NCBI GenBank assembly: GCA_001683735.1
Contig: LUGG01000038.1
Span: 62,001-126,000, forward strand
From: Grifola frondosa
Lineage: Eukaryota > Basidiomycota > Agaricomycetes > Polyporales > Grifolaceae
Reading direction: 5' to 3'
Length of the DNA stretch: 64,000 nucleotides
The notes under the pieces are model-generated. The model saw only the letters and a program-made list of their open reading frames with translations, did no database searches and was not told where the DNA came from. Each line of letters begins with the position of its first letter. Positions within the stretch are counted from its first letter, which is position 1. Positions 1 to 64,000 of the stretch are shown piece after piece. Both the position numbers and the translations under genes were made by a program.

Positions 1-369
1 GACGATCATTAGCCGCACGGCTGCATCGTAGACATGTTGGACGGTGGCAACTTTGCCGCGAAAACATGTTCGATTAACACGGTTCAAAATCGTATAGTGA
101 GCGCAAAAGCTATGTTTAACACGTTAACAAAGTAATAATGAGTTTGAGTCGCAAAAGATGAGCACGAGTCATGCACGCTGAAATAAAATTTTATGCGCTA
201 TTTACGAATGCTCAACGTTTGCTGGTCCAAAATTAATTTCACGACAACGAAGACGTATAGATTTGCCAGAAATGGTATTTACAAACAAAACGAGATGATA
301 TGCAATGATGATTTCACAAAAGCTAATTCTGCACGGCCATTCTTAATCATAAACGAACAATTCCAAACC
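1..369. other. No gene recognised
   Basis: This AT-leaning stretch lies 3' of the minus-strand Thr-rich secreted protein gene. I see no coding pattern, RNA gene or repeat in it. The plus-strand open frame that begins at 193 runs into the antisense of the Thr-rich gene and has low-complexity Arg/Gly composition, so it is a shadow. Confidence 0.5.
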
Positions 370-844
370 CTAACGACGGCCAGGAAGGCGCGGGTTCACG
401 GTAGTGGTAGGCCCGTCAACGGTGAAAGTAGTAGTCTTCGTCGACGTCGTGGATCTCGTGGAGGTCGTCGACGTGGTCGTCGAGGAGGTGGCAGTCTTCG
501 TCGTCGTCGTCGTGTCGGTGATAGTGAACGAATCCGTCTTGGTGGTCGTGGTAGTAGTGGTGGTTAAGATGTCATTGGCCCGCGCATTAAGGCCGCGCGG
601 GTGAAGCGGGGTCCTTGTGACCATCTCGGTGACGGTGGCAGTGGCCGTCGGCTGACCATCCTCGGTGAAAGTGGTTGTGACACAGGTGTCGCCTGGGTAG
701 CCCGGGTAGCCAGGGTAAGGCGGGTAGTCTGTAATAATGTTAAGTATGCGCGTAGTGACGTCGAGGCAGCGACATACCCTGTGCGCCGACGCAAGCGGCA
801 AGAACGAGTCCGAACAATGCAGCGGTCTGGGTGTTGAAAAGCAT
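370..844 (-). CDS. Small secreted Thr-rich protein (paralog A)
   Basis: Two exons, 844-778 and 728-370, separated by a 49-nt GT...AG intron (777-729) that splits an Asp codon, give about 141 residues. Residues 1-22 are a clear signal peptide ending VGAQ. A short Pro/Tyr segment (DYPPYPGYPGYPGDTC) follows, then a Thr/Ser tail full of TTT and TKT blocks, a typical target for O-mannosylation. There is no hydrophobic C-terminus, so it is probably secreted rather than GPI-anchored. The start was chosen because it gives the signal peptide and a splice site at the same position as in the divergent paralog at 1971. The function is unknown; a cell-wall-associated or effector-like small secreted protein is possible, but this is inference. 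Confidence 0.75.
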
Positions 845-1970
845 AGTGAAAATGATGTACGTGTGCTTAAGCGAAGAGAACCGTAGACGGATGAGTGGGT
901 GGGTGAGTGAGTAGGATGACTTGAGGCTCGATGAGGTCTTGGTAGAGAACACGGCGGCCCTTATATACCTTCCAGGACCGCGGACGATGCCTCGTTAACC
1001 ACACCGCGGTGAGCACCGAAGGGAATGACGAGCCTCAGATGGATATGGTCTGCATCGGAATACGGACTCGGGCGGGTTGAGCGGCAGCGGATACAACACT
1101 CTCTCCGCGCGAGCGCCGTGGACACTTGCTCGTCCATGGATCTTGGCTGAGTACAGAGATCAGTGACGTACATTGCGCGCAGCAGGCCACTAGCTGTGGT
1201 CCTAGGGCGTGCACAAGCTGTAAGTTGCTTCGGTCATAATTGATATACTTCCGCAGCGGAACCAAATAATTATCGGCGATCGGATGGTGAGGATTTTCGT
1301 CGAAAGTCCGCGGTAGGCAATGAAAATCATGGGCACTGGAGGGCCGAGGCATTCAAAGCGAGGCGAGAGTTAGACAGTCTGAACTTGAACGGAGCGTAGT
1401 ACCACAGCGTAGCACCATTACGCTCCGTTCAAGTTCAAACTGCCCATGCATACAGTCAACCGCGGTGGTTATCGGTAAACGACAGTAACTTTCGCCCTCG
1501 GCGGAAATCAAAGCGGCTAACGTCTGAAATCCCGACATCAAGCGAATCACCGTGCATGTATACCAATGGCCTCAACGTCCAACATGCTTCACACCATCTC
1601 TCCTGCCCATGCGCGCCGCGGCACGAACTCGTAGATGTCAACCGCCGCGGAGGCAAATCGCCTCGCACCGAATGACGCCAAGCATCGAGGCGAGGATCAG
1701 CGTCGAGATTCCCGCCATCCGCCGTCCCGCCCGCCTATGTATCCGCGCATTCCGAGATCCACCCAACCGCGCACCACCGCGGAGGCCGAACTGCCCACTG
1801 TCGTCATTGGCGCACCTCATCGCACATACGCTAGAGCCACCGCTCATCGTCAGCGAGCGTCCAGAATCGTATATATAGCCACGCGCACCTTCAAGCTTTC
1901 TCCACCAGGCCTTCGCTCCTCCCATCACACGCCCTCTCGCCGCATTTAATTCATTCGCAACCTCTCCACC
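845..1970. promoter_or_regulatory. Divergent promoter region of the two Thr-rich secreted genes
   Basis: This 1.1-kb region lies between head-to-head paralogs. A TATA-like TATATAA (complement of 961-967) lies about 120 bp upstream of the minus-strand start codon, and TATATATA (1870-1877) lies about 95 bp upstream of the plus-strand start. The spacer also holds a perfect 19-bp inverted repeat (1380-1398 with 1419-1437). The open frames here on both strands show no coding features. Confidence 0.5.
1380..1437. repeat. 19-bp perfect inverted repeat (hairpin)
   Basis: The arm at 1380-1398 (TGAACTTGAACGGAGCGTA) is the exact reverse complement of 1419-1437, with a 20-nt spacer. It sits in the shared upstream region of the divergent secreted-protein pair. 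It could be a palindromic regulatory site, a footprint of a mobile element or a hairpin; the sequence alone does not decide. Confidence 0.85.
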
Positions 1971-2479
1971 ATGTTCGTCAACGCAAAGATCATCTCTCTC
2001 GCCAGCCTCCTGCTCGTCGCATGCGTCGGCGCACAAGCTGGTATGTCCTTCATCTCTTCCTCCGTGTCATCCTTCCTGACCATGCCGGAATAGATTGCAC
2101 CGTCACCTCTACCGTCACCGGCGACAGCCCATACACTACCACCGTGACCAAGACGATGACGGTATACCCGACGGCCGACATGCAGAAGCGCGTCGTGACT
2201 GAGACCGTGACGGTGGCACCAACGCACGGGGAACTTCAGAAGCGTGCCGTCATCACCATCACGATCACCTCGACGTCTACCACGACCACCTCCAGCACGG
2301 AAACCGATTCTGCGACATCTACCTCCAGTGTCACCACCACCACCACATCGACAAGGCCGACGACAACCTCGACCACGACCACGACCACGACGTCTACCAC
2401 CACCACAAAGCCGGTTGCGACCACTTACGTGGACCCGCGCACGACTGTGACTCGTGCCTCTCGTCCTACGCCTCGCTAG
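1971..2479 (+). CDS. Small secreted Thr-rich protein (paralog B)
   Basis: Exons 1971-2040 and 2094-2479 flank a 53-nt intron (2041-2093) and encode about 151 residues. The signal peptide occupies residues 1-23 and ends VGAQA. The mature part starts DCTVTSTVTGD, has two short Lys-Arg motifs (MQKR and LQKR) resembling Kex2-type processing sites, and then a long Thr/Ser tail. Gene structure, intron phase, signal peptide ending and Thr-rich tail match the divergent neighbour at 370-844, so the pair arose by inverted duplication. A TATA box lies about 95 bp upstream. No enzymatic domain is visible. It is likely exported and heavily O-glycosylated (inference). Confidence 0.78.
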
Positions 2480-3303
2480 ACGTCTCGCTAGCAGACAGCG
2501 TGGTTTACACTGTTTTGTGACTGCTTTAGTATAGTGCATATTTACCGGCAATGCATCGAACACTGTTATGTCTTGATCTCTCATTCAATTTAGTTGTGTC
2601 GCACTTCTCTCGATCCGATGAGTTACCTTGTCATTACTGCTGAGGACCATATCAACATCCTTGTAAAATCAATTAATAACAACTCTCACTATTTTACGCT
2701 TTAAAAACTTGTATATATCCGCCTGTTGGTAAATGATTGTCATGGCATAATATAAATGTTAACCATTGGCACGATGCGAAAACTGGAATCTGCGTCAAAC
2801 ATCTAGATAGCGTTATGCCGTGAAATATTAACTTTCGATGTAGACGCGAAAACAGGGAATAATTCACACACTTCTTTGTTCTGGCCAATTCATTCCACAT
2901 TAGAGACGTTTGGTTCAGCGCATACATCCACATACACCGTATATTTCGCGCAACCTGGGGCTGTTGATCAAGGAAACGGACCATCTAACCAACCGCGAAT
3001 GGTTGAGTATTCGCCAAAAGATTCCATTCCACGTAGGCTCACTTACCATCCTCGATATGCGAAAGACAGTAATTCCCCAGTATACATTCCACGCGCATAT
3101 AGTCTATTGTACGCACATGCATTCAGGTGAGGGTCAATATTGAAATTTGAGGGCTGGTTCGATGAGGAAGGCAAGCTTCACGTATACAGTGATTTCGGAT
3201 AAAATATAACCGAGGTTTTCATGTTGCGCTACCGCGAGCGGAACAAAAGCAGTGTCCATGAATCGAAGTTAACGCGCATCATCAAAGTAGCCAAGCATTG
3301 TCA
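2480..3303. other. Intergenic, no gene recognised
   Basis: This is AT-rich 3' flanking DNA after the Thr-rich gene. The short open frames on both strands have no recognisable motif, splice structure or compositional coding signal. Confidence 0.45.
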
Positions 3304-4191
3304 GCCACATGAGGACCCCTGATAATGGTAGGAAAGGGCTGATTTTTTGGAAAGAAATTTTGGCAAAATTGTCCGGATAAAAATGGCCAATTTTGGTCTG
3401 AATCGTCCGGATTAAATCAGGGCTCGCCGCGAAGCGGCGAACATGTCCGGATTTTCCATCAGGCCCTACGGAGCTGATATTTTCCGGATTGTCCCATCAG
3501 GCGTCTCCGAGCGTGATTTCTGGCTGGACACGGCCAACAGACACTCAAAAGTTCTAATTTACATCGAATGTGCTCTGAAAATACACCTCCTGCCTCTCTG
3601 TCCTCAAGGCTCCTCGCTGAGCTCGTGACGCCGGCACCTAGCGCCCACCCAGCTAAGCGGGATTTCGCTTCGACTTGGTGCACGCAACTAGCACGCACAC
3701 GACTGACGAGGCTGGACATCCCTTGATGAGAGCCGTAACACCGTTCGTACGGCGAGATATACATGCATCTTGAGATAGATATCGAGCGGCCGAAAGAATG
3801 TTATTCCACTGATTAGATACAAATTGAATAGATCTAACAATAATCATAAATTATAAATAAAACTGAGAACTATATGACGTTCAGGTATTGCTTAATTACT
3901 TATCACTTCGTGACGATAGACTGATGTTAATATAAGCCCATTTCTTTTCGTAATGTATAGTTAATTGGTGCAAAATTTAAACTTATCGGAGTAAATTATG
4001 CAACCGACAATCGGTGTCCGGACATCAGGCCTGCTCGGTCAAGGGATGGGTTGTCCGGATAAAAAATCTGGCCTTCCGCGCGCCGAAGGCTGTATTGTCC
4101 GGATTAAATCAGGCATGGGGGGTCTAAAATCCCAAAATTTGTCCGAATTTCCATCACCCTTCCCTCCGATTATCAGGGGTCCTGCCACATG
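3304..4191. mobile_element. Non-autonomous hAT-like element, copy 1, with 8-bp target duplication
   Basis: The element body is 3312-4183 (872 bp). Both ends carry the terminal inverted repeat AGGACCCCTGATAAT followed by a G/A-rich extension. Each end is flanked by the same 8 bp, GCCACATG (3304-3311 and 4184-4191); 8-bp target duplications are typical of the hAT superfamily. Many copies of the heptamer GTCCGGA lie near both ends, resembling the subterminal motif arrays bound by hAT transposases. The internal open frames are short and show no transposase domain, so the element must be mobilised in trans. A nearly identical copy in reverse orientation is at 9520-10390. Confidence 0.88.
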
Positions 4192-4900
4192 AAGGCGTCG
4201 TGTACGTGATTCCGCAGTTTAGATTATGTAATGATCGCGTCTTGTATTATGTGTCCACCGCGCGATGCGTTTTGAATAGCTCGGGTCGATTCCCGTGCAT
4301 ATATATCACTAGATCAGCAAGTAGAGGCACTGCGGTTGGCTATGGAAAGAATGAACACACCGCACTCCAGGATAAAGACGGCAAACAAATCCCAAACCAG
4401 AAGAGCCTTCTCCGCTAATGAATGACTGTTGGACGTCCAGTGTCCAGCCTCGCCCATGCATCACGAGCTCAACGTCTGCACTGAAATAGAAAACGTACGA
4501 TTTCATTTGACCATGCACATGGAGCATCTGAACAAACCATCTACGCAGCTCCGAAGGCGTACTGTGTCTCGCCATTCTTGAACGCTTCTTCATCGCAAAC
4601 GCATGTGAATGCATGGTTGATAAATGGTACTGGCGCCACCAAGGACACGGTCAATCACGATGCGGGTGCACTAGCTCGAGCTGTTCGATGTCTGGATTGA
4701 AGGGAATCGACGGAATCGCAAGGCCAGCGGGGTTATGGTGCCCCATGATCGCTTCTCGATCCCCTATTTCCCACGTGTCCATATATTGCAGCTGCTATAA
4801 AACCCAACCCTCTCCCGCCATCACTCTTCTCCTGTCTCCCCCGTCCTCGTCCTCGCGGTCCCTTTCATTCAGGCCTACTACCCGAAACAGCAGAGAAAAT
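4192..4900. other. Intergenic; promoter of the CFEM gene at its right end
   Basis: No gene is recognised in most of this stretch. TATAAAA at 4796-4802 lies about 100 bp upstream of the CFEM start codon at 4901 and follows a pyrimidine-rich segment. The long plus frame that starts at 4613 merely runs through this leader into the signal peptide of the CFEM gene. Confidence 0.5.
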
Positions 4901-5767
4901 ATGTATTCCAACTTGCGCCTTGTGATCCTCTCTGCCCTTGCGGCCGCTCTCTTCTCTGGAGCGAATGCACAGTCACGACAACGAGCAGTGCAGTACCCAC
5001 CAGTACCGCGGCATCACGCCGTGCATCCTGGATTGTGTCACTCAAGCTGCAGCGGCCAACGGTTGTTCTGGCCCGTACGTCCCATTCACGTTTCCCCTGT
5101 CTCGCTCATCACACTGAGCCCATGCGCTATAGTACGGACCTGCCATGCATCTGCACGTCGCAGCCGTTCCAGGCCGCCGCGCTCGCCTGCCTGCAGGCCA
5201 ACTGCACGGCGGCGGATATCTCCACGGCTCAGGCCCTCCAGACGGCGGAATGTTGCCGCCAGTAAGTCCTTCACATAATGATGGTCTGCTTCTTTGCTGT
5301 CACTTCCAGCGCTCCCTCTCGCTTCTTATGTCAATGACGTGGATCATGATTCGCCGAACTTCGCGCCCCAAATGCTACATTCTGGTGCTCACATGATCTT
5401 CTCTTGCAGTCACCGGTAGCGCCACTAGCTCGTCTACGACGACGACTGGCACCACGTCCTCCGGAACCACCGAGACCACGACCGGCACTGAGACACGACC
5501 GGTACTACGACCGGTACCACGATGGCACCACCACAGGCACCACGACGCACACGGGATCAACCACCACCTCCCCCACTTCCGGCACCACCACGCACACCAC
5601 TTCTGGCACCACCTCGACGAGTGGAACGAGCCACACTTCGTCTACCGCCGCGGCCTCGACCACCAGCTCTAGCGCAGGTGTGGTCGTCGAGTTGAGCTAC
5701 CGCGGCCTCATGGGCGCAGGCGTGATGCTCCTGTGCGCGGTTGCGGGGCATGGGCCTCGTGCTCTAG
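4901..5767 (+). pseudogene. CFEM-domain, probably GPI-anchored cell-surface protein; reading frame broken several times
   Basis: A signal peptide starts at 4901 (MYSNLRLVILSALAAALF...ANA). The CFEM domain follows, with spacing C-x3-C ... DLPCIC ... AC ... NC ... CC, including the Asp before the CxC motif that binds haem iron in characterised CFEM proteins. The domain is split by a GTACGT...TATAG intron from about 5071 to about 5131. A second intron runs from GTAAGT at 5261 to the AG at 5409, after which come Thr/Ser/Gly repeats and a hydrophobic GPI-type tail near 5690-5767. The signal peptide and CFEM domain are one frame apart, two more shifts occur in the Thr-rich repeats, and another occurs before the stop. 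Several shifts sit in C or G runs, so assembly error is as likely as real decay. CFEM proteins act at the fungal surface in haem/iron capture or adhesion (family knowledge). Confidence 0.65.
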
Positions 5768-7803
5768 GCGTTTTTATCTGGCATATGAGGCGAGTTCTGT
5801 GTGTGAAAAGTACCTGTAGTCGCGAGTTTGTGGGTGTATGCACCTTTTTTTTCTTCTTGTACTGTAGACGCCGCCATTCGGACGTTTTCGAGCGCGTGGA
5901 TGGATGATGATGATACTATTCCCCCAGTCATTCAATACCATTACTGCGTGCCGTTTGTTACCGTCATCGTTCATGTTACATATCCGGACATTAGATACCT
6001 GTCAAGTGACATTTTATTTGCACCACTCAACGACTGCGCACTAGTTGCATGCGTGATCAGGTGCCTGATGGACGACAGTAAGGCGAGGCCGCAGCAGTCC
6101 GAAAGGGATCGCAAAACATGCGCAAAATGGAGGGCTGCGCACGGGAGACAGCTACCAATTGCCAAAGGGACGCGGAGCTCAGGGGGAAGGCAACGAGACG
6201 AACCATAGGGGTGCGAAGCGGAATGGACATATGGAGCTTCGGGGCAGGAAGATGGGCGGACACATAGCTGTCGAGAGAGCACCGAGATCGGGATAGCAAT
6301 AATTCAGGATCCTGCGTAGCGCGGCAGGCCGCAGGGTTATTGCATTGGAGCAGTTGTGGAGACTTCAGATGCAGAGCGGTGTGCGGAAGCAGATGCAAAC
6401 AGATCAGTGTGGAACAGCTCGATTCCACGATGCGAGTATGCTAGAAGGAACGATGTGTCTCCGTGCACGGGGAGCTCTCGCCCGCGGATATGGAGGAGCC
6501 CTCACAGTGTACTGGTGCGTCGCGACGCTCCAGTACCTTGCGAAGGCCCGTTCATGGCGCGATATGGTCTCCCGGCAGGATCGAGGTCTCAGCGGGGATG
6601 AGGGGGGTAAGCGGTGAGGTAAGGAGTCAATGGATCTCTGTGGGCGACGTTTATAACGCGAGAACGAGACAAGTTTAGCACCATGCAGGTAATGTCGAAC
6701 GAGCATTTACTTACTTTGTGCGAGTGTAGTGCTAATGCCGCACTATCTCCACCAGGACAAACCGACCAACATGTCAAGCTGCGATAAGAGTGTGGCATGA
6801 ATTGCCCGTGATTGATGGATAGAACGAGCACAGTCCTCACTGTTGTATTTTCGCGAATTTCCATGCCGACGCTGTCCCGCTACTCACGGCACATGCGCTG
6901 TACTCCTCAATACTCCTGCGGAGCTGGCTGCCGGCTTTGTGGCGGGTGTCGCCAGCAGCGCAGTGTCGACTCCGTCAAGCGTCATCCCCGTGCAGGGGAG
7001 AACGACGAGGAAAACGGAGGCACAGGTCGTCCAGTGGAAAAACGCTTTGGCGGATTTGTGTTTAGTTACGTGGGCGGATTGTCCCGCAGTAGCGCGAGAG
7101 AAGTCAAGCAGTGGCCAGTGTACTGTGCGGGTCACCTTCTTGTGAGAACTTACTTCTGTTGCCAATAAATTACCGTACATCATGTAGCCCCAGCCCCGAA
7201 GGGACGATGACCAGAACGATACTTATTATGCGACGCGCTTCCAAATCTGCATGAGTTGCACATCGACCTGATTCAGTATCAAAATGAGTATGTCGGGCCC
7301 TACATGTATGCACCATGTAAGTAGCCGTGATCAAGAGGGGAAATCGGTAGTCGGACCGGGCTTTCATAGATTCGTCTGCATGTGGTCCACCTTTCGGTGC
7401 TACAACTTCTGGAGGGTAGAGAGTAGGCCGACTCTCAATATACAGTGGCCCTGTAAATGCAGTAAATCCACATATGAGAGAGAGATTGAGCGAAGCGGGA
7501 AACTGGCGGAAAGTATGCACGTCGCAGTATGCACACTCTCTGGCCATGCCACGTACGATAAAGCTGAGCACCATCAATAAATTACCGGATCCTCAGATGC
7601 GAGGCCTGAAGCTTAAAGTGTGAAGCAATCAGTAGTGACTTGCGCCGGCGACAGAGGAGGCAATCTTTGCTTGAAGTGCAAACATCACTGTACAACAATA
7701 AATTCTCGAAAGCAGAAGAGAGCTCTATGTGCCTGGAGCTAACCACGATAGTTCTACCGAGAGACCGAGATAAAATCGATAAGAACCGAGCTACCCGATG
7801 CGC
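5768..7803. other. 2-kb stretch without a recognised gene
   Basis: Numerous short open frames occur on both strands, but none has a recognisable domain, signal peptide, plausible splice chain or repeat structure. The last 200 bp are the 3' flank of the nitroreductase-like gene. I see nothing further in it. Confidence 0.4.
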
Positions 7804-8731
7804 TCAGTTCTTCCCAAAGATCTTGAAGCGATCTTCCACCGGCTTGTAAGTCCTCTCACCAGCCGGCGCTGCAGGCGTGCCGAAGGGAAGCTGCGCAATA
7901 AGCGTCCATGATGCGGGAAGCTTCCACTCCTCCAAAACCTTCGCAGTGATGAGGGGGTTGTAATGCTAAAGGAATGTCACAATGCATTGTAAGCGTATAT
8001 CCTAAACAAGACAAAGGATACTCACCTGAAGCGAGGCGCCGAGACCCTCGGACTCGAGCGCAGTCCAGACGATGAATTGGAGGATCGCCTGGAAAGTACA
8101 TGTGCGATAAGCATATATGCCGTAAATATCAGTCTACTAAGGTACGCACGCTTGCATGCTGCGACCACACGGGGAAACGGTCCTGGTACAGCGCGAAGCG
8201 CGCCTGCAGGTCCTTCACATCGTTCTCGTCCTCGAAAAAGAGTACAGTGCCATGACCGTTACCGAACCCGTCCAACTTCTGCTGGGTGGACGCGAACTGG
8301 TCAGCGGGGACGATCTCCTTCAGGACGTTAGCAGTGATCTGCCAGAGCTTCTTGTGCTCGGCACCGAGCAACAGCACAGCCTGTGGAACGAAATATGATC
8401 AATATCAAAACGCCGTTCTGAATGGAGCGTAACTCACACGGCTGCTTTGGACATTGAAACTAGAAGGTGCGTGCTTAATGGCCTCGGAGATGATTTCCTG
8501 AATCTTCTCATCGGGGATGGTGCTCTCGGGGGTGATGGCGTAAACCGAGCGACGGGTCTTCACGGCGTCAAAGAAGGCGGAACTCATGGTGGAACGACTC
8601 TGGAGTACGGAGGTAGGGTGAGAGAATCTAGCTGTCGACCGAACACCAAGACGAAGGGGGGTGGCAGGTGAGGCTGAGAAGAGAGAACGCGAGACCTTTT
8701 GAGCGAAAGCCATCGATGGGGAACGCATCAT
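7804..8731 (-). CDS. Nitroreductase-family oxidoreductase
   Basis: Four exons (8731-8438, 8380-8150, 8088-8026, 7965-7804) join in frame to 249 residues. The core beginning MSSAFFDAVKTRRSVYAI is the FMN-binding N-terminal signature of the nitroreductase fold. The next segments HAPSSFNVQSSR, AVLLLGAEHKKLWQI and ALESEGLGASLQHYNP match the fungal Frm2/Hbn1-like branch, including the GLGASLQHYNP region near the active site. These enzymes are small NAD(P)H/FMN oxidoreductases linked to oxidative-stress and lipid signalling in yeast (family knowledge). About 48 Arg/Ser-rich residues precede the internal Met; they look like a mitochondrial presequence, so initiation at 8731 suggests organelle targeting, while the internal Met would give a cytosolic form. 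The gene is undamaged. Confidence 0.85.
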
Positions 8732-9511
8732 TGTACAACCGTAAGACGTTATCGCCAGAGAGAGCCAGAGAGAAAAACGACCGATGAGGAGAACCGGAAA
8801 GATTGCCGCGCAGCCTGATATGCAAGTCTGTGCCTATGCTGAATAATCTAAGTGCACGATTGACGCGAGATTGTGGCAGAAAATGTGAATGGAAGTCGTA
8901 GGGAGGGGATATCATGACGATCATTGGCAAGGATGATATGTTATCCGCAAAAAAATTAGGAAGCATCGTTAAGCGCTCACAACTTGACTCAGCGCAATCT
9001 CGTCACCACCTCGAAATGCATTTGGCAGCAAGCTGGGTCGCGTATTCTTCGTAACCAAATTCGATATTCATCACAATAATTCGTGGGTGCACAATTGCCA
9101 GAACCAGCCAAAGAACGTTTCCCGATGTAAAACAAAGTGAGATTCGGAACATGTTCAAACGTAAGATAATCGTCAGATTCCTTGTGGATTTTGGTTGTAA
9201 TATTCGTATTTGGCACTCACTCTGCCACATCGCTACCATTCACCCTGTACGGTGTAGAGGATCGGCCTGGGCCCACGAAAGAATAACGGCCGCCGGGTCT
9301 GCCCTGGGCCAGCCAGTGACGCAGTCAGAACCTGAGAGGTACGTCAAAAGTTATTACGCAAAAGTGAGCCTTGTAATATGAACATTGAAGCTTCCGCTAT
9401 AGGATATTAGCCCCGACTTGCTGTAGGTAGTCCAGCAGAAAGAACGGACGGAACGCGAGCATGATTGCGCGTTTTGTGACAAAGTGACCACGTGCAGCGA
9501 ATGTCACGTCA
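8732..9511. other. Intergenic, no gene recognised
   Basis: This is the upstream flank of the nitroreductase-like gene, ending at the insertion site of the second hAT-like element. The short open frames carry no recognisable features. Confidence 0.4.
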
Positions 9512-10398
9512 GTGCCACTAGGACCCCTGATAATCGGAGGGAAGGGGTGATGGAAATTCGGACAAATTTTGGGATTTTAGACCCCCCATGCCTGATTTAA
9601 TCCGGACAATACAGCCTTCGGCGCGCGGAAGGCCAGATTTTTTATCCGGACAACCCATCCCTTGACCGAGCAGGCCTGATGTCCGGACACCGATTGTCGG
9701 TTGCATAATTTACTCCGATAAGTTTAAATTTTGCACCAATTAACTATACATTACGAAAGAAATGGGCTTATATTAACATCAGTCTATCGTCACGAAGTGA
9801 TAAGTAATTAAGCAATACCTGAACGTCATATAGTTCTCAGTTTTATTTATAATTTATGATTATTGTTAGATCTATTCAATTTGTATCTAATCAGTGGAAT
9901 AACATTCTTTCGGCCGCTCGATATCTATCTCAAGATGCATGTATATCTCGCCGTACGAACGGTGTTACGGCTCTCATCAAGGGATGTCCAGCCTCGTCAG
10001 TCGTGTGCGTGCTAGTTGCGTGCACCAAGTCGAAGCGAAATCCCGCTTAGCTGGGTGGGCGCTAGGTGCCGGCGTCCGAGCTCAGCGAGGAGCCTTGAGG
10101 ACAGAGAGGCAGGAGGTGTATTTTCAGAGCACATTCGATGTAAATTAGAACTTTTGAGTGTCTGTTGGCCGTGTCCAGCCAGAAATCACGCTCGGAGACG
10201 CCTGATGGGACAATCCGGACAAAATATCAGCTCCGTAGGGCCTGATGGAAAATCCGGACATGTTCGCCGCTTCGCGGCGAGCCCTGATTTAATCCGGACG
10301 ATTCAGACCAAAATTGGCCTTTTTATCCGGACAATTTTGCCAAAATTTCTTTCCAAAAAATCAGCCCTTTCCTACATTATCAGGGGTCCTGTGCCACT
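9512..10398. mobile_element. Non-autonomous hAT-like element, copy 2 (inverted), with 8-bp target duplication
   Basis: The body is 9520-10390 (871 bp) and is the reverse complement of the element at 3312-4183 apart from a very few differences, such as one base in the terminal GGTAGG stretch. It is flanked by GTGCCACT on both sides (9512-9519 and 10391-10398), a different 8-bp target from copy 1. That proves two independent insertions rather than a segmental duplication. It carries no transposase. The near identity implies recent movement. Confidence 0.88.
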
Positions 10399-12799
10399 CA
10401 CCTGCTGCAGCGTCGGTGGTGGCGCCCCAGTCAGGAAGCTCTCACGCCTGAGGCGGGACTCCTGAGGCGTGACAGGCCCCGGGCAACTCCACTATACGTT
10501 TGTCTGAAATTAGCCTTTTTGAGAGCCCAAAATCGGCCAAAACTAGACTCGCAAGCCAGTCGTTACAGCGCGTCGTTCTCCATTCTAGATTAGGCAATTA
10601 TAGATGTTCTGTTTTAGGAAGTACTACCGAATATAGAAGGGGCGGAGTGCGAAAGGAGAAGACGCGCTATAACGACTGGGCAAACTCGTCGCCTTTTGCC
10701 AGGTGGAGCGTGAGAAAATTGACTTCGTGAAATCGCGCTTTACATGTTTAGGGCGGCCACCTCAGTTCACTTTTTTTTGCCATATATCTCTATTCCACAC
10801 TTAAAATGTGAGAATCAGGTCATGTAAGATACTAAAAACAATGGTGAGGTATAATCAGGCCATGTAAGATACTAAAAACAATGGTGAGGTAAGAAATAAT
10901 GTCAGTGAGGTGGTGGTGGAGGTTGGTAGTGATGAAACTCGAGGGGCACTGGAGACGAGGACTCAGGAAGACCCGATAGCTGCGAGGCGGAACCCGTGAC
11001 GGTCCTGGCACATGTGCAGAAGGACCGGTAAAATGTGGTGCCAAAGTTGGACCACTCGATGATGGTGGTGAAGGTGGAAACATGGAGGTAGGGCAAAGAT
11101 GGTGCATGCATATGATGTAAATGTGGCGCGTGGACGTATGGGGAAGACGGCGCGTGGATGTACTGGAATGCGGTGCGTGGACATATGGGGAAGGCGGCGC
11201 ATGGACATATGGCAGCGCATGGACGTATGAAGGCGGGGTATGGATGTACGGTGAAGTGGCACTTCGAAATACCTTGACGGCATGCATGAACATATGGCGA
11301 GAGCGGTGCATGTCATGACGAACGCATGGGGGTTCTAGGAAAGCCGTCTGTAACAGGCTCGACCAATAAACTCGGAGCATCCTGTATGAATAGATATTAG
11401 TATGACTGTCGACAGCTGGTACCGGACTTACCGAGTCGAAAGTGGACTCAGCAGAGGATGTCTCACTTGATATGGATGAGTTGAATAGCAATTAATAGGA
11501 TTTATATTACATATTATGATGTAGCAACAGAATCGGAGGGAGATATTCGACAGTGGGAGAAGCTTGATTTCACGGTCAATTCTCCCATGCTCCACCTGGC
11601 AAAAGGGTGCCCAATTTGCCCAGCCGTTCTGGCGAACAGCAGGAGTGCCACGACGGAGTTTGAATCTCTAATCGCCAGAACGGCTGGGAACGAGCCTAGG
11701 CCAAAACCTTGTCCGAGTTAGCATATTTTACCCCCAAAATTGGCCTAAATGCCCCGAATCTTTGTCCAGATTTAGCCTTTTTGACGGCCACTGGCCGGTC
11801 AACTTCCGAGATTGCATGCTCGAAAAAGTGAAAATATGTATGAGTGAACAAGGGTGAACACTGCAGAGACTCTGGTTATCGTATTTATCCCTTCGAATGT
11901 ATCTTCTATTCAAATGGTATGTGATGTTCAATATAAATTGATACCTCATGTACTTAACCAAGAGCTTTAGGATGCGGGTGGAGACTTCGACAGGAATCTG
12001 TCGGACATCGAACATGATCCTGCCACACATTTCTCTTGTTGCAGTCATTCCTCGGACCTTCACACTTATGGCCATGCCAGACACCTTTTGTATAATTTAG
12101 GTCCAGATATAATGTCCGGAACACCGGACAACATGGTCCTCAGTTCCGAAGCTACTTTACACTGGAGAGCATTGAATAAATAAAAGGTGCAGAAGTTGAT
12201 TATCAAGATACCAGGAAGAAAGCACATAGCGGGGAGGATCAATTAACACCTCGTAGATACAAATTAGACTTATTCGACATTGTATTCCTGTCCAGACGGT
12301 CCACCGTTTGCGGTTTGGAACACCTAATCGTCCCACGGAAGCCCACTAGTTAGTGGTGACAGACCGTACCGTGTGACGCCTCTAGTTAGTGTAGTAACCA
12401 GGCTGGGCTCTTGCCCGTGAAGAAATATGTGGAGAGCTCTAGAGCATTAAGGTCACCACCCCTCGAAAAAATCTCACGCAGGCGCATGCCAGCGCCCGGT
12501 GGCTGACTTCCACAATTTCCGACGAGTTCCGACCAAGTCTGGACTTTTTGATGCACGTGCATTCCCCGCCCCGCGCGCTCATCGTTCTGCGCGTGCCTTG
12601 TCATTGCCCCGCCCCGATGCGCGTTTCCTCTAGAGCGCTCCTCCGCAAGTTAATTTTACCACGTGATGACTATTCCCCCGCACACCCATCTGCGCTTATC
12701 TCCATGTCCCTCAATTGATTATCTCGCTTCTAACTTACTGAGATTGGAGTTCTACCTGGTTCAACTACACTTCGATCGAATTTACCCAATACGGAGGCG
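10399..12799. repeat. Repeat-rich non-coding region with inverted arms, tandem repeats and a hairpin
   Basis: Imperfect inverted arms lie at 10671-10733 and 11566-11629, sharing the core CTTTTGCCAGGTGGAGC. A two-copy, 40-bp tandem repeat is at 10813-10892. Degenerate repeats of about 25-30 bp built on GCGTGGACGTATGG-like units are at 11120-11270. A perfect 15-bp inverted repeat (11621-11635 with 11672-11686) adjoins the right arm. The TTAGCCTTTTTGA sequence occurs near both outer sides (about 10509 and 11773). It looks like a decayed transposable element of about 1.2 kb. The 219-codon minus frame at 10832-11491 is only the translation of the tandem repeats. From 11.8 to 12.8 kb nothing is recognised. 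Confidence 0.55.
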
Positions 12800-13148
12800 G
12801 TGAGTATACTATTTTCATCCCCCCCCTCTCGTCCCTCCTTCCTCCTCCCGCTGCCCGTCCCTCCTCCCATCCTTTCAGTATCTATCCCTCGGTCCCCCTC
12901 CCTAGCCATTTTGCCGCACTACGTCCCACTCACGTATGGCTGGGAATGCATTTATTCTCATTGGTTAGATGCATTCCCAGCTGATGAGAGTCCGGGCGCC
13001 GCTTACCCACGTCATGTCACATCTTTCCCCAATGGAAAGTTAACCGAGCGCGCGCAACGGGACCCACAGCATCTCCGGATCTTTGCCTGGTACACCGGGT
13101 TTAGGGCAAGGGCGAGATCCTCCCCTCGCTGCGTCTTCAAAATGGTGC

Positions 13149-15211
13149 ATGAATGACTCCGATATCGTTGTGATTCTCCCCACCCTCGACGCCCCCATGG
13201 CCGACCCTCACAACATACCCGTCAATGCTCGACATCTCAATCCTGCTTCTTTGGCTGCTCTTCGTGACTGTCTTGGCCGGGATGCACGATATAATTTATA
13301 TCAGGACCGTTTCGACATTGCTGACTTGGCGTGGTTCGTTGCAGGAGCGCACGTTGATGGTACTCACAACACTTCCATCGATCACTTTCATGAAGCCTTT
13401 CGGATCACCCGGCAGGGTGGTGCCACTGGTGCTGAAGGTGCACGGGTGCGGCGGGAATTTTGTGAGAAGCTGATGGGAGCGGTACTTGATTTTGTGAGTA
13501 CTCGCTTCATTCACCATTGATCGCTCTCATGCGGCGTTGCAGTTGACAGTGTGGGATCGTGTGTCAGGCGGCGTGTCCATCATGATCCACATCGACGGCG
13601 CTCAGCCGCCTGGCTCGCTTCTTTTGCCTGAGCACGTAAAAGCTCATGCGTACTTCAACCCGGCGTTGATGGCTGAGCTCCCCGGAGCGAGGGTCTCGGT
13701 GGCGCGTCTCGCGCAACAGTTCATTGTCGACTTAGGTGTCCCAGCTGTTGCGCGCTGGACAAGAGCCTTCAAAAACGAAGGATACAACCTCCCTCGTGGA
13801 CAGACACAGGAGGCTCCTTCTATCTCTTCGATTGTCCCACAGTCTTCACCTGGCTCGTCTCACTACCTGTGCTTTGGCCAATCTTCGATGGAGTTTGATC
13901 GTCTACTTCAAGCGTATGTTAATTCATCTGCGACCAACAGCTCCTTTCCAGCTGTTAGTGGAGTGTTCTACGTGCCAGCTAGCATGTCGTCTGCATCGCA
14001 GCCCGTCCTCACTACGACTACACCACAGTCCGCGCGTACAGCCCCTGCATCCCAGCCCGCACCCCTGCGCACATCGACTCCGGAACCTGGCGCAACGTTG
14101 ACAGTGCGTGCTGCTCGCACAGCGCCCGAGACACCTCGACGGGTCGTAGAAGTGAGCGACGCCGAGTCAGATGCGACAGATGTCGAGTTGCAGATCCTTC
14201 AGAGCCGCATTGTGAGTTGAAGCAATCCAATGCCGCATACAAGGTCAAAATAAAGGAGTTTCGCCAGGAAGTGAAGCGTCTTCGTGCAAGTATGTCTATT
14301 GCTCATATTTCTCCAATATGTTACTAACTTTACCTGTTGACAGCGCTGGAGTCGTCGACGCGCAACGTCTTGAATACTGGTGTGGGCGTCGAGCATCATG
14401 CTGGTAAGCTGTCTCTCATAACAATAGATATGTCCTAAGTTCGTCTCGGAAAGGCTCGCAGTTACCGACGGGCACCCCCTCGAGGACTGGCGTGGGTGTC
14501 GAGCATCGCGCTGGTAAGCTATCTTACCTGTATCAATAAATATATCCTAAATTCATGTCTGAAAGGCCCGCAGTCGCCGACGAGCACCCCTCAATGACTG
14601 ATGCGGGTGTCGAGCATCACGCTGGTAAGTTACAGCTATATTATTAATAGATATGTCCTGAATTTGTCTCCAAAAGGCTTGCAGTCGCCGACGCGCACCC
14701 TCTCGACGATTGGTGCGGGCATGGAGCGCCATGCTGGTAAGTTACTTCTCATAACAATAGATATGTCCTAAATTTGTCTCGGAAAGGCCCGCAGTCACCA
14801 ACGCGCTTCCTCTCGAGGAGATCACCTCATACGCCGCCTCTGTCACCGACATTATCCTCCGTTTCACTAGCAACAATTAGTGTGTCAGAAATCCCGCCGC
14901 CAGAGCCTCTCTTCCGTCCAATTCGCTCAATTGGACATCGCACCAATGCCATACTCCGTGAGCTCGACATCCCACTTGATCGCAACACATTTGATGTCCT
15001 GTGGAATGTTGTTCGCTTGGTCAACGATCATGATTGGCCTGCATCAATTACCGAAGAGTTGGATGTTTCACCTGAGTATGGTGAAATGATTTCCAATGCA
15101 ATGCAGGCAGACATGCCTCGGTAAGGTGCGCGGATAATGTCCCGCTACTGTGTGGTGCTGCCACGTCATTCTTGCAGTCAGTTTCAGATGTTTGCTTCCC
15201 ATTGCCGATGA
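13149..15211 (+). CDS. Uncharacterised multi-exon protein with a tandem array of duplicated 20-residue exons
   Basis: I do not recognise the family. Exons that rejoin in frame are 13149-13493, 13543-14211, 14268-14289, 14344-14403, 14454-14513, 14566-14624, 14677-14736, 14787-15120 and 15178-15211. The first two encode an Ala/Arg-rich globular part followed by a Ser/Thr/Pro-rich linker; a short charged segment EVKRLRA follows. Four exons of 60 nt (one of 59) then encode 20-residue repeats of the type SPTRTxSxxGxGxEHxAG, each followed by a 50-52-nt intron. The last part contains PPPEPLFRPIRSIGHRTNA and a charged C-terminal domain. The 59-nt copy loses one C and creates a stop if included. Because all copies are phase 1-1, skipping it keeps the frame. 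The start at 13149 is the first Met after a good context; 13198 is an alternative. Confidence 0.6.
14344..14786 (+). repeat. Tandem exon-intron array (4 exon units, period 110-112 bp)
   Basis: The exon units are 14344-14403, 14454-14513, 14566-14624 and 14677-14736, and a fifth, partly matching start is at 14787. The introns are 14404-14453, 14514-14565, 14625-14676 and 14737-14786. Every exon ends GCTG before GTAAG and every intron ends AAAG. The intron interiors also resemble each other (shared ATATGTCCTAAATTTGTCT-like core), so exon and intron were duplicated together as one unit. Confidence 0.9.
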
Positions 15212-15381
15212 ATTGTACTTTTTACGCCGTCTGTTGTCGCGAGGAAGTTGTTCGGATAAGTTGTCATTTGAATGTTCTTTTTTTGAAGTACGCACCCATT
15301 ACATGTCCTTAAAATGCCATTGATGTTCTATCAGTCTTCTCGTTGCTCTTCTTTGTCTGATCCTTGTCACCAATTCCGTAG
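15212..15381. other. Short spacer between two multi-exon genes
   Basis: This lies between the stop at 15209-15211 and the first confidently read exon of the next gene at 15382. The 5' exon and start codon of that gene may lie here (an ATG occurs at 15314), but no splice joins it convincingly. Confidence 0.35.
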
Positions 15382-17000
15382 AGCTCTCGTAATGATCTGG
15401 CTGCATCACATGGCCGACGTCTCATACGGCCCCGCGGTGACTCTGTCCGCGAGGCCAATCGAAGCTCCAAACGCCGACAGGCTCCTGCCCTCTCAAGAGA
15501 ACAACGACGCGACAATGCCGAGAAGAGCCGTCAGAAGCAGGAGGCCTTAGACAAAGATATAGATGCATGGTTACAAAAATGCGAGACACTCTCCGAGGAG
15601 CTTTCCAAAAAATATGGTAAAAAGGCAGAGTACTATTTCACGCTCATGTTCGCACGCGGGCAAAGCATGGCAAGAGTCGAAAGCCCAACCTTTACAATGC
15701 ATGGTCGCATCATCTCGCGAAGTTGCACAATGGTACGTACATTAATTATCTTTATTTTGCGATGCTAACTTGTTCGATAGATGACGGCTCTGACGCTTCG
15801 AACTTACTCGATCTACAGAGGGAGAATATAGATGACTATCGTAATCTCACCGCCGAACAGAAGACGGAGCTAATCAATGACCTCATAGAAGATCGAGACT
15901 CGCGGTCGATGGGACGTCGTCTCAGCCAACGGAGCCGGACGCAAGACATCAACAATGTCATTGAGCAGCTTATTGACATTGTAAGTTTAAGCCTTTACAG
16001 CTGATAAAGTTCTCTACGGTCTGACACTCTGATTTTCAGATTCTGGGTGCTAAAGCTCGCTCCGGAATAGACGGATTCTTCTGTCTGTTTCCAAACTCAG
16101 TAGAATTTCACATGGCCCCGCGGTGGTTCTTCACGCTCGAGCAAATTGAGACCTTTCTCTGTCATAATGTGAAAGGATGGGATACAAACAAGATTGGTGC
16201 ATCCGCTGAAGCATTCGTGACTGCGGGATGCAATTACATGCATACGTTCATTCATACAACCTATAATGAAATATCTGATAATGTTTTACAGAGTTCTTGC
16301 GGACGTCGAAAGCGCAGGCTGATTGGTTGAAGGCGGAGATCCGTCGGTTGATCAACAAGATGCTAGGTTAGTACTGTATCTAGTCCATTCGCCACCCGCT
16401 CACTCATGTTTGGTAATAGTCGATATTACAGGCAACGAAAAAGCCGTCATGAACTACGTCAGTTACGAGCGGGATATTGTACTACTCTATGGGATCGAGC
16501 TCGTCGGATGGACAATGGACAAGTGGGCGAACCCTTCCGACCTCAGCAACAGCATTCCCCCGCTGCAGAAGCTCTATTCCGCACTGGAGAGTGGCCAATG
16601 CCACTTTGTTCGTGTCGGCATGACGGATCTGAATGAACGGCGAAAGGCGTACGATGCGAAGGTTGCCGCGGGATTGGTACCTCCTCGAAAAACACGGAAG
16701 GATGCAGGGACGAAGCGTGCACCGAGGGTCGAGGTTTCGAAGAAGAGGAGAGCTGTTGAAGATGAAGATGGTGGTGGTGACATTTCGCAAGCTTCGAAGC
16801 ATCATCGAGGTGGGGGAAGTGTAACCACTCCCGAGGTGCAGGAGATCCCGGGCCAGCATGGCCCTCCAGTGGAGCTGGAAGTCCCGCAACAATTCGAACA
16901 GTCATTTTTCGACACCAACGCGGCCGCTCTTCGTACAATCCAGCTGTACATGCAGCAGCAGATCAACCACTCTCAGTTACAGGTCCCTCCTAATCCGTAG
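15382..17000 (+). CDS. Uncharacterised Agaricomycete protein with MNYVxYE core and Lys-rich tail (5' end not resolved)
   Basis: The exons read are 15382-15732, 15781-15980, 16040-16245, 16292-16366 and 16432-17000. Segments such as KPNLYNAWSHHLAK, LTAEQKTELINDLIEDRDSR, EKAVMNYVSYERDIV and LVGWTMDKWANPSDL resemble a family that I recall as highly repeated in mushroom genomes and often associated with mobile DNA (recollection, not a search). The C-terminus has basic, nuclear-signal-like stretches (EVSKKRRAVED) and a Gln-rich end. One base appears to be missing near 15660, in an AAA run between GRGQ- and KHGKS-like segments, which breaks the first exon into two frames. The start codon is not identified. 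The role is unknown; transposon cargo or a host gene both remain possible. Confidence 0.5.
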
Positions 17001-17499
17001 AGATGCTTGTATCATTGTTGTTACTTCGTCGTATGCTGTTCTGTCTTTACTATGCTTGTCAAGTAATCAATCCCACCTTTTCTCGGAAGCGTTGCTTTGC
17101 TGCAAGTGTGCACCTGTTCGACTTAGAACCTGAAAATATACGATAATAGCACTACACAATGAACTTCGTCTCACAGAGAATGTAGCGGTGATTTGTCTAA
17201 ACTATCATCTCTATAATATTATTCAGGTATTCGGTAATAAGTACACACTGAATGGAGCAGTGCGTTTGTGTTTCCTGAGCCAAAAACAAAATCGACGCCA
17301 GGGTAAATTGACGCAACGCGAACCAGCGCCAACATGTAGTTAAGACAATCAATGTTGCATGCACCCGAAATTTCATGTCACGGTTTATATAGTCCTATAT
17401 GTCGAAGCGTTCATGTCGCAAATTTATATATGAATGCCAAGCGTTACGATTCGAGGAAGACAAGACCCAATGCCTGTATATATGAAGCTTAATCCTAGT
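17001..17499. other. Intergenic, no gene recognised
   Basis: Converging 3' flanks of the plus-strand gene ending at 17000 and the minus-strand KDZ fragment ending at 17500. AT-rich, with no features seen. Confidence 0.45.
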
Positions 17500-18107
17500 T
17501 TACATGATGTTGCGACTACCTAGATTGTCAATATACTCCACGAGATTGTCACCGCCATGCTCGCCACTGAGCTCAATGATCTCCTCGTTGCTATCACTTT
17601 CATCATTGTCCATTGCATCGCCATCTTGCGACGTTGCGGCTACCCACGACGGCAATGGCAACCCTATTGAAGCCTGTGAGTCTCGCCCGACACGATGACC
17701 ATAGCTCAAGTTTCCAGTGAACCCGCGAAGTTGAGACGTCTTGTGCAGTGAGTGAACGATACGCTCGTTGATGGCATTGCGATACCGCCAACGAGAGGAT
17801 AGCTCGCATGCCAAGCTGGGGTTAGTGAGATAGGACTGCTGAATTGCCCGGTAGAAGTCGAAATGCTCGTCGACCATGGAGGAGAAGAGTCGATTGATCT
17901 CGACATTCAAACGAAAAATTTCCTCGTGGGCACGCTTCATATTGAAGTAAATATTCATTGCCTGGCGATTGGCACGTTGCGCGAAGGGCAACGTTCGGAT
18001 GTCTGCACGAGCATCACGCAGCACGTCGATGTAACAAATTTCCGATTTGGACATAGACGCCCAGTAGGCGCTGGGACGCGTCGCGTTGATCACCTGCAAG
18101 ATCAGGT
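17500..18107 (-). mobile_element. 3'-terminal fragment of a KDZ-type (Kyakuja-Dileera-Zisupton) transposase
   Basis: The frame ends at 17500 and encodes about 200 residues. It resembles the C-terminal tail that I know from fungal KDZ transposases: a coiled, Arg/Glu-rich segment (INRLFSSMVDEHFDFYRAI), then NAINERIVHSLHKTSQLRGF, then TGNLSYGHRVG, then an acidic end. A good acceptor (CTTGCAG, complement of about 18090-18098) precedes it, so it looks like a last exon. The catalytic DDE part and the Cys-cluster domain are absent upstream, where a Gypsy Gag relic on the opposite strand begins. The domain assignment is by pattern, not by search. Confidence 0.5.
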
Positions 18108-18460
18108 GACGGTTGAAGGACGAGTGTCATATGATGACACTGATTGGTGAGCGGATGAGTAAGGCATATTGTGGGAAGTGGCCATACGTACGCAAACGGA
18201 CTTTGCTATTTAAGTTTGATTTTGCTACCTGGAACGTCAGCTCGTTCAACTTCGTTGAACATTTCTTTCGTTGCCAGGTAAGCAGTTTGTATATTAGTTG
18301 TATTTAATATAACTTCGTTGAACATTGCTTTCGTTGCCAGCTGTTGCCCAAACGAAACCATCCGTACGAATCTCAACACCGGGAGTAAGCGTACTCTGCG
18401 TGGTTTTGGTGATTCGTTACAGTTTGAACGAGCTTTGCTTACCTCCCCTCGTCGATTTCA
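18100..18460. other. Non-coding; contains a 30-bp direct repeat
   Basis: Thirty bases at 18248-18277 recur at 18311-18340 with one mismatch (core AACTTCGTTGAACATT). No gene is seen. This is the junction between the KDZ fragment and the Gag relic. Confidence 0.5.
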
Positions 18461-20993
18461 GTGACTTCCATCACACGCTACCAGGAGGGCAGCTGGGTGA
18501 CCGTCGTTGCGCACAACGACATCGTCTCTGGAGAGGAGGTCATCACTGAGGACGAGGCCGCTGACGTTGTCGCCAGGAGCGCGGCCTTCATGGAGAAGTC
18601 CCCCGTTACAACCCCGTTCCCCAGCAGAGGAGGAACGAGTTCCCCACCGAGATCGCTCGGAACCCCATCGACGCCGCTACGAACGCCGAGCGTCGAACAT
18701 TTCGAAGAGACCCGCGCTCTCTACATCGAGACCGAGGACGACTGGAAGCCCCAGGAGTTCGTCGTCACCCCCATCGCCGACGACACCCAGCGTGTCTTAG
18801 GCTATTCCCTGCAGTCCTCACCGCCGTAGGACTTTCCCAGTTCAGCTTCAAAGCGACGCACTCGGTCGACGACCTTCGGTGGCACGACCACGCCCGCAAC
18901 GTCCCGTACGACGTTCGCCTCTCCCTCATCTCCTTTCGGTCTACTTGACCAATATTCTCTTTACTCTTGACGACAATCGCCCCCTTCCCCTGTGGGAGAT
19001 TTTCGACTTAGTCAACTTCCATTTCGCCTTCCGTCAGATTTACGAAGGCACGTGGAAACGTGCACAAGTCGTGCGAGGAAGTCGCGGAACTCGCGAAGCG
19101 TCTCTTTGAGACCAACGTGCAGTATTGTGAGAAGTACTGGCTGTAGGTCGAGGGAACGGCGAGGGCCTAGTATCGTGTAACAATTGTATTCACTCCGCTG
19201 CTTGAGAAAAAAGAACTTGTTTGTGACACATGTCCAACCCGTGATCGTTCTTATCGTTACCCAAACTGTCGTCACCACTATCTCTATCCTCTCCATCGTC
19301 GGTCTCTTCTACTACCTCCTCCGAACCTACACAGAGGTTCATATACGAGTCGCAAGAACTCCCAGGACAGACGGAGGAATCTTCAGCCCGGTCCGCGACT
19401 CCCACCCATCCGGACGAGTCTCATGGACACAGCCGGACCATCCGAGAATCCGTGGACACCCGCGGAAGCCACGGCGATTCCTCCTCCTCCTCCACAAACT
19501 CAGGCCCAACAAGAGCTCGAAGCATTCGTAACCAGGGTGGTGACGAACCTTCTCGCGGAAGGCCTGACCGATCATACCCGCCGCATCACGACACTCGAGG
19601 AAGACTCGACCTCACTGACCCGGTGGTGAACGCCGGAGTAGGTCGGGTGAACGCTCTCGAGGAAGAGAACAGGGCCGGATCGCGGACGCAGTCGCTCTAG
19701 CAGACAGAGCATCGAAAGCCGAGGCGAAGGCCCATCAAGCCGACCAGGTCGTCCAGGAACTCCGGGACGACATCGCTTCGTTGAGGCTGTCGATCAAGAA
19801 CCTCAAGGCTCGATGTCTACTCTCGAGAATCGTCCTCCCGAGGAAGGTCACGCTCTCGTACGTCCAGACATTCGAGCCGGAACGTTTCCTACCGGCCCGC
19901 CTTCCCCATTCCAGACCCACGACCCGCTTCACCCTCTCCCCCGCGACGACTGATGTCTCCGCTCCCGACTACGAGAGGGCCCGCCGCGCCGCGCGGGGCA
20001 CTATTCGTAAGCCCAATTCCCTGCTCCCGCACCCTTCACCAAGCCTACGAAGGAAATGACCGCGGAACAGTGGATGAAGGCATGGGAGACGTACTTCGTT
20101 TATTACGAAGTCCAATCATCGACGGATCGTATCGCTCTGATTCTTGGATCGCTCAAGGAGGGAGCCCTAGACTGGGCATCCTCTTACAGTGATAGTTTTA
20201 AATAACAATGTTCCCGTCGGTTCATGGGAGGATTTTAAATTCCTCGGACAGTACGGATGCCTAGACTCGCAGTTCGACGCTCAGCAGGCGCTGATGCGTC
20301 TTCGCAACGACGGACCGGTACAATCATATGCCGAACACTTCCGTCGCTGGGCCCCCGCATCCGGGCACAACCAGCAAACCCTTCTCTCGCTGCTTCGGAC
20401 CCAGGTCAAGCAGTCAATCCGAGACGCGATCGCCGGACGCAACCGGACACCTGGGAGAAGTACCTCGAACGGGCCCAACGAGTAGATCAAGCCCGCGGCA
20501 CTTACGCCCATCCCGGATCGTCTCCACAGCAGTCAAAGACGACTGCTTATCGTCATCCCCACTCGCAGAGCCAATCTCACTCTGCCCCGACTCATAACCG
20601 TGACCCTAACGCGATGGACGTTGACCGCGCCGCGGCACGCGCAAAGGGCGCGTGTTTCGTATGCGGCAAGGTGGGCCATCTGGCAAATGCATGCCCAGAC
20701 AAGAAGCCCAGCGGGAAGTCGATTCGCGAGATGAGTATCGACGAGTTAATTCGCCTTGTAGGACAGGAGCTCGTCGAGGAGAAGAAGAAAAAGGCGGTCG
20801 ACAAGGGCAAGCAGAAAGAGATTGCCAAGGAACCCGAGTCGTCGGACAAGATCAAGGAGATAGGAGCAATCGGCACGTCGTCGTCGACGTGGAATACGGA
20901 TTTTTAGAGCGGCCTCATGTCGTCCCTGCTGACGTGAAGGCCTCTCTCTCTCGCAACCACCAGACGAAGAAGAAAATAAAATCGGCTATGTAA
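18461..20993 (+). mobile_element. Decayed Ty3/Gypsy retrotransposon Gag region, no pol
   Basis: Successive pieces in different frames read as a retrotransposon Gag. A Ser/Pro-rich N-terminal part is near 18460-18830. A coiled coil (EENR...AEAKAHQADQVVQEL) is near 19640-19810. A capsid-like segment beginning TAEQWMKAWETYFVYYEVQS is near 20056. This is followed by QSYAEHFRRWAPASGHN, and then a CCHC zinc knuckle (CFVCGKVGHLANAC, C-x2-C-x4-H-x4-C) near 20657-20700 with a Lys-rich tail. Several frameshifts separate the pieces. No protease, reverse transcriptase or integrase follows: within about 160 bp of the end of Gag, F-box/LRR sequence begins. No LTRs were found. It is a truncated relic. Confidence 0.75.
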
Positions 20994-21069
20994 GCAGTTC
21001 CGATGATTTTCGAATAGATACGATTCATGTGACTACCCTTAGGCTCTGTGCGGTCATATAACCTCACAG

Positions 21070-22397
21070 GAATGGTCGCGATTTCAATGCTATGCTAAGC
21101 GCATCCGCGAGTTGACATGGTCGTACGGAACGAGGATCGAACCTTCGGCGATCTTCTATTTATTTCAAAGGAACGGTGGTGCACCTCTTCTACCCTTGAT
21201 GAAGAAGCTGATATGGCGCCCATCATCACACACCGAAACGACGCCATTCATGCTCGCCTCCGAAAGCCTTCGAACACTCCACATTGCATTGGATGATATC
21301 ATTTATCCTGAGCTTCGGTGGAAAAGAAGAGGAAAATGCGAAAAAGTGCTACTGAAGGGCGATAATCGCACAACACGAGACCTTAATATCGAGATGCTCT
21401 TCACTACGATGCAATCCATCGCCCCCTTCCTCAAACACATTGACATAACCGGCTACCTCCATCCATTTTCCTTGTTGCCGCTCGCCAAATTCCCTTGTCT
21501 TCGAATTGTGGACCTGCACAAAACCATCGTCGACATGCGCGTGCTGCGCGCTCTGTCCACCCTGAGAGGCTTGGAAGACATGACGATCGACTTCGGTATG
21601 CCTCCCGGAAACATCCCTCGTTGTGATGGGTTCTGCTCTCTTCTCAGCTTGGTGGTGGTTGGACGTGCCGCGGGCCTCGCACAGCTCTTCACTTCTATAT
21701 CTCCTCCAAAGCTCGATGCACTCTACATGACGTTCTCGAATGACTGGATCGAGACGACTTCTGGCTTCCGTGTCTGTCTGGAGAGTATTCGCTCGGCGTC
21801 CTTTTCCCAATCTCTCGGTGAGATCAGCGTTACGATCTTACCACGTTGGAAGACAAAGGATTTCCTGACGGATCTCATTGAGCCACTGCTGTCACTCAAA
21901 ATGGTGGATTCGGTCAGCTTGAAACTTGATGAAAGCGGATATTCAGTCTCGACGCAGGATATAGAAAACATGGCGTCCGCATGGCCCAAGTTGCAGAAGC
22001 TGGTGATGAGATGGATGCCCGCCTCCGTCCCCCCGCCGTCGAGTGTTTCACGAGCTTCGCGCGCTATTGTCCCGTCCTTAAGGTCTTGGTTCTATCGAGC
22101 ATAGATGTCAAGTCGCCCATACCTGGGGAGCCGTATCCGGCTATGCCATTCGGTCGTAAACTGCAGACGTTGACCGTGACGGATAAGCTCGACATCGCGA
22201 ATCCAGACGCGATAGGACAGTTCGTGAACCATCTGTTCCCCAATATTCAAGCCCAGATGTACTCCGTGGTTGACCCGGTTGTAGGGTGGGATGCCGTATT
22301 GGAAAGCGGTTGGCGTATGCCAAAAAATCAGGAGGGAAGAACTGGACCACGGGGGAAACAAGCTGGTACCGCAAAAGAAGTAGGCCATATGCCGTAA
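21070..22397 (+). pseudogene. F-box/LRR-type protein paralog, 5'-truncated and with one frame break
   Basis: The segment from QEWSRFQCYAKRIREL (about 21070) to 22397 aligns by eye along its length with the intact paralog on the opposite strand at 23420-24751. Compare FYLFQRNGGAPLLPLMKKL with FYLYRYNHGKPLLPLLKEL, and VDMRVLRALSTLRGLEDMT with LDMRVLRALSALPCLAELT. The body is a series of Leu-rich, solenoid-like repeats. The N-terminal F-box exon is missing; upstream lies the Gag relic. The first frame stops at 22104, and the homologous C-terminus continues in another frame from about 22040, with the shift at a seven-C run. Truncated F-box copies without the F-box could not dock to Skp1. It may be a relic or an assembly artefact at the C run. 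Confidence 0.65.
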
Positions 22398-23059
22398 ATG
22401 TGTAGCTTCATCTCTGGAATGAGCCGAACTCGACGTGTTTCCAGGATGGCCCGTTATTCCCTGGCTCTCAATACACTTCAGCACTCACTCGGCATCGGCT
22501 CGCTTGCTCTACTTTGCACCGTTTATATCTTCTTGGACTTGTTTCGGTCTTCGTCCGTACGCTCTGCAAATACCAGGATGCAGAGGTTATCTCGCTTCTG
22601 GATAAATCATAAGTGGCATTGCATTGATGCGCGGTGAATGAGTGCTTTCTCTGTTTCTCTATTTTATCTGTGAGTTAGATACTCGGTATGTGAGATTGAC
22701 TCGGAGTGAATCAAAGGACAGTGTTACATTCATTCTGAAACGTCTTGCTCTCTTGAATGAATCGACACTCAACATCCAAAATTGTTTGTTTAATCTGAAA
22801 CGAACTAGAGTCAGGCGCGTGGATTTCCCCTTTCATATTTACCCAAGCGACTCTGTTGGTTCACCGAAGCCAAGTGCTTCATCGGTTGACGTTTGACCGT
22901 AGCGTTTCCTCATCCACGGAATGGTAGAGGCGCAATTTCTATTCCGACGCCCCTCGTGCCATTGATAACCTCTAGAAGGCGCCTACACTGGTATATCATA
23001 TCCTCAACCGTCGGATCCAAGCCCGTTATCAATGGTCTCATTACAGCCAGCAATGGAGA
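22398..23059. other. Spacer between tail-to-tail F-box paralogs, no gene recognised
   Basis: The 3' flanks of the two inverted F-box/LRR paralogs. The short frames here show no recognisable domain. Confidence 0.4.
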
Positions 23060-23419
23060 CTAATCCCAGTAGCGCCCAACAATTATTGCACGCGAGGGTA
23101 TACTCCTTGATTTGCAGAACCAGTGCGTGTACAGCCCGTCAATCATCGAAAGTGTGCGCAGAGAGATCAAGAATTTGCCCCAGTCCAGGCTGAAGGCTGG
23201 GTGGTGTAATGCGCACCACTTGAAAGGTTCTTCCAAAGGGAGCGCGAGCAATTCTGCACCGGTGTGACCGTCGCGAAGGTCCAGGATGCGTTTATGGATC
23301 GATACCACCTGCGCAAAGTTAAGAAACGATGCCCAACCAACGCACGCAAGTGCACACTCACCAGCACGCGAATGCGGCGTTGATGATCGATCTCATCACA
23401 AGATGATGCGAAAGGCGCG

Positions 23420-25133
23420 CTACGCAGAAAACATAAATACATCACACGACGGCGCACGGAAACTGCGCACTTCGACGACCGACACCGTCGGTTCCGTCGG
23501 CTCACCGAGCGTCGTCGCACACTCCTTGGCCGAGCTGCGAGACTGGCTCAGCGACATGAGCACCGTGTTCCACCCCACAAACGGGCCCCCCGGCGGGACT
23601 GTCGGATCCAGCTGCGGGAATATCGCGTCGATGAACCGCGCAATCGGCACCGGGTCCGCGATCTCGAGCGGCTCCGTGATGTGCAGGCGATGTAACCCAT
23701 GCTCGTACGCCGGGAACGGCTCCGCGGGCAACGGGGCGCGGACGTCCAGCGCGGGCAGCATCGCGATCGACAGCTGCGGGCAGCACCGCGCGAAGTGTGC
23801 GAGCGCCTGCACGGACGGCAGCGTGTCCCATGGCACGAACGACAGCATCAGCAGCTTCAGTGCGCGCCACCCGCCCGCCATCAGCTCCATGTCCGCGTCT
23901 GGCATTGCGATACGCGTGAAGCGACTCCGGAATAGCACGTGCTCGAGCTTGTGCAATGCGAGCAGGGGCAGTATAAGTTCCGTCAGGCGCACCTCCGTGT
24001 TGCACCGCCCGAGCGCGGCGACGCACAGGTGGCGGAGGGAGCTGAACTTGGTGCGCATCAGCTCGAAGCATGCCAGATAGCTCGCGGGGTGCGTGGACGA
24101 GCTTGTGATGTATAACGACTCAAGTGGGGGCGATATCGCCGTGAACAACCTGGCGATGCTTGACGCTCGACCGTTCAGCGTCAGGAAGTGCAGCGAGGGG
24201 AAGCCGGAACAGTGAGAATATTCGCCTGGGCCAATCGACACGCTCGCCGTCAGCTCCGCCAGGCACGGGAGTGCAGAGAGGGCTCGCAGCACGCGCATAT
24301 CGAGGTCGATGTCTCGCACGTCCATCTTTCGCAGGTGGGAGAATGCGGCAACAGGAAGGAGGGAGAGCACGTTGAACCAGCCCGTGAGCTCGAGGTCCTT
24401 AACTAAAGGCACTTGGGAATGCAGACTACGCAGGAGCATTTCGATGCTGTGATCCCGCGTAGAGCGCGACTTCCTCTGCGTGTTGGAGAGGAAACCGCCG
24501 AACTCGATCCTGAGACGGATGAGATGCTCTGGCACGAGGAGCAGCGCGGACGTATCTGAGGGAGAATTGGGGCGCCATCGTAACTCCTTCAGCAATGGAA
24601 GTAGAGGCTTTCCATGGTTGTAGCGATAGAGATAAAATAGCGCGGCGGGGTCGGGGGCAGTGCGAGTCACGTACGACAACTTGCGAACGCGCCGCGCGTA
24701 AGACTGGAAACGCGCCCAGTCATCGGTGGTTATCTCTCCGGCAAGAACCTGCTGCGTTTTGAGTTGCAGATCAGCCATGTGAGAGTCATTGTTATCGACT
24801 CACGTGTCCCATTGCTATGTCCTCTCCGTCGTCTTCTTCTTCATCTTCATAGTCGGAATCATACTGTCGGGCGGCCTGGAAGCACGAAATAAGCTCGAGG
24901 AGTGGCACAAAGCCTTCTAGCCTCCTCCACAACGCGTCCAGAGCGGGATCAGCGAACATTCTGCAAACACGAGCAGACCGCGCCAGTGCCTGGCGTTCAG
25001 CCCGGCCATCTCCCGTAAGAACACCTGTAGCTTCATCTAATTTCGAATCCCAGCGGTCCAAGTCAGGTATTGGGGGAGACAGTTGAAGGAATATTTCGCG
25101 CAGAACATCGTAGACACCTAGAGCACGGTGCAT
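23420..25133 (-). CDS. F-box and leucine-rich-repeat-like protein
   Basis: Exon 1 (25133-24804, 110 residues) holds an F-box-like N-terminus: VYDVLREIFLQLSPP, then LARSARVCRMFADPALDALW, which matches the fungal pattern of an F-box followed by the 'VCR...dPAL..LW' helix. It ends in an acidic stretch. Exon 2 (24751-23420) follows after a 52-nt intron and encodes 443 residues of Leu-rich irregular repeats. The total is about 553 residues. Such proteins are substrate adaptors of SCF ubiquitin ligases and form large lineage-specific families in mushrooms (family knowledge). The frame at 23060-23308 (VSIHKRILDLRDGHTGAELL) could be a further C-terminal exon beyond 23420, since good donor and acceptor sites lie between, but the joining phase is not settled. 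Confidence 0.75.
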
Positions 25134-25473
25134 CTTGCAAGTTACTGTAGACTCGCCAGGTGTTTAAGCTCAAGGTTTAAGGTCTACAGCTCTCACTGCG
25201 GGACACTGCGCACGAAGAAAGGCAAGAGGTGAGGTGCATTGCTGAGTCAGCATCCAAGTGACCAGAAGAGGAACGAGCTCGCCACCATAAATTCTATACC
25301 AGACGTCCACTCGATGTGAGCAGATATAAAAAATACAAAGACATGTGCAAATTATTCTATGGTAAGCGTGGCGTTGCATATGCGGAATGCGTCTATGGGA
25401 ATAAGTATCTCGTGCTCTAGAATCCGTGAATTTTGGACCGCGCTTCCGAATGCAAGTCTCCGAAGCGAGTCGC
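25134..25473. other. Spacer between F-box and MFS genes
   Basis: Upstream flank of the F-box gene and 3' flank of the MFS gene, both on the minus strand. No further feature is seen. Confidence 0.45.
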
Positions 25474-27467
25474 TCAGGCCTCTATACCGCTCTTCTCTAG
25501 GTCCGACACGCTGCTTCCAGAGCTTATCGTCCCAGCACTGTCCTTCACGTCGCCCTCCAGGACCACCAAAGAGTTTGGCGCAGGTACGTGTGTCCGGTAA
25601 AATACGATGACTGCAAGCGCCTCTACGGCAACAGCAGCAAGCAGCCACCAGAACGTCGCCGCACGCCCGTCATAGCGCGTAAATCCGCCTTTCCGCTCCT
25701 CCACGCTCGACTCGATCGAGACGTCGATCGCAAGCCCAACAGATGCGCTCAGCTCGAGCCCACAGTTGTATATCGCGCCGACGATGCCTGCCATGCTTGC
25801 CGGTGCTGTCTGGAAAATGGCAATGCTTATGCACAGACAATATTTAGGGCTTGATTCGCATACATTAAAGGACGGCGATACTAACCTCGAGTGGGAATAT
25901 GTGATCATGGCGCCCGCAGAGCCGAGAACCAGTCCGGGGAAGACAAATGGCCAGTATTTGTCTGGGCCGTCCCCCAAGGCGAGCAGAATGGTCGCAACGA
26001 TCATCAATATGTGTCCGAATAGGATCAACAGCTTTGTGCTGAAGAAACGCGAAAGCGGTCCGGCGAAGCTGGCCAGAAGAGCCGCAACGCCAATCGGAAT
26101 CCTGTAACACAGAATTCGTAAATTTAAGACACAATGAGCGAGCTCACAAACGTACATGTGAACAGCCGACATTAGAACTGACATCCCATAGACCTGCTGA
26201 AATAGCGGATAAAATATGCTGATAGTCGTGGTCCACCAGAAGTATGGAATAAGCGAAACTCCGAACAGCACCGCAAAGTTTGGGAGAAACCACGTCTTCG
26301 GCGGACTAAAAAACTGTTCAGCAACGGATGCGGTGATTTGAGTGGTGGAACATACACTGCTGCATTTTCGGGCAGGGTCCTAGCTTCCCAGATGAAGAAT
26401 CCGACAACCATGAAGATCGAGATGATTAGCGGCGCGAGTACCTGGGCGGATGCCCACCCGGCGTCCGCTGCACTCGTAATAGCAAATATGAATAGAATCA
26501 ATGCAGCTAGGTCGGAGTATGAGATCTTACAAGCACAAAATGCAGGGCAAGGTGCGACTCACCAGTGAGAATAGTGACACCAACGAGATCTAGTTTCTTC
26601 ACTTTGGCAGACGTTGAAAGTCTCGCATTTTCAGCCTTCGTTTGCGGAGGAATGAGCAGAATACACGCTGCGGCCGCAGGCACAGCCAAGATAGTGACGA
26701 AGAAGAAGACCCAATGATAACTGGCGAACTGAACAAACAGAGCGCTGATGACAGCGCCGAATACTAAGACCAAAAAAACTTCAACATACAATCGCGTAAA
26801 AATAAAGCAAAACGTACCGTTTCCGATTCCCCCCACTCCACCGAATAGAGAAATCGCTCGTGCTTGTTCCCGCGGCTCAGGGAAAAGCTGCACAATTAGC
26901 GCCAATGCCGATGGGATCGTGAGCGCAGCACCTAGCGCATATAGTCAATAATTTCTCAGGAAAAGATGCGAGAGATGACTTACAGATACCACAAAGCGCT
27001 CTAAGAACTATAAGACCAATTTTATTGGCAACAAATCCAGCACCGAGGGAGAAGAGTCCAAGGGTGCAGACCCCCGAGACAAAGGCCGGCTCTACAATAG
27101 ATATGAGGGTCGCAATATTGTGGATACCAAACCGAACATACTGGGATGATATACATCGCTTATCCGACCACTCTGTGAGCCTCAAAATTAGTATCAGATA
27201 GCATTTCAAAGCAGATTGACTCACGATTAGCAGAAAAGAAGCATACGTGAGCTGGAATGCACTCATTACCCAGCTTGATTCGCTTTCGTCCAAGTTGAAC
27301 GCCTCCTTCAGAGCGGGAGTAGCAGCAAAGAGGGCAGACAGATTAAACGAGTCTAAGAACATGGCCAGACAAAACACGGCGAAAAGAGTATATCTCCTCG
27401 CGTTTGATAGTGTGAGAGAAACCCGGACGACCATGCGCTCGGAGTCATGGCTGTCGACTCGGTCCAT
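25474..27467 (-). CDS. Major facilitator superfamily transporter (DHA2-like)
   Basis: Nine exons join without any frame conflict: 27467-27225, 27172-27133, 27091-26984, 26931-26818, 26763-26563, 26506-26352, 26313-26156, 26101-25886 and 25825-25474 (1587 nt, 528 residues). Many hydrophobic segments are visible. Family hallmarks include SWVMSAFQLTYASFLLISGR followed by SDVYHP (loop 2-3 motif), IPSALALIVQLFPEPREQAR, GGVGGIGNVFGAVISALFV (motif C-like) and IPIGVAALLASFAGPLSRFF. This is the pattern of fungal 14-helix drug/H+ antiporters. The substrate is unknown. Two decayed relatives lie at 39.7-41.0 and 49.6-50.3 kb, so this is the functional copy of a locally amplified gene. Confidence 0.88.
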
Positions 27468-28099
27468 TGCTGTACGATGGTCAAATGTGGGGAATTTTGG
27501 ACCTGCCCATCCTGCCAGCGAACAGATTAGGCTTTATACTAATTGCACAATGATGAATCAGCCATTCGACGACATCAGAGATTATGAAGCTCGATCGCCT
27601 TCACATTTGCTTACCAACACAGGAAGCCTATAAGAAGGTAATTAGCGCCATATCAAATCACAGAAGAAGACCTGCCAAAAGGTTGGACAGCGGATGACTA
27701 ATGAGACAGAATGCAAGAGATAGCATTTTACACTAACACTTGTTCAATGGGTCTCGTTTTCTTTCGCGGACTGATTCATCTTTTCCTCGAAAATCTAGAC
27801 ACTAGGGTCAGTATACTTATATCCATCTGAAGACCTGAAGCCTTGTTTGCGACCCGACTTTACTGACTGTCTTCAAACCTTAAGTTCATGACGGTTAGCA
27901 TCTCCGCAACTTTCGGAATGTCACAGCGTGACTTCGACGATAACCCGTCCTTCAAGCGCCAAGTCGGCCACAGTGAGAGCAATGTGTGGCTGAGACGCTG
28001 ATCTAATACGCACCGCAAGTACGCTTCGATCGCCGTAGCCAAGAACGAGGTCTGTGTTTATGAATATTTCCGGGATGTAAGCAACGAGCCCTCGACAAA
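27468..28099. other. Intergenic, no gene recognised
   Basis: This is the upstream flank of the MFS gene and the 3' flank of the kinase-like gene. Nothing further is seen. Confidence 0.4.
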
Positions 28100-28113
28100 T
28101 GATAGCGAACGGA

Positions 28114-29744
28114 TCAGCAAAAGGCACAGGGGTGTGGCGCGATAGCACACGCAACACAAACACCCGGAACCGCATGGTGATTCACGAAAAAGAAGCTCAC
28201 TGTAACATACGTCATACCGATAAGTTGACGTGCAGTACCTCCTATAATCTGCCTCATTCTATCAATAAAGTTCAACAGGAAAACATTAACAGCGCACCGC
28301 ATCTTGCATTTGACAAAGACCGACTGAACAGCTAGAGCGCAATCGCCAACGAGACAAGTCTCACACGGAGCACGCCAGAAACTCCTTGGAATGACTGGAA
28401 AGTAATTCAGACCTACCTCCCGCGTCTGAAGGAGCTTAGCGGGCGGTATCGTAGATCGCAATATTCGCAATAGCTCTAAGGCAGCTGAAGCAATGATGCG
28501 ACCAGATGCATTATATGAAGACACGTCCTGGAGGAGTTGAATAATTTCCGAGAAGTCATTTTCGGCCGGCTGCAGGCTCAATAAGAGTAAGTCGAAATCA
28601 TTCAGCGGCATGATCAAACACACCTCATCCGTAGATAAGTCGTCCTGTTTGGTACACGTCCACAGAGAAGGGCTTGAAGGGCTTGCCTTTCGTCGTCTCC
28701 ATGGCTCTATGTTCCCGGACCATCTGAAAAGGATTAACCAAATATTAGGAAAAGGCCAGTGTGCGGGAAAGCGATTGGCAAAGCCAAAATCGATAAGTGA
28801 ATATCACACAGGGAATGTAGATCGAAATTCGGAGGAGGTTCGACCTTGACCGGGTATTGATAGGCATCATCGAAGATCCGTCTGTCTGGTCGCGTCCCAT
28901 AGTAATTCATCAGAATTTCTCAAACGAAATATCCTGATAGCGACATAAATATCTCACGCATGCATAACCAACATCGAACCGGGATACTCACTAGTTGCGC
29001 GAAACGATTGGCGTGCAAGAACGATAGAACACAATGTGGGGTTGTTGTCAGCGTATAAAAGAGGAATATGCTCCTTCTCACCGTAAGAAGCTGTTCAGCA
29101 AAATCAAGATACTCGGATTGGTTCAAGAAAGGATCATCGTCACACCCATCACAATACGGCATAACGACGAAGCGACAATCGTCATATTCAATGAACTCTA
29201 GCGCTGGAACGGTAGCGTTCGCTGGATCAGAACGTAGAGGTTCGGAACTCAATAACCGCAGAATTTCGAATTCACGCAGTCCTTCTGAGCCCTTAGGGAC
29301 GAGTTTGATCACCACATCTCTGTTCATGCTGGGAAGTCAAGGCGACATGAGTAGATGCATTCGATGACATAGTGGTAATGTATCACTGACTTACCTCCAG
29401 CAGCCTAGAGTAGAGCAGACTAGCATATACGAGCGACAAAAATTCTGCAACCCGAAGTATACAGCACTCACGCGGCCGAAGTAGCTATAAAACTCTTCTG
29501 TTCGGATTCCATACAAGCCAAAGGAATCCAAATCCGGAGATGCAGTCCCGTTTGATATACTGACGAGGCCTCCATCTCTGTGGCGATAAAGGTCATAGCC
29601 TCGTTCTTTGAAGAAAGGTCTTAGCAATTCCCAAGGTTGCCACCATTCTGGATCCTTGAAAGCATCTATATCTCTCCATGACCGCAGCGACGAAGGTAGA
29701 CACTGTTCACAATGTCTATGACATGCACTTGAGATACAATGCAA
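28114..29744 (-). pseudogene. Fungal protein-kinase-like gene, disrupted
   Basis: Pieces in order resemble a mushroom-specific kinase-like family. The N-terminal segment (WELLRPFFKERGYDLYRHRD) is at about 29650-29475. The N-lobe (NRDVVIKLVPKGSEGLREFE, with the VxIK lysine) is at about 29327-29070. The catalytic-loop region (FLHANRFAQL then DISFE) spans an intron. The activation-loop start (YSLIDFGF, DFG motif) is near 28805. The DVYQTGRL segment (subdomain IX-like) is next, and the C-lobe helices run to 28114. A base is missing just after DISFE, and a TGA codon interrupts the stretch between FPV and YSLIDFG; no intron could remove it. The gene is therefore not translatable as read. A second, shorter copy is at 48.65-49.34 kb. 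Confidence 0.6.
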
Positions 29745-30195
29745 TAGTAGATTTTCTTGCTTACGATGGTCTTCCCATCAGATACGTCCTCCGAGTGCAT
29801 AGATCCTCAGATACTATGATAAGAAATTCCAGGATCGGATACTCTAGAATGCCGGCTTCAAGTTTCTCAATGACAACCTCAACTAGCTCAAAGACAGTTC
29901 AAATAATAAAGTTGGAAACCTGCGCCGTACGGGCGCTAATTTACATATTCACACTCGCGCGCTTGTTATGTTTTGTCCAGAAAATAGATCACTTCGCCGC
30001 AGCCATCTAGCGAATCTGTACTTGATCTACGCCACGACCCCCACTAAACTTTAAGCCAGAGCTAAAATCTGCAACTCGACTAGAACATGGACTTTGATTT
30101 AAAATGCAATACGTGGTGACTACAATTTAACAAAAATGTCCCTCCTCCCGCTTGTCGAGCCGAAAAGGGCAGTGTCTCGAGCGATAAATTTGCAA
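29745..30195. other. Spacer between kinase-like and F-box genes
   Basis: The part near 30.0-30.2 kb is similar, in reverse complement, to 43.31-43.49 kb (shared TCCTTTTCGGCT-like and GGCTTAAAGTTTAGTG segments), so the inverted duplication includes this non-coding DNA. No gene is seen. Confidence 0.5.
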
Positions 30196-31723
30196 CTACC
30201 ATGCGTGGCGTGATGTGCGCGGCCCAAGTCTTTTTAGCTGGGAGCTGGTAATGTCATCGCCGAGGTCCAAGCTCGACTCGGAAGACGAGCTATCCACGTC
30301 GTCCGCCCATTCGTCATCTTCGTCTTCGTCTGAAGCGTAGGCTGGGTGGCACTCTCTCAGTACGCCCCAAGACGTCTGCATCACTGGATTATGGCCGGCA
30401 AGTATGTGGTGCATCGTCTCCCCCTCTTCTACCAGCGCGGGGTGGCAGATCAGAGGCAGCCGCGGTGAAAACGTGTAGGAAGACAGTGAGTACCGATCCA
30501 GGATCCGGACATTCTCTATCTGTGCGAAATGCCTCACGGGCGCAAGCAACGACTTGTGCAGGGCCATCGCGTGTCCGGGATCGTCGTCGCGCCATACTAC
30601 CCAGAGGTCAAGATACGACAGTTTGACCGAGGCGAAGATGGCCGTATCTCTTTCTATGCGACACCAAGGTATGATCAGATGCTCCAGAACGGGGCACAGA
30701 GTGAGAATCTCTGCGATGTCGCCATCGTGGATGTTGTTATAGCAGAAGAGATGGAGGTACATGAGTCTGTGGCCGTGCTTCGCCAATAGCTGTAGCTCCA
30801 ATGGGAAGGCCGCATTCCATGTGAGGCGTTTGAGTTTCGGCAAGTCCCATGCAGTAATGATCGCATGGTTATAACAGAATTCGAGGTCTTCCAGCATCGG
30901 CAGGTAGACGCGAGCCGGAACATGGGGCGTCTTAAGGCTCATGTTAGAGGAAAAATGGAGGTGCAAGGAGACGAGATTGGCACATGCGTTGAGCAGCTGA
31001 GGGAGAGTGTCGCGGATGCAGTATTCGAACGATATGACACGCACGAAGAGCTCCAACGTCCGGAGTTCCGCTGCCCTGCGCTCGAGAGCTAATCCTGCGC
31101 GGTTTTTTTCCGATAGAAGGAACCAGGTATTCACTTTGTAAGATTGCCAATCAGGATCGAAGTCGGAGTCATACGGCCACGAGCAAAATGTCTTCAGCCT
31201 CCGACATCTGTCAAGTATATATTGCACGTCCTTCCAGATCGATTTGACGAGACTGTGTCTGTGCCGCGATAGACAGCGAAGCTGTAAGCCTTTGATTAAG
31301 TCACTGACGCAATAACACGATGTCTCCAAGGTATCAGCGAGGGCAGCAATCTGACCTATGCGGAGGAGCACGATGTCCTCGTACAAGATCTCCATCCCGA
31401 CCTCGAACCAGCCTCTGCAAACGAGGGGAAATGACTTCTTCGTCCGCATGGCCTGCATCCATCCTGAGTTTGAACCACCGATGAGCGACACTTCCAGCTC
31501 ATGAGATGGAGGAATTGCCAGTCTGAGGACATGTAGAAGCAACTCCGGTGGCAACCTCCGGTATATAAGCGGTCGTGCCCCAGCTTTTTCCTGAAAAATT
31601 CGCGATGAAAATCTACAATTAGACACCGACATTGACAAAATAAATTTTACTTACCCCTGGCACCACTTTCGCGCCGTCGGCGATTTCGTGCATATGTTTG
31701 TTTGGCGGGAAGCTTCTCTCCAT
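30196..31723 (-). CDS. F-box protein with Leu-rich body and acidic tail
   Basis: Exon 1 (31723-31655, 23 residues) and exon 2 (31590-30196, 464 residues) give about 487 residues. The F-box (YRRLPPELLLHVLRLAIPP ... SFPLVCRGWFEVGMEILYED) starts near residue 33 and is followed by Leu-rich repeats such as LPKLKRLTWN and LCPVLEHLIIPWC. The C-terminus has a run of Asp/Glu/Ser (SDEDEDDEWADD). It is probably an SCF ubiquitin-ligase adaptor (family knowledge). The exon-1 start was chosen because the paralog at 41781 has the same 69-nt first exon and intron position. This copy is open throughout; the paralog at 41.8-43.3 kb is broken. Confidence 0.82.
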
Positions 31724-31819
31724 TGCTATTCTGCTTAAGAATGATAGAACGCTTAGAATCGGATCTGATACACAACTTGAATACCAAACCTTTAATTTGC
31801 GCAACACCAAGATGAGCTT

Positions 31820-33012
31820 GAGGTTCCGATTCACCCTGAATCGGATTATAATACGATGAACCCAAGCAGGGGGTCACATGATAAGCGTTGTCTTCCGCTT
31901 TTTCGCCATATCTGGCACTCTGAAACAAGAATTCCACTTTATAATAGCCACGCTTCTGACATGGCCTCTTACCGCGCTAACGTTGTTTCTGTCTACACCG
32001 TACAACTCCTGCACCCCTGTCAATCTAACCAGTTAGGTAACTTATTGCACAAAGTGATATGTTTGTTATTAATTTTGAGGGTGTTGTACTCATTATTGGA
32101 CCGCTCAGATCGAATACGTGTAATTCTGAATTTCTATCTGCATATTGCCGTGCTGGAATCATCATTGTTTATATGTTTGGACTCGTTTTTTGAAGTGGTA
32201 AGTACGTCTGTCGGCTTTTCGGCGAGCTGTGATTGAATGGATGGCTAGGGTACACACAGTTTGATTCAGGCATAAGGGTGGAATCTATTAGGAGTCAATG
32301 GGAATTATCGGTAAGCAATTGGTGTGGTGGTTTTCGATGGAAACAGTGCCTAATACATTTCGCAGTGGACATGTGTGGGACAAGGCAATTGTCACGAGCC
32401 AGTTGATACAATCTGTTTGGATGGCTGCACTGTGGGCAGACTGACATTTTGGAGATGAACTTTGGGTTCATTTGTGATTGTGAGCCCACGGGCATTGTGG
32501 GCGGTGGTCGGTCATTGAAGACAAATGATAAGTTTGTTCCATGTGCGGAACTAGCCGGTTGTGCTGTGGTTGCGGGTTTGTTGCCCGATTGTGGTGAATA
32601 CACAGTGGTATACCTACACGCCCGCACGGACGGATACCGTCCGTGCGGGCGTGTAGGTTGCATAAGTGAACAGACTGTTTCTTCGATCAACTTCAATGTG
32701 GTTGTGCTGATGTTACTTTGGCGATGTTGGTTCCGCATCTCACTGTGCGTCAGATGAACGAGGTCGTATGTTTCGACCATATCTCGACTTCCTATCATTT
32801 GAGGACTTTGGCTGATAAGCTGAATGTTCTTACGGCACATGTATGTGACACAGGTTCTCTCTGTATCATGTACATTATCTGTAACTACAAATACTACATT
32901 TCGGTAACTCACTTTTGTACAACAAATAGCCTGATGCCCAGCACCCTCCGGAGTAAGAGCACCATCAACAGCAGTGAATCGGATTGGGCGGGCGCAGAAC
33001 GCCGTCTACCCC
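31820..33012. other. About 1.2 kb present in one arm of the inverted duplication only
   Basis: Upstream of the F-box gene, the sequence matches the other arm up to about 31819 and again from about 33013. In the other arm these points are adjacent (about 41700). The extra segment carries TCCGATTCAC near one end and GTGAATCGGA near the other, an open minus frame of 205 codons (32295-32912) with four widely spaced Cys, and a strong hairpin at 32612-32658. No known domain was recognised. It may be a transposable-element insertion, or a deletion in the other arm. Confidence 0.5.
32612..32658. repeat. 22-bp perfect GC-rich inverted repeat with 3-nt loop
   Basis: The arm 32612-32633 (core CACGCCCGCACGGACGG) is exactly reverse-complementary to 32637-32658, with only ATA between. 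Such a near-perfect palindrome is rare by chance and would form a very stable hairpin in DNA or RNA. Confidence 0.9.
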
Positions 33013-34395
33013 CAAGTGAGAGTTACAATAACGGAGCTGTCCCGAGCTCCTGATGCTACTGTCTGAGCTTTAAGCACGTGATTATTGCAACGCGTCGCGT
33101 CGCGATCGCCGATCCACGTTCGCGTAGTGATCGAGTTCAGCCTCCCCGTAGCCTGGCGCTGGCCAAAATCGTTCCCACTCGCTCTTCCAACCCACGGGCC
33201 AAAGTTCCCTCGACGCCAGCTGGTGTCAGCGCGGCTGCCACACGTTCGCGGCGTGCACCTCCAAGTCGATTTCCGAATGTCTGGTGATTGCCTCCAAGCT
33301 TATCTATCGTAATGTTACATTTTCCACACGACAGTCGGCCGGAATGAAGCAATAAGTAAGGTAGGGACCAGTAATCGCGGCCCGCGCCACACACCCGACT
33401 GCGAAACACCATGCCATGTACAAGTGTGTGTGTGTGTGACTGATAAGATCAGACGTACGCTGCGACGAGTAGTGGCGGGCACCGCCTCGACATGGAATGG
33501 AGAAGACCAACAACAGCAGAAAGAAATGCGAGAGAGGAGGGAAGCAAGAGATCCAAGAGTTAGGTAAAACGACGTAGAAGGCATTACTCGGGCGTGATAA
33601 CACACTAGCTGTAGGTAGGGCAGATTAGGCCGTCCAGGGCCACTCGCCGGCCCGCCAGTATCAGTCAGGCAGGCGCATGTAAGTCGCCTCGCACGGACTT
33701 GGCGGGCCTGCCCGGCACCGGGGCACGGCATTGCGCTGACGAGGGCACGCGAACACACAAATGGCGAGCTAAAGCTACGATGCGAGAATGTCTGGGGAAC
33801 ATAAACAGTACAAGCATGAATGGGAGGTAGAATTGTCGTGTGTGGTGGTAAGGAGCCACAAGTCCCTAAGCGCACAAGCCAATGATGATAGAGGATTCAT
33901 GGAAGAAGCCAGCATGAACAAGACTGGGCCCGGAATCAGGGGATGGAGAGGAACACGGATGACCAGAATGGGAAGGTCTACAGCGCAAAGGATCTCCGGA
34001 GGGTCACGAACTAGGGAGGGGCCGATCGTTCTTGAGTGGCATGTCAGCCTCGTCTTCTCGTCGCAACAGAGGGGTGTGACCGTCAATGGCAGTGAAGGGG
34101 ATGCAAGGTAAGGTGTTCCGGGAGGAGTCAGGGTGATAAAAGGAGGGGAGATGTTACGGCACAACGACGATATACGATAGCGGACGAGACAAGGCAGCAT
34201 GACGGCAGGAGACAGTTGATGAAGTGGAACATGCACGCATACATGAGGATTGAGATTGGAGGGGAACGGGATACTGCAGCGGGACCCTGCCCAAATCGTC
34301 ATTTCGCGTCAGCCGTGCTGCCACGAGGTTGGTAACGCAAAAACATACCAGACAATATGAAGCAAAAACCCTACTATATACAGCACCATACCAGA
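33013..34395. other. Non-coding part of the inverted duplication, between F-box and G-alpha genes
   Basis: 33013-33290 resembles the reverse complement of 41480-41700, including the shared core CGTCGCGATCGCCGATCCA. 33880-34300 resembles the reverse complement of about 41120-41470. A short TG microsatellite lies at 33424-33438. No gene is recognised; the open frames are not conserved between the two arms. Confidence 0.5.
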
Positions 34396-35687
34396 TTACA
34401 GAATTCCAGAGTCCTTGAGCGCATTCTGCAATATCGTCTCCTTAACTGCCGCAAACACTAATCGGATATTGCTCGTATCCGTGGCTTGTGTTAGACTAAT
34501 TCACCATCATGTTAACGAGCAGCACACATAGTTACGGTAAAGATGTGCTTACTGAGGATATACACTTAGTCGCGCCCGGTCGCTCTCGCCTGCATAAATC
34601 TCCACAAAATATACTTCGCCGCTTTGTTGATATCGGGCCCGCCCGTGTACTCTGGGAAGTACTTTTCTAAAGGCACTTTCGGCAGTTTGCTCTTGAACAC
34701 GTCAATCTTATTCAGGAAGAGAATTATAGACGTCCGCAGGAACCACCTTGAGTTTATCACAGAGTCGAACAGGATTAGCGATTCCGCCATGCGGTTCTGC
34801 GGTTCGAAATGAGTGTCAGGAACGAACCCAATGACGCAAACATACCTGATTCCGCTCTTCTAGTAGTACCTGATCGTACTCGCTCAGTGCTGTGCAGAAG
34901 ATGATGCTTGTGACGCTCTCGAAGCAGTGGATCCACTTCTTCCGTTCTGACCGTTGTCCACCGACGTCGAACATGTGTATCGAGAGCGGACCGAGCGCGA
35001 ATCGTGTTTCGGTGATACCCGTACTCTTCGCTCTCGCTCGTAATACATCCGTCTCTGTGGGGACATAGTTCGGCGTCCCTATCCGCAGCGCCTCCGTGAA
35101 GAAGCTACAGATACTTAGCGCCGCCATCGAGAGGCACGCCACAGGACTACTCACTAGCTTGCGCTATCCATCAGATAGAATTCGCTACTATGGTCCATGA
35201 TCGTCGGAATCACTGGATCCTGCCATAGCTCATACACCGCCTGCGCCATCTCCTCCGAGAAGTAAAACGACGGCGATGCCAACACTTCGTAGTCGAGAAT
35301 CTTCTCCGTCCGCGCCCGGTTCGTCGAGTTGGCACAGTCCATTCCCAACTTACGCATCGCCAGGATGATGTTGTGCGCTGACTCCAACAGATTCTTGTAG
35401 ATGGTCGTGCGGTAGGTCATGAGCTCGTCCCGTGTGTACCCGTTCTGATGGATGATCTTCATCTGCTTGACTATCGTCGACTTCCCCGACTCGCCCGAGC
35501 CTGTGGTGCACCGCTTAGCACGGGAAAACGAGGCACTTGGAGACAACGCGAAACGCCGCGGAGACGCACCTAGGAGTAAAATCTTGCATTCTTTCTTGAA
35601 TTTGCGTGAATCCTCCTCTATCTGGCGGTCGATCTCCTGAGAGCGCTGCTGTGCTTCTCGATCCTGTGTGGACACGCAGTTGCCCAT
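34396..35687 (-). CDS. Heterotrimeric G-protein alpha subunit
   Basis: Five exons (35687-35570, 35500-35155, 35104-34846, 34796-34553, 34495-34396) encode a typical G-alpha of about 355 residues. MGNCVS at the start fits N-myristoylation and palmitoylation. GSGESGKST is the P-loop, and the helical domain follows. [11 protein letters not shown] is switch I with its Arg and Thr, [12 protein letters not shown] is switch [10 protein letters not shown] is the NKxD guanine motif, and TQATDTSNI is the TCATDT-like G5 loop. It ends LKDSGIL; because the C-terminal residues contact receptors, no Cys for pertussis-type ADP-ribosylation is present at -4. The exon sum is one base short of a whole number of codons: near 34574 the frame reads GRD-stop where GRD-Leu is expected, at a single C. 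This is probably an assembly error or a recent lesion. It acts in pheromone or nutrient signalling (family knowledge). Confidence 0.85.
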
Positions 35688-37401
35688 GTCGAGCGGGCGG
35701 GAGAACCCAGAGATGTGAAAACGAGAATGAAATCAGGGTTGAAGTTGGAGGGCAAGCCAAAGACAGAGCAAGCAGAGGGGATGCTCGTCGGCCTGGATGG
35801 GGTAGAGGGGATGGAAGGGATCGTCAAGCAAGAGAGTCGTGGAAGTCGGTCGCGTCTGAGGACGGCGGCGACGTGTGCAGTGACGATGAAAGAAAGGGAG
35901 GGAGGCTGGGCGAGGAGGGAAGCGGTAGCAGCTGTCAGGTCGCCTGTGACAGTCGGCGGCGGTTGCTCTCCACCCGTCTTTGTTCTCCTCACGTCCATCT
36001 GTCACGCAGTCACCCTTGCCGCGTTCATCTGCCAAAAGTGTCACATATTGCTGAGTCAAATACCAAATGCGGATAAACCCCGTTATGCATCACGCTCTTC
36101 GTCATGTTTAAATTGCTTCCGGCTCCCGATTCCGAACCAATCACGATCGATAGAGGCCCGGGCACCTCCGGGCGCGGACTAGCAGGGAGAATCGTTTGCC
36201 GAATCGAGCAGGTCTTGTTCAAATGCTACCCGATGCGGTTATAGTACGATGATGCCGCGGCCGGAGTAGCAGATCAAGGTTAAATTGCGCCTCCAGTGGC
36301 TCTCCTGGAGCTAGCCGTCATCTAACAAAATATCAGTCGATAGCTACTGGCGATATGAGATGTCAATTACTCACCGTATCGGTCATGCATAAGAACGGAC
36401 AAGGTCCGATGTAAGTGGAATGCTCGGATCATCCAAAGACCAGTACAGATTTGGGGTCGGGTCTCAAAAATGAGACACTATTGAATTTCTAGAGACAACG
36501 AGAGATCAACTTATCAACCTATTAGGTAGCACGATACTGTGATGTCGCAACCAAGCTTGACATTGAAGAGTTATTAGTAACCATGTGAGAGGAAGACAGG
36601 TCGCCTCGAGGACCTCGCCTCGAGGTCGAGTGAGAGAAAGAGGCAAAAGGAGTTGGACAATTCAACAAGGCTTGAAAGAGAGAGTTTTATACAGTGACCA
36701 CCTAGATCCTTTCCTCAATATATCGAATGAGAAGTTTTCATGAACGACGACGTGTACACCACAGAAGGGAAGATTACCAAATTGGGAAGGAGGAGCACCA
36801 GATTTGGAAGGAATAGGAAAGTGTGAATAGACGTCCTACAGCTTTGAGATCGCTTCTCCACGGTCCTTCACAAGAGTAAATGCGGATTTGGATCTCCAAA
36901 ATTTTGGCATCACTATAACGCAGCTATAAGGGAAGTACTCTGATTACCGAGGGTGTTGGCCGCCTCACTCAGCGAAAAATATAGAGCTTCACAATATTGG
37001 CTTGTGGAGACAAAGGAAGAGGCAAATATGACTATGATAATTTATAAAATAAAAAATATAATTTATGAGAGGTAGTGACCAATACTTATGATTAACCCGA
37101 AACATTTACGGAGGTATTTATTCTGCTTTGAAACATCACAGCTGTTAGCTGTTAGCTGTTTGCATCGTCCTTCTTCACCGCACCGTGTTCACTTCATCCA
37201 TAATATAGGAATCAATCCACCAGGGAACTCTCACATTACACAGACAGACCGTTTAGGTACATTTGTCCAGCCCCTATAGTACAGGTACATACTACATGCA
37301 TACATCTGTCATAAAAGCGGAGGACAAACCAGTCCAACGTCAGCAAAATCCGTAGCCGCAATCGTACAACACATGACACCATCCGAGACAAGCGTAAGTA
37401 G
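35688..37401. other. G-alpha upstream region and intergenic DNA
   Basis: The first 300 bp upstream of the G-alpha start are rich in GA/CT and probably hold its promoter. The long overlapping frames on both strands between 35.6 and 36.2 kb have no domain and mirror each other's composition. 36.2-37.4 kb is AT-rich, and nothing is recognised in it. Confidence 0.4.
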
Positions 37402-38551
37402 TCATACAATGTCGGATAGAGAAGACATCGCCGCCGCCACCGCCACGGGTAACAACATCCACACGGCGGTCCGAGATGCGCCCACCACACCCGCACTCGC
37501 AGAATTCGGACTTGTGGAATTATTCGTTGCAGACGGCGTCTGAGTTACGGTCGTGGTCGTATTGGATGCTGAGCTGGCCGAACTTGACAGCGATGTCGGG
37601 GACGAGGTTGGGCTCGTCGGGCTGAACGTAGATGTAGTCGAAGTCGTCACGGTAGTCACAGACGCGCTAGAAGACACAGAAGTAGAAGTGGGGACTGCAG
37701 TAGAAGTAGATGTGGCAGATACAGACGTGGACGACGGCGTTGTGGTCACCGTCACCGTCGTAGTCGCCTGCGATGATGTTCCGCTCGAGGACGTGCTTCT
37801 GCTGATCGGTGGGACACCTGCTGATTACATTAGGACGACCTCGGATGGGAGACCGAATTTATACGCGCCTGACGTGATTGATGTACTAGAACTCGATCCG
37901 GCCGTCGAGGTCGACTGAGCGGTCGACGTAATGTTACCTGTGAGGTGGCGGGTTAATCAGTCTAAGTATTGCAATGGAGAATGAAATGGAGATGAATTTA
38001 GGTGATTTCGGCCGAAACTAGCATACTTAGAAGGCACTCGCAATGATCATAGTAAGTTGAGCAGAAGTGAATTCAGCCAAATCAGGGCACAGACAAGGCA
38101 AATTAAACTCTCCCCTAGCATTATTACCGTCGAGCTAATTCGAAAACACACTTACCAACACTGGCACATGCCGACTGTAGGGCTATTTGCCCTAGCTGCT
38201 CGTCCGTAGACGTGCAATTGTGGTCCATGCATGTTACTGTTGAAGGCAAGAATGTCTCAGAATGGCATGCGCAGGCGAGATTCCTACCACCACCGGTTAG
38301 CACGACGACACGACCGTAACGATGCACCAGAACGAGGCGGAACTCACAGGCCCTCCCCACACCCGAGCGCATCCCCCTCGCGACGCACACTCCACCGCAC
38401 ATAGCGGGATCCCCACCTGCGCCTCAACGCCGAATCCGAACGCCTTCAGCCGGCCGTCCCTCCTCAGACTTGGACACCAACTCCACAGCACGAGAAACAC
38501 GGAAAGGAGAACCCAGCGCGGTTGGCGTGTCGAGAGCACTGTTGTGAGCAT
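37402..38551 (-). CDS. CFEM-like, probably GPI-anchored protein with Ser/Thr-rich stalk
   Basis: From 38551 the protein starts MLTTVLSTRQPRWVLLSVFL, a plausible signal peptide. The first exon ends with the Cys pattern PLCAVECASRGGC, and the next exon (about 38300-38143) continues NLACACHSETFLPSTVTC, MDHNCTSTDEQLGQIALQSAC, making eight Cys in CFEM order. An exon from about 37936 and a last exon to 37402 encode a long Ser/Thr stalk and a hydrophobic end (AVWMLLPVAVAAAM) after a Ser/Asn-rich omega-site region. The spacing between the second and third Cys is shorter than usual. The first splice junction is one base out of phase with the Cys-bearing frame of exon 2, perhaps from a miscount in the neighbouring G runs. 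Probable role: cell-wall surface protein. Confidence 0.6.
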
Positions 38552-39689
38552 GGCGCGCAGGAGGTGGGTGGAGGCAGCGAGGGATGGCAGTGCCAGGGCG
38601 ACGGGCGTGTCCGATTTATGTACGCGGAGAAGGGGCTGATCGCAGAGGTAACACCTAGATTGATCCCGAGCTTCTGAACCTTCCACGGACTAGATGGCTA
38701 GAAATGCAGCTGCGCGTGGGCGTGGAGTGAAACGAGCAAGAAGTGACTAGTGGCTCCCGAGGGTCAAGCTTGTCAAGCTTCAAGCGTGGAGCTACATAAT
38801 AAATAAGAAGTGTATCAAAGCCCTACAAGTTCCGGAGGCGCGTGATACGAAAGAAGAGATCACCGGGCAAGGACTTTGTAGGGAAGAAGACAGTAACAGC
38901 ACCAGAACGACACGAGAACCGAGTCAGATGACGATAAATGCCATGCGCGTTTGATGCGCGTAAGAAAAAGTACAGAGCTCAAATGCAGACATCCCAGCAC
39001 AGGTCACTCATGGCACGGGGGTTTCCTTCTCAGCAAGAAGAGCAATGAATGTGACAGAATAGACAGACACCATGAGGTCCACACCATGGCATGCCGACCC
39101 ATCTGTTCAAGTATGGATGGCTGGAATATTTCAGCTAACTCCAGCCATGGCTGGATCAAATGTAAAGTGGGACACGCCGACACGGACTTTACCGCGGTTC
39201 CCACGATTAGAGCTGGCGTCCGAAGCGGCTTATTAAAAGTAACAAAATGCTCTAAGCTGATTTGTATGCGGACTTGAGTTGCCAGTTGTTGGTACCCTCG
39301 AACCACCGTGTTATTGAATGATCACTTGTTTCTGCAATCTGTCTTTCTGCTATCCTGGAGATCATCATAGAGATGCATCGAGGAGACCGAGGTGAATCGG
39401 GATCCATGTAAATGCTATGCGCTATCTCCTACTATTGTCAAAATCTCCCGCTGTCTGGTTATAAAGTCACCCATGTAAGTTCAGTAGAGCATTGTACACT
39501 CAACAATCATCTTACAAATCGCAATGCCAAGCTAGTATCGAGCTATGCGGTTCAACTGCAACCGTGTCAATATCACTGATGTACGGCCATGAAGCAACAT
39601 AAGTATCGAACTGCCCACTGTTCTTCAGCGACATCCTCTTTCTTCGCCAGTTTTCAGCAATGGTCAAAATACGTAGGCACCATTCTCAG
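38552..39689. other. Intergenic, no gene recognised
   Basis: This is the upstream flank of the CFEM-like gene and unassigned DNA. The opposed 100-codon frames near 39.0-39.3 kb are mirror shadows without a domain. Confidence 0.4.
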
Positions 39690-40987
39690 TGCGTCACCAT
39701 GCAAACTCACTGCATAATTATTCAGGCTCCTCGCACAATATCAAATGCGCGGCGAGGACATGTGCTTTTTTGCTTGCTATGTTCTTGGACTTATTCAGTC
39801 TGTCTGCAGTCTTTGTTGTCCTACCTGCTCTGAAGGGGGCATTCAATATGAAGAAAGCTGGGTTATGAGTGCTTTCCGGCTCGTATGTGCTTCCTTCCCA
39901 CGTATAGTGCGTTTTGGGTCTGCAAAGTCATTTTCTCTTTTCACCGTGACATCTACTGTCCCAGTACGTGCAATTCACAGTGAAACATGACACAATGTTC
40001 ACATCATTCTTAGAGCGAGCCTTTGTCTTCGGAGTATGCATCCGGGGAATATTCTCTCTCGGGCCGAATTTGTTGCGAGCGAAATTGGCCCCATAGTCTT
40101 CCGCGGTATCGGTAAGTCGCAGTCGACCACCCTTCGAACGTCGTTAACTAAAAAAGACACCTACGTGCTACTTTCACAATTCCGTCAGCGCTTGCTTTCA
40201 CAATACGGTTCTCCCCCGGTCTCAAAAAGAGCAAGAGCGATTTCTCTTTTCAGTGGAGTATGTGGAATTGCCACATATGGTCTGTATATACCGTTCTGCT
40301 TATGCTAAATATTCGTACAGCATCATCAACGCATTGTTCGTCCAATTCACCAGTTACTACCTCCTCGCTATGCCTGCCACTGCCGCATACATCCTTCGGA
40401 TCCCACTGCAAGAGCCTGCTAAAGGTGCAGAATGCTCGCGGTCTTGGGGGGTTTGTCAGTATCACCATTCTCACAGGTGAGCTCGAAGTGCGACACTTTG
40501 TATACATGCAGAAACTGAAGACTTGTTGTAATGTAGCTGCATCTGTGTTGTTTATTTTTGTCATCACAATCGCAGCGGGGGCCCGATGGTCATCTGTGGA
40601 GGTATTTGCGCCGCTTATTATTCCGATATTCATGATCACTGGTTTCTTCGTCTGGGTGCTAGGATCTCACTTGAAAATGCATTGTATTTCCTACATTCGA
40701 TTGTCAGACTCCTTCTTCAATACTGCCAAATTGCTTCTCCTCTTCTGCATGTCCCTGATCCTGTATGTCTAGTGGACTACCGCCATCGGCGTGTTTTACA
40801 CCAGGTTTACGGGATGTCTGTTCTGGTGTCGGTCGTGCACACGTGCGTCTTCAACTTGCACGTCGCATGCGTGAACCTCATGCTTGAATCATTCAGGATC
40901 CCCGTCAGTACCGCAATTCTCCTTATGAGTTTCTCTGGACCCGTTGTTCCCTTCTCCAGGCCGACGTCGCTTCTCTTGTCTGTGCAA
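39690..40987 (+). pseudogene. MFS transporter relic 1
   Basis: Fragments in changing frames match the intact MFS gene at 25.5-27.5 kb in the same order: WVMSAFRLVCASF, a FSLGPN loop segment, KRARAISLFSGVCGIA, LFVQFTSYYLLAMPATAAYI, FAPLIIPIFMITGFFVW, VYGMSVLVSVVHTCV and ILLMSFSGPVVPFSRPTSLL. Frameshifts and stops separate them. The relic ends abruptly near 40987, where the sequence becomes the last codons of a G-alpha gene. Confidence 0.75.
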
Positions 40988-41065
40988 GAGCAATATCCGA
41001 TTAGTGTTTGCGGCAGTTAAGGAAACAATATTATTTCAGAATCCGCTCAAGGACTCTGGAATTCT
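40988..41065 (+). pseudogene. G-alpha 3'-end fragment
   Basis: From GAGCAATATCCGATTAG the sequence follows the final exon of the G-alpha gene (34396-34474, opposite strand) almost base for base, through GTTTGCGGCAGTTAAGGA and CTCAAGGACTCTGGAATTCT, with a small change in the middle. Nothing of the earlier G-alpha exons is present. It marks the breakpoint of the inverted duplication. Confidence 0.85.
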
Positions 41066-41780
41066 TTCTATAACATGTATATGGTGATGCACATCATATT
41101 ATCTGGTATGTTTATCATCGGGACAGCACCGGTTGATGTGGAATGTCCCGTTTCCCTTCAATCTTCATGTATGCGTGCATGTTCCACTTCATCAACCATC
41201 TCCTACCATATATTGTCGTTTATGCCTAGCATCTCTTCTTTTTTTCCTTGCCTCCTCCTTGAACCCCTTACCTTGCATCTTACATCCACTTCATCGCCAC
41301 GACGAGGGGACGAGGCCGCAATGCCACTAAAGGACGATCGTCCCCTCCTCCCTAGTTTGTAATCCTCCTAATATCCTTCGCACTGTAGATCTTCCCATTC
41401 TGGTCATCCGTGTTCCTCTCCATCCCCTGATCCCGGGCGCGGTCTTGTTCATGCTGGCTCATTCCATCAGCTTTCTCACTCGGAAATCGGCTTGGCTGCA
41501 CGTGCGCGAACCTGTGGCAGCCGCACTGGCATCACCTGGCGTCGACGGAACTTAGGTCGTGAACTCGATCACGACGCGAACTTGGATCGGCGATCGCGAC
41601 GCGATGCATTGCAATAATCATGAAGTTTAAGCTCAGGCAGTAGCGTCAGGGGTTCAGGATCCATTTATTGTAGCTCTCACTTCCAGCTCATCTTAAGGGG
41701 TCCGTAAACCGAAGGTTTGGTGTTCAAATTTTGGGTCAGATTCCAGTCTAAGTGTTCTATCATATTTAGGTAGAACAGCA
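41066..41780. other. Non-coding arm of the inverted duplication
   Basis: In reverse complement this matches the DNA between the G-alpha and F-box genes at 31.7-34.4 kb, without the 1.2-kb extra segment there. No gene is seen. Confidence 0.6.
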
Positions 41781-43309
41781 ATGGAAAGAAGGTTCTCATC
41801 AAGCAAACATTTGCATGAAACTGCCGACGACGCAAAAGCGGTGCCAGCGGTAAGGGAGATATATTTTTCCAAATTCTTGTCTAAATGAATCTTTTCATCT
41901 TGAACTTTGCAGGAAGCACAGCCGTCTGCGATAGCAACTGGTGCACGACCACGTACATTTCCGAGATTGCCTCCAGAGCTCCTCCTCCATGTCTTCAGGC
42001 TGGCAGTTCCGCCATCTTATGAGCTGGAAGCATCTCTCTTTGGCGGTCCTAACTCGAGATGGATGCAGGCCATGCGGACGAAGAAGTCATTTCCCCTCGC
42101 TTGCAGAGGCTGGTTCGAGATCGGGATGGAGATCCTGTACGAGGACATCATGCTTCTCCGCGTAGGCCAGATCGCGTCCCTCGCCGACACCTTGGAGGCA
42201 TCATGCTATTGCATCAGCGGCTTAATCAAAGGCTTGCAGCTTCGCTGCATATCGCGACACAGGCACAGTCTCGTCAGATCGATCTGGAAAGACATGCAAT
42301 ATATCCTTGGCAGATGTCGGAGGCTGAGAACATTCTGCTCGTGGCCATATGACTCCGGTGCTGATTGGCAACCCTACAAAGCGAATACCTGGTTCCTTCA
42401 AGCGGAAAACAATTGTGCAGGATTAGCCCTCAAGCGCAGGGCAGCAGAACTCCGGACGTTGGAGCTCTTCTTGCAGGTCGAAGACGATATCCGCGAGTCT
42501 CTCCCTCACCTGCTCAATGGGTGCGTCAATCTCGTCTCTTTGAACCTCCACTTTTCCTCCGATGGGGGCATTGGGACGCATCATGTTTCGGCTTGCGTCC
42601 TGCCAATGCTGGAAGACCTCGAATTCTGTGATAACCATGCTATCATTACCACATGGGACTTGCCCAAACTCAAACGCCTTACATGGACACCGCTATCGTC
42701 ACCTTCGGCCTGTCATCGGAGCTACAGCTATTGGCCAAGCACGGCCGCAGACTCATATACATCCACCTCTTCGGCCATAAAGAGGTCCATGATGGCAACA
42801 TCACAGAGATTCTCACTCTGTGCCCCGTTCTGGAGCATCTGATCATACCTTGGTATCGCACAGAAAGAGATACGGCCATCTTCGCCTCGGTCAAACTGTC
42901 GTATGTTGACCTCTGGGTAGTATGGCGTGACGATGATCTCGCTCACGCGATGGCCCTGCACAAGTCGTTGTTTGCGCCCGCCAGGCATTTTGCACAGATA
43001 TAGAATGTTCGGATCCTGGATCGGTACTCACTGTCTTGGTCTCGCTCCACCTTCCCCCCGCGGCTGCCTCTGATCTGCCACCCCGCGCTGGTAGAAGAGG
43101 GGGAGACGATGCACTACCTCCTTTCCGGCTACATGCCAGTGATGCAGACGTCTTGGGGCATGATGAGAGAATGCCACTTCGCGTACGCTTCAGACGAAGA
43201 TGACGAATGGGCGGACGACGTGGAGAGCTTGTCGTCCGAGTCGAGCTTGAACTTCGAGGATCACATTTCCAGTTTCGAAATAGATTTGCTTGGGCCGCGC
43301 GTGCCATAG
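41781..43309 (+). pseudogene. F-box protein, disrupted paralog
   Basis: Exon 1 (41781-41849) and an exon starting at 41913 have the same sizes and intron position as the intact gene at 30196-31723. The F-box (PRLPPELLLHVFRLAVPPS ... SFPLACRGWFEIGMEILYED) is well kept. The frame is lost near 42690. The homologous protein continues in another frame (LQLLAKHGRRLIYIHLFGHK), meets a TAG after RHFAQI at about 43001, and shifts again before PRLPLICHPALVEEGETMHY. The acidic tail (DEDDEWADD) is still readable to 43309. With two shifts and a stop this is best called a pseudogene. Confidence 0.75.
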
Positions 43310-43826
43310 CTCGCATAGCGGTCGCAAGTTTATCACTCGTAGCAGGAAACTTTGTCCTTTTCGGCTGGCCAAGTAGGAGGATGGACATTTTCATTAAACT
43401 CTGGCACTGTAATTTTAAGTCAATGGATCCCCCCAGAGCTGAGGGTTGCGGATTGGGCTGTGGCTTAAAGTTTAGTGATGTCGCCGCATAGATCAAGTTG
43501 CAGATTTGTCAGACGGCTCATGACGAGAATATTACGGCGGCAAATTTAAGTATAGTGATCATGATTTGTTTTCTCGAATGTATACAAAGAACAACAGGCC
43601 CGGGCACCTTCGATATTTGTGGCGATATGCCCGATCTAATCGTTCAATCGTGTCGATCATGTCCACCTATTGTGTGAGCAAGACCCTCCACGTTCAATCT
43701 CCCTGCCGCTGCGTCTATGTGGCGGTCTGCGAGCTTGGTCAAATTGTCATACACAACACCGACTCTACCATCATCAGCCAATCCTGGCAGTCCCATAGAG
43801 CAAGTATTCATTAGCCAGAAAGAATG
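43310..43826. other. Duplicated F-box 3' flank, then unassigned DNA
   Basis: 43310-43490 matches the reverse complement of 30.0-30.2 kb. The duplicated similarity fades after that point, just before the Fic-family genes begin. Confidence 0.5.
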
Positions 43827-44210
43827 CTAGAGCATAGGGCAAAGACTGTAAGCCAAGAGCATGTTGGACTGTGGTGGCTTCCAATAATCACCAGTTCGCT
43901 TATTTCCATCCACAAAGGGTGTCCTGAGGAGTAGATATGGGCGATGTGACATCAAGCAGATGGAGGTAAATACCATTGATAATGCCATAAGAGAGTGTTG
44001 CTGCGAGATAAGCAGGAGGTTGATCAGGCTCGTACATCGACACATGCAGCGGCCGAGCTAAGGCAGATTCCAACTCGTTGGGTTTCACCACATGAGAAGC
44101 AGCAGGATGCACGATCTGAGCATTTATGCGGCAAGCATAGTAAGGCGTGAAGAGACGAGCGAGGCGTGCAGTATGAATGGACATGGCCACGTTGTGGTAT
44201 ACGCACAGAA
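43827..44210 (-). pseudogene. Doc-type Fic-domain protein, broken copy
   Basis: The N-terminal part (VVKPNELESALARP, then AATLSYGII) matches the Fic gene at 45.3-45.9 kb. After a probable short intron (GTATTT...CTCAG), the central motif reads as FVDGNKRTG. The bases before it are one short of keeping the motif in the same frame, and the sequence downstream diverges and stops. It therefore lacks a complete, continuous Fic core. It lies head to head with the small gene at 44276. Confidence 0.65.
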
Positions 44211-44275
44211 GAAGACAATTTGAGTTTCCGCCAAAATTCAACCCAGCAAACACGAGATAGGCGCCTATCGGTACA

Positions 44276-44688
44276 GTGCTGGCTGTCACCTCCATGTTCG
44301 CGTCTAAGCTTGCAAGAACGATTTTCCTTCCAGCTCGTGTGAGCTGTCGTCCACTGAGTTCCAGCAGCACAGCCTCATTGTCTCCCAAAGAGTTCACAGT
44401 TGTTCTGGATAACGAAACGCTTTACATCGACCAACAGCTTGCTGAAGCTCTCGGATGGAAACCTAACCAAAAACTTGACGGTCTTCCACTGACCCTCAGC
44501 GGATGGGCTCCAAGTTACTTTGCAATCGCTCGGACTGGTTCCGATAGTGGTACGTTGTATAGTGCATAAGAGTACGAGGTGTTCCACACACTAACTGGCG
44601 CGCCTTAGACTTGCTCGCTCGCGGGACTGTGGAGAGCAGCCGGAATCCTAATGTTCACGAAGTGCTGGATTATTTGAAAGATCGGTGA
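44276..44688 (+). CDS. Small two-exon protein, possibly organelle-targeted, beside the Fic genes
   Basis: Exons 44276-44549 and 44609-44688 with a 59-nt intron join in frame to 117 residues. The first 35 residues are rich in Ser, Arg and Ala (FASKLARTIFLPARVSCRPL) and look like a mitochondrial presequence. The rest contains LDNETLYIDQQLAEALGW, a Gly/Pro turn, FAIARTGSDS and a C-terminal helix HEVLDYLKDR. I do not recognise the family. It is divergent from the broken Fic copy, with about 70-100 bp between them. Bacterial Doc proteins are commonly encoded beside a small partner, so a functional link is conceivable, but nothing in the sequence proves it. Confidence 0.55.
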
Positions 44689-45307
44689 TCACGTATAACC
44701 TCTTTATTTGGGACAAAGTATGTTGTGACGCGCCCATTCATAGGCATAGACTAATTTCCCTCCCACTCTTCGCAGTTCAAGTTCGAATATGTGTACGCAT
44801 TCTGCACATTTGTGGCTGAAATTCTTGACTGATCAATGGTGGATGCCGCTATACATGATTGCTAGGCCCTTGAAAGTTGAATTGTGGTGCGTAATGTCCG
44901 GAGTGGCTGGAAGGGGCAATCGTCGAACTATTGGGACGCATGATATCTCATCCCACACATACACTATTTTAGATGGAGTAAATTTCTGTAGTTTCGATGA
45001 CAATCAGTGATTAGAAGGCTGAATCCGATATCAAAAGTCGCGGAGGATTTCCCCTTCGAAAGGTGTATACGCGGAATCGTTATACTGGTATTTCTATCCC
45101 CTGATAGACTTGCAGGCAACAAGAGGTGCACGACGCTGAGTAATATTAACAGAGGCAATTTCATCGGGTCTTTCATTTCCATATCGTACGGCAGTGAAGT
45201 ACAAAAAGGTCAGATCACATAGTAAAATTACACGGTACACGGCATAATGACGGAGACAAGGCTCAGGGAAGAATAGCCAGCGAGGCGTTGACACAATCAC
45301 CGCATGC
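44689..45307. other. Spacer, no gene recognised
   Basis: Lies between the 117-residue gene and the 3' end of the intact Fic gene. The short frames on both strands show no recognisable features. Confidence 0.4.
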
Positions 45308-45915
45308 TCACTATTCAAGGTAAGAATTTAATTAAAGATATAATTTGTCAGAATCAGATTGATACTCACCTTTCGGCGACGCAATGCATCCATGTAGACA
45401 TTGGCCAGGTCTTGCGCGCTCATCGTGCTCTGGGCCACTTTCTCGTGAGCACTTCCAATGGTCCTCATGACGGCCGTGGTATCGACTTCGCCGGGCTGAG
45501 CGTCGGTGAAGGGCTTGAGCCCATACTCCCTGATATACTCGTTGGCAGCCCAGAAGGCAGTGCGCTTGTTGCCATCCATGAAGGGATGATTCTGGATGAT
45601 GCCGTAGGCCAACTCTGCCGCCAGCTGAGGGACGGTGGTGCCTGGAACGTAGTACGCAGTGTTGGCAGGGCGAGCCAGAGCAGATTGGAGCTCATTAGGC
45701 TTGACCACAACTGCGGAACGGCCAGTGACTATGGCGTTCACCTGTTCAGTGAACGTAGCGGTAACACGCTTGGAAGCCATGAGATGACTGTCCGAAATAT
45801 CAACCGCCATGGCCACGGGGACAAAAAAGGCATAGCAGGACTCACTGGAGTTCTCCTGAGGTGCGAGTGAGGTTGAGATGAGGGGGTAGGAGCGGTCTGT
45901 TGAAAGCAGAGACAT
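45308..45915 (-). CDS. Doc-type Fic-domain protein
   Basis: The frame 45915-45370 is followed by a 59-nt intron (45369-45311) and a final stop-only exon (45310-45308); unspliced, it stops at 45328. The core motif is HPFMDGNKRTAFWAANEY, preceded by LAAELAYGIIQN. This is the Doc subclass (HxFxxGNKR, Lys in place of the Gly-Arg of canonical Fic enzymes). In bacterial Doc, this changes the chemistry from AMP transfer to phosphorylation of elongation factor Tu; whether the fungal protein does this is unknown. Starts at 45915, a mid-position Met (MAVDIS) or 45780 (MASKR) are all possible; conservation with the broken copy favours the MAVDIS region. No regulatory (S/T)xxxE(G/N) inhibitory helix is obvious. 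Doc proteins are rare in eukaryotes, so ancient transfer from bacteria is plausible. Confidence 0.78.
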
Positions 45916-46964
45916 GATGAGATCAATTTATACACAAAATCGCTGCGGTAAAGCATGAGCAGTCTCTCTGACGACATCTATAGGACCGCGTTGTACTAGG
46001 ATCAAGTCATGCGTATGAGAAAGACATCGATTAAGTCGAGCACAGCCGAATATGGGTTGCACCGTCGTAGGACTGAGAAGCCATTGTGTCCACAAGAAAG
46101 CATTGGATGCATGTCTTGAGAGAAGGTCCGAACCGCCGGTGAACTCTGGACTCGCCCATGTTGAGATAGTCCGAATTTGGGTCGTAAGCAGATTCTAGGA
46201 CGAGCTGTCCTAGGATTCAGAAGCAAATGAGTATTGGGCGCGCATCCTAAATTTTCGAAGACGTGAACCGCGAGCGAAATTTTGCTCATATATGGGAGAT
46301 CGTCTGAGAACATACAAATTTTAGCGCGCATGTCCTAGGATTTGGAAGACATCAGTAAGCCATATGATACACTGTGTGCGAAGACAAAAGACCTGGGACT
46401 TGCGAAATCTCCTATTCACATCCGGATTCATCCCAGAAATAAGGTGTTGAGTCTGATAACGTCATACAGTGGACGGTCTAGATACGAGACCTTGACTCAC
46501 CGGCAGGCAAGCGTCGATTGCGTTTGTAGCAATTGATGATAATTCACCAGCCCATGCGCTGGTGCAGTCTGAATTTTGTGGCTTTCGGATTCATGCCACA
46601 GCGTTGTACTAGTTGTCGTCCATACACCTACGTGGGAACCACGTCTACGCCGACTGCGACTTTCATTTTCCTGCATCATCCACAGGCGAAGGAGGCATCC
46701 GCATATGCGCTAGCCAAATGTTTTTGAAATCCGCGTGTTGGTACCTCCTCCAGAGGTCTCCGATCTGGGACAGTATCTTGCCCTGCCAATTACGTGACAC
46801 GCCGCAGAGGAGAGACGAACTTCGTCTGTGGGACCGGTCTTACTTGACTCATCTGATCAGAGTTCGTTGACAGATGTTAGCTTACTAACCGTAGAATACC
46901 GCGTCCGATGTACCTTATGTTGGAATACCCAGTCTCGTGCGGTACAGAAGAATTAGGCTCGAAC
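45916..46964. other. Intergenic with short direct repeats
   Basis: Three degenerate copies of TCCTAGGATTYRGAAG-like sequence occur near 46208, 46244 and 46328. No gene is recognised. Confidence 0.4.
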
Positions 46965-47944
46965 GTCGTGTGAGGGGCCACTGAGAGGTCCCCCGTGGGA
47001 ACACTGAGTTTCAATATGCCGGCGGCAATTCGACCACCTGATCGCGACGCGAAGGAGGCAAGACGCGTCGGGACTCGGTAGCTGTACTTCTTCCTATTTA
47101 CACACCTTGTAACTGAATTTCATTGTCTGAATGCTCTCGGGACTCTCTCGACTGTATGGCGTGAAAAATGTCATCTTCCGACCGTCCAACTGTTCCAACT
47201 GGATCAAGAACCTCTTTCTTGTTGGGTATATAAGTAATCGTCAAAGTGGCAGGAACTGCGTGCAAAAGATATCCCGACGGCAAAGCTGGAAGAAACCAGA
47301 GGTAAAAGTATACTGTGATTCAGAAGGGATGAAAATTAGGTACAAGATTGAAATGTATCCGTGAGGTGAGGAAGGAAGTTGTCCGTGACACCATAGCTTC
47401 ACGGGCAAGGTAGCATTCATGCCATAAGAACGGATTTGATGAACAACGGGGTTCAACCGAGGTGTAGCGCATGGTCCGAAAACATCGTGCGCTTCAGCTG
47501 ATTCGACAAATCAGTGGGTTCATTTACACCGTCGGCCTCGCGCTGTACATGGACTTCAAGTCAACTTGGACTAAAATCTGCATGATGAGCTTTAGACCTA
47601 CCATGGATTGCTCGCCCCCCTTCTGACTACCCTGAATTCGTCTTCAAGTTCTGGTTAAGTTCAATTGTCGGTCGCATCTTCGCTAAACAGCTGCATTGAC
47701 AATCATCCGGTCTTCCTGCAGTACGTCTGTAACGGGTATTGACACTTCCGAGAGCCTGAGAAGTCCCTCAGTGATGTAGATAATCTCATGGTGGCTCATT
47801 TTAAGCAAAGTAGCAGAATATGAGTGAGATGCAGTGTGCGCACGACAGGATCGTAGTACTTCAATACTCCGTGCGCGATCGTGCCGTCGGCACGTTCAAT
47901 CTCCGCGTTCCCACGGGGGACCTCTCAGTGGCCTCTCACACGAC
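46965..47944. mobile_element. 980-bp element bounded by long terminal inverted repeats
   Basis: The left arm starts GTCGTGTGAGGGGCCACTGA at 46965 and the right arm ends with its near-perfect reverse complement at 47944. Similarity of the arms extends for about 70 bp (shared GAGGTCCCCCGTGGGAAC and TGCCGNCGGCA cores). The interior has no transposase; its open frames are short. No clear target duplication is visible (AAC on one side, AAT on the other). It is probably a MITE or a foldback-type relic. Confidence 0.6.
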
Positions 47945-48649
47945 AATCCAGCCTCTATACAGAGGAACGACTGTCTTCCGCATATAGAGGCTGGCTAGCG
48001 AGCCTACAGAAGAATAAGCATTGTTCCTAGTTATCATGCTTAGTCAGCAGCCGTACTCGAGACTACTTACCTTTTCCTTACGCGTTTGCAGAGCTCAGCC
48101 AAACGCGAGCATATTCTACTGTTGACATTCTCTCGTTGTCTCTCGTTCACATCAACACCTTACTGTCTGTCCGCGTAGCGGCTAAGCGCCGTCGGAGTCC
48201 CGGACACCTAATCTTATGATTCGAAGTCCATCAGCTATAAACGAAAGCATCATTACATGTACGTTTATCTACTGCACTTAAGTCAGCACAATGGTTGAAA
48301 TACAAGAGCTAGCTTACCAACTGCACATGTCTGCTGAGCTTATGACGCCAGATTCGAAATTCAGGCCAACACAAAGCTCATTCGAGAGACCATCCGCTTG
48401 CGCATGATGAAGTGACAAATAGGATATGGCATATGTTGAAATTTTCGGGGGCCAGACTGTGTCTATGGATGATGTCGACCTCAGTCGGAGCAGCTTCTTG
48501 CGGTGAGGCTCCAATAGACGCCATATCCTTTCGAGCTTATGGTCTTCATAACAGGCTTTATCATTCTTGCACGCCAGTCGTATAGCACACCTGGCAAGTG
48601 TATTTTTAAAATGCATCGTATGAGAGGGCGAAGTAAATATTACCGACAG
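47945..48649. other. Non-coding; contains a 12-bp hairpin
   Basis: CCAGCCTCTATA (47948-47959) pairs with TATAGAGGCTGG (47983-47994) right beside the TIR element. No gene is seen further on. The minus-strand frame from 48314 is the antisense of the kinase relic that follows. Confidence 0.45.
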
Positions 48650-49341
48650 GACAATGAATCGTGACCACGGGAAGCCACCGGATAGATTTATATCTATTGA
48701 AATTCGCCCATACCATATCATGATCGAACCTCTCCTAGAATTTCGGTCTACGTTCCCGATGAGATACTCTCTCATAGACTTCGGGTTCTCCATCGCTTCC
48801 CGATATATTGGCCTTTGTCCAAATGCATCGTGGAGCCTTTCCAGACAGTGGGGCGGGAACTTAGAGCACCAGAGGCGAGGAATGGCAAGATCTTCAATCT
48901 TTTCCTCGACCTTTCCCTGCGGACGTGTATTGGATAGGACGACTTGCCTATGGATACATCGAAGTACGTTATCCAACACAAATCATGGGCTTCTGCTTAC
49001 TCTTGAATCTTCAGGCCATCGAAGATGATATACCAGATATCATCGATCTCCTTCGGGATATGACGACCTACCACTCACTAGGTAGACCCACTGCTTCAAT
49101 CGCCTTGGAGCGGTTGCGAGCATTGCGAACTACTACATCATCTAAACTCTTTCAGACACGGGAGCTAGAGCTACTATATTTTCCAATCGTCACCAGGAGT
49201 TTCCGGCGTACACTACGTGACATTTGTCTCGCTCGTTATTGGGCTCTGGCTGTTCAGTTTGTGTTGGTCAAATGCAAGATAAAGTACGCTGTCTACCACT
49301 TTCCTCTAAAACATACTAACATAACGGGGCAGATTGTATGA
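48650..49341 (+). pseudogene. Kinase-like relic (second copy)
   Basis: FRSTFPMRYSLIDFGF (DFG motif, near 48745-48790), ELRAPEARNGKIFN (APE motif), VYWIGRLAYGYIE (subdomain IX-like) and the C-terminal helices (IIDLLRDMTTYHSLGRPTAS ... FQTRELELLYFPIVTRSF) match the kinase-like gene at 28.1-29.7 kb in order, but in three different frames. The N-lobe and catalytic loop are absent. It is the counterpart of that locus in the inverted duplication. Confidence 0.65.
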
Positions 49342-49559
49342 GATACTGCACATCAGCTCGCCGATATAGGCGCGCCTGCAACCTGTCATCCTCGGACTGG
49401 ACTTGATGTTATATCCGCGGTTTCTCCTGGCTCTGGTGTTGCATTTCGACCATTCATCGCTGTGTCCTGTGCTGTCTTCATTTCCATACCCTGTGAACTG
49501 ATACACCTGCATCTGGAATACTTCCTTGGCATCCGGCTTTGAGATGTTACCTGTCTGAG

Positions 49560-50300
49560 CCTATAGGCTGCCCTCCTCCTAGTGGACTTAGGGTTACGCT
49601 CTCATGCTCATCATCGCTCTTGTCAGAGCCGCAGTACCACCGATGTCTACACCAGTACGTAAACTTCAACGTTTATCATCGCACGACGTACTTTTATCTT
49701 GTTCGTTTTTTTCCATTAGAAGCGCAGCTCATCGAATACCTAGTTCCACTAGAAGCTCGTCTCGGCTCGTCACCCGTACTTCTTGCGTACCATTGTTGGC
49801 GTGTTCCATCTGTCGTTCCAGTATGTCTACGGGGTGCCTACTCTGATTTCAGCCGTGCTGATGTGCATTTTCTATTTCATCAGGTCATGGTAAAACAATA
49901 TGGGATCCCATTGGCGCCGCGGTTCTCATTATGAGCTTCACTGGACCTGTTGTTCGTCTTTTCAGCCCGAAGTAGCTGATATTGTCTGGGCATGTCTTGA
50001 TGGTAATCGCAACCGTTCTGCTTGCGTCACGAGCAGCCCACACACATACTGGCCATCTTCCCGGACTATCGCTCGGCTCAGCAGGCACGATGATGCTCAC
50101 CGTGTATTCGCATTCAAGGTTCATAACTACTAACTACATGTCGCTCAAATTGTATAATGCTCTTCGCATGCATATTATCGCCATGCGCAATCAACACGTC
50201 GAGCGTCGAGTCGTGGAGAGACGGATTTACATGCCACGATGCTGAGGAGGCGCTCGCCGCGCTGGTGTTCTACCGGACATAAATATCTGTGCCAGAAACA
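49560..50300 (+). pseudogene. MFS transporter relic 2
   Basis: Pieces such as VYGVPTLISAVLMCIFYF, IPIGAAVLIMSFTGPVVRLF, SGHVLMVIATVLLA, GLSLGSAGTMMLTVYSHSRF and, at the end, EEALAALVFYRT correspond in order to the C-terminal half of the MFS gene at 25.5 kb. They lie in changing frames. Its position next to the kinase relic mirrors the arrangement at 25.5-29.7 kb. Confidence 0.75.
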
Positions 50301-50883
50301 TCTTTCGATAGCAACAGCGCTGAGAAGAAAGTGAAGGCGAGTAGTTCCGGAGCAGTCGATGCACGCTGGAGAAGCGATGTCAGGGTCATGAGGACTGACC
50401 GGTTTCCACTGGCAGCTGTCCGGGGCCTGCTTTCGAAGAGCGCTTGAACCCCACGGATAGCCTATGAAACTTGTCTCGTTTGTCAGTTTCCGACACCAAA
50501 TGCTGTCAAATCTGTTGGTGCTGCCAGGCCGTGTGTTTTTATTGAGTAGGAGTTACTGATGTACGAGCTCCACATTGATATTTGATATCAGGAGTAACAA
50601 TCTCGAGGTAGCCGGGACTCGGTAGAGGGTATCAACTTTCATTGGAACGAGGGTGAACAATTACTCTTGCTGAACATGCAATGAGTCTTCGATCTCTCCA
50701 ACCACAAGTCAAGTCAACAATACACAACATGAATGTGCCAGTTCAAGTGATCATGATATTCGGAGCGAACATAATTTTACAACCTCTAATCTAAAGTTCC
50801 GCACAATACAAGGAATTTACAGCCGCGTTGGATATCCCCTTATATCAATTTCTAAGACTACATCCCATTCACCGAGCGCACGC
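50301..50883. other. Intergenic, no gene recognised
   Basis: 3' flank of the monooxygenase gene and the end of the duplicated block. Nothing else is seen. Confidence 0.45.
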
Positions 50884-53356
50884 TTACTTGCGAGGCGCAG
50901 TCAAGAACCTGCCGAAGTACTCATCGAGCATCTTGCTGTCCTCGGGACCAACCGAGATACCAGTCCAAAGGTCGGGACGCACAACGACGACGGCACCGCG
51001 AGTGTGATCAACGCCGTAGACTACACAAAAGAGTCAGCAAAACATTCATTTGCATCTAGCAAGAACACGTACCGGAGTGGGCGTCATTGCCAGGGAGACC
51101 ATCATCCCAAACGATGAAGGCGTTCTCACGGAGCCACTTGAGCGACTTGCTGTTCTCGCCCGAGAAATGCTCCTCGAGGTCCAGCGGTAACAGGTTCGTG
51201 ACGAGCACGAGCTTGAACAGGCCCGTGCCGGTGAACTTGGAGAAGAAGGAGCTTGGGGACGAGAAGTGTGCCTCGAGCGCCTTGAGGCCCTTGACGACCG
51301 GGCCTTGCAAGTTAGAGGCGAACACGACGAGGGTGAACTGGCCGGCACTGCCGTACGCATCGTACAGGTAGCCAGTGCGCGCCTGGCCGAAGGTGATGCG
51401 CGGGTTGGGAGCGCGGACGCCCCACCGGACCTCGGTCGCCGACACGCCGGGGCCACGAGACAGCGCAAGTGAATTCTGACTGCTGTCGGTGGACTGAGGG
51501 GGGTTTAGCAGGTTGTGCGCATACGGGCAGTCGACGCCGAGCAAGAAGCCGGTGTTCTTGACGTAGAACTCGCGCAAGAACTTTTTGTCGGGATCCGGGA
51601 TTCCGGCGAGGTTGGCGACGGCCTTTGCGTTCGCGTCAGCCCTCTCCTGAGAGTCCTCGCGGTCCTCCATGCCGACACCATCAAGCTTCACGACGGGGAT
51701 GTCGGAGCTGCAGACGAAGCGGAGGTAGGTGCCAGAGGTCTCGATGATCTTAGCTGCGTGGCGCCGACGCTCCATCTCATATGTTGGCATGAGCTTCTCA
51801 GGGTCTGCGAGACCCTTGATGCAGGCGGCCATTTTCCATGCAACGTTCGCCGAGTCAAGAATACTGGCGTTCAGCCCGAATGCGCCCATGACGCTGTGCA
51901 CATGGCTACAACGTCACTTAGCAAAGTGCATTATAGTGAATGGAAATCAGATAACTTACCAAGCATCACCGACGAGGTGAACGCGGTTCTTGTAGGAGAA
52001 CCGGTCCGCAACACGCTCGCTGACTATTATGAATGTTCGTGTGAGCGATGAGCGTCTCTGCGTGAGAAGAATCACTCACTTTTCCAGATGGAGAACCAGT
52101 GGAGGGGCGAGGCAAACTTGATTGTAAAGGGTGCGAAGATACGGTTGGCTTGGGCCAAGACTTCCTCAGGTGTAATAGACCCGATATCCATTGCACCGCC
52201 TTCCTCGAGACGGTCCTTACCCACGACACGGTTGGGGTCAATTTGGGTGTAGAGCCTGATCATGCCGTTTTCGCGAGGGATGATAACGCATCCGCCATGC
52301 TTTGAGCTGACGACACATCTGTGATCGAAATGACAGTTAACTCCATGAGGGTGGCCTTATCAGTAGGGCACTCACCCGAAAACGCCAGCATGGGGATAGG
52401 TCGTCTCGTAAACGGCATCCATGATACCCCAGTAGATACCGGTCGAGACACCGGTGAAACCGATGTCAATCTGCTTGCGAATTGTGCTGGAGCCGCCATC
52501 CGCACCAATAAGGAACTTCGCGCGGACAACCTCCGTCTCGCCATTCTTGAGGTTCACAAGAGTTGCGGAGACCGGGTGAGAGACTTCTGAGTTCTCCGTG
52601 ATGGTGAACTCCTTGACGGAGGTAGAGCGCTCGACAACTTTCCTGTGCCTCAAGAGGTCACGTAAAAAGATCGTCTCGACGACAGGCTGGGTGGTGACGT
52701 GCAGGCCACGGTAGCGAGACTCCGATTGGTGGGAACGACCGAACACGAGGTTGCGGCCGTCCTTCCAAACGGGGTCCTCTCGATAAGAGGACCATCCTCG
52801 GCGATTTCGGTGGCAAGACCCCACTGTCCGATAGTCTCAAGGAAGCGAGGCTGGGCGCTATCAGCTCGGCCGGAGGTGAGATCCCTCAGCCTTGTCTGTT
52901 CATAATCGTTTAGTCAGAGCTCTGTAGATAAGAAATAAATAACTAACCTATGATGCGGAATGAGACACCCTGACGGAGCAGCGACATGGCGACCTGAAGT
53001 CCAGAAGGACCACCTTCGTAACTGACACATCAGTATCACGAATGACTTCGGTACAACAGCACTTACCCGCAGATCAGGACGTCGACCTCAGACTCTTTTT
53101 TGAACCACTTGGGAGGGCCATTGGGGGCGTTTGTGCCACTCAGAAGAGTAGGGTAGGTATGTTCGGAGAAGACACCGAATTCATTCCCTTTGATGGCGGT
53201 CAACTCAGGGACAGCAGGAGGATAAGCAAACGAGGTCCCTTCCACAGGATCAGTGACTGGGGCGCCCTCGACGAAAGTGTCTAGCTTAGGCTGGCAGAAG
53301 CCGTGAGTATAGGTGTAGTGCTCGGGAGCAGCGTACTGAAGGGTGTTGGAAGACAT
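50884..53356 (-). CDS. FAD-dependent aromatic monooxygenase (phenol hydroxylase type)
   Basis: Seven exons: 53356-53067, 53021-52947, 52895-52376, 52318-52080, 52023-51960, 51905-51073 and 51020-50884. The FAD dinucleotide fold is VDVLICGYEGGPSGLQVA near residue 90. The DG motif is FLIGADGGSSTIRK, and the GD motif is RVHLVGDACHVHSVMGAFGL. The C-terminal third matches the thioredoxin-like domain of phenol 2-monooxygenases (FTLVVFASN, then GAVVVVRPDLW). It hydroxylates a phenolic or related aromatic with NAD(P)H and O2; the substrate is unknown, and a role in lignin-fragment catabolism is an inference. The exon sum is two bases short of whole codons. One break lies at a GGG run before DLTSGRADSAQPR and the other at a CCCC run before WKDGRNLVFG. 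These are probably sequence errors. Confidence 0.82.
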
Positions 53357-56300
53357 GGTTGGAAGGAGTGATAGGTGAGATGATTGACTGCCTTCGCCTT
53401 TGCCTTCTTAAATGCTCTAAGACTAGAGAGGATCGAAAGACCGGGGTTCCAAAGATGGAGCACATAAAGCCATAACCGTCGCTGGGAATCGACCCCAGTA
53501 TCGCTTGCAGGATACTCCATCACTGTGATCGCTGCGGTGCGCGATGGTGGAGAAGCCAGAAAAGGTGGCCGGTAACGGCGAACACTGCCCCGGAGCCCCG
53601 CTTACATACTGGCGCACGCGTTGTCTCTACATACTAAGGCATACCGGGCATTGCAATCACTAGAAAAGATATAGAAGATCAGCATACGATACAATTTAGG
53701 ACGACGTTGCGCCAGGAGCTGTACCCACCGACACTGGTCGGAGCGCTGCAGAAGACAAGTAAGTAACAATCATGACACTGAGGACACCACCATCATCATC
53801 GTGAGTAGTGAACTCACACCTGGGACAGCTAGAGAAAAATTCCTGCACGCTGCGGCTGCACTGTATAATCTAGGTCAGGGTGCACATTGATTGCAGCTAA
53901 GCATTTCATTAATGACTCACTGATGAACACAAACAGTGCTGATGATACCTCCGGCCAGCCGGTGGTAACCGCCGCAAGGTGTTCATAACGGACGGAAATG
54001 ATTGACAAGCCGCTTCGTATCGGAGTCGGACTCGGCCGTTAGTTAGCCGTTGGTGCTGGCTCGATGCCGCGTTGAGCCGTCCACGCGGGGAACTCGGACG
54101 GGATTAAATCGATACATAAACATTAAATATCACGTGATCAAAGCTGACCCGCGTTCAACCGACGCGCTCTGGACTTGATACTGCTGAAGTTGGACACCGC
54201 GTCAAAACTGATATCCTACAGGCAACATGGCCTAGTACGGCCCACTGGATGCTGAGCGATATAGTATTAGGAACTCCGGTTCTCTCCCAAATTTGATGCA
54301 CGCTAGGTTGAAGTCGGGATCGAAAGGCCCACTCTGAATGTTGACAACTCTGTTTGACAAGTCGAGCATAAAGTTCGGGCTCACCGTTCGCCATTCAGAA
54401 CTCTCCCCCCTGCCCCAGACCATGTCTGGTATTTACCAGCTACGTCCGTCTGGTGGAACAGGCGGGCATCTTCCACGCCTGTCATGCTACTGAAAGACTC
54501 GTGTGGCTCCTTTCAGGTCTGATGTTGCCAAGTCCTACTAATACTTTAAAGTTAGGTCCGTGGCAAAAGATATGCCTTCGTCGTGGTCTATTTCTATCAA
54601 TCAGCGAGGATATCAGTTTCCTTACCAATCTCTGGGATCGCTAGTGGGGCACCCTCTATAGTAGGTTTCACGTCGCTCTAGTCTTCGTCTGATGTCGAGA
54701 GCCGTCCCAGAACTATATTCTTGTCAGAAGCATCGCAAGCGGTCGAAGCTGCATCGCACATGGTACGTGTATATGTCATTTCCATAAGCCTGTACCTTAT
54801 CGCGATTCATATGGGTTCTATGGGCTATTTAGGGATGTGACTGCGCCGTTTGCAATTCAATTTGAGAGACCTCGGAGTTGAGTATGAACGGAGTTTCTTA
54901 CGCGATTGGTTACACAACACCCAATGAAGAGGAATATTCTCAATCCCCACTTGGTATCCGGAATCCAGGTCGCTCTCGCAGCCACTTCCATCAATCGCGT
55001 CTGCATCATTCTTCCCATCTCAGGAGTGCAATTTTTACCGGAATCAACTTGGGTGAGTAGCATGGTTTCTCATTTTGTCGTCATAGCGATCGCTGGTCGC
55101 AGCGGATGCGTTCACAGATTTCTTCGACATGTGAGATTGTTTGTGCATTCCAGTGCCGGCGGTGGCACAGATTCGACTTCAGGGTGAGTAGAAGTCGTCG
55201 TGATCTCTCGTTCTGGTGGTTCTGATGTCGCCTTGCAGTCCGGCTATCAAGCATACTATTGTGCCTTTATCCTCCACTCTTTCTCCGAGCTGCCGTTATC
55301 CCTCCCTATCGAGATGCGACTGTCTAGGTTAAACATTCAACAGCATTGTTTAAGCAATTCTGCTCGGATATTGTCCAGCCTGACGGCCTGCACGTCAGCA
55401 TCAGAACAAGTTGGACAGATAGAGATGCCCTACTCCAGGTCTATGTAAGCATCAGACCGATTTATCGTTGCGACCACACGCAGTCTGTCCAGTGTTCGGC
55501 TTGTCGGGCCTGCGGTTGCTTTCTTAGTACAGGTCCTCAATCGATGCAGTTCGTCATGAAGACCTGACAGTCTCCCGATACGAAAGTGAGTTGCTTGGCG
55601 CGGAATCCTCCCGGTGACGTGCGAATGCGTTGAGGCTCTCACCGACAGCGGAACGCTAGCGACGGTAATATAGCAGAAACCTTGGGAGATTGATCATTCC
55701 CGTCTCTTTGTCCCATGAGCGTACTTCCACCAATAAAGGCGTTGACTTCCTATCAAAGTCCTGTGCGGCGGACCATTGGGCTAACCATCTGAGATCAGAC
55801 TGGTTACAGCTGTGGGGCGTCCTGATGATCTCGCGGTTCGTCCGCGGTCTATACATATAGACGCTAAATATCCACATTGGGAGGTACATGCGACTGTAAT
55901 CTGTGATTTCTTTTCCTCCTTACAGAGTTTGTTGAACGCTTGTCGTAAGAAAAATGACCTCAGCTGGGTAAACTTCGCTCTTGCTTATCCCTCGGCGCGC
56001 CATATAGTAGATCGACGACGCTTAGATGAGCGCGGCCCCTCTCATTGGTTCTGTTTTCTGACGTAACAAGCACGCCGGTACAATGTCTCGACTTATCCAT
56101 TAGCGCCGAAGCTCCCACACGATGAATCAGGATCACCGCCATTTCCTCTGACCATATTGCGAGTTGACGTGGATACGTCTCTACCATCTCTCGTCAGGAG
56201 CAAATAAATGAGTGGCATTCGTCATACTAGCCTCACATAATTACGTTCCGTGATCGGAAGTGTCGAGAGGTTCGTGTAGCCGGTCTGCATCGTTCATACC

Positions 56301-57672
56301 ATCAGACTGGCTTGACTTCTTGACAGGCATGCACATTCTGAGCGCACATTCTGCGTTATTCAACATCTTCCATCCCAACGCATGGTGATGGCCAAATGGT
56401 GGCGGTTTTGGGATAAGATCACACCAACTACGACGCTGACCGTCCTCGGCGTTTTCGTGAGAACATTCACACTAGGTTATTGGTCTGGCAGGGCTGATGA
56501 ACGCCCCTGCCGAGGGCGCTGTAGCCTTGCAACGTTAGTTCCACTGCTGTACGGTGGTTGTACGACGTCGACGAATGAGGGAACGTCCCGGGAGACGCCT
56601 CATTTCCCCTCCGCCGACCGCAGACTTGCACAGGCTGTCGCCGGTGACACGCCAGATCACACTTGGGGGTGAGCTTCTTGTATTTGGCGAAGGCGCTCTC
56701 CCGACTGTCAAGGAGATTGAGGGAGTCCGAGTCATGCTCTACAATCCACCAAGGCTCCGCCGATCCTTCACACGTTAGCCCAGACAGGGCATTGTGTGAA
56801 ATTACGCGATGCAGGCTGTTGTGAGTGATTGCTATGGCGTCGCGAGTCCGGCTTCTCTCATATTTACATTTTCGTCATACCGCGTGTAGGTTTCCAACAG
56901 ATGCCTGATAACAACGTGTTTTCCGGGTGTCTTCCTGTACCTGTGATGTGGGTATATTTGGCATGGCCGACGGCTTCCCACCACTCGTCGGCGTCGGTAC
57001 AGTCATTGCGCAATTCCTTCAATATCTAGTCGGCCAACCCAGAGAGGCATGCACCACCTACTCCGCCTCCGCTGTGCACGGATGATTGTGGTGTGTCGTG
57101 GTGACGGTCCCATTGACAAGTGTGTCGGCACTACGATGACTACGACCCAGTGGAGAAGACCGTCTACCATTAGTCGCCACACAGCGGGCATCTATAACCA
57201 CGTATCGCCACGATTGTTTACTTGAAACGGATGGGTTAGAGCCCTAATTATTGTGGGCGTCTTCCGTCTGATTCAGAACACTGAGCGCGATCTAGATGCA
57301 TCTCGCGCACGCAATCCACGCCGCGTCACACAGTCATTCGTGGGTATCTTGCCGAAGCGCATATCCGTAGCATATCTCCCGCATTCGTTCGCGATGCTGC
57401 GTGTCACCGGTGGCGATCCAATGGCAAGCGCTCCCATACGGTATCTGTTGCTGACGATATAATACTTACAGGCGAGCCGATCCAGATGCGTACTTAGAAT
57501 GGGAGGTTTGCGCTCCGTAATCCAGATTCATGGCTCTCTATTGGTAGCGCCCACATCTCCACTTATCCCGACGGCGCCAAGATGAAGCAGAAGCCATATA
57601 AGCGCGATCTGTACTCTTATAAGACATTCTTCCTTCGTGAAATCTTAGTTCCATCTTCCCCGCAAAGCAAGC
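53357..57672. other. 4.3-kb stretch without a recognised gene
   Basis: Many short frames occur on both strands. None shows a domain, a consistent splice chain or similarity to other parts of the window that I could see. Scattered hydrophobic stretches (for example near 56480 and 56960) could be traces of decayed membrane-protein genes, but they cannot be assigned. ATATAAG at 57597-57603 is a TATA-like site about 70 bp upstream of the Myb start. Confidence 0.4.
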
Positions 57673-59434
57673 ATGCAGCACACAGATGAATGCTCTCAGC
57701 CTCGTGATCGCCGTCCATGGACCGAAGAGGAAGACGAGAAGCTTCTTGCCGCTATAGAAGAAGGTAGTCCCCGTCCTCGCTCCACCTATCCATTCTTCAG
57801 CTCCTCACCGTTTCTTTTGTCTTTCGCAGAGGATCCCGATTCCAGTCCTCCTACTCGGTGGCATGCGATTGCTCAACATATAACCGACAGAACAAACAAA
57901 GACTGCAGGAAGCGCTGGTGGGCTCAGATGTCCACCGTCATTTCGAAGGGCAGTTGGACCAATGAAGAAGACGAGGTATGTTAACAACCTCTTGTCTCGA
58001 TCATAGACTCAACTGTTCTTCACAGCGACTCTTCAGTGCCGTTGAAGAGCTCGGCACAAAGTACGTATTAAATAGGGTTATTATTAATCCTTACGTGTAT
58101 TAAAGTGTTGTGTCTCCAGGTGGTCTCTTGTTGCCAGCAGAGTCCGAACCAGAAATAGCGGACGTGAGTTGTACAGCACCTATCAATTCCCGTCTTAATT
58201 CTGACAATGGGCTTAGAATGCGCAAAGCGTTGGAACGATGCATTGAACCCATCCATCGACAGAAGTGGGTGGAGTCCAGAAGAGGTAGGACAGCTCTCCA
58301 CATGCTCTCGTCTAACGCTGACAACCATTCACTATCAGGATGAGCAACTCCTCAAGGCTGTTGAGCAGCAAGGACATTCATGGGCACACATCGCTCGCAC
58401 GTGTCTTCCAGGTCGGACAGGGCTGGCCGCAAAGAACAGGTACGCGGAAGATCCTCACCATCTGAATGTTGTCATCCTAACGCTCCTTGGCAGATACAAT
58501 CATCTTATCCGGAGTTCGTCAGTTCGTCCGACCAGTGGTCGCGCTGTCCGCACGGCCAGACCTTTATCCAGGAGGAACACCCGGGGTGCCTCCGTATCTT
58601 CTCCTTCGACATCTTCTTCCGCATCTTCGCCCCCGCGAGCCGCCGTTCCAGCCCGGAAATCTCCGGGATGTTCTCGACTCCAGAACCCCTAGTGGAAAAT
58701 GACCACAGTATGTCTATAAATGTATTCCATCACGAAAATTGGGCTGACAATTCTCGACAGCCGCAGCTTCCACCCCTTCCTCATTGTTCCCACTCACTCC
58801 CACTGCCGAGATGGATGACCAGATGATGAATCTCTTCATGAATAACACTTTTGGGGACTTCTCCAGTATCTCGGGCAGCCCATCCTTATCATTCTTTGAT
58901 CCCATGTCATCTTGTTCCGATATGTTCACCGCGTCACCTCTCTTCGGCGAAACGGACCTCCTAGATGCTTACGCACTTTCTCCGGCGATGTCTAGTCACG
59001 TGCCTTCTCACTCTGGCGTCGGCCCGTTCGAAGTCAATGCTCCCAGCTTTGGTACTCCGCGTCTTATTCCGATGCGGACGGCGGAATCGCAGAATTTTTC
59101 GTCTCCACTACTCTCACAACAGAGCTCGGTCGCCGACTGTGCTCCCCATCTTCCGTTACGCGCTTCGCGGCAGCCCTCGCCCTACAATCCCCGGTCATCC
59201 TCGGGGGTTCCACGGTATCCGGACGCTCAAGTCACCATCGGCAGCGTATCTGCGTTCCCAGAGCGGGCGAGCATTCAGGTCACCCAGCCCACGCTGGATC
59301 CTGCGGATCGGCGTGTAGCGGTCGCGGTCGCGGTCTGCGATCGACAGGACATTGGCTCAACTGTGCAATCACTCTCGCACAGCCTCACATCTATTCTACA
59401 CCGCAACGCACTTGCCGGTAGCTCTGGTTTGTGA
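57673..59434 (+). CDS. Three-repeat Myb-type DNA-binding regulator
   Basis: Exons: 57673-57763, 57830-57975, 58026-58060, 58120-58163, 58217-58284, 58339-58439, 58494-58707 and 58761-59434. Three Myb repeats are visible: R1 from RRPWTEEEDEKLLAAI, with TRWHAIAQHITDRTNKDCRK; R2 from KGSWTNEEDERLFSAVEELG, with WSLVASRVRTRNSGQCAKRW; R3 from RSGWSPEEDEQLLKAVEQQG, with WAHIARTCLPGRTGLAAKNR. All keep the spaced Trp and the helix-turn-helix recognition helix, so this is an R1R2R3 protein like animal c-Myb and fungal relatives. The C-terminal part is Ser/Pro-rich, as in activation domains. Exon 7 changes frame between its start and its donor, at a CCCCC run near 58633; read through, it stops at 58690. 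A nuclear regulator with unknown targets. Confidence 0.8.
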
Positions 59435-61630
59435 TAGGCCTGCACGACTAGAGGGATATTTATCGAGGGCTTCACTTGACTGCCAGCGGCGCTCCGGCGG
59501 TATAGAACATAGAGTAGATAGAGTCATTCAAGTGTATTGATAGTGTATCAAGTATGTCTAACAAGGATCATTATTTCAGTGCAATTTTCGGAAGTGAAAC
59601 CGGCAGACCGGCTGGCGTTCGGAGCAAGAAGAGGGTTGCTCGAGCAAGCGCTCTAATTGGCGCTCGAGATATCGGATTCGGTGTGGGTGTATTTTTCCCA
59701 GCTGTGACAAGGCGTGAGCATCCCGACCTCGAAAGATTAACAACGAACAATGACTATACGCTCGACTTGATAGTGCCGGTGATCGCGATATCTTGTCGAT
59801 TAGGATATATGATAGTCTGCCTCTCATCCCGGAAGGCAGCCGCAACGTGATAGATTATGCTAGAACCGCATACTGAACTTCAACGACGTCGTTGCGATGT
59901 GTGTGAATACCATCAACGCCACTGGGCACACACCTGTGGGCGGGGAAGATGGCTGGGTCGTCCTGTCGTGTGCATCTCAACGTGAAATTTTCCATGTGGA
60001 GTACCTTTACCGAGTCCATTATACGTAGCACGTTCCAAAAATAGTAACATCAGAACGGGTGGGTGGGTTTTGCCTGAATTTCCTTGAAGCTGCGCGTACA
60101 AAATCTGATTGGACCCCGGAGGGCCGCGGACGTCCAGTCCTGTTGAAAACAACATCATAGATATGATTTTCATTGAGATTTTGACAAACAATGATGACAA
60201 CAACCTCAAGAATAGGGCGCTAGTTGTAATCGAGTTATCGACGGGCTTCCGCGGGGACGGGCCAGTGTATTTTCGAGAATACGCCATGTGAGCAGCGTAG
60301 TCGACGTACACGCGATGTTCAAGCTATACAAATTCGTTCGGGATGATCAAGATTTGGCCTGTGAGGTGACCCGCATCGACCCGTAGAGCTATGGTAGCCG
60401 ATGGGATTCAAGAGTGCGTACGATCCTTCTGCAGCGGGATATCGAACGAAGCCCAATACAAAATGATCACTGCCGGAAAAAACATAAGCAGAGACACTTC
60501 GACGTATATAATCCAGGATTGGTATTTTAACCCACCTATATTTCTTAGGGAGGTAGTTTTAAAATTGATCGCGTTCGTCGTCCATCGTTCCTGAAATTGG
60601 AGAAACCGATCCTCAGGGGCTAACGGCGGATAATGTAGAGAAATAGCTGACCGATCGCTTGCAGTCAATGCAATCTTCCCATGTCTTGAAGATGTCACGC
60701 ATACTTTACACAGACAAGACAAAATCGACTGGATATGTCTACGAATTACGCGGGGGCCGCATGTTCGTATCGGTTCGGAACCATCGCGCAACTGTCAGTA
60801 AGTATAATCACAATCGTCAAGGTAATCTTGATCAACGAAAGGGGGTACAGAGGTCTGTGAATGCTGCCGGATTTGTGGAGTGCATATGCTCTCGCCGCGG
60901 CTAAGGCAGTCGATTGCTACACATGTTCTGGACATGTTCGCCGCCGGCGAAGTAACGGAATCGAAAGATACGACAGATACAATAGAAGCCCGCGCGGCGA
61001 TGGCTCGACGGCAAACCACCAAAATCATGCTAAATCAGCGGAAGTCCATACATTGCTTGACACAGTCCAGGGCCCGGAACGGAGGCGAGAGCCGGGCCAC
61101 AGCTATTCCAAGCTGCATCGTAGGGACTACTCAAGCCCGGTATGCGACGTTAATGGAATATGTTCCCCAGCATCAGTATGACATGAACTTCCTCGACTCG
61201 GGGAACTCACATTCCAGTGGCCTTGACGAAGATGATAGATCCTCTTCAACTGGAAAATACCTAGCGAGATTTGATCGAGTTCGATGAGATTCACTGATCG
61301 GCAAGTCTGTCCGGAGACAATCTCCTCGCATTTCTAGGCCTACAACATAACGAACATCAGTATGCTCAAGTTTTCGAACTCAACATCGAAACGGCCTAGA
61401 TTGTCGGAGTTGGACGCAGGAGTTGCACATTCCAAGCGGAGATCGTTTGGATTTCGTTCTCAGATCACAATTGATCGACGCGGCACATCAAGTCACCTTG
61501 CTGCCGGGCTTGTGCTGTATCTTTCGTCCCTTTTTTCATGGCAAATTTACAATGCAAGTGGCTGTCTGGTATTTAGTATACCCGTCAGATGAATGATGCG
61601 AATGATTCAGTGTTTCTAGGTATAAGCCAT
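59435..61630. other. 2.2-kb stretch without a recognised gene
   Basis: The longest frame (60880-61287, plus, 135 codons) has a Ser/Asp-rich end but no recognisable domain or matching splice sites. The rest is AT-rich and unassigned. Confidence 0.4.
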
Positions 61631-62130
61631 TACAGCGCTTTGCATAATTCCGTGAAATCGCTCGAAAAAAAGGTTTATTTGGTCCGGACAAGATAAAGTG
61701 ACCGTGACAAAATCATAAACAACACTTTGAGAGAGTTCCTGCAGTTTAACTTGCTGATTTTTTACCTTAGATGAATCTGACAGTACACAACACAATCTAA
61801 ACAACTTTTTGAGGCTGTTGTGCGTGAAATACAATTGTCGCGACACAAGCTGAAGTCACCTTCGGAACAAGCCGAATAGTCACGATCACGTGCGACATTT
61901 GTCGTAATGCCCGCAGGTCATTTTTGTTCCGCATCAATATGTATGATGCTCAAAGCTATTAGAGGAAAACAGTATGATACCTCCAAGTGCACTCGAAACA
62001 TGCAGTATGTTTGAAAGTATGAAACACGGCGCGAAATCGTCGTGTACCTTGCGCCACCGTGACGCTGTTTGTCCGGACCAAACAATGCGAGAAAAATCCG
62101 CGATTTCACGGAATTATGCAAAGCGCTGTA
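61631..62130. mobile_element. Tc1/mariner-type MITE with TA target duplication
   Basis: The body is 61633-62128 (496 bp). It starts CAGCGCTTTGCATAATTCCG and ends with the exact reverse complement; the perfect terminal repeat is 29 bp (61633-61661), and a second matching block (TTTGGTCCGGACA) follows in both arms. TA flanks each side (61631-61632 and 62129-62130), the hallmark target of Tc1/mariner elements. The interior has no transposase frame. Confidence 0.85.
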
Positions 62131-64000
62131 CCAAGGTAAGCGGGTTCAAGACACCTTCGTGTTAAATAAAATGTTATTTCTGCTCTCACTACTGCGCCGC
62201 TTGCAACATGACCGTACCGGCGGGAACACGACATCTCCGAATATGAGTCCCACTACCTCTCCGACGACATGTTCGTATGCACCCTCTTGGTTAAACTACG
62301 GATCACTGATATTCTAATTCACATAAAGATTCGCTTGTATTTGATGCGCGTTCGACCGGGACCCGTCATGCGCTTATGGCCTTGCTCAGATCGTCGGGCT
62401 TGCCAGGCTGCCGATCATCGTGAGTAATTCGCACAACTCACTATGGCCTAGCTATCCAATAGTCAATTTTTTGTATCCACGAAGCGCCGATCCAGGGTCA
62501 GAATGACGGCACAGCGTAGTGGCTGACGAACACGACTTTGCCCCTTTGTTCTGCAGGAACTCCTAACGCCTGTGCTATCACCTGAAACATGGCAGATTTC
62601 CCCTCTTCGGGGATGGTGAGCCGATAGCGTCTTATATCGTCATAATGAGAGCGCGCGCTCGATGACGAGACGAGTTTCTGCTCTTCCTCGCCAGCTGGAG
62701 GTGTTCTCAGAACTTTGGTGTCGTAGTTGACGACCGGTGAAGCTCGCGCTGTGCCTGGCCTTCACGTACCACAAGAATCATCTCTCGTAATCTTTCGGTC
62801 GGCCTCTGGGAGTTGCTGTAATTGCGCTCAATGTGCCCGAAGATGCTGCAGTGGAGGCTATATTTATTCTGATCACCAGCGTACTGTATGTTTTAGGAAC
62901 CGCGCTCACAGGCGCTCCGGTGGAGCCTCCAATCGCCGTTATACTGTATCCGTTACAGTTCGTAAATCGCCACCACCGTATCTGCATCCGTATGTGATAT
63001 ACATGAAGGCTCACAAGGCACAATTTTCGAACTCGTGAAAGTGCCAGCAGGTTAGGACATTCGTAATGCAGTTCATGAACAATGCGTTGGTACTGATTTT
63101 ACTTTAGGAGATGGTATTTTTGGAAGTCTGTGGTACATAAAGTCTCCTCGCTTCAGAAATATACGGGCCACTATTCGGAAGTGAGTGCGAACAACCGCCT
63201 GACCCCCAGAACGTTCCTGGCAGCAGGGAAGACTTCGAACCTTGCGGTATCGTTGGGTTGGTCTATTACTATCTTTCTGCTATCGAACTGTGTTTTACGT
63301 TTGTTATCTCCTGCGCCCATTAGTATTGCAAAATGACCCTTTCACATGGTGTCTCCTTTGAAGGGAAGTGGGCGGCTGCCAGAACACTACAGGGATTTTC
63401 TGCCCCAGCCATCGGGAATACCCCAGTTTTTTACGTTGAGCGAGAAGTTTCATGACACCGCTGGTGAGGCTTCACTTACAACCCTATCTCGCTGCGCTAC
63501 TTGGCACAGCGTCTTCGAAGGCCGCCGCTGACAAACATTATGCTTAGATATCGCTCTGCGCATGTCACAGAAGTCTTCACCGTGGACAAGTAATCACTTG
63601 AAGCAGGGTTCGGAGTGGATGTGCGCCCAGCAATATGTTTTACACGCTGTCTACACCGCACTGTGTTCTCGCCTCTTCACATTACGCCAAGCATTACAGC
63701 AGCCGTCTTTCAGCGCCCTGATTACCGCCTCCCATGCGCCAATTTGGAAGGACAACGGCCCCGCTAAGTGCTGTGGTTCAGGGAATGTGTTTCGTATGAC
63801 TCCTCTTCTAAAGAACCCCACCGGTGTTACTCTGCCAGCGAACGCCGTGGTAGACGTTCGCCGTTCGGCTTGCAGTGACGTTTATCCTCAATCCAGGCCA
63901 TGGCATGAAACAATCAAGAATGGGTAGAAATGTCACAATATTCCATATAATACGTGTGCAGTGGTTAAGGTGCACGATTGTCGTCTGGTGTAACGTAGAT
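62131..64000. other. Right end of the window, no gene recognised
   Basis: A hydrophobic stretch in one plus frame near 62800-62960 (VAVIALNVPEDAAVEAIFIL) might be from a decayed membrane protein, but neighbouring stops prevent assignment. The 121-codon frame at 63562-63927 has no recognisable feature. Confidence 0.4.

What the first reader, a model, noticed from the sequence alone, without database searches (positions are those of the whole stretch)
14344..14786. Tandem array of complete exon-plus-intron units inside one gene
Four near-copies of a 60-nt phase 1-1 exon, each followed by a near-copy of a 50-52-nt intron, stand in a head-to-tail array with a period of about 110 bp. A fifth exon begins with the same motif. 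Because the exons are symmetric and three of the four are a multiple of three, units can be gained, lost or skipped without changing the frame. This makes a length-variable 20-residue repeat (SPTRT...GxGxEHxAG) that could vary between strains or between transcripts. The arrangement is directly visible; the functional meaning is inference.
Basis: partly seen in the sequence, partly recalled or inferred. Interest (0 to 1): 0.75.

Follow-up and report, generated by a model that had tools for sequence, protein, structure and literature searches.

The report
Exon-intron tandem repeat in transposon gene
A real head-to-tail array of four exon-plus-intron units sits in one gene of the maitake mushroom, but the gene belongs to a broken copy of a known type of transposon and the repeats appear to be changing freely, so it is a neat but mostly ordinary example of tandem duplication.

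Summary
The array is real and at the stated coordinates: four units (exons 60, 60, 59, 60 nt; introns 50, 52, 52, 50 nt), 71-80% alike, far above chance. The window is Grifola frondosa (gene A0H81_14082). The deposited gene model joins the same four exons, the third from a later acceptor, but it is a prediction on the same sequence, so no independent proof.

The suggested function is not supported. Exon and intron parts differ equally between copies (0.25 and 0.24), replacement and silent changes are equally frequent, and third codon positions show no excess; relatives of the gene show a strong one. None of the 10 paralogous loci found has such an array; all 10 have splice signals for one intron at this place.

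The gene travels with a second gene on KDZ (Kyakuja-like) DNA transposons. Two relatives have 1.1-kb terminal inverted repeats and 7-bp target duplications. The window copy keeps only a piece of the transposase gene.

Best reading: local tandem duplication multiplied an intron with its neighbouring exon segment in an unconstrained linker of a decaying transposon gene. Multiplication of whole introns in this way is known. The 59-nt exon may be a sequencing error, since one-base indel errors occur elsewhere in the assembly.

The parts
13197..13493 (+). gene A exon 1
   Evidence: homologous to other loci in the genome; model rebuilt
13543..14211 (+). gene A exon 2; its 3' end begins a coiled-coil-like stretch
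14212..14267 (+). annotated 56-nt intron that overlies sequence which paralogs read as coiled-coil coding sequence: either an intron that hides a one-base frame break or an artefact of that break
   Evidence: paralog readings; used in P0001
14268..14289 (+). short exon, end of the coiled-coil stretch
14290..14343 (+). intron C; donor, branch-like motif and acceptor for an intron at the same place in 10 of 10 paralogs; weak resemblance to the array introns
14344..14403 (+). array exon 1, 60 nt, phase 1-1
14404..14453 (+). array intron 1, 50 nt, GTAAG..AAAG
14454..14513 (+). array exon 2, 60 nt
14514..14565 (+). array intron 2, 52 nt
14566..14624 (+). array exon 3, 59 nt (51 nt from the GCAG acceptor used in the deposited model)
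14625..14676 (+). array intron 3, 52 nt
14677..14736 (+). array exon 4, 60 nt
14737..14786 (+). array intron 4, 50 nt
14787..15124 (+). last exon of gene A (stop included); starts with about 30 nt of the unit, then the conserved C-terminal segment
   Evidence: C-terminal hits at C5, C14, C3; the deposited model uses a later acceptor and ends early
15382..16997 (+). gene B, second gene of the transposon module (several exons, not modelled; outer limits from open frames only)
   Evidence: matched part 15490-16216; DNA similarity 16422-16719 to other loci; open frames
17503..18126 (-). remnant of the 3' part of a KDZ transposase gene (assigned by position in the C6 element), convergent with genes A and B
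   Evidence: 49% identity over 195 aa to the ORF just 3' of the KDZ domain in the C6 element

Best explanation
Unequal crossing-over or replication slippage multiplied a roughly 110-bp segment that held one intron and a neighbouring exon stretch, in the serine/proline/threonine-rich linker of gene A of a KDZ (Kyakuja-like) DNA transposon copy. Because the segment carried complete splice signals and a 60-nt exon part, each copy became an exon + intron unit and the frame mostly survived. The ancestral gene had an intron at this place (intron C), so the gene probably went from one intron to five by duplication. Since then exon and intron parts have drifted at the same rate; only the splice signals look held. 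The transposon copy has lost its transposase core and has no terminal repeats that I could find. Shown: array, divergence pattern, absence from the paralogous loci found, intron signals at the same place in paralogs, transposon context. Inferred: splicing in life, the mutational mechanism, origin of the array introns from intron C, lack of function.
For: Array score 471 against at most 46 in 200 shuffles. Mean divergence exon 0.252, intron 0.241, permutation p 0.84. pN 0.27 and pS 0.28 over exons 1, 2 and 4 (exon 3 left out), and variable columns 6/12/9 at codon positions 1/2/3 over all four, against 15/9/41 and 17/9/42 differences in two exon stretches of family members L028 and L031; Fisher p 0.009. 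No such array in the 10 paralogous loci fetched; donor, branch-like motif and acceptor of one intron right after the coiled-coil motif in 10 of 10. Array intron core (up to 3 mismatches) three times in the genome, all in the array. Donor GTAAG and acceptor AAAG invariant in 9 of 9 columns, p 0.004. Context: genes A and B together at 11 loci; KDZ domain E 8.2e-43, convergent within 6.2 kb at 8 of 10 loci; TIRs of about 1.1 kb and 7-bp target duplications.
Against: No transcript data, so splicing of the array is not shown. Intron C resembles the array introns only weakly: for intron 4, 61 of 5000 mononucleotide shuffles score as high; for introns 1-4, 138, 198, 336 and 41 of 1000 dinucleotide shuffles do. 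The repeat exon's second half has no visible source in the last exon. The longest invariant run across units is not unusual by itself (p 0.21). Small numbers: four units of 60 codable bases cannot exclude weak selection. TRF misses arrays below about 70% identity, so an old array in a paralog could escape.
Confidence: 0.75

Rival explanations
1. A functional, length-variable linker: units are kept because inclusion of 1-5 copies by exon skipping or by unit-number change between strains tunes the spacing between the coiled coil and the C-terminal domain.
For: Units are symmetric and mostly 60 nt; splice signals invariant; 11 of 54 splice combinations keep the frame through to the conserved C-terminus; linkers of the family vary in length, and the nearest paralog L027 has a 30-bp repeat downstream of its coiled coil, readable as ...AQEPRTLPVPAQEPRT....
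Against: No purifying selection on repeat residues; no more constraint on exon than on intron; one unit out of frame from its first acceptor; 43 of 54 splice combinations fail; gene is in a broken transposon copy.
Confidence: 0.12
2. Plain minisatellite in a dead gene: the supposed introns are no longer spliced and the deposited model is a gene-finder's path round two frame breaks.
For: Neutral pattern; frame breaks in exon 3 and in the coiled coil; the acceptor AAAG is followed 8 nt on by GCAG in all four introns, so acceptor choice is ambiguous; the deposited model is cut short by it.
Against: Splice core invariant in 9 of 9 columns; all four introns hold an in-frame stop if retained; the exons of 297, 669 and 338 nt are open (the last up to its stop) and alignable to paralogs.
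Confidence: 0.1
3. Introner-like element: the intron itself is mobile and inserted repeatedly.
For: Similar introns repeated in one gene (63-88% identical).
Against: The exon is duplicated with it in register; searches of the 39-Mb genome with the array and with the intron core found nothing outside the array.
Confidence: 0.02
4. Assembly artefact (reads collapsed or stuttered in a repeat).
For: The assembly has one-base indel errors elsewhere: 17 indels and 0 substitutions in 3610 aligned bases between two transposon copies.
Against: Units differ at 20-29% of sites, so stutter cannot make them; only single-base features such as the 59-nt exon are in doubt.
Confidence: 0.02

Closest known systems
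Multiplication of a pre-existing intron by tandem internal duplication (Arabidopsis TOUCH3; Gao and Lynch 2009, both as cited in PMC4974935, passages seen)
   Same: A whole intron plus flanking exon sequence duplicated head to tail inside one gene.
   Different: Here four extra units in an array, in a transposon gene; splicing not shown.
Agaricus crocodilinus metallothionein AcMT1 (PMC12508003, passages seen)
   Same: Agaricomycete gene, introns of about 50 bp, duplicated fragment = part of an exon plus downstream intron (and one base of the next exon).
   Different: One duplication, with the transcript sequenced; here four units, no transcript data and no sign of selection.
Kyakuja-Dileera-Zisupton (KDZ) DNA transposons (Pfam PF18758; PMC12730594, passages seen)
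   Same: Related elements carry a KDZ transposase domain, CA..TG ends and 7-bp target duplications, as the paper gives for two Laccaria bicolor Kyakuja families.
   Different: The C6 elements have TIRs of about 1.1 kb, whereas the paper reports none for those two families; no TET/JBP gene was looked for here; the window copy is truncated.
SP7-like repeat effectors of mycorrhizal fungi (PMC11333574, passages seen)
   Same: Fungal proteins with tandem hydrophilic repeats.
   Different: The passages seen describe a conserved intron before the first repeat, not an intron in each repeat.

Membership tests
Tandem exon + intron duplication (multiplied intron) | head-to-tail copies spanning exon and complete intron | tested here: met
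Tandem exon + intron duplication (multiplied intron) | relatives without the duplication show the ancestral state | tested here: met
   no exon-intron array in the 10 paralogous loci fetched; splice signals of one intron at this place in 10 of 10; whole gene models were read by eye and not all copies could be modelled
Tandem exon + intron duplication (multiplied intron) | source intron identified | tested here: inconclusive
   intron C is the best non-array match to intron 4 among 46 intron-like stretches of the window (four of them array entries), but 41 to 336 of 1000 dinucleotide shuffles score as high against introns 1-4
Tandem exon + intron duplication (multiplied intron) | introns are spliced | not testable with these tools
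   no RNA reads held
KDZ transposon (related elements at C6) | KDZ transposase domain | tested here: met
   PF18758 E 8.2e-43 in L052:3983-4441 minus
KDZ transposon (related elements at C6) | terminal structure and target duplication | tested here: met
   TIR about 1.1 kb; TACGGCC and TGTGGAT duplications
KDZ transposon (window copy) | KDZ core domain | tested here: not met
   no PF18758 hit listed within C32:62001-126000; only a remnant of the 3' part
KDZ transposon (window copy) | terminal inverted repeats | tested here: inconclusive
   no inverted repeat over 80 bases within C32:68000-87999 and no match over 250 bases to a TIR of five other loci; the 16-base C6 terminus is absent, but also absent at C14, C5 and C21, so a diverged TIR could be missed
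Kyakuja branch | transposase phylogeny | not tested
   only the 7-bp target duplication and CA..TG ends agree; the lack of TIRs reported for two Kyakuja families does not

The most novel reading that the evidence does not exclude
A transposon-borne gene has evolved a self-contained exon + intron cassette that is added or removed as a unit, so that linker length between a coiled coil and a C-terminal domain can change by DNA unit number or by exon skipping without touching the flanking protein.
Probability: 0.07. Interest if true: 0.5.

Novelty: new member of a known kind. Interest (0 to 1): 0.25.

Why it matters
It is a compact case of intron number apparently rising from one to five at one place in a single gene by tandem duplication, with a family of paralogs that shows the starting state. 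It also shows how a gene-finder's path through a frame-broken transposon gene can look like a regulated repeat. If other strains carry different unit numbers, the locus would let one watch intron gain in progress.

Tried and rejected
Introner or dispersed intron: unit and intron core were found only in the array. Relation of the unit to the 81-117-bp repeats upstream of 6 of 10 paralogs: only 12-15-base matches on the opposite strand, treated as chance. Pfam for gene A: only hits below the families' cut-offs (GST_C_2 E 0.079; Spc29 E 0.00057 over the coiled coil of L031). Homologs in other species: three searches returned only P0001 itself; two of them hit the candidate cap and the method needs shared 5-residue words (it did not return the paralogs either), so absence elsewhere is not shown. 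SP7 effectors as a parallel: the passages seen give no per-repeat introns. Paper searches on exon and intron duplication in fungi: 9 listed; 15 of 55 listed; 15 of 26 listed; it gave PMC12508003 and PMC4974935; none; 6 listed; 2 listed; apart from the papers cited as read in passages, I saw listings only, and the library lacks most subscription journals. I did not predict a structure for gene A.

Full report
What is there. Tandem Repeats Finder reports 110-bp units, 4.2 copies, at 14350-14816 with score 471. The best score in 200 dinucleotide shuffles of 14200-15000 was 46. The four units are 71-80% identical. With donors at GCTG|GTAAG and acceptors at AAAG, exons are 60, 60, 59 and 60 nt and introns 50, 52, 52 and 50 nt.

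Which organism and gene. The window is G000:C32:62001-126000 of a 39.06-Mb genome in 64 contigs. The only protein hit is Grifola frondosa A0H81_14082 (P0001), on a contig of 422448 bases, the length of C32. That the strain is 9006-11 is recalled for the A0H81 tag; PMC10904514 names 9006-11 as the strain of the annotated assembly ASM168373v1 (passages seen). P0001 is rebuilt letter for letter from eight exons, including the four array exons, with a later acceptor (GCAG) for array exon 3 and for the last exon. Being a prediction on the same letters, it is not independent evidence. Its last exon ends early; the AAAG acceptor gives instead a C-terminal segment with homologs at C5, C14 and C3, so the deposited C-terminus is probably wrong.

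Two frame breaks. Array exon 3 is one base short and runs into a stop from its first acceptor. The annotated intron 14212-14267 lies over sequence that paralogs read as coiled coil. Both may be sequence errors. Two copies of the transposon on C6 (L028, L032) are identical over 3610 aligned bases, with 0 substitutions but 17 one-base indels, which I read as assembly error. Another pair (L030, L036) has 61 substitutions and 2 one-base indels in 2200 bases. Decay of the window gene is the alternative; nothing here decides between them.

Selection. Between units, exon and intron columns differ equally: mean 0.252 and 0.241, permutation p 0.84; 27 of 60 exon columns and 22 of 52 intron columns vary. 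Over exons 1, 2 and 4 pN is 0.27 and pS 0.28; read in the two other frames the same exons give pN 0.29, pS 0.26 and pN 0.25, pS 0.40, so the coding frame does not stand out. Variable columns over all four exons fall 6/12/9 at codon positions 1/2/3. In two gene-A exon stretches of family members L028 and L031 differences fall 15/9/41 and 17/9/42, so the family's front part is under purifying selection while the repeat shows none (Fisher p 0.009; the two comparisons differ in age). The splice core (GTAAG, AAAG) is invariant in 9 of 9 columns, hypergeometric p 0.004, but the longest invariant run as such is not unusual (p 0.21). All four introns hold an in-frame stop if retained, and 11 of 54 acceptor and skipping combinations keep the frame to the conserved C-terminus.

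Origin. One search gave 25 matches to gene A: 6 at the locus itself and 19 at 10 other loci (a lower bound). TRF finds no exon-intron array in the gene body at any of the 10. Right after the coiled-coil motif all 10 carry a donor of the form GTNNGY, a CTRAY motif and an acceptor AG giving an intron of about 50-60 nt, at the place of intron C. So the four units are an addition next to an old intron. Intron C resembles the array introns, intron 4 best (61 of 5000 mononucleotide shuffles score as high; 41 of 1000 dinucleotide shuffles), the others less (138, 198 and 336 of 1000). It is the best non-array match to intron 4 among 46 intron-like stretches of the window, four of which are array entries. 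I take origin from intron C as likely but not shown. The unit was found nowhere else in the genome.

Context. Gene B lies downstream of gene A, same strand, at all 11 loci: 27 of 27 matches. Two C6 copies are elements of about 9.65 kb with terminal inverted repeats of about 1.1 kb, ends CACCTAATCG..CGATTAGGTG and 7-bp target duplications TACGGCC and TGTGGAT; the C14 copy has inverted repeats of about 660 bases. The C6 element holds a KDZ transposase domain (PF18758, E 8.2e-43), convergent with A and B. KDZ matches lie within 6.2 kb, convergent, at 8 of 10 loci; at C21 the nearest is 16 kb away and at C43 none was listed. PMC12730594 (passages seen) gives 7-bp duplications and CA..TG ends, without TIRs, for two Kyakuja families. 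The window copy has no listed KDZ core and a remnant at 17503-18126 minus that matches the ORF 3' of the KDZ domain in the C6 element (49% identity; that ORF has no Pfam hit itself and is assigned by position). No terminal repeat was seen in C32:68000-87999, though diverged ends could be missed. It is a broken copy.

Comparison with what is known. PMC4974935 (passages seen) separates creation of new introns from multiplication of existing ones by tandem duplication and cites TOUCH3 and Gao and Lynch 2009 for the latter. PMC12508003 (passages seen) reports, in an Agaricus metallothionein gene, a duplicated fragment of exon plus downstream intron. The present array fits that kind, with more copies. 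Searches of the held library (listings only apart from the papers named) showed no closer case.

Verdict. Observation confirmed; functional reading not supported. Most likely a neutral tandem expansion of an exon-plus-intron segment in the linker of an accessory gene of a broken KDZ transposon.

Noticed in passing
L051/L052 (C6:1274522-1284178) and L053/L054: Two near-identical KDZ elements of about 9.65 kb with TIRs of about 1.1 kb, 7-bp target duplications and two accessory genes without a Pfam family above cut-off (A and B); the literature passages seen report no TIRs for two Kyakuja families.
   Followed up: partly
L028 versus L032: Zero substitutions but 17 one-base indels in 3610 aligned bases: the assembly carries single-base indel errors, which bears on any frame break in it.
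   Followed up: yes
L034 versus L029: 96 of 153 differences are CpG to TpG or CpA in L034 and 1 the other way: one-sided, methylation-type decay of a transposon copy.
   Followed up: partly
upstream of gene A in L028, L031, L032, L033, L035, L036: Tandem repeats of 81-117 bp (in L036 also read as 178 bp) upstream of the start codon in 6 of 10 paralogs; in the C6 copies they overlap the inner end of the TIR.
   Followed up: partly
window 14212-14267: Annotated intron overlying sequence that paralogs read as coiled coil: intronised sequence or a gene-finder artefact at a frame break.
   Followed up: partly
window 9516-10400: 87% identical over 905 aligned bases, opposite strand, to a stretch just outside the second C6 element: an unrelated repeat.
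   Followed up: no
window 10813-10891: 40-bp unit twice at 97% identity.
   Followed up: no
C21:123000-142999 (L055, L056): A 3319-base inverted repeat with 100% identity close to a gene-A copy.
   Followed up: no
window 20239-20907 plus: ORF with a CCHC-like stretch (CFVCGKVGHLANACPDKK), possibly a retrotransposon gag (recalled motif, not searched).
   Followed up: no
window 21043-22104 plus and 23420-24799 minus: Two facing ORFs whose starts look alike by eye (SQEWSRFQCYAKRIREL, TDDWARFQSYARRVRKL), possibly an inverted gene pair.
   Followed up: no
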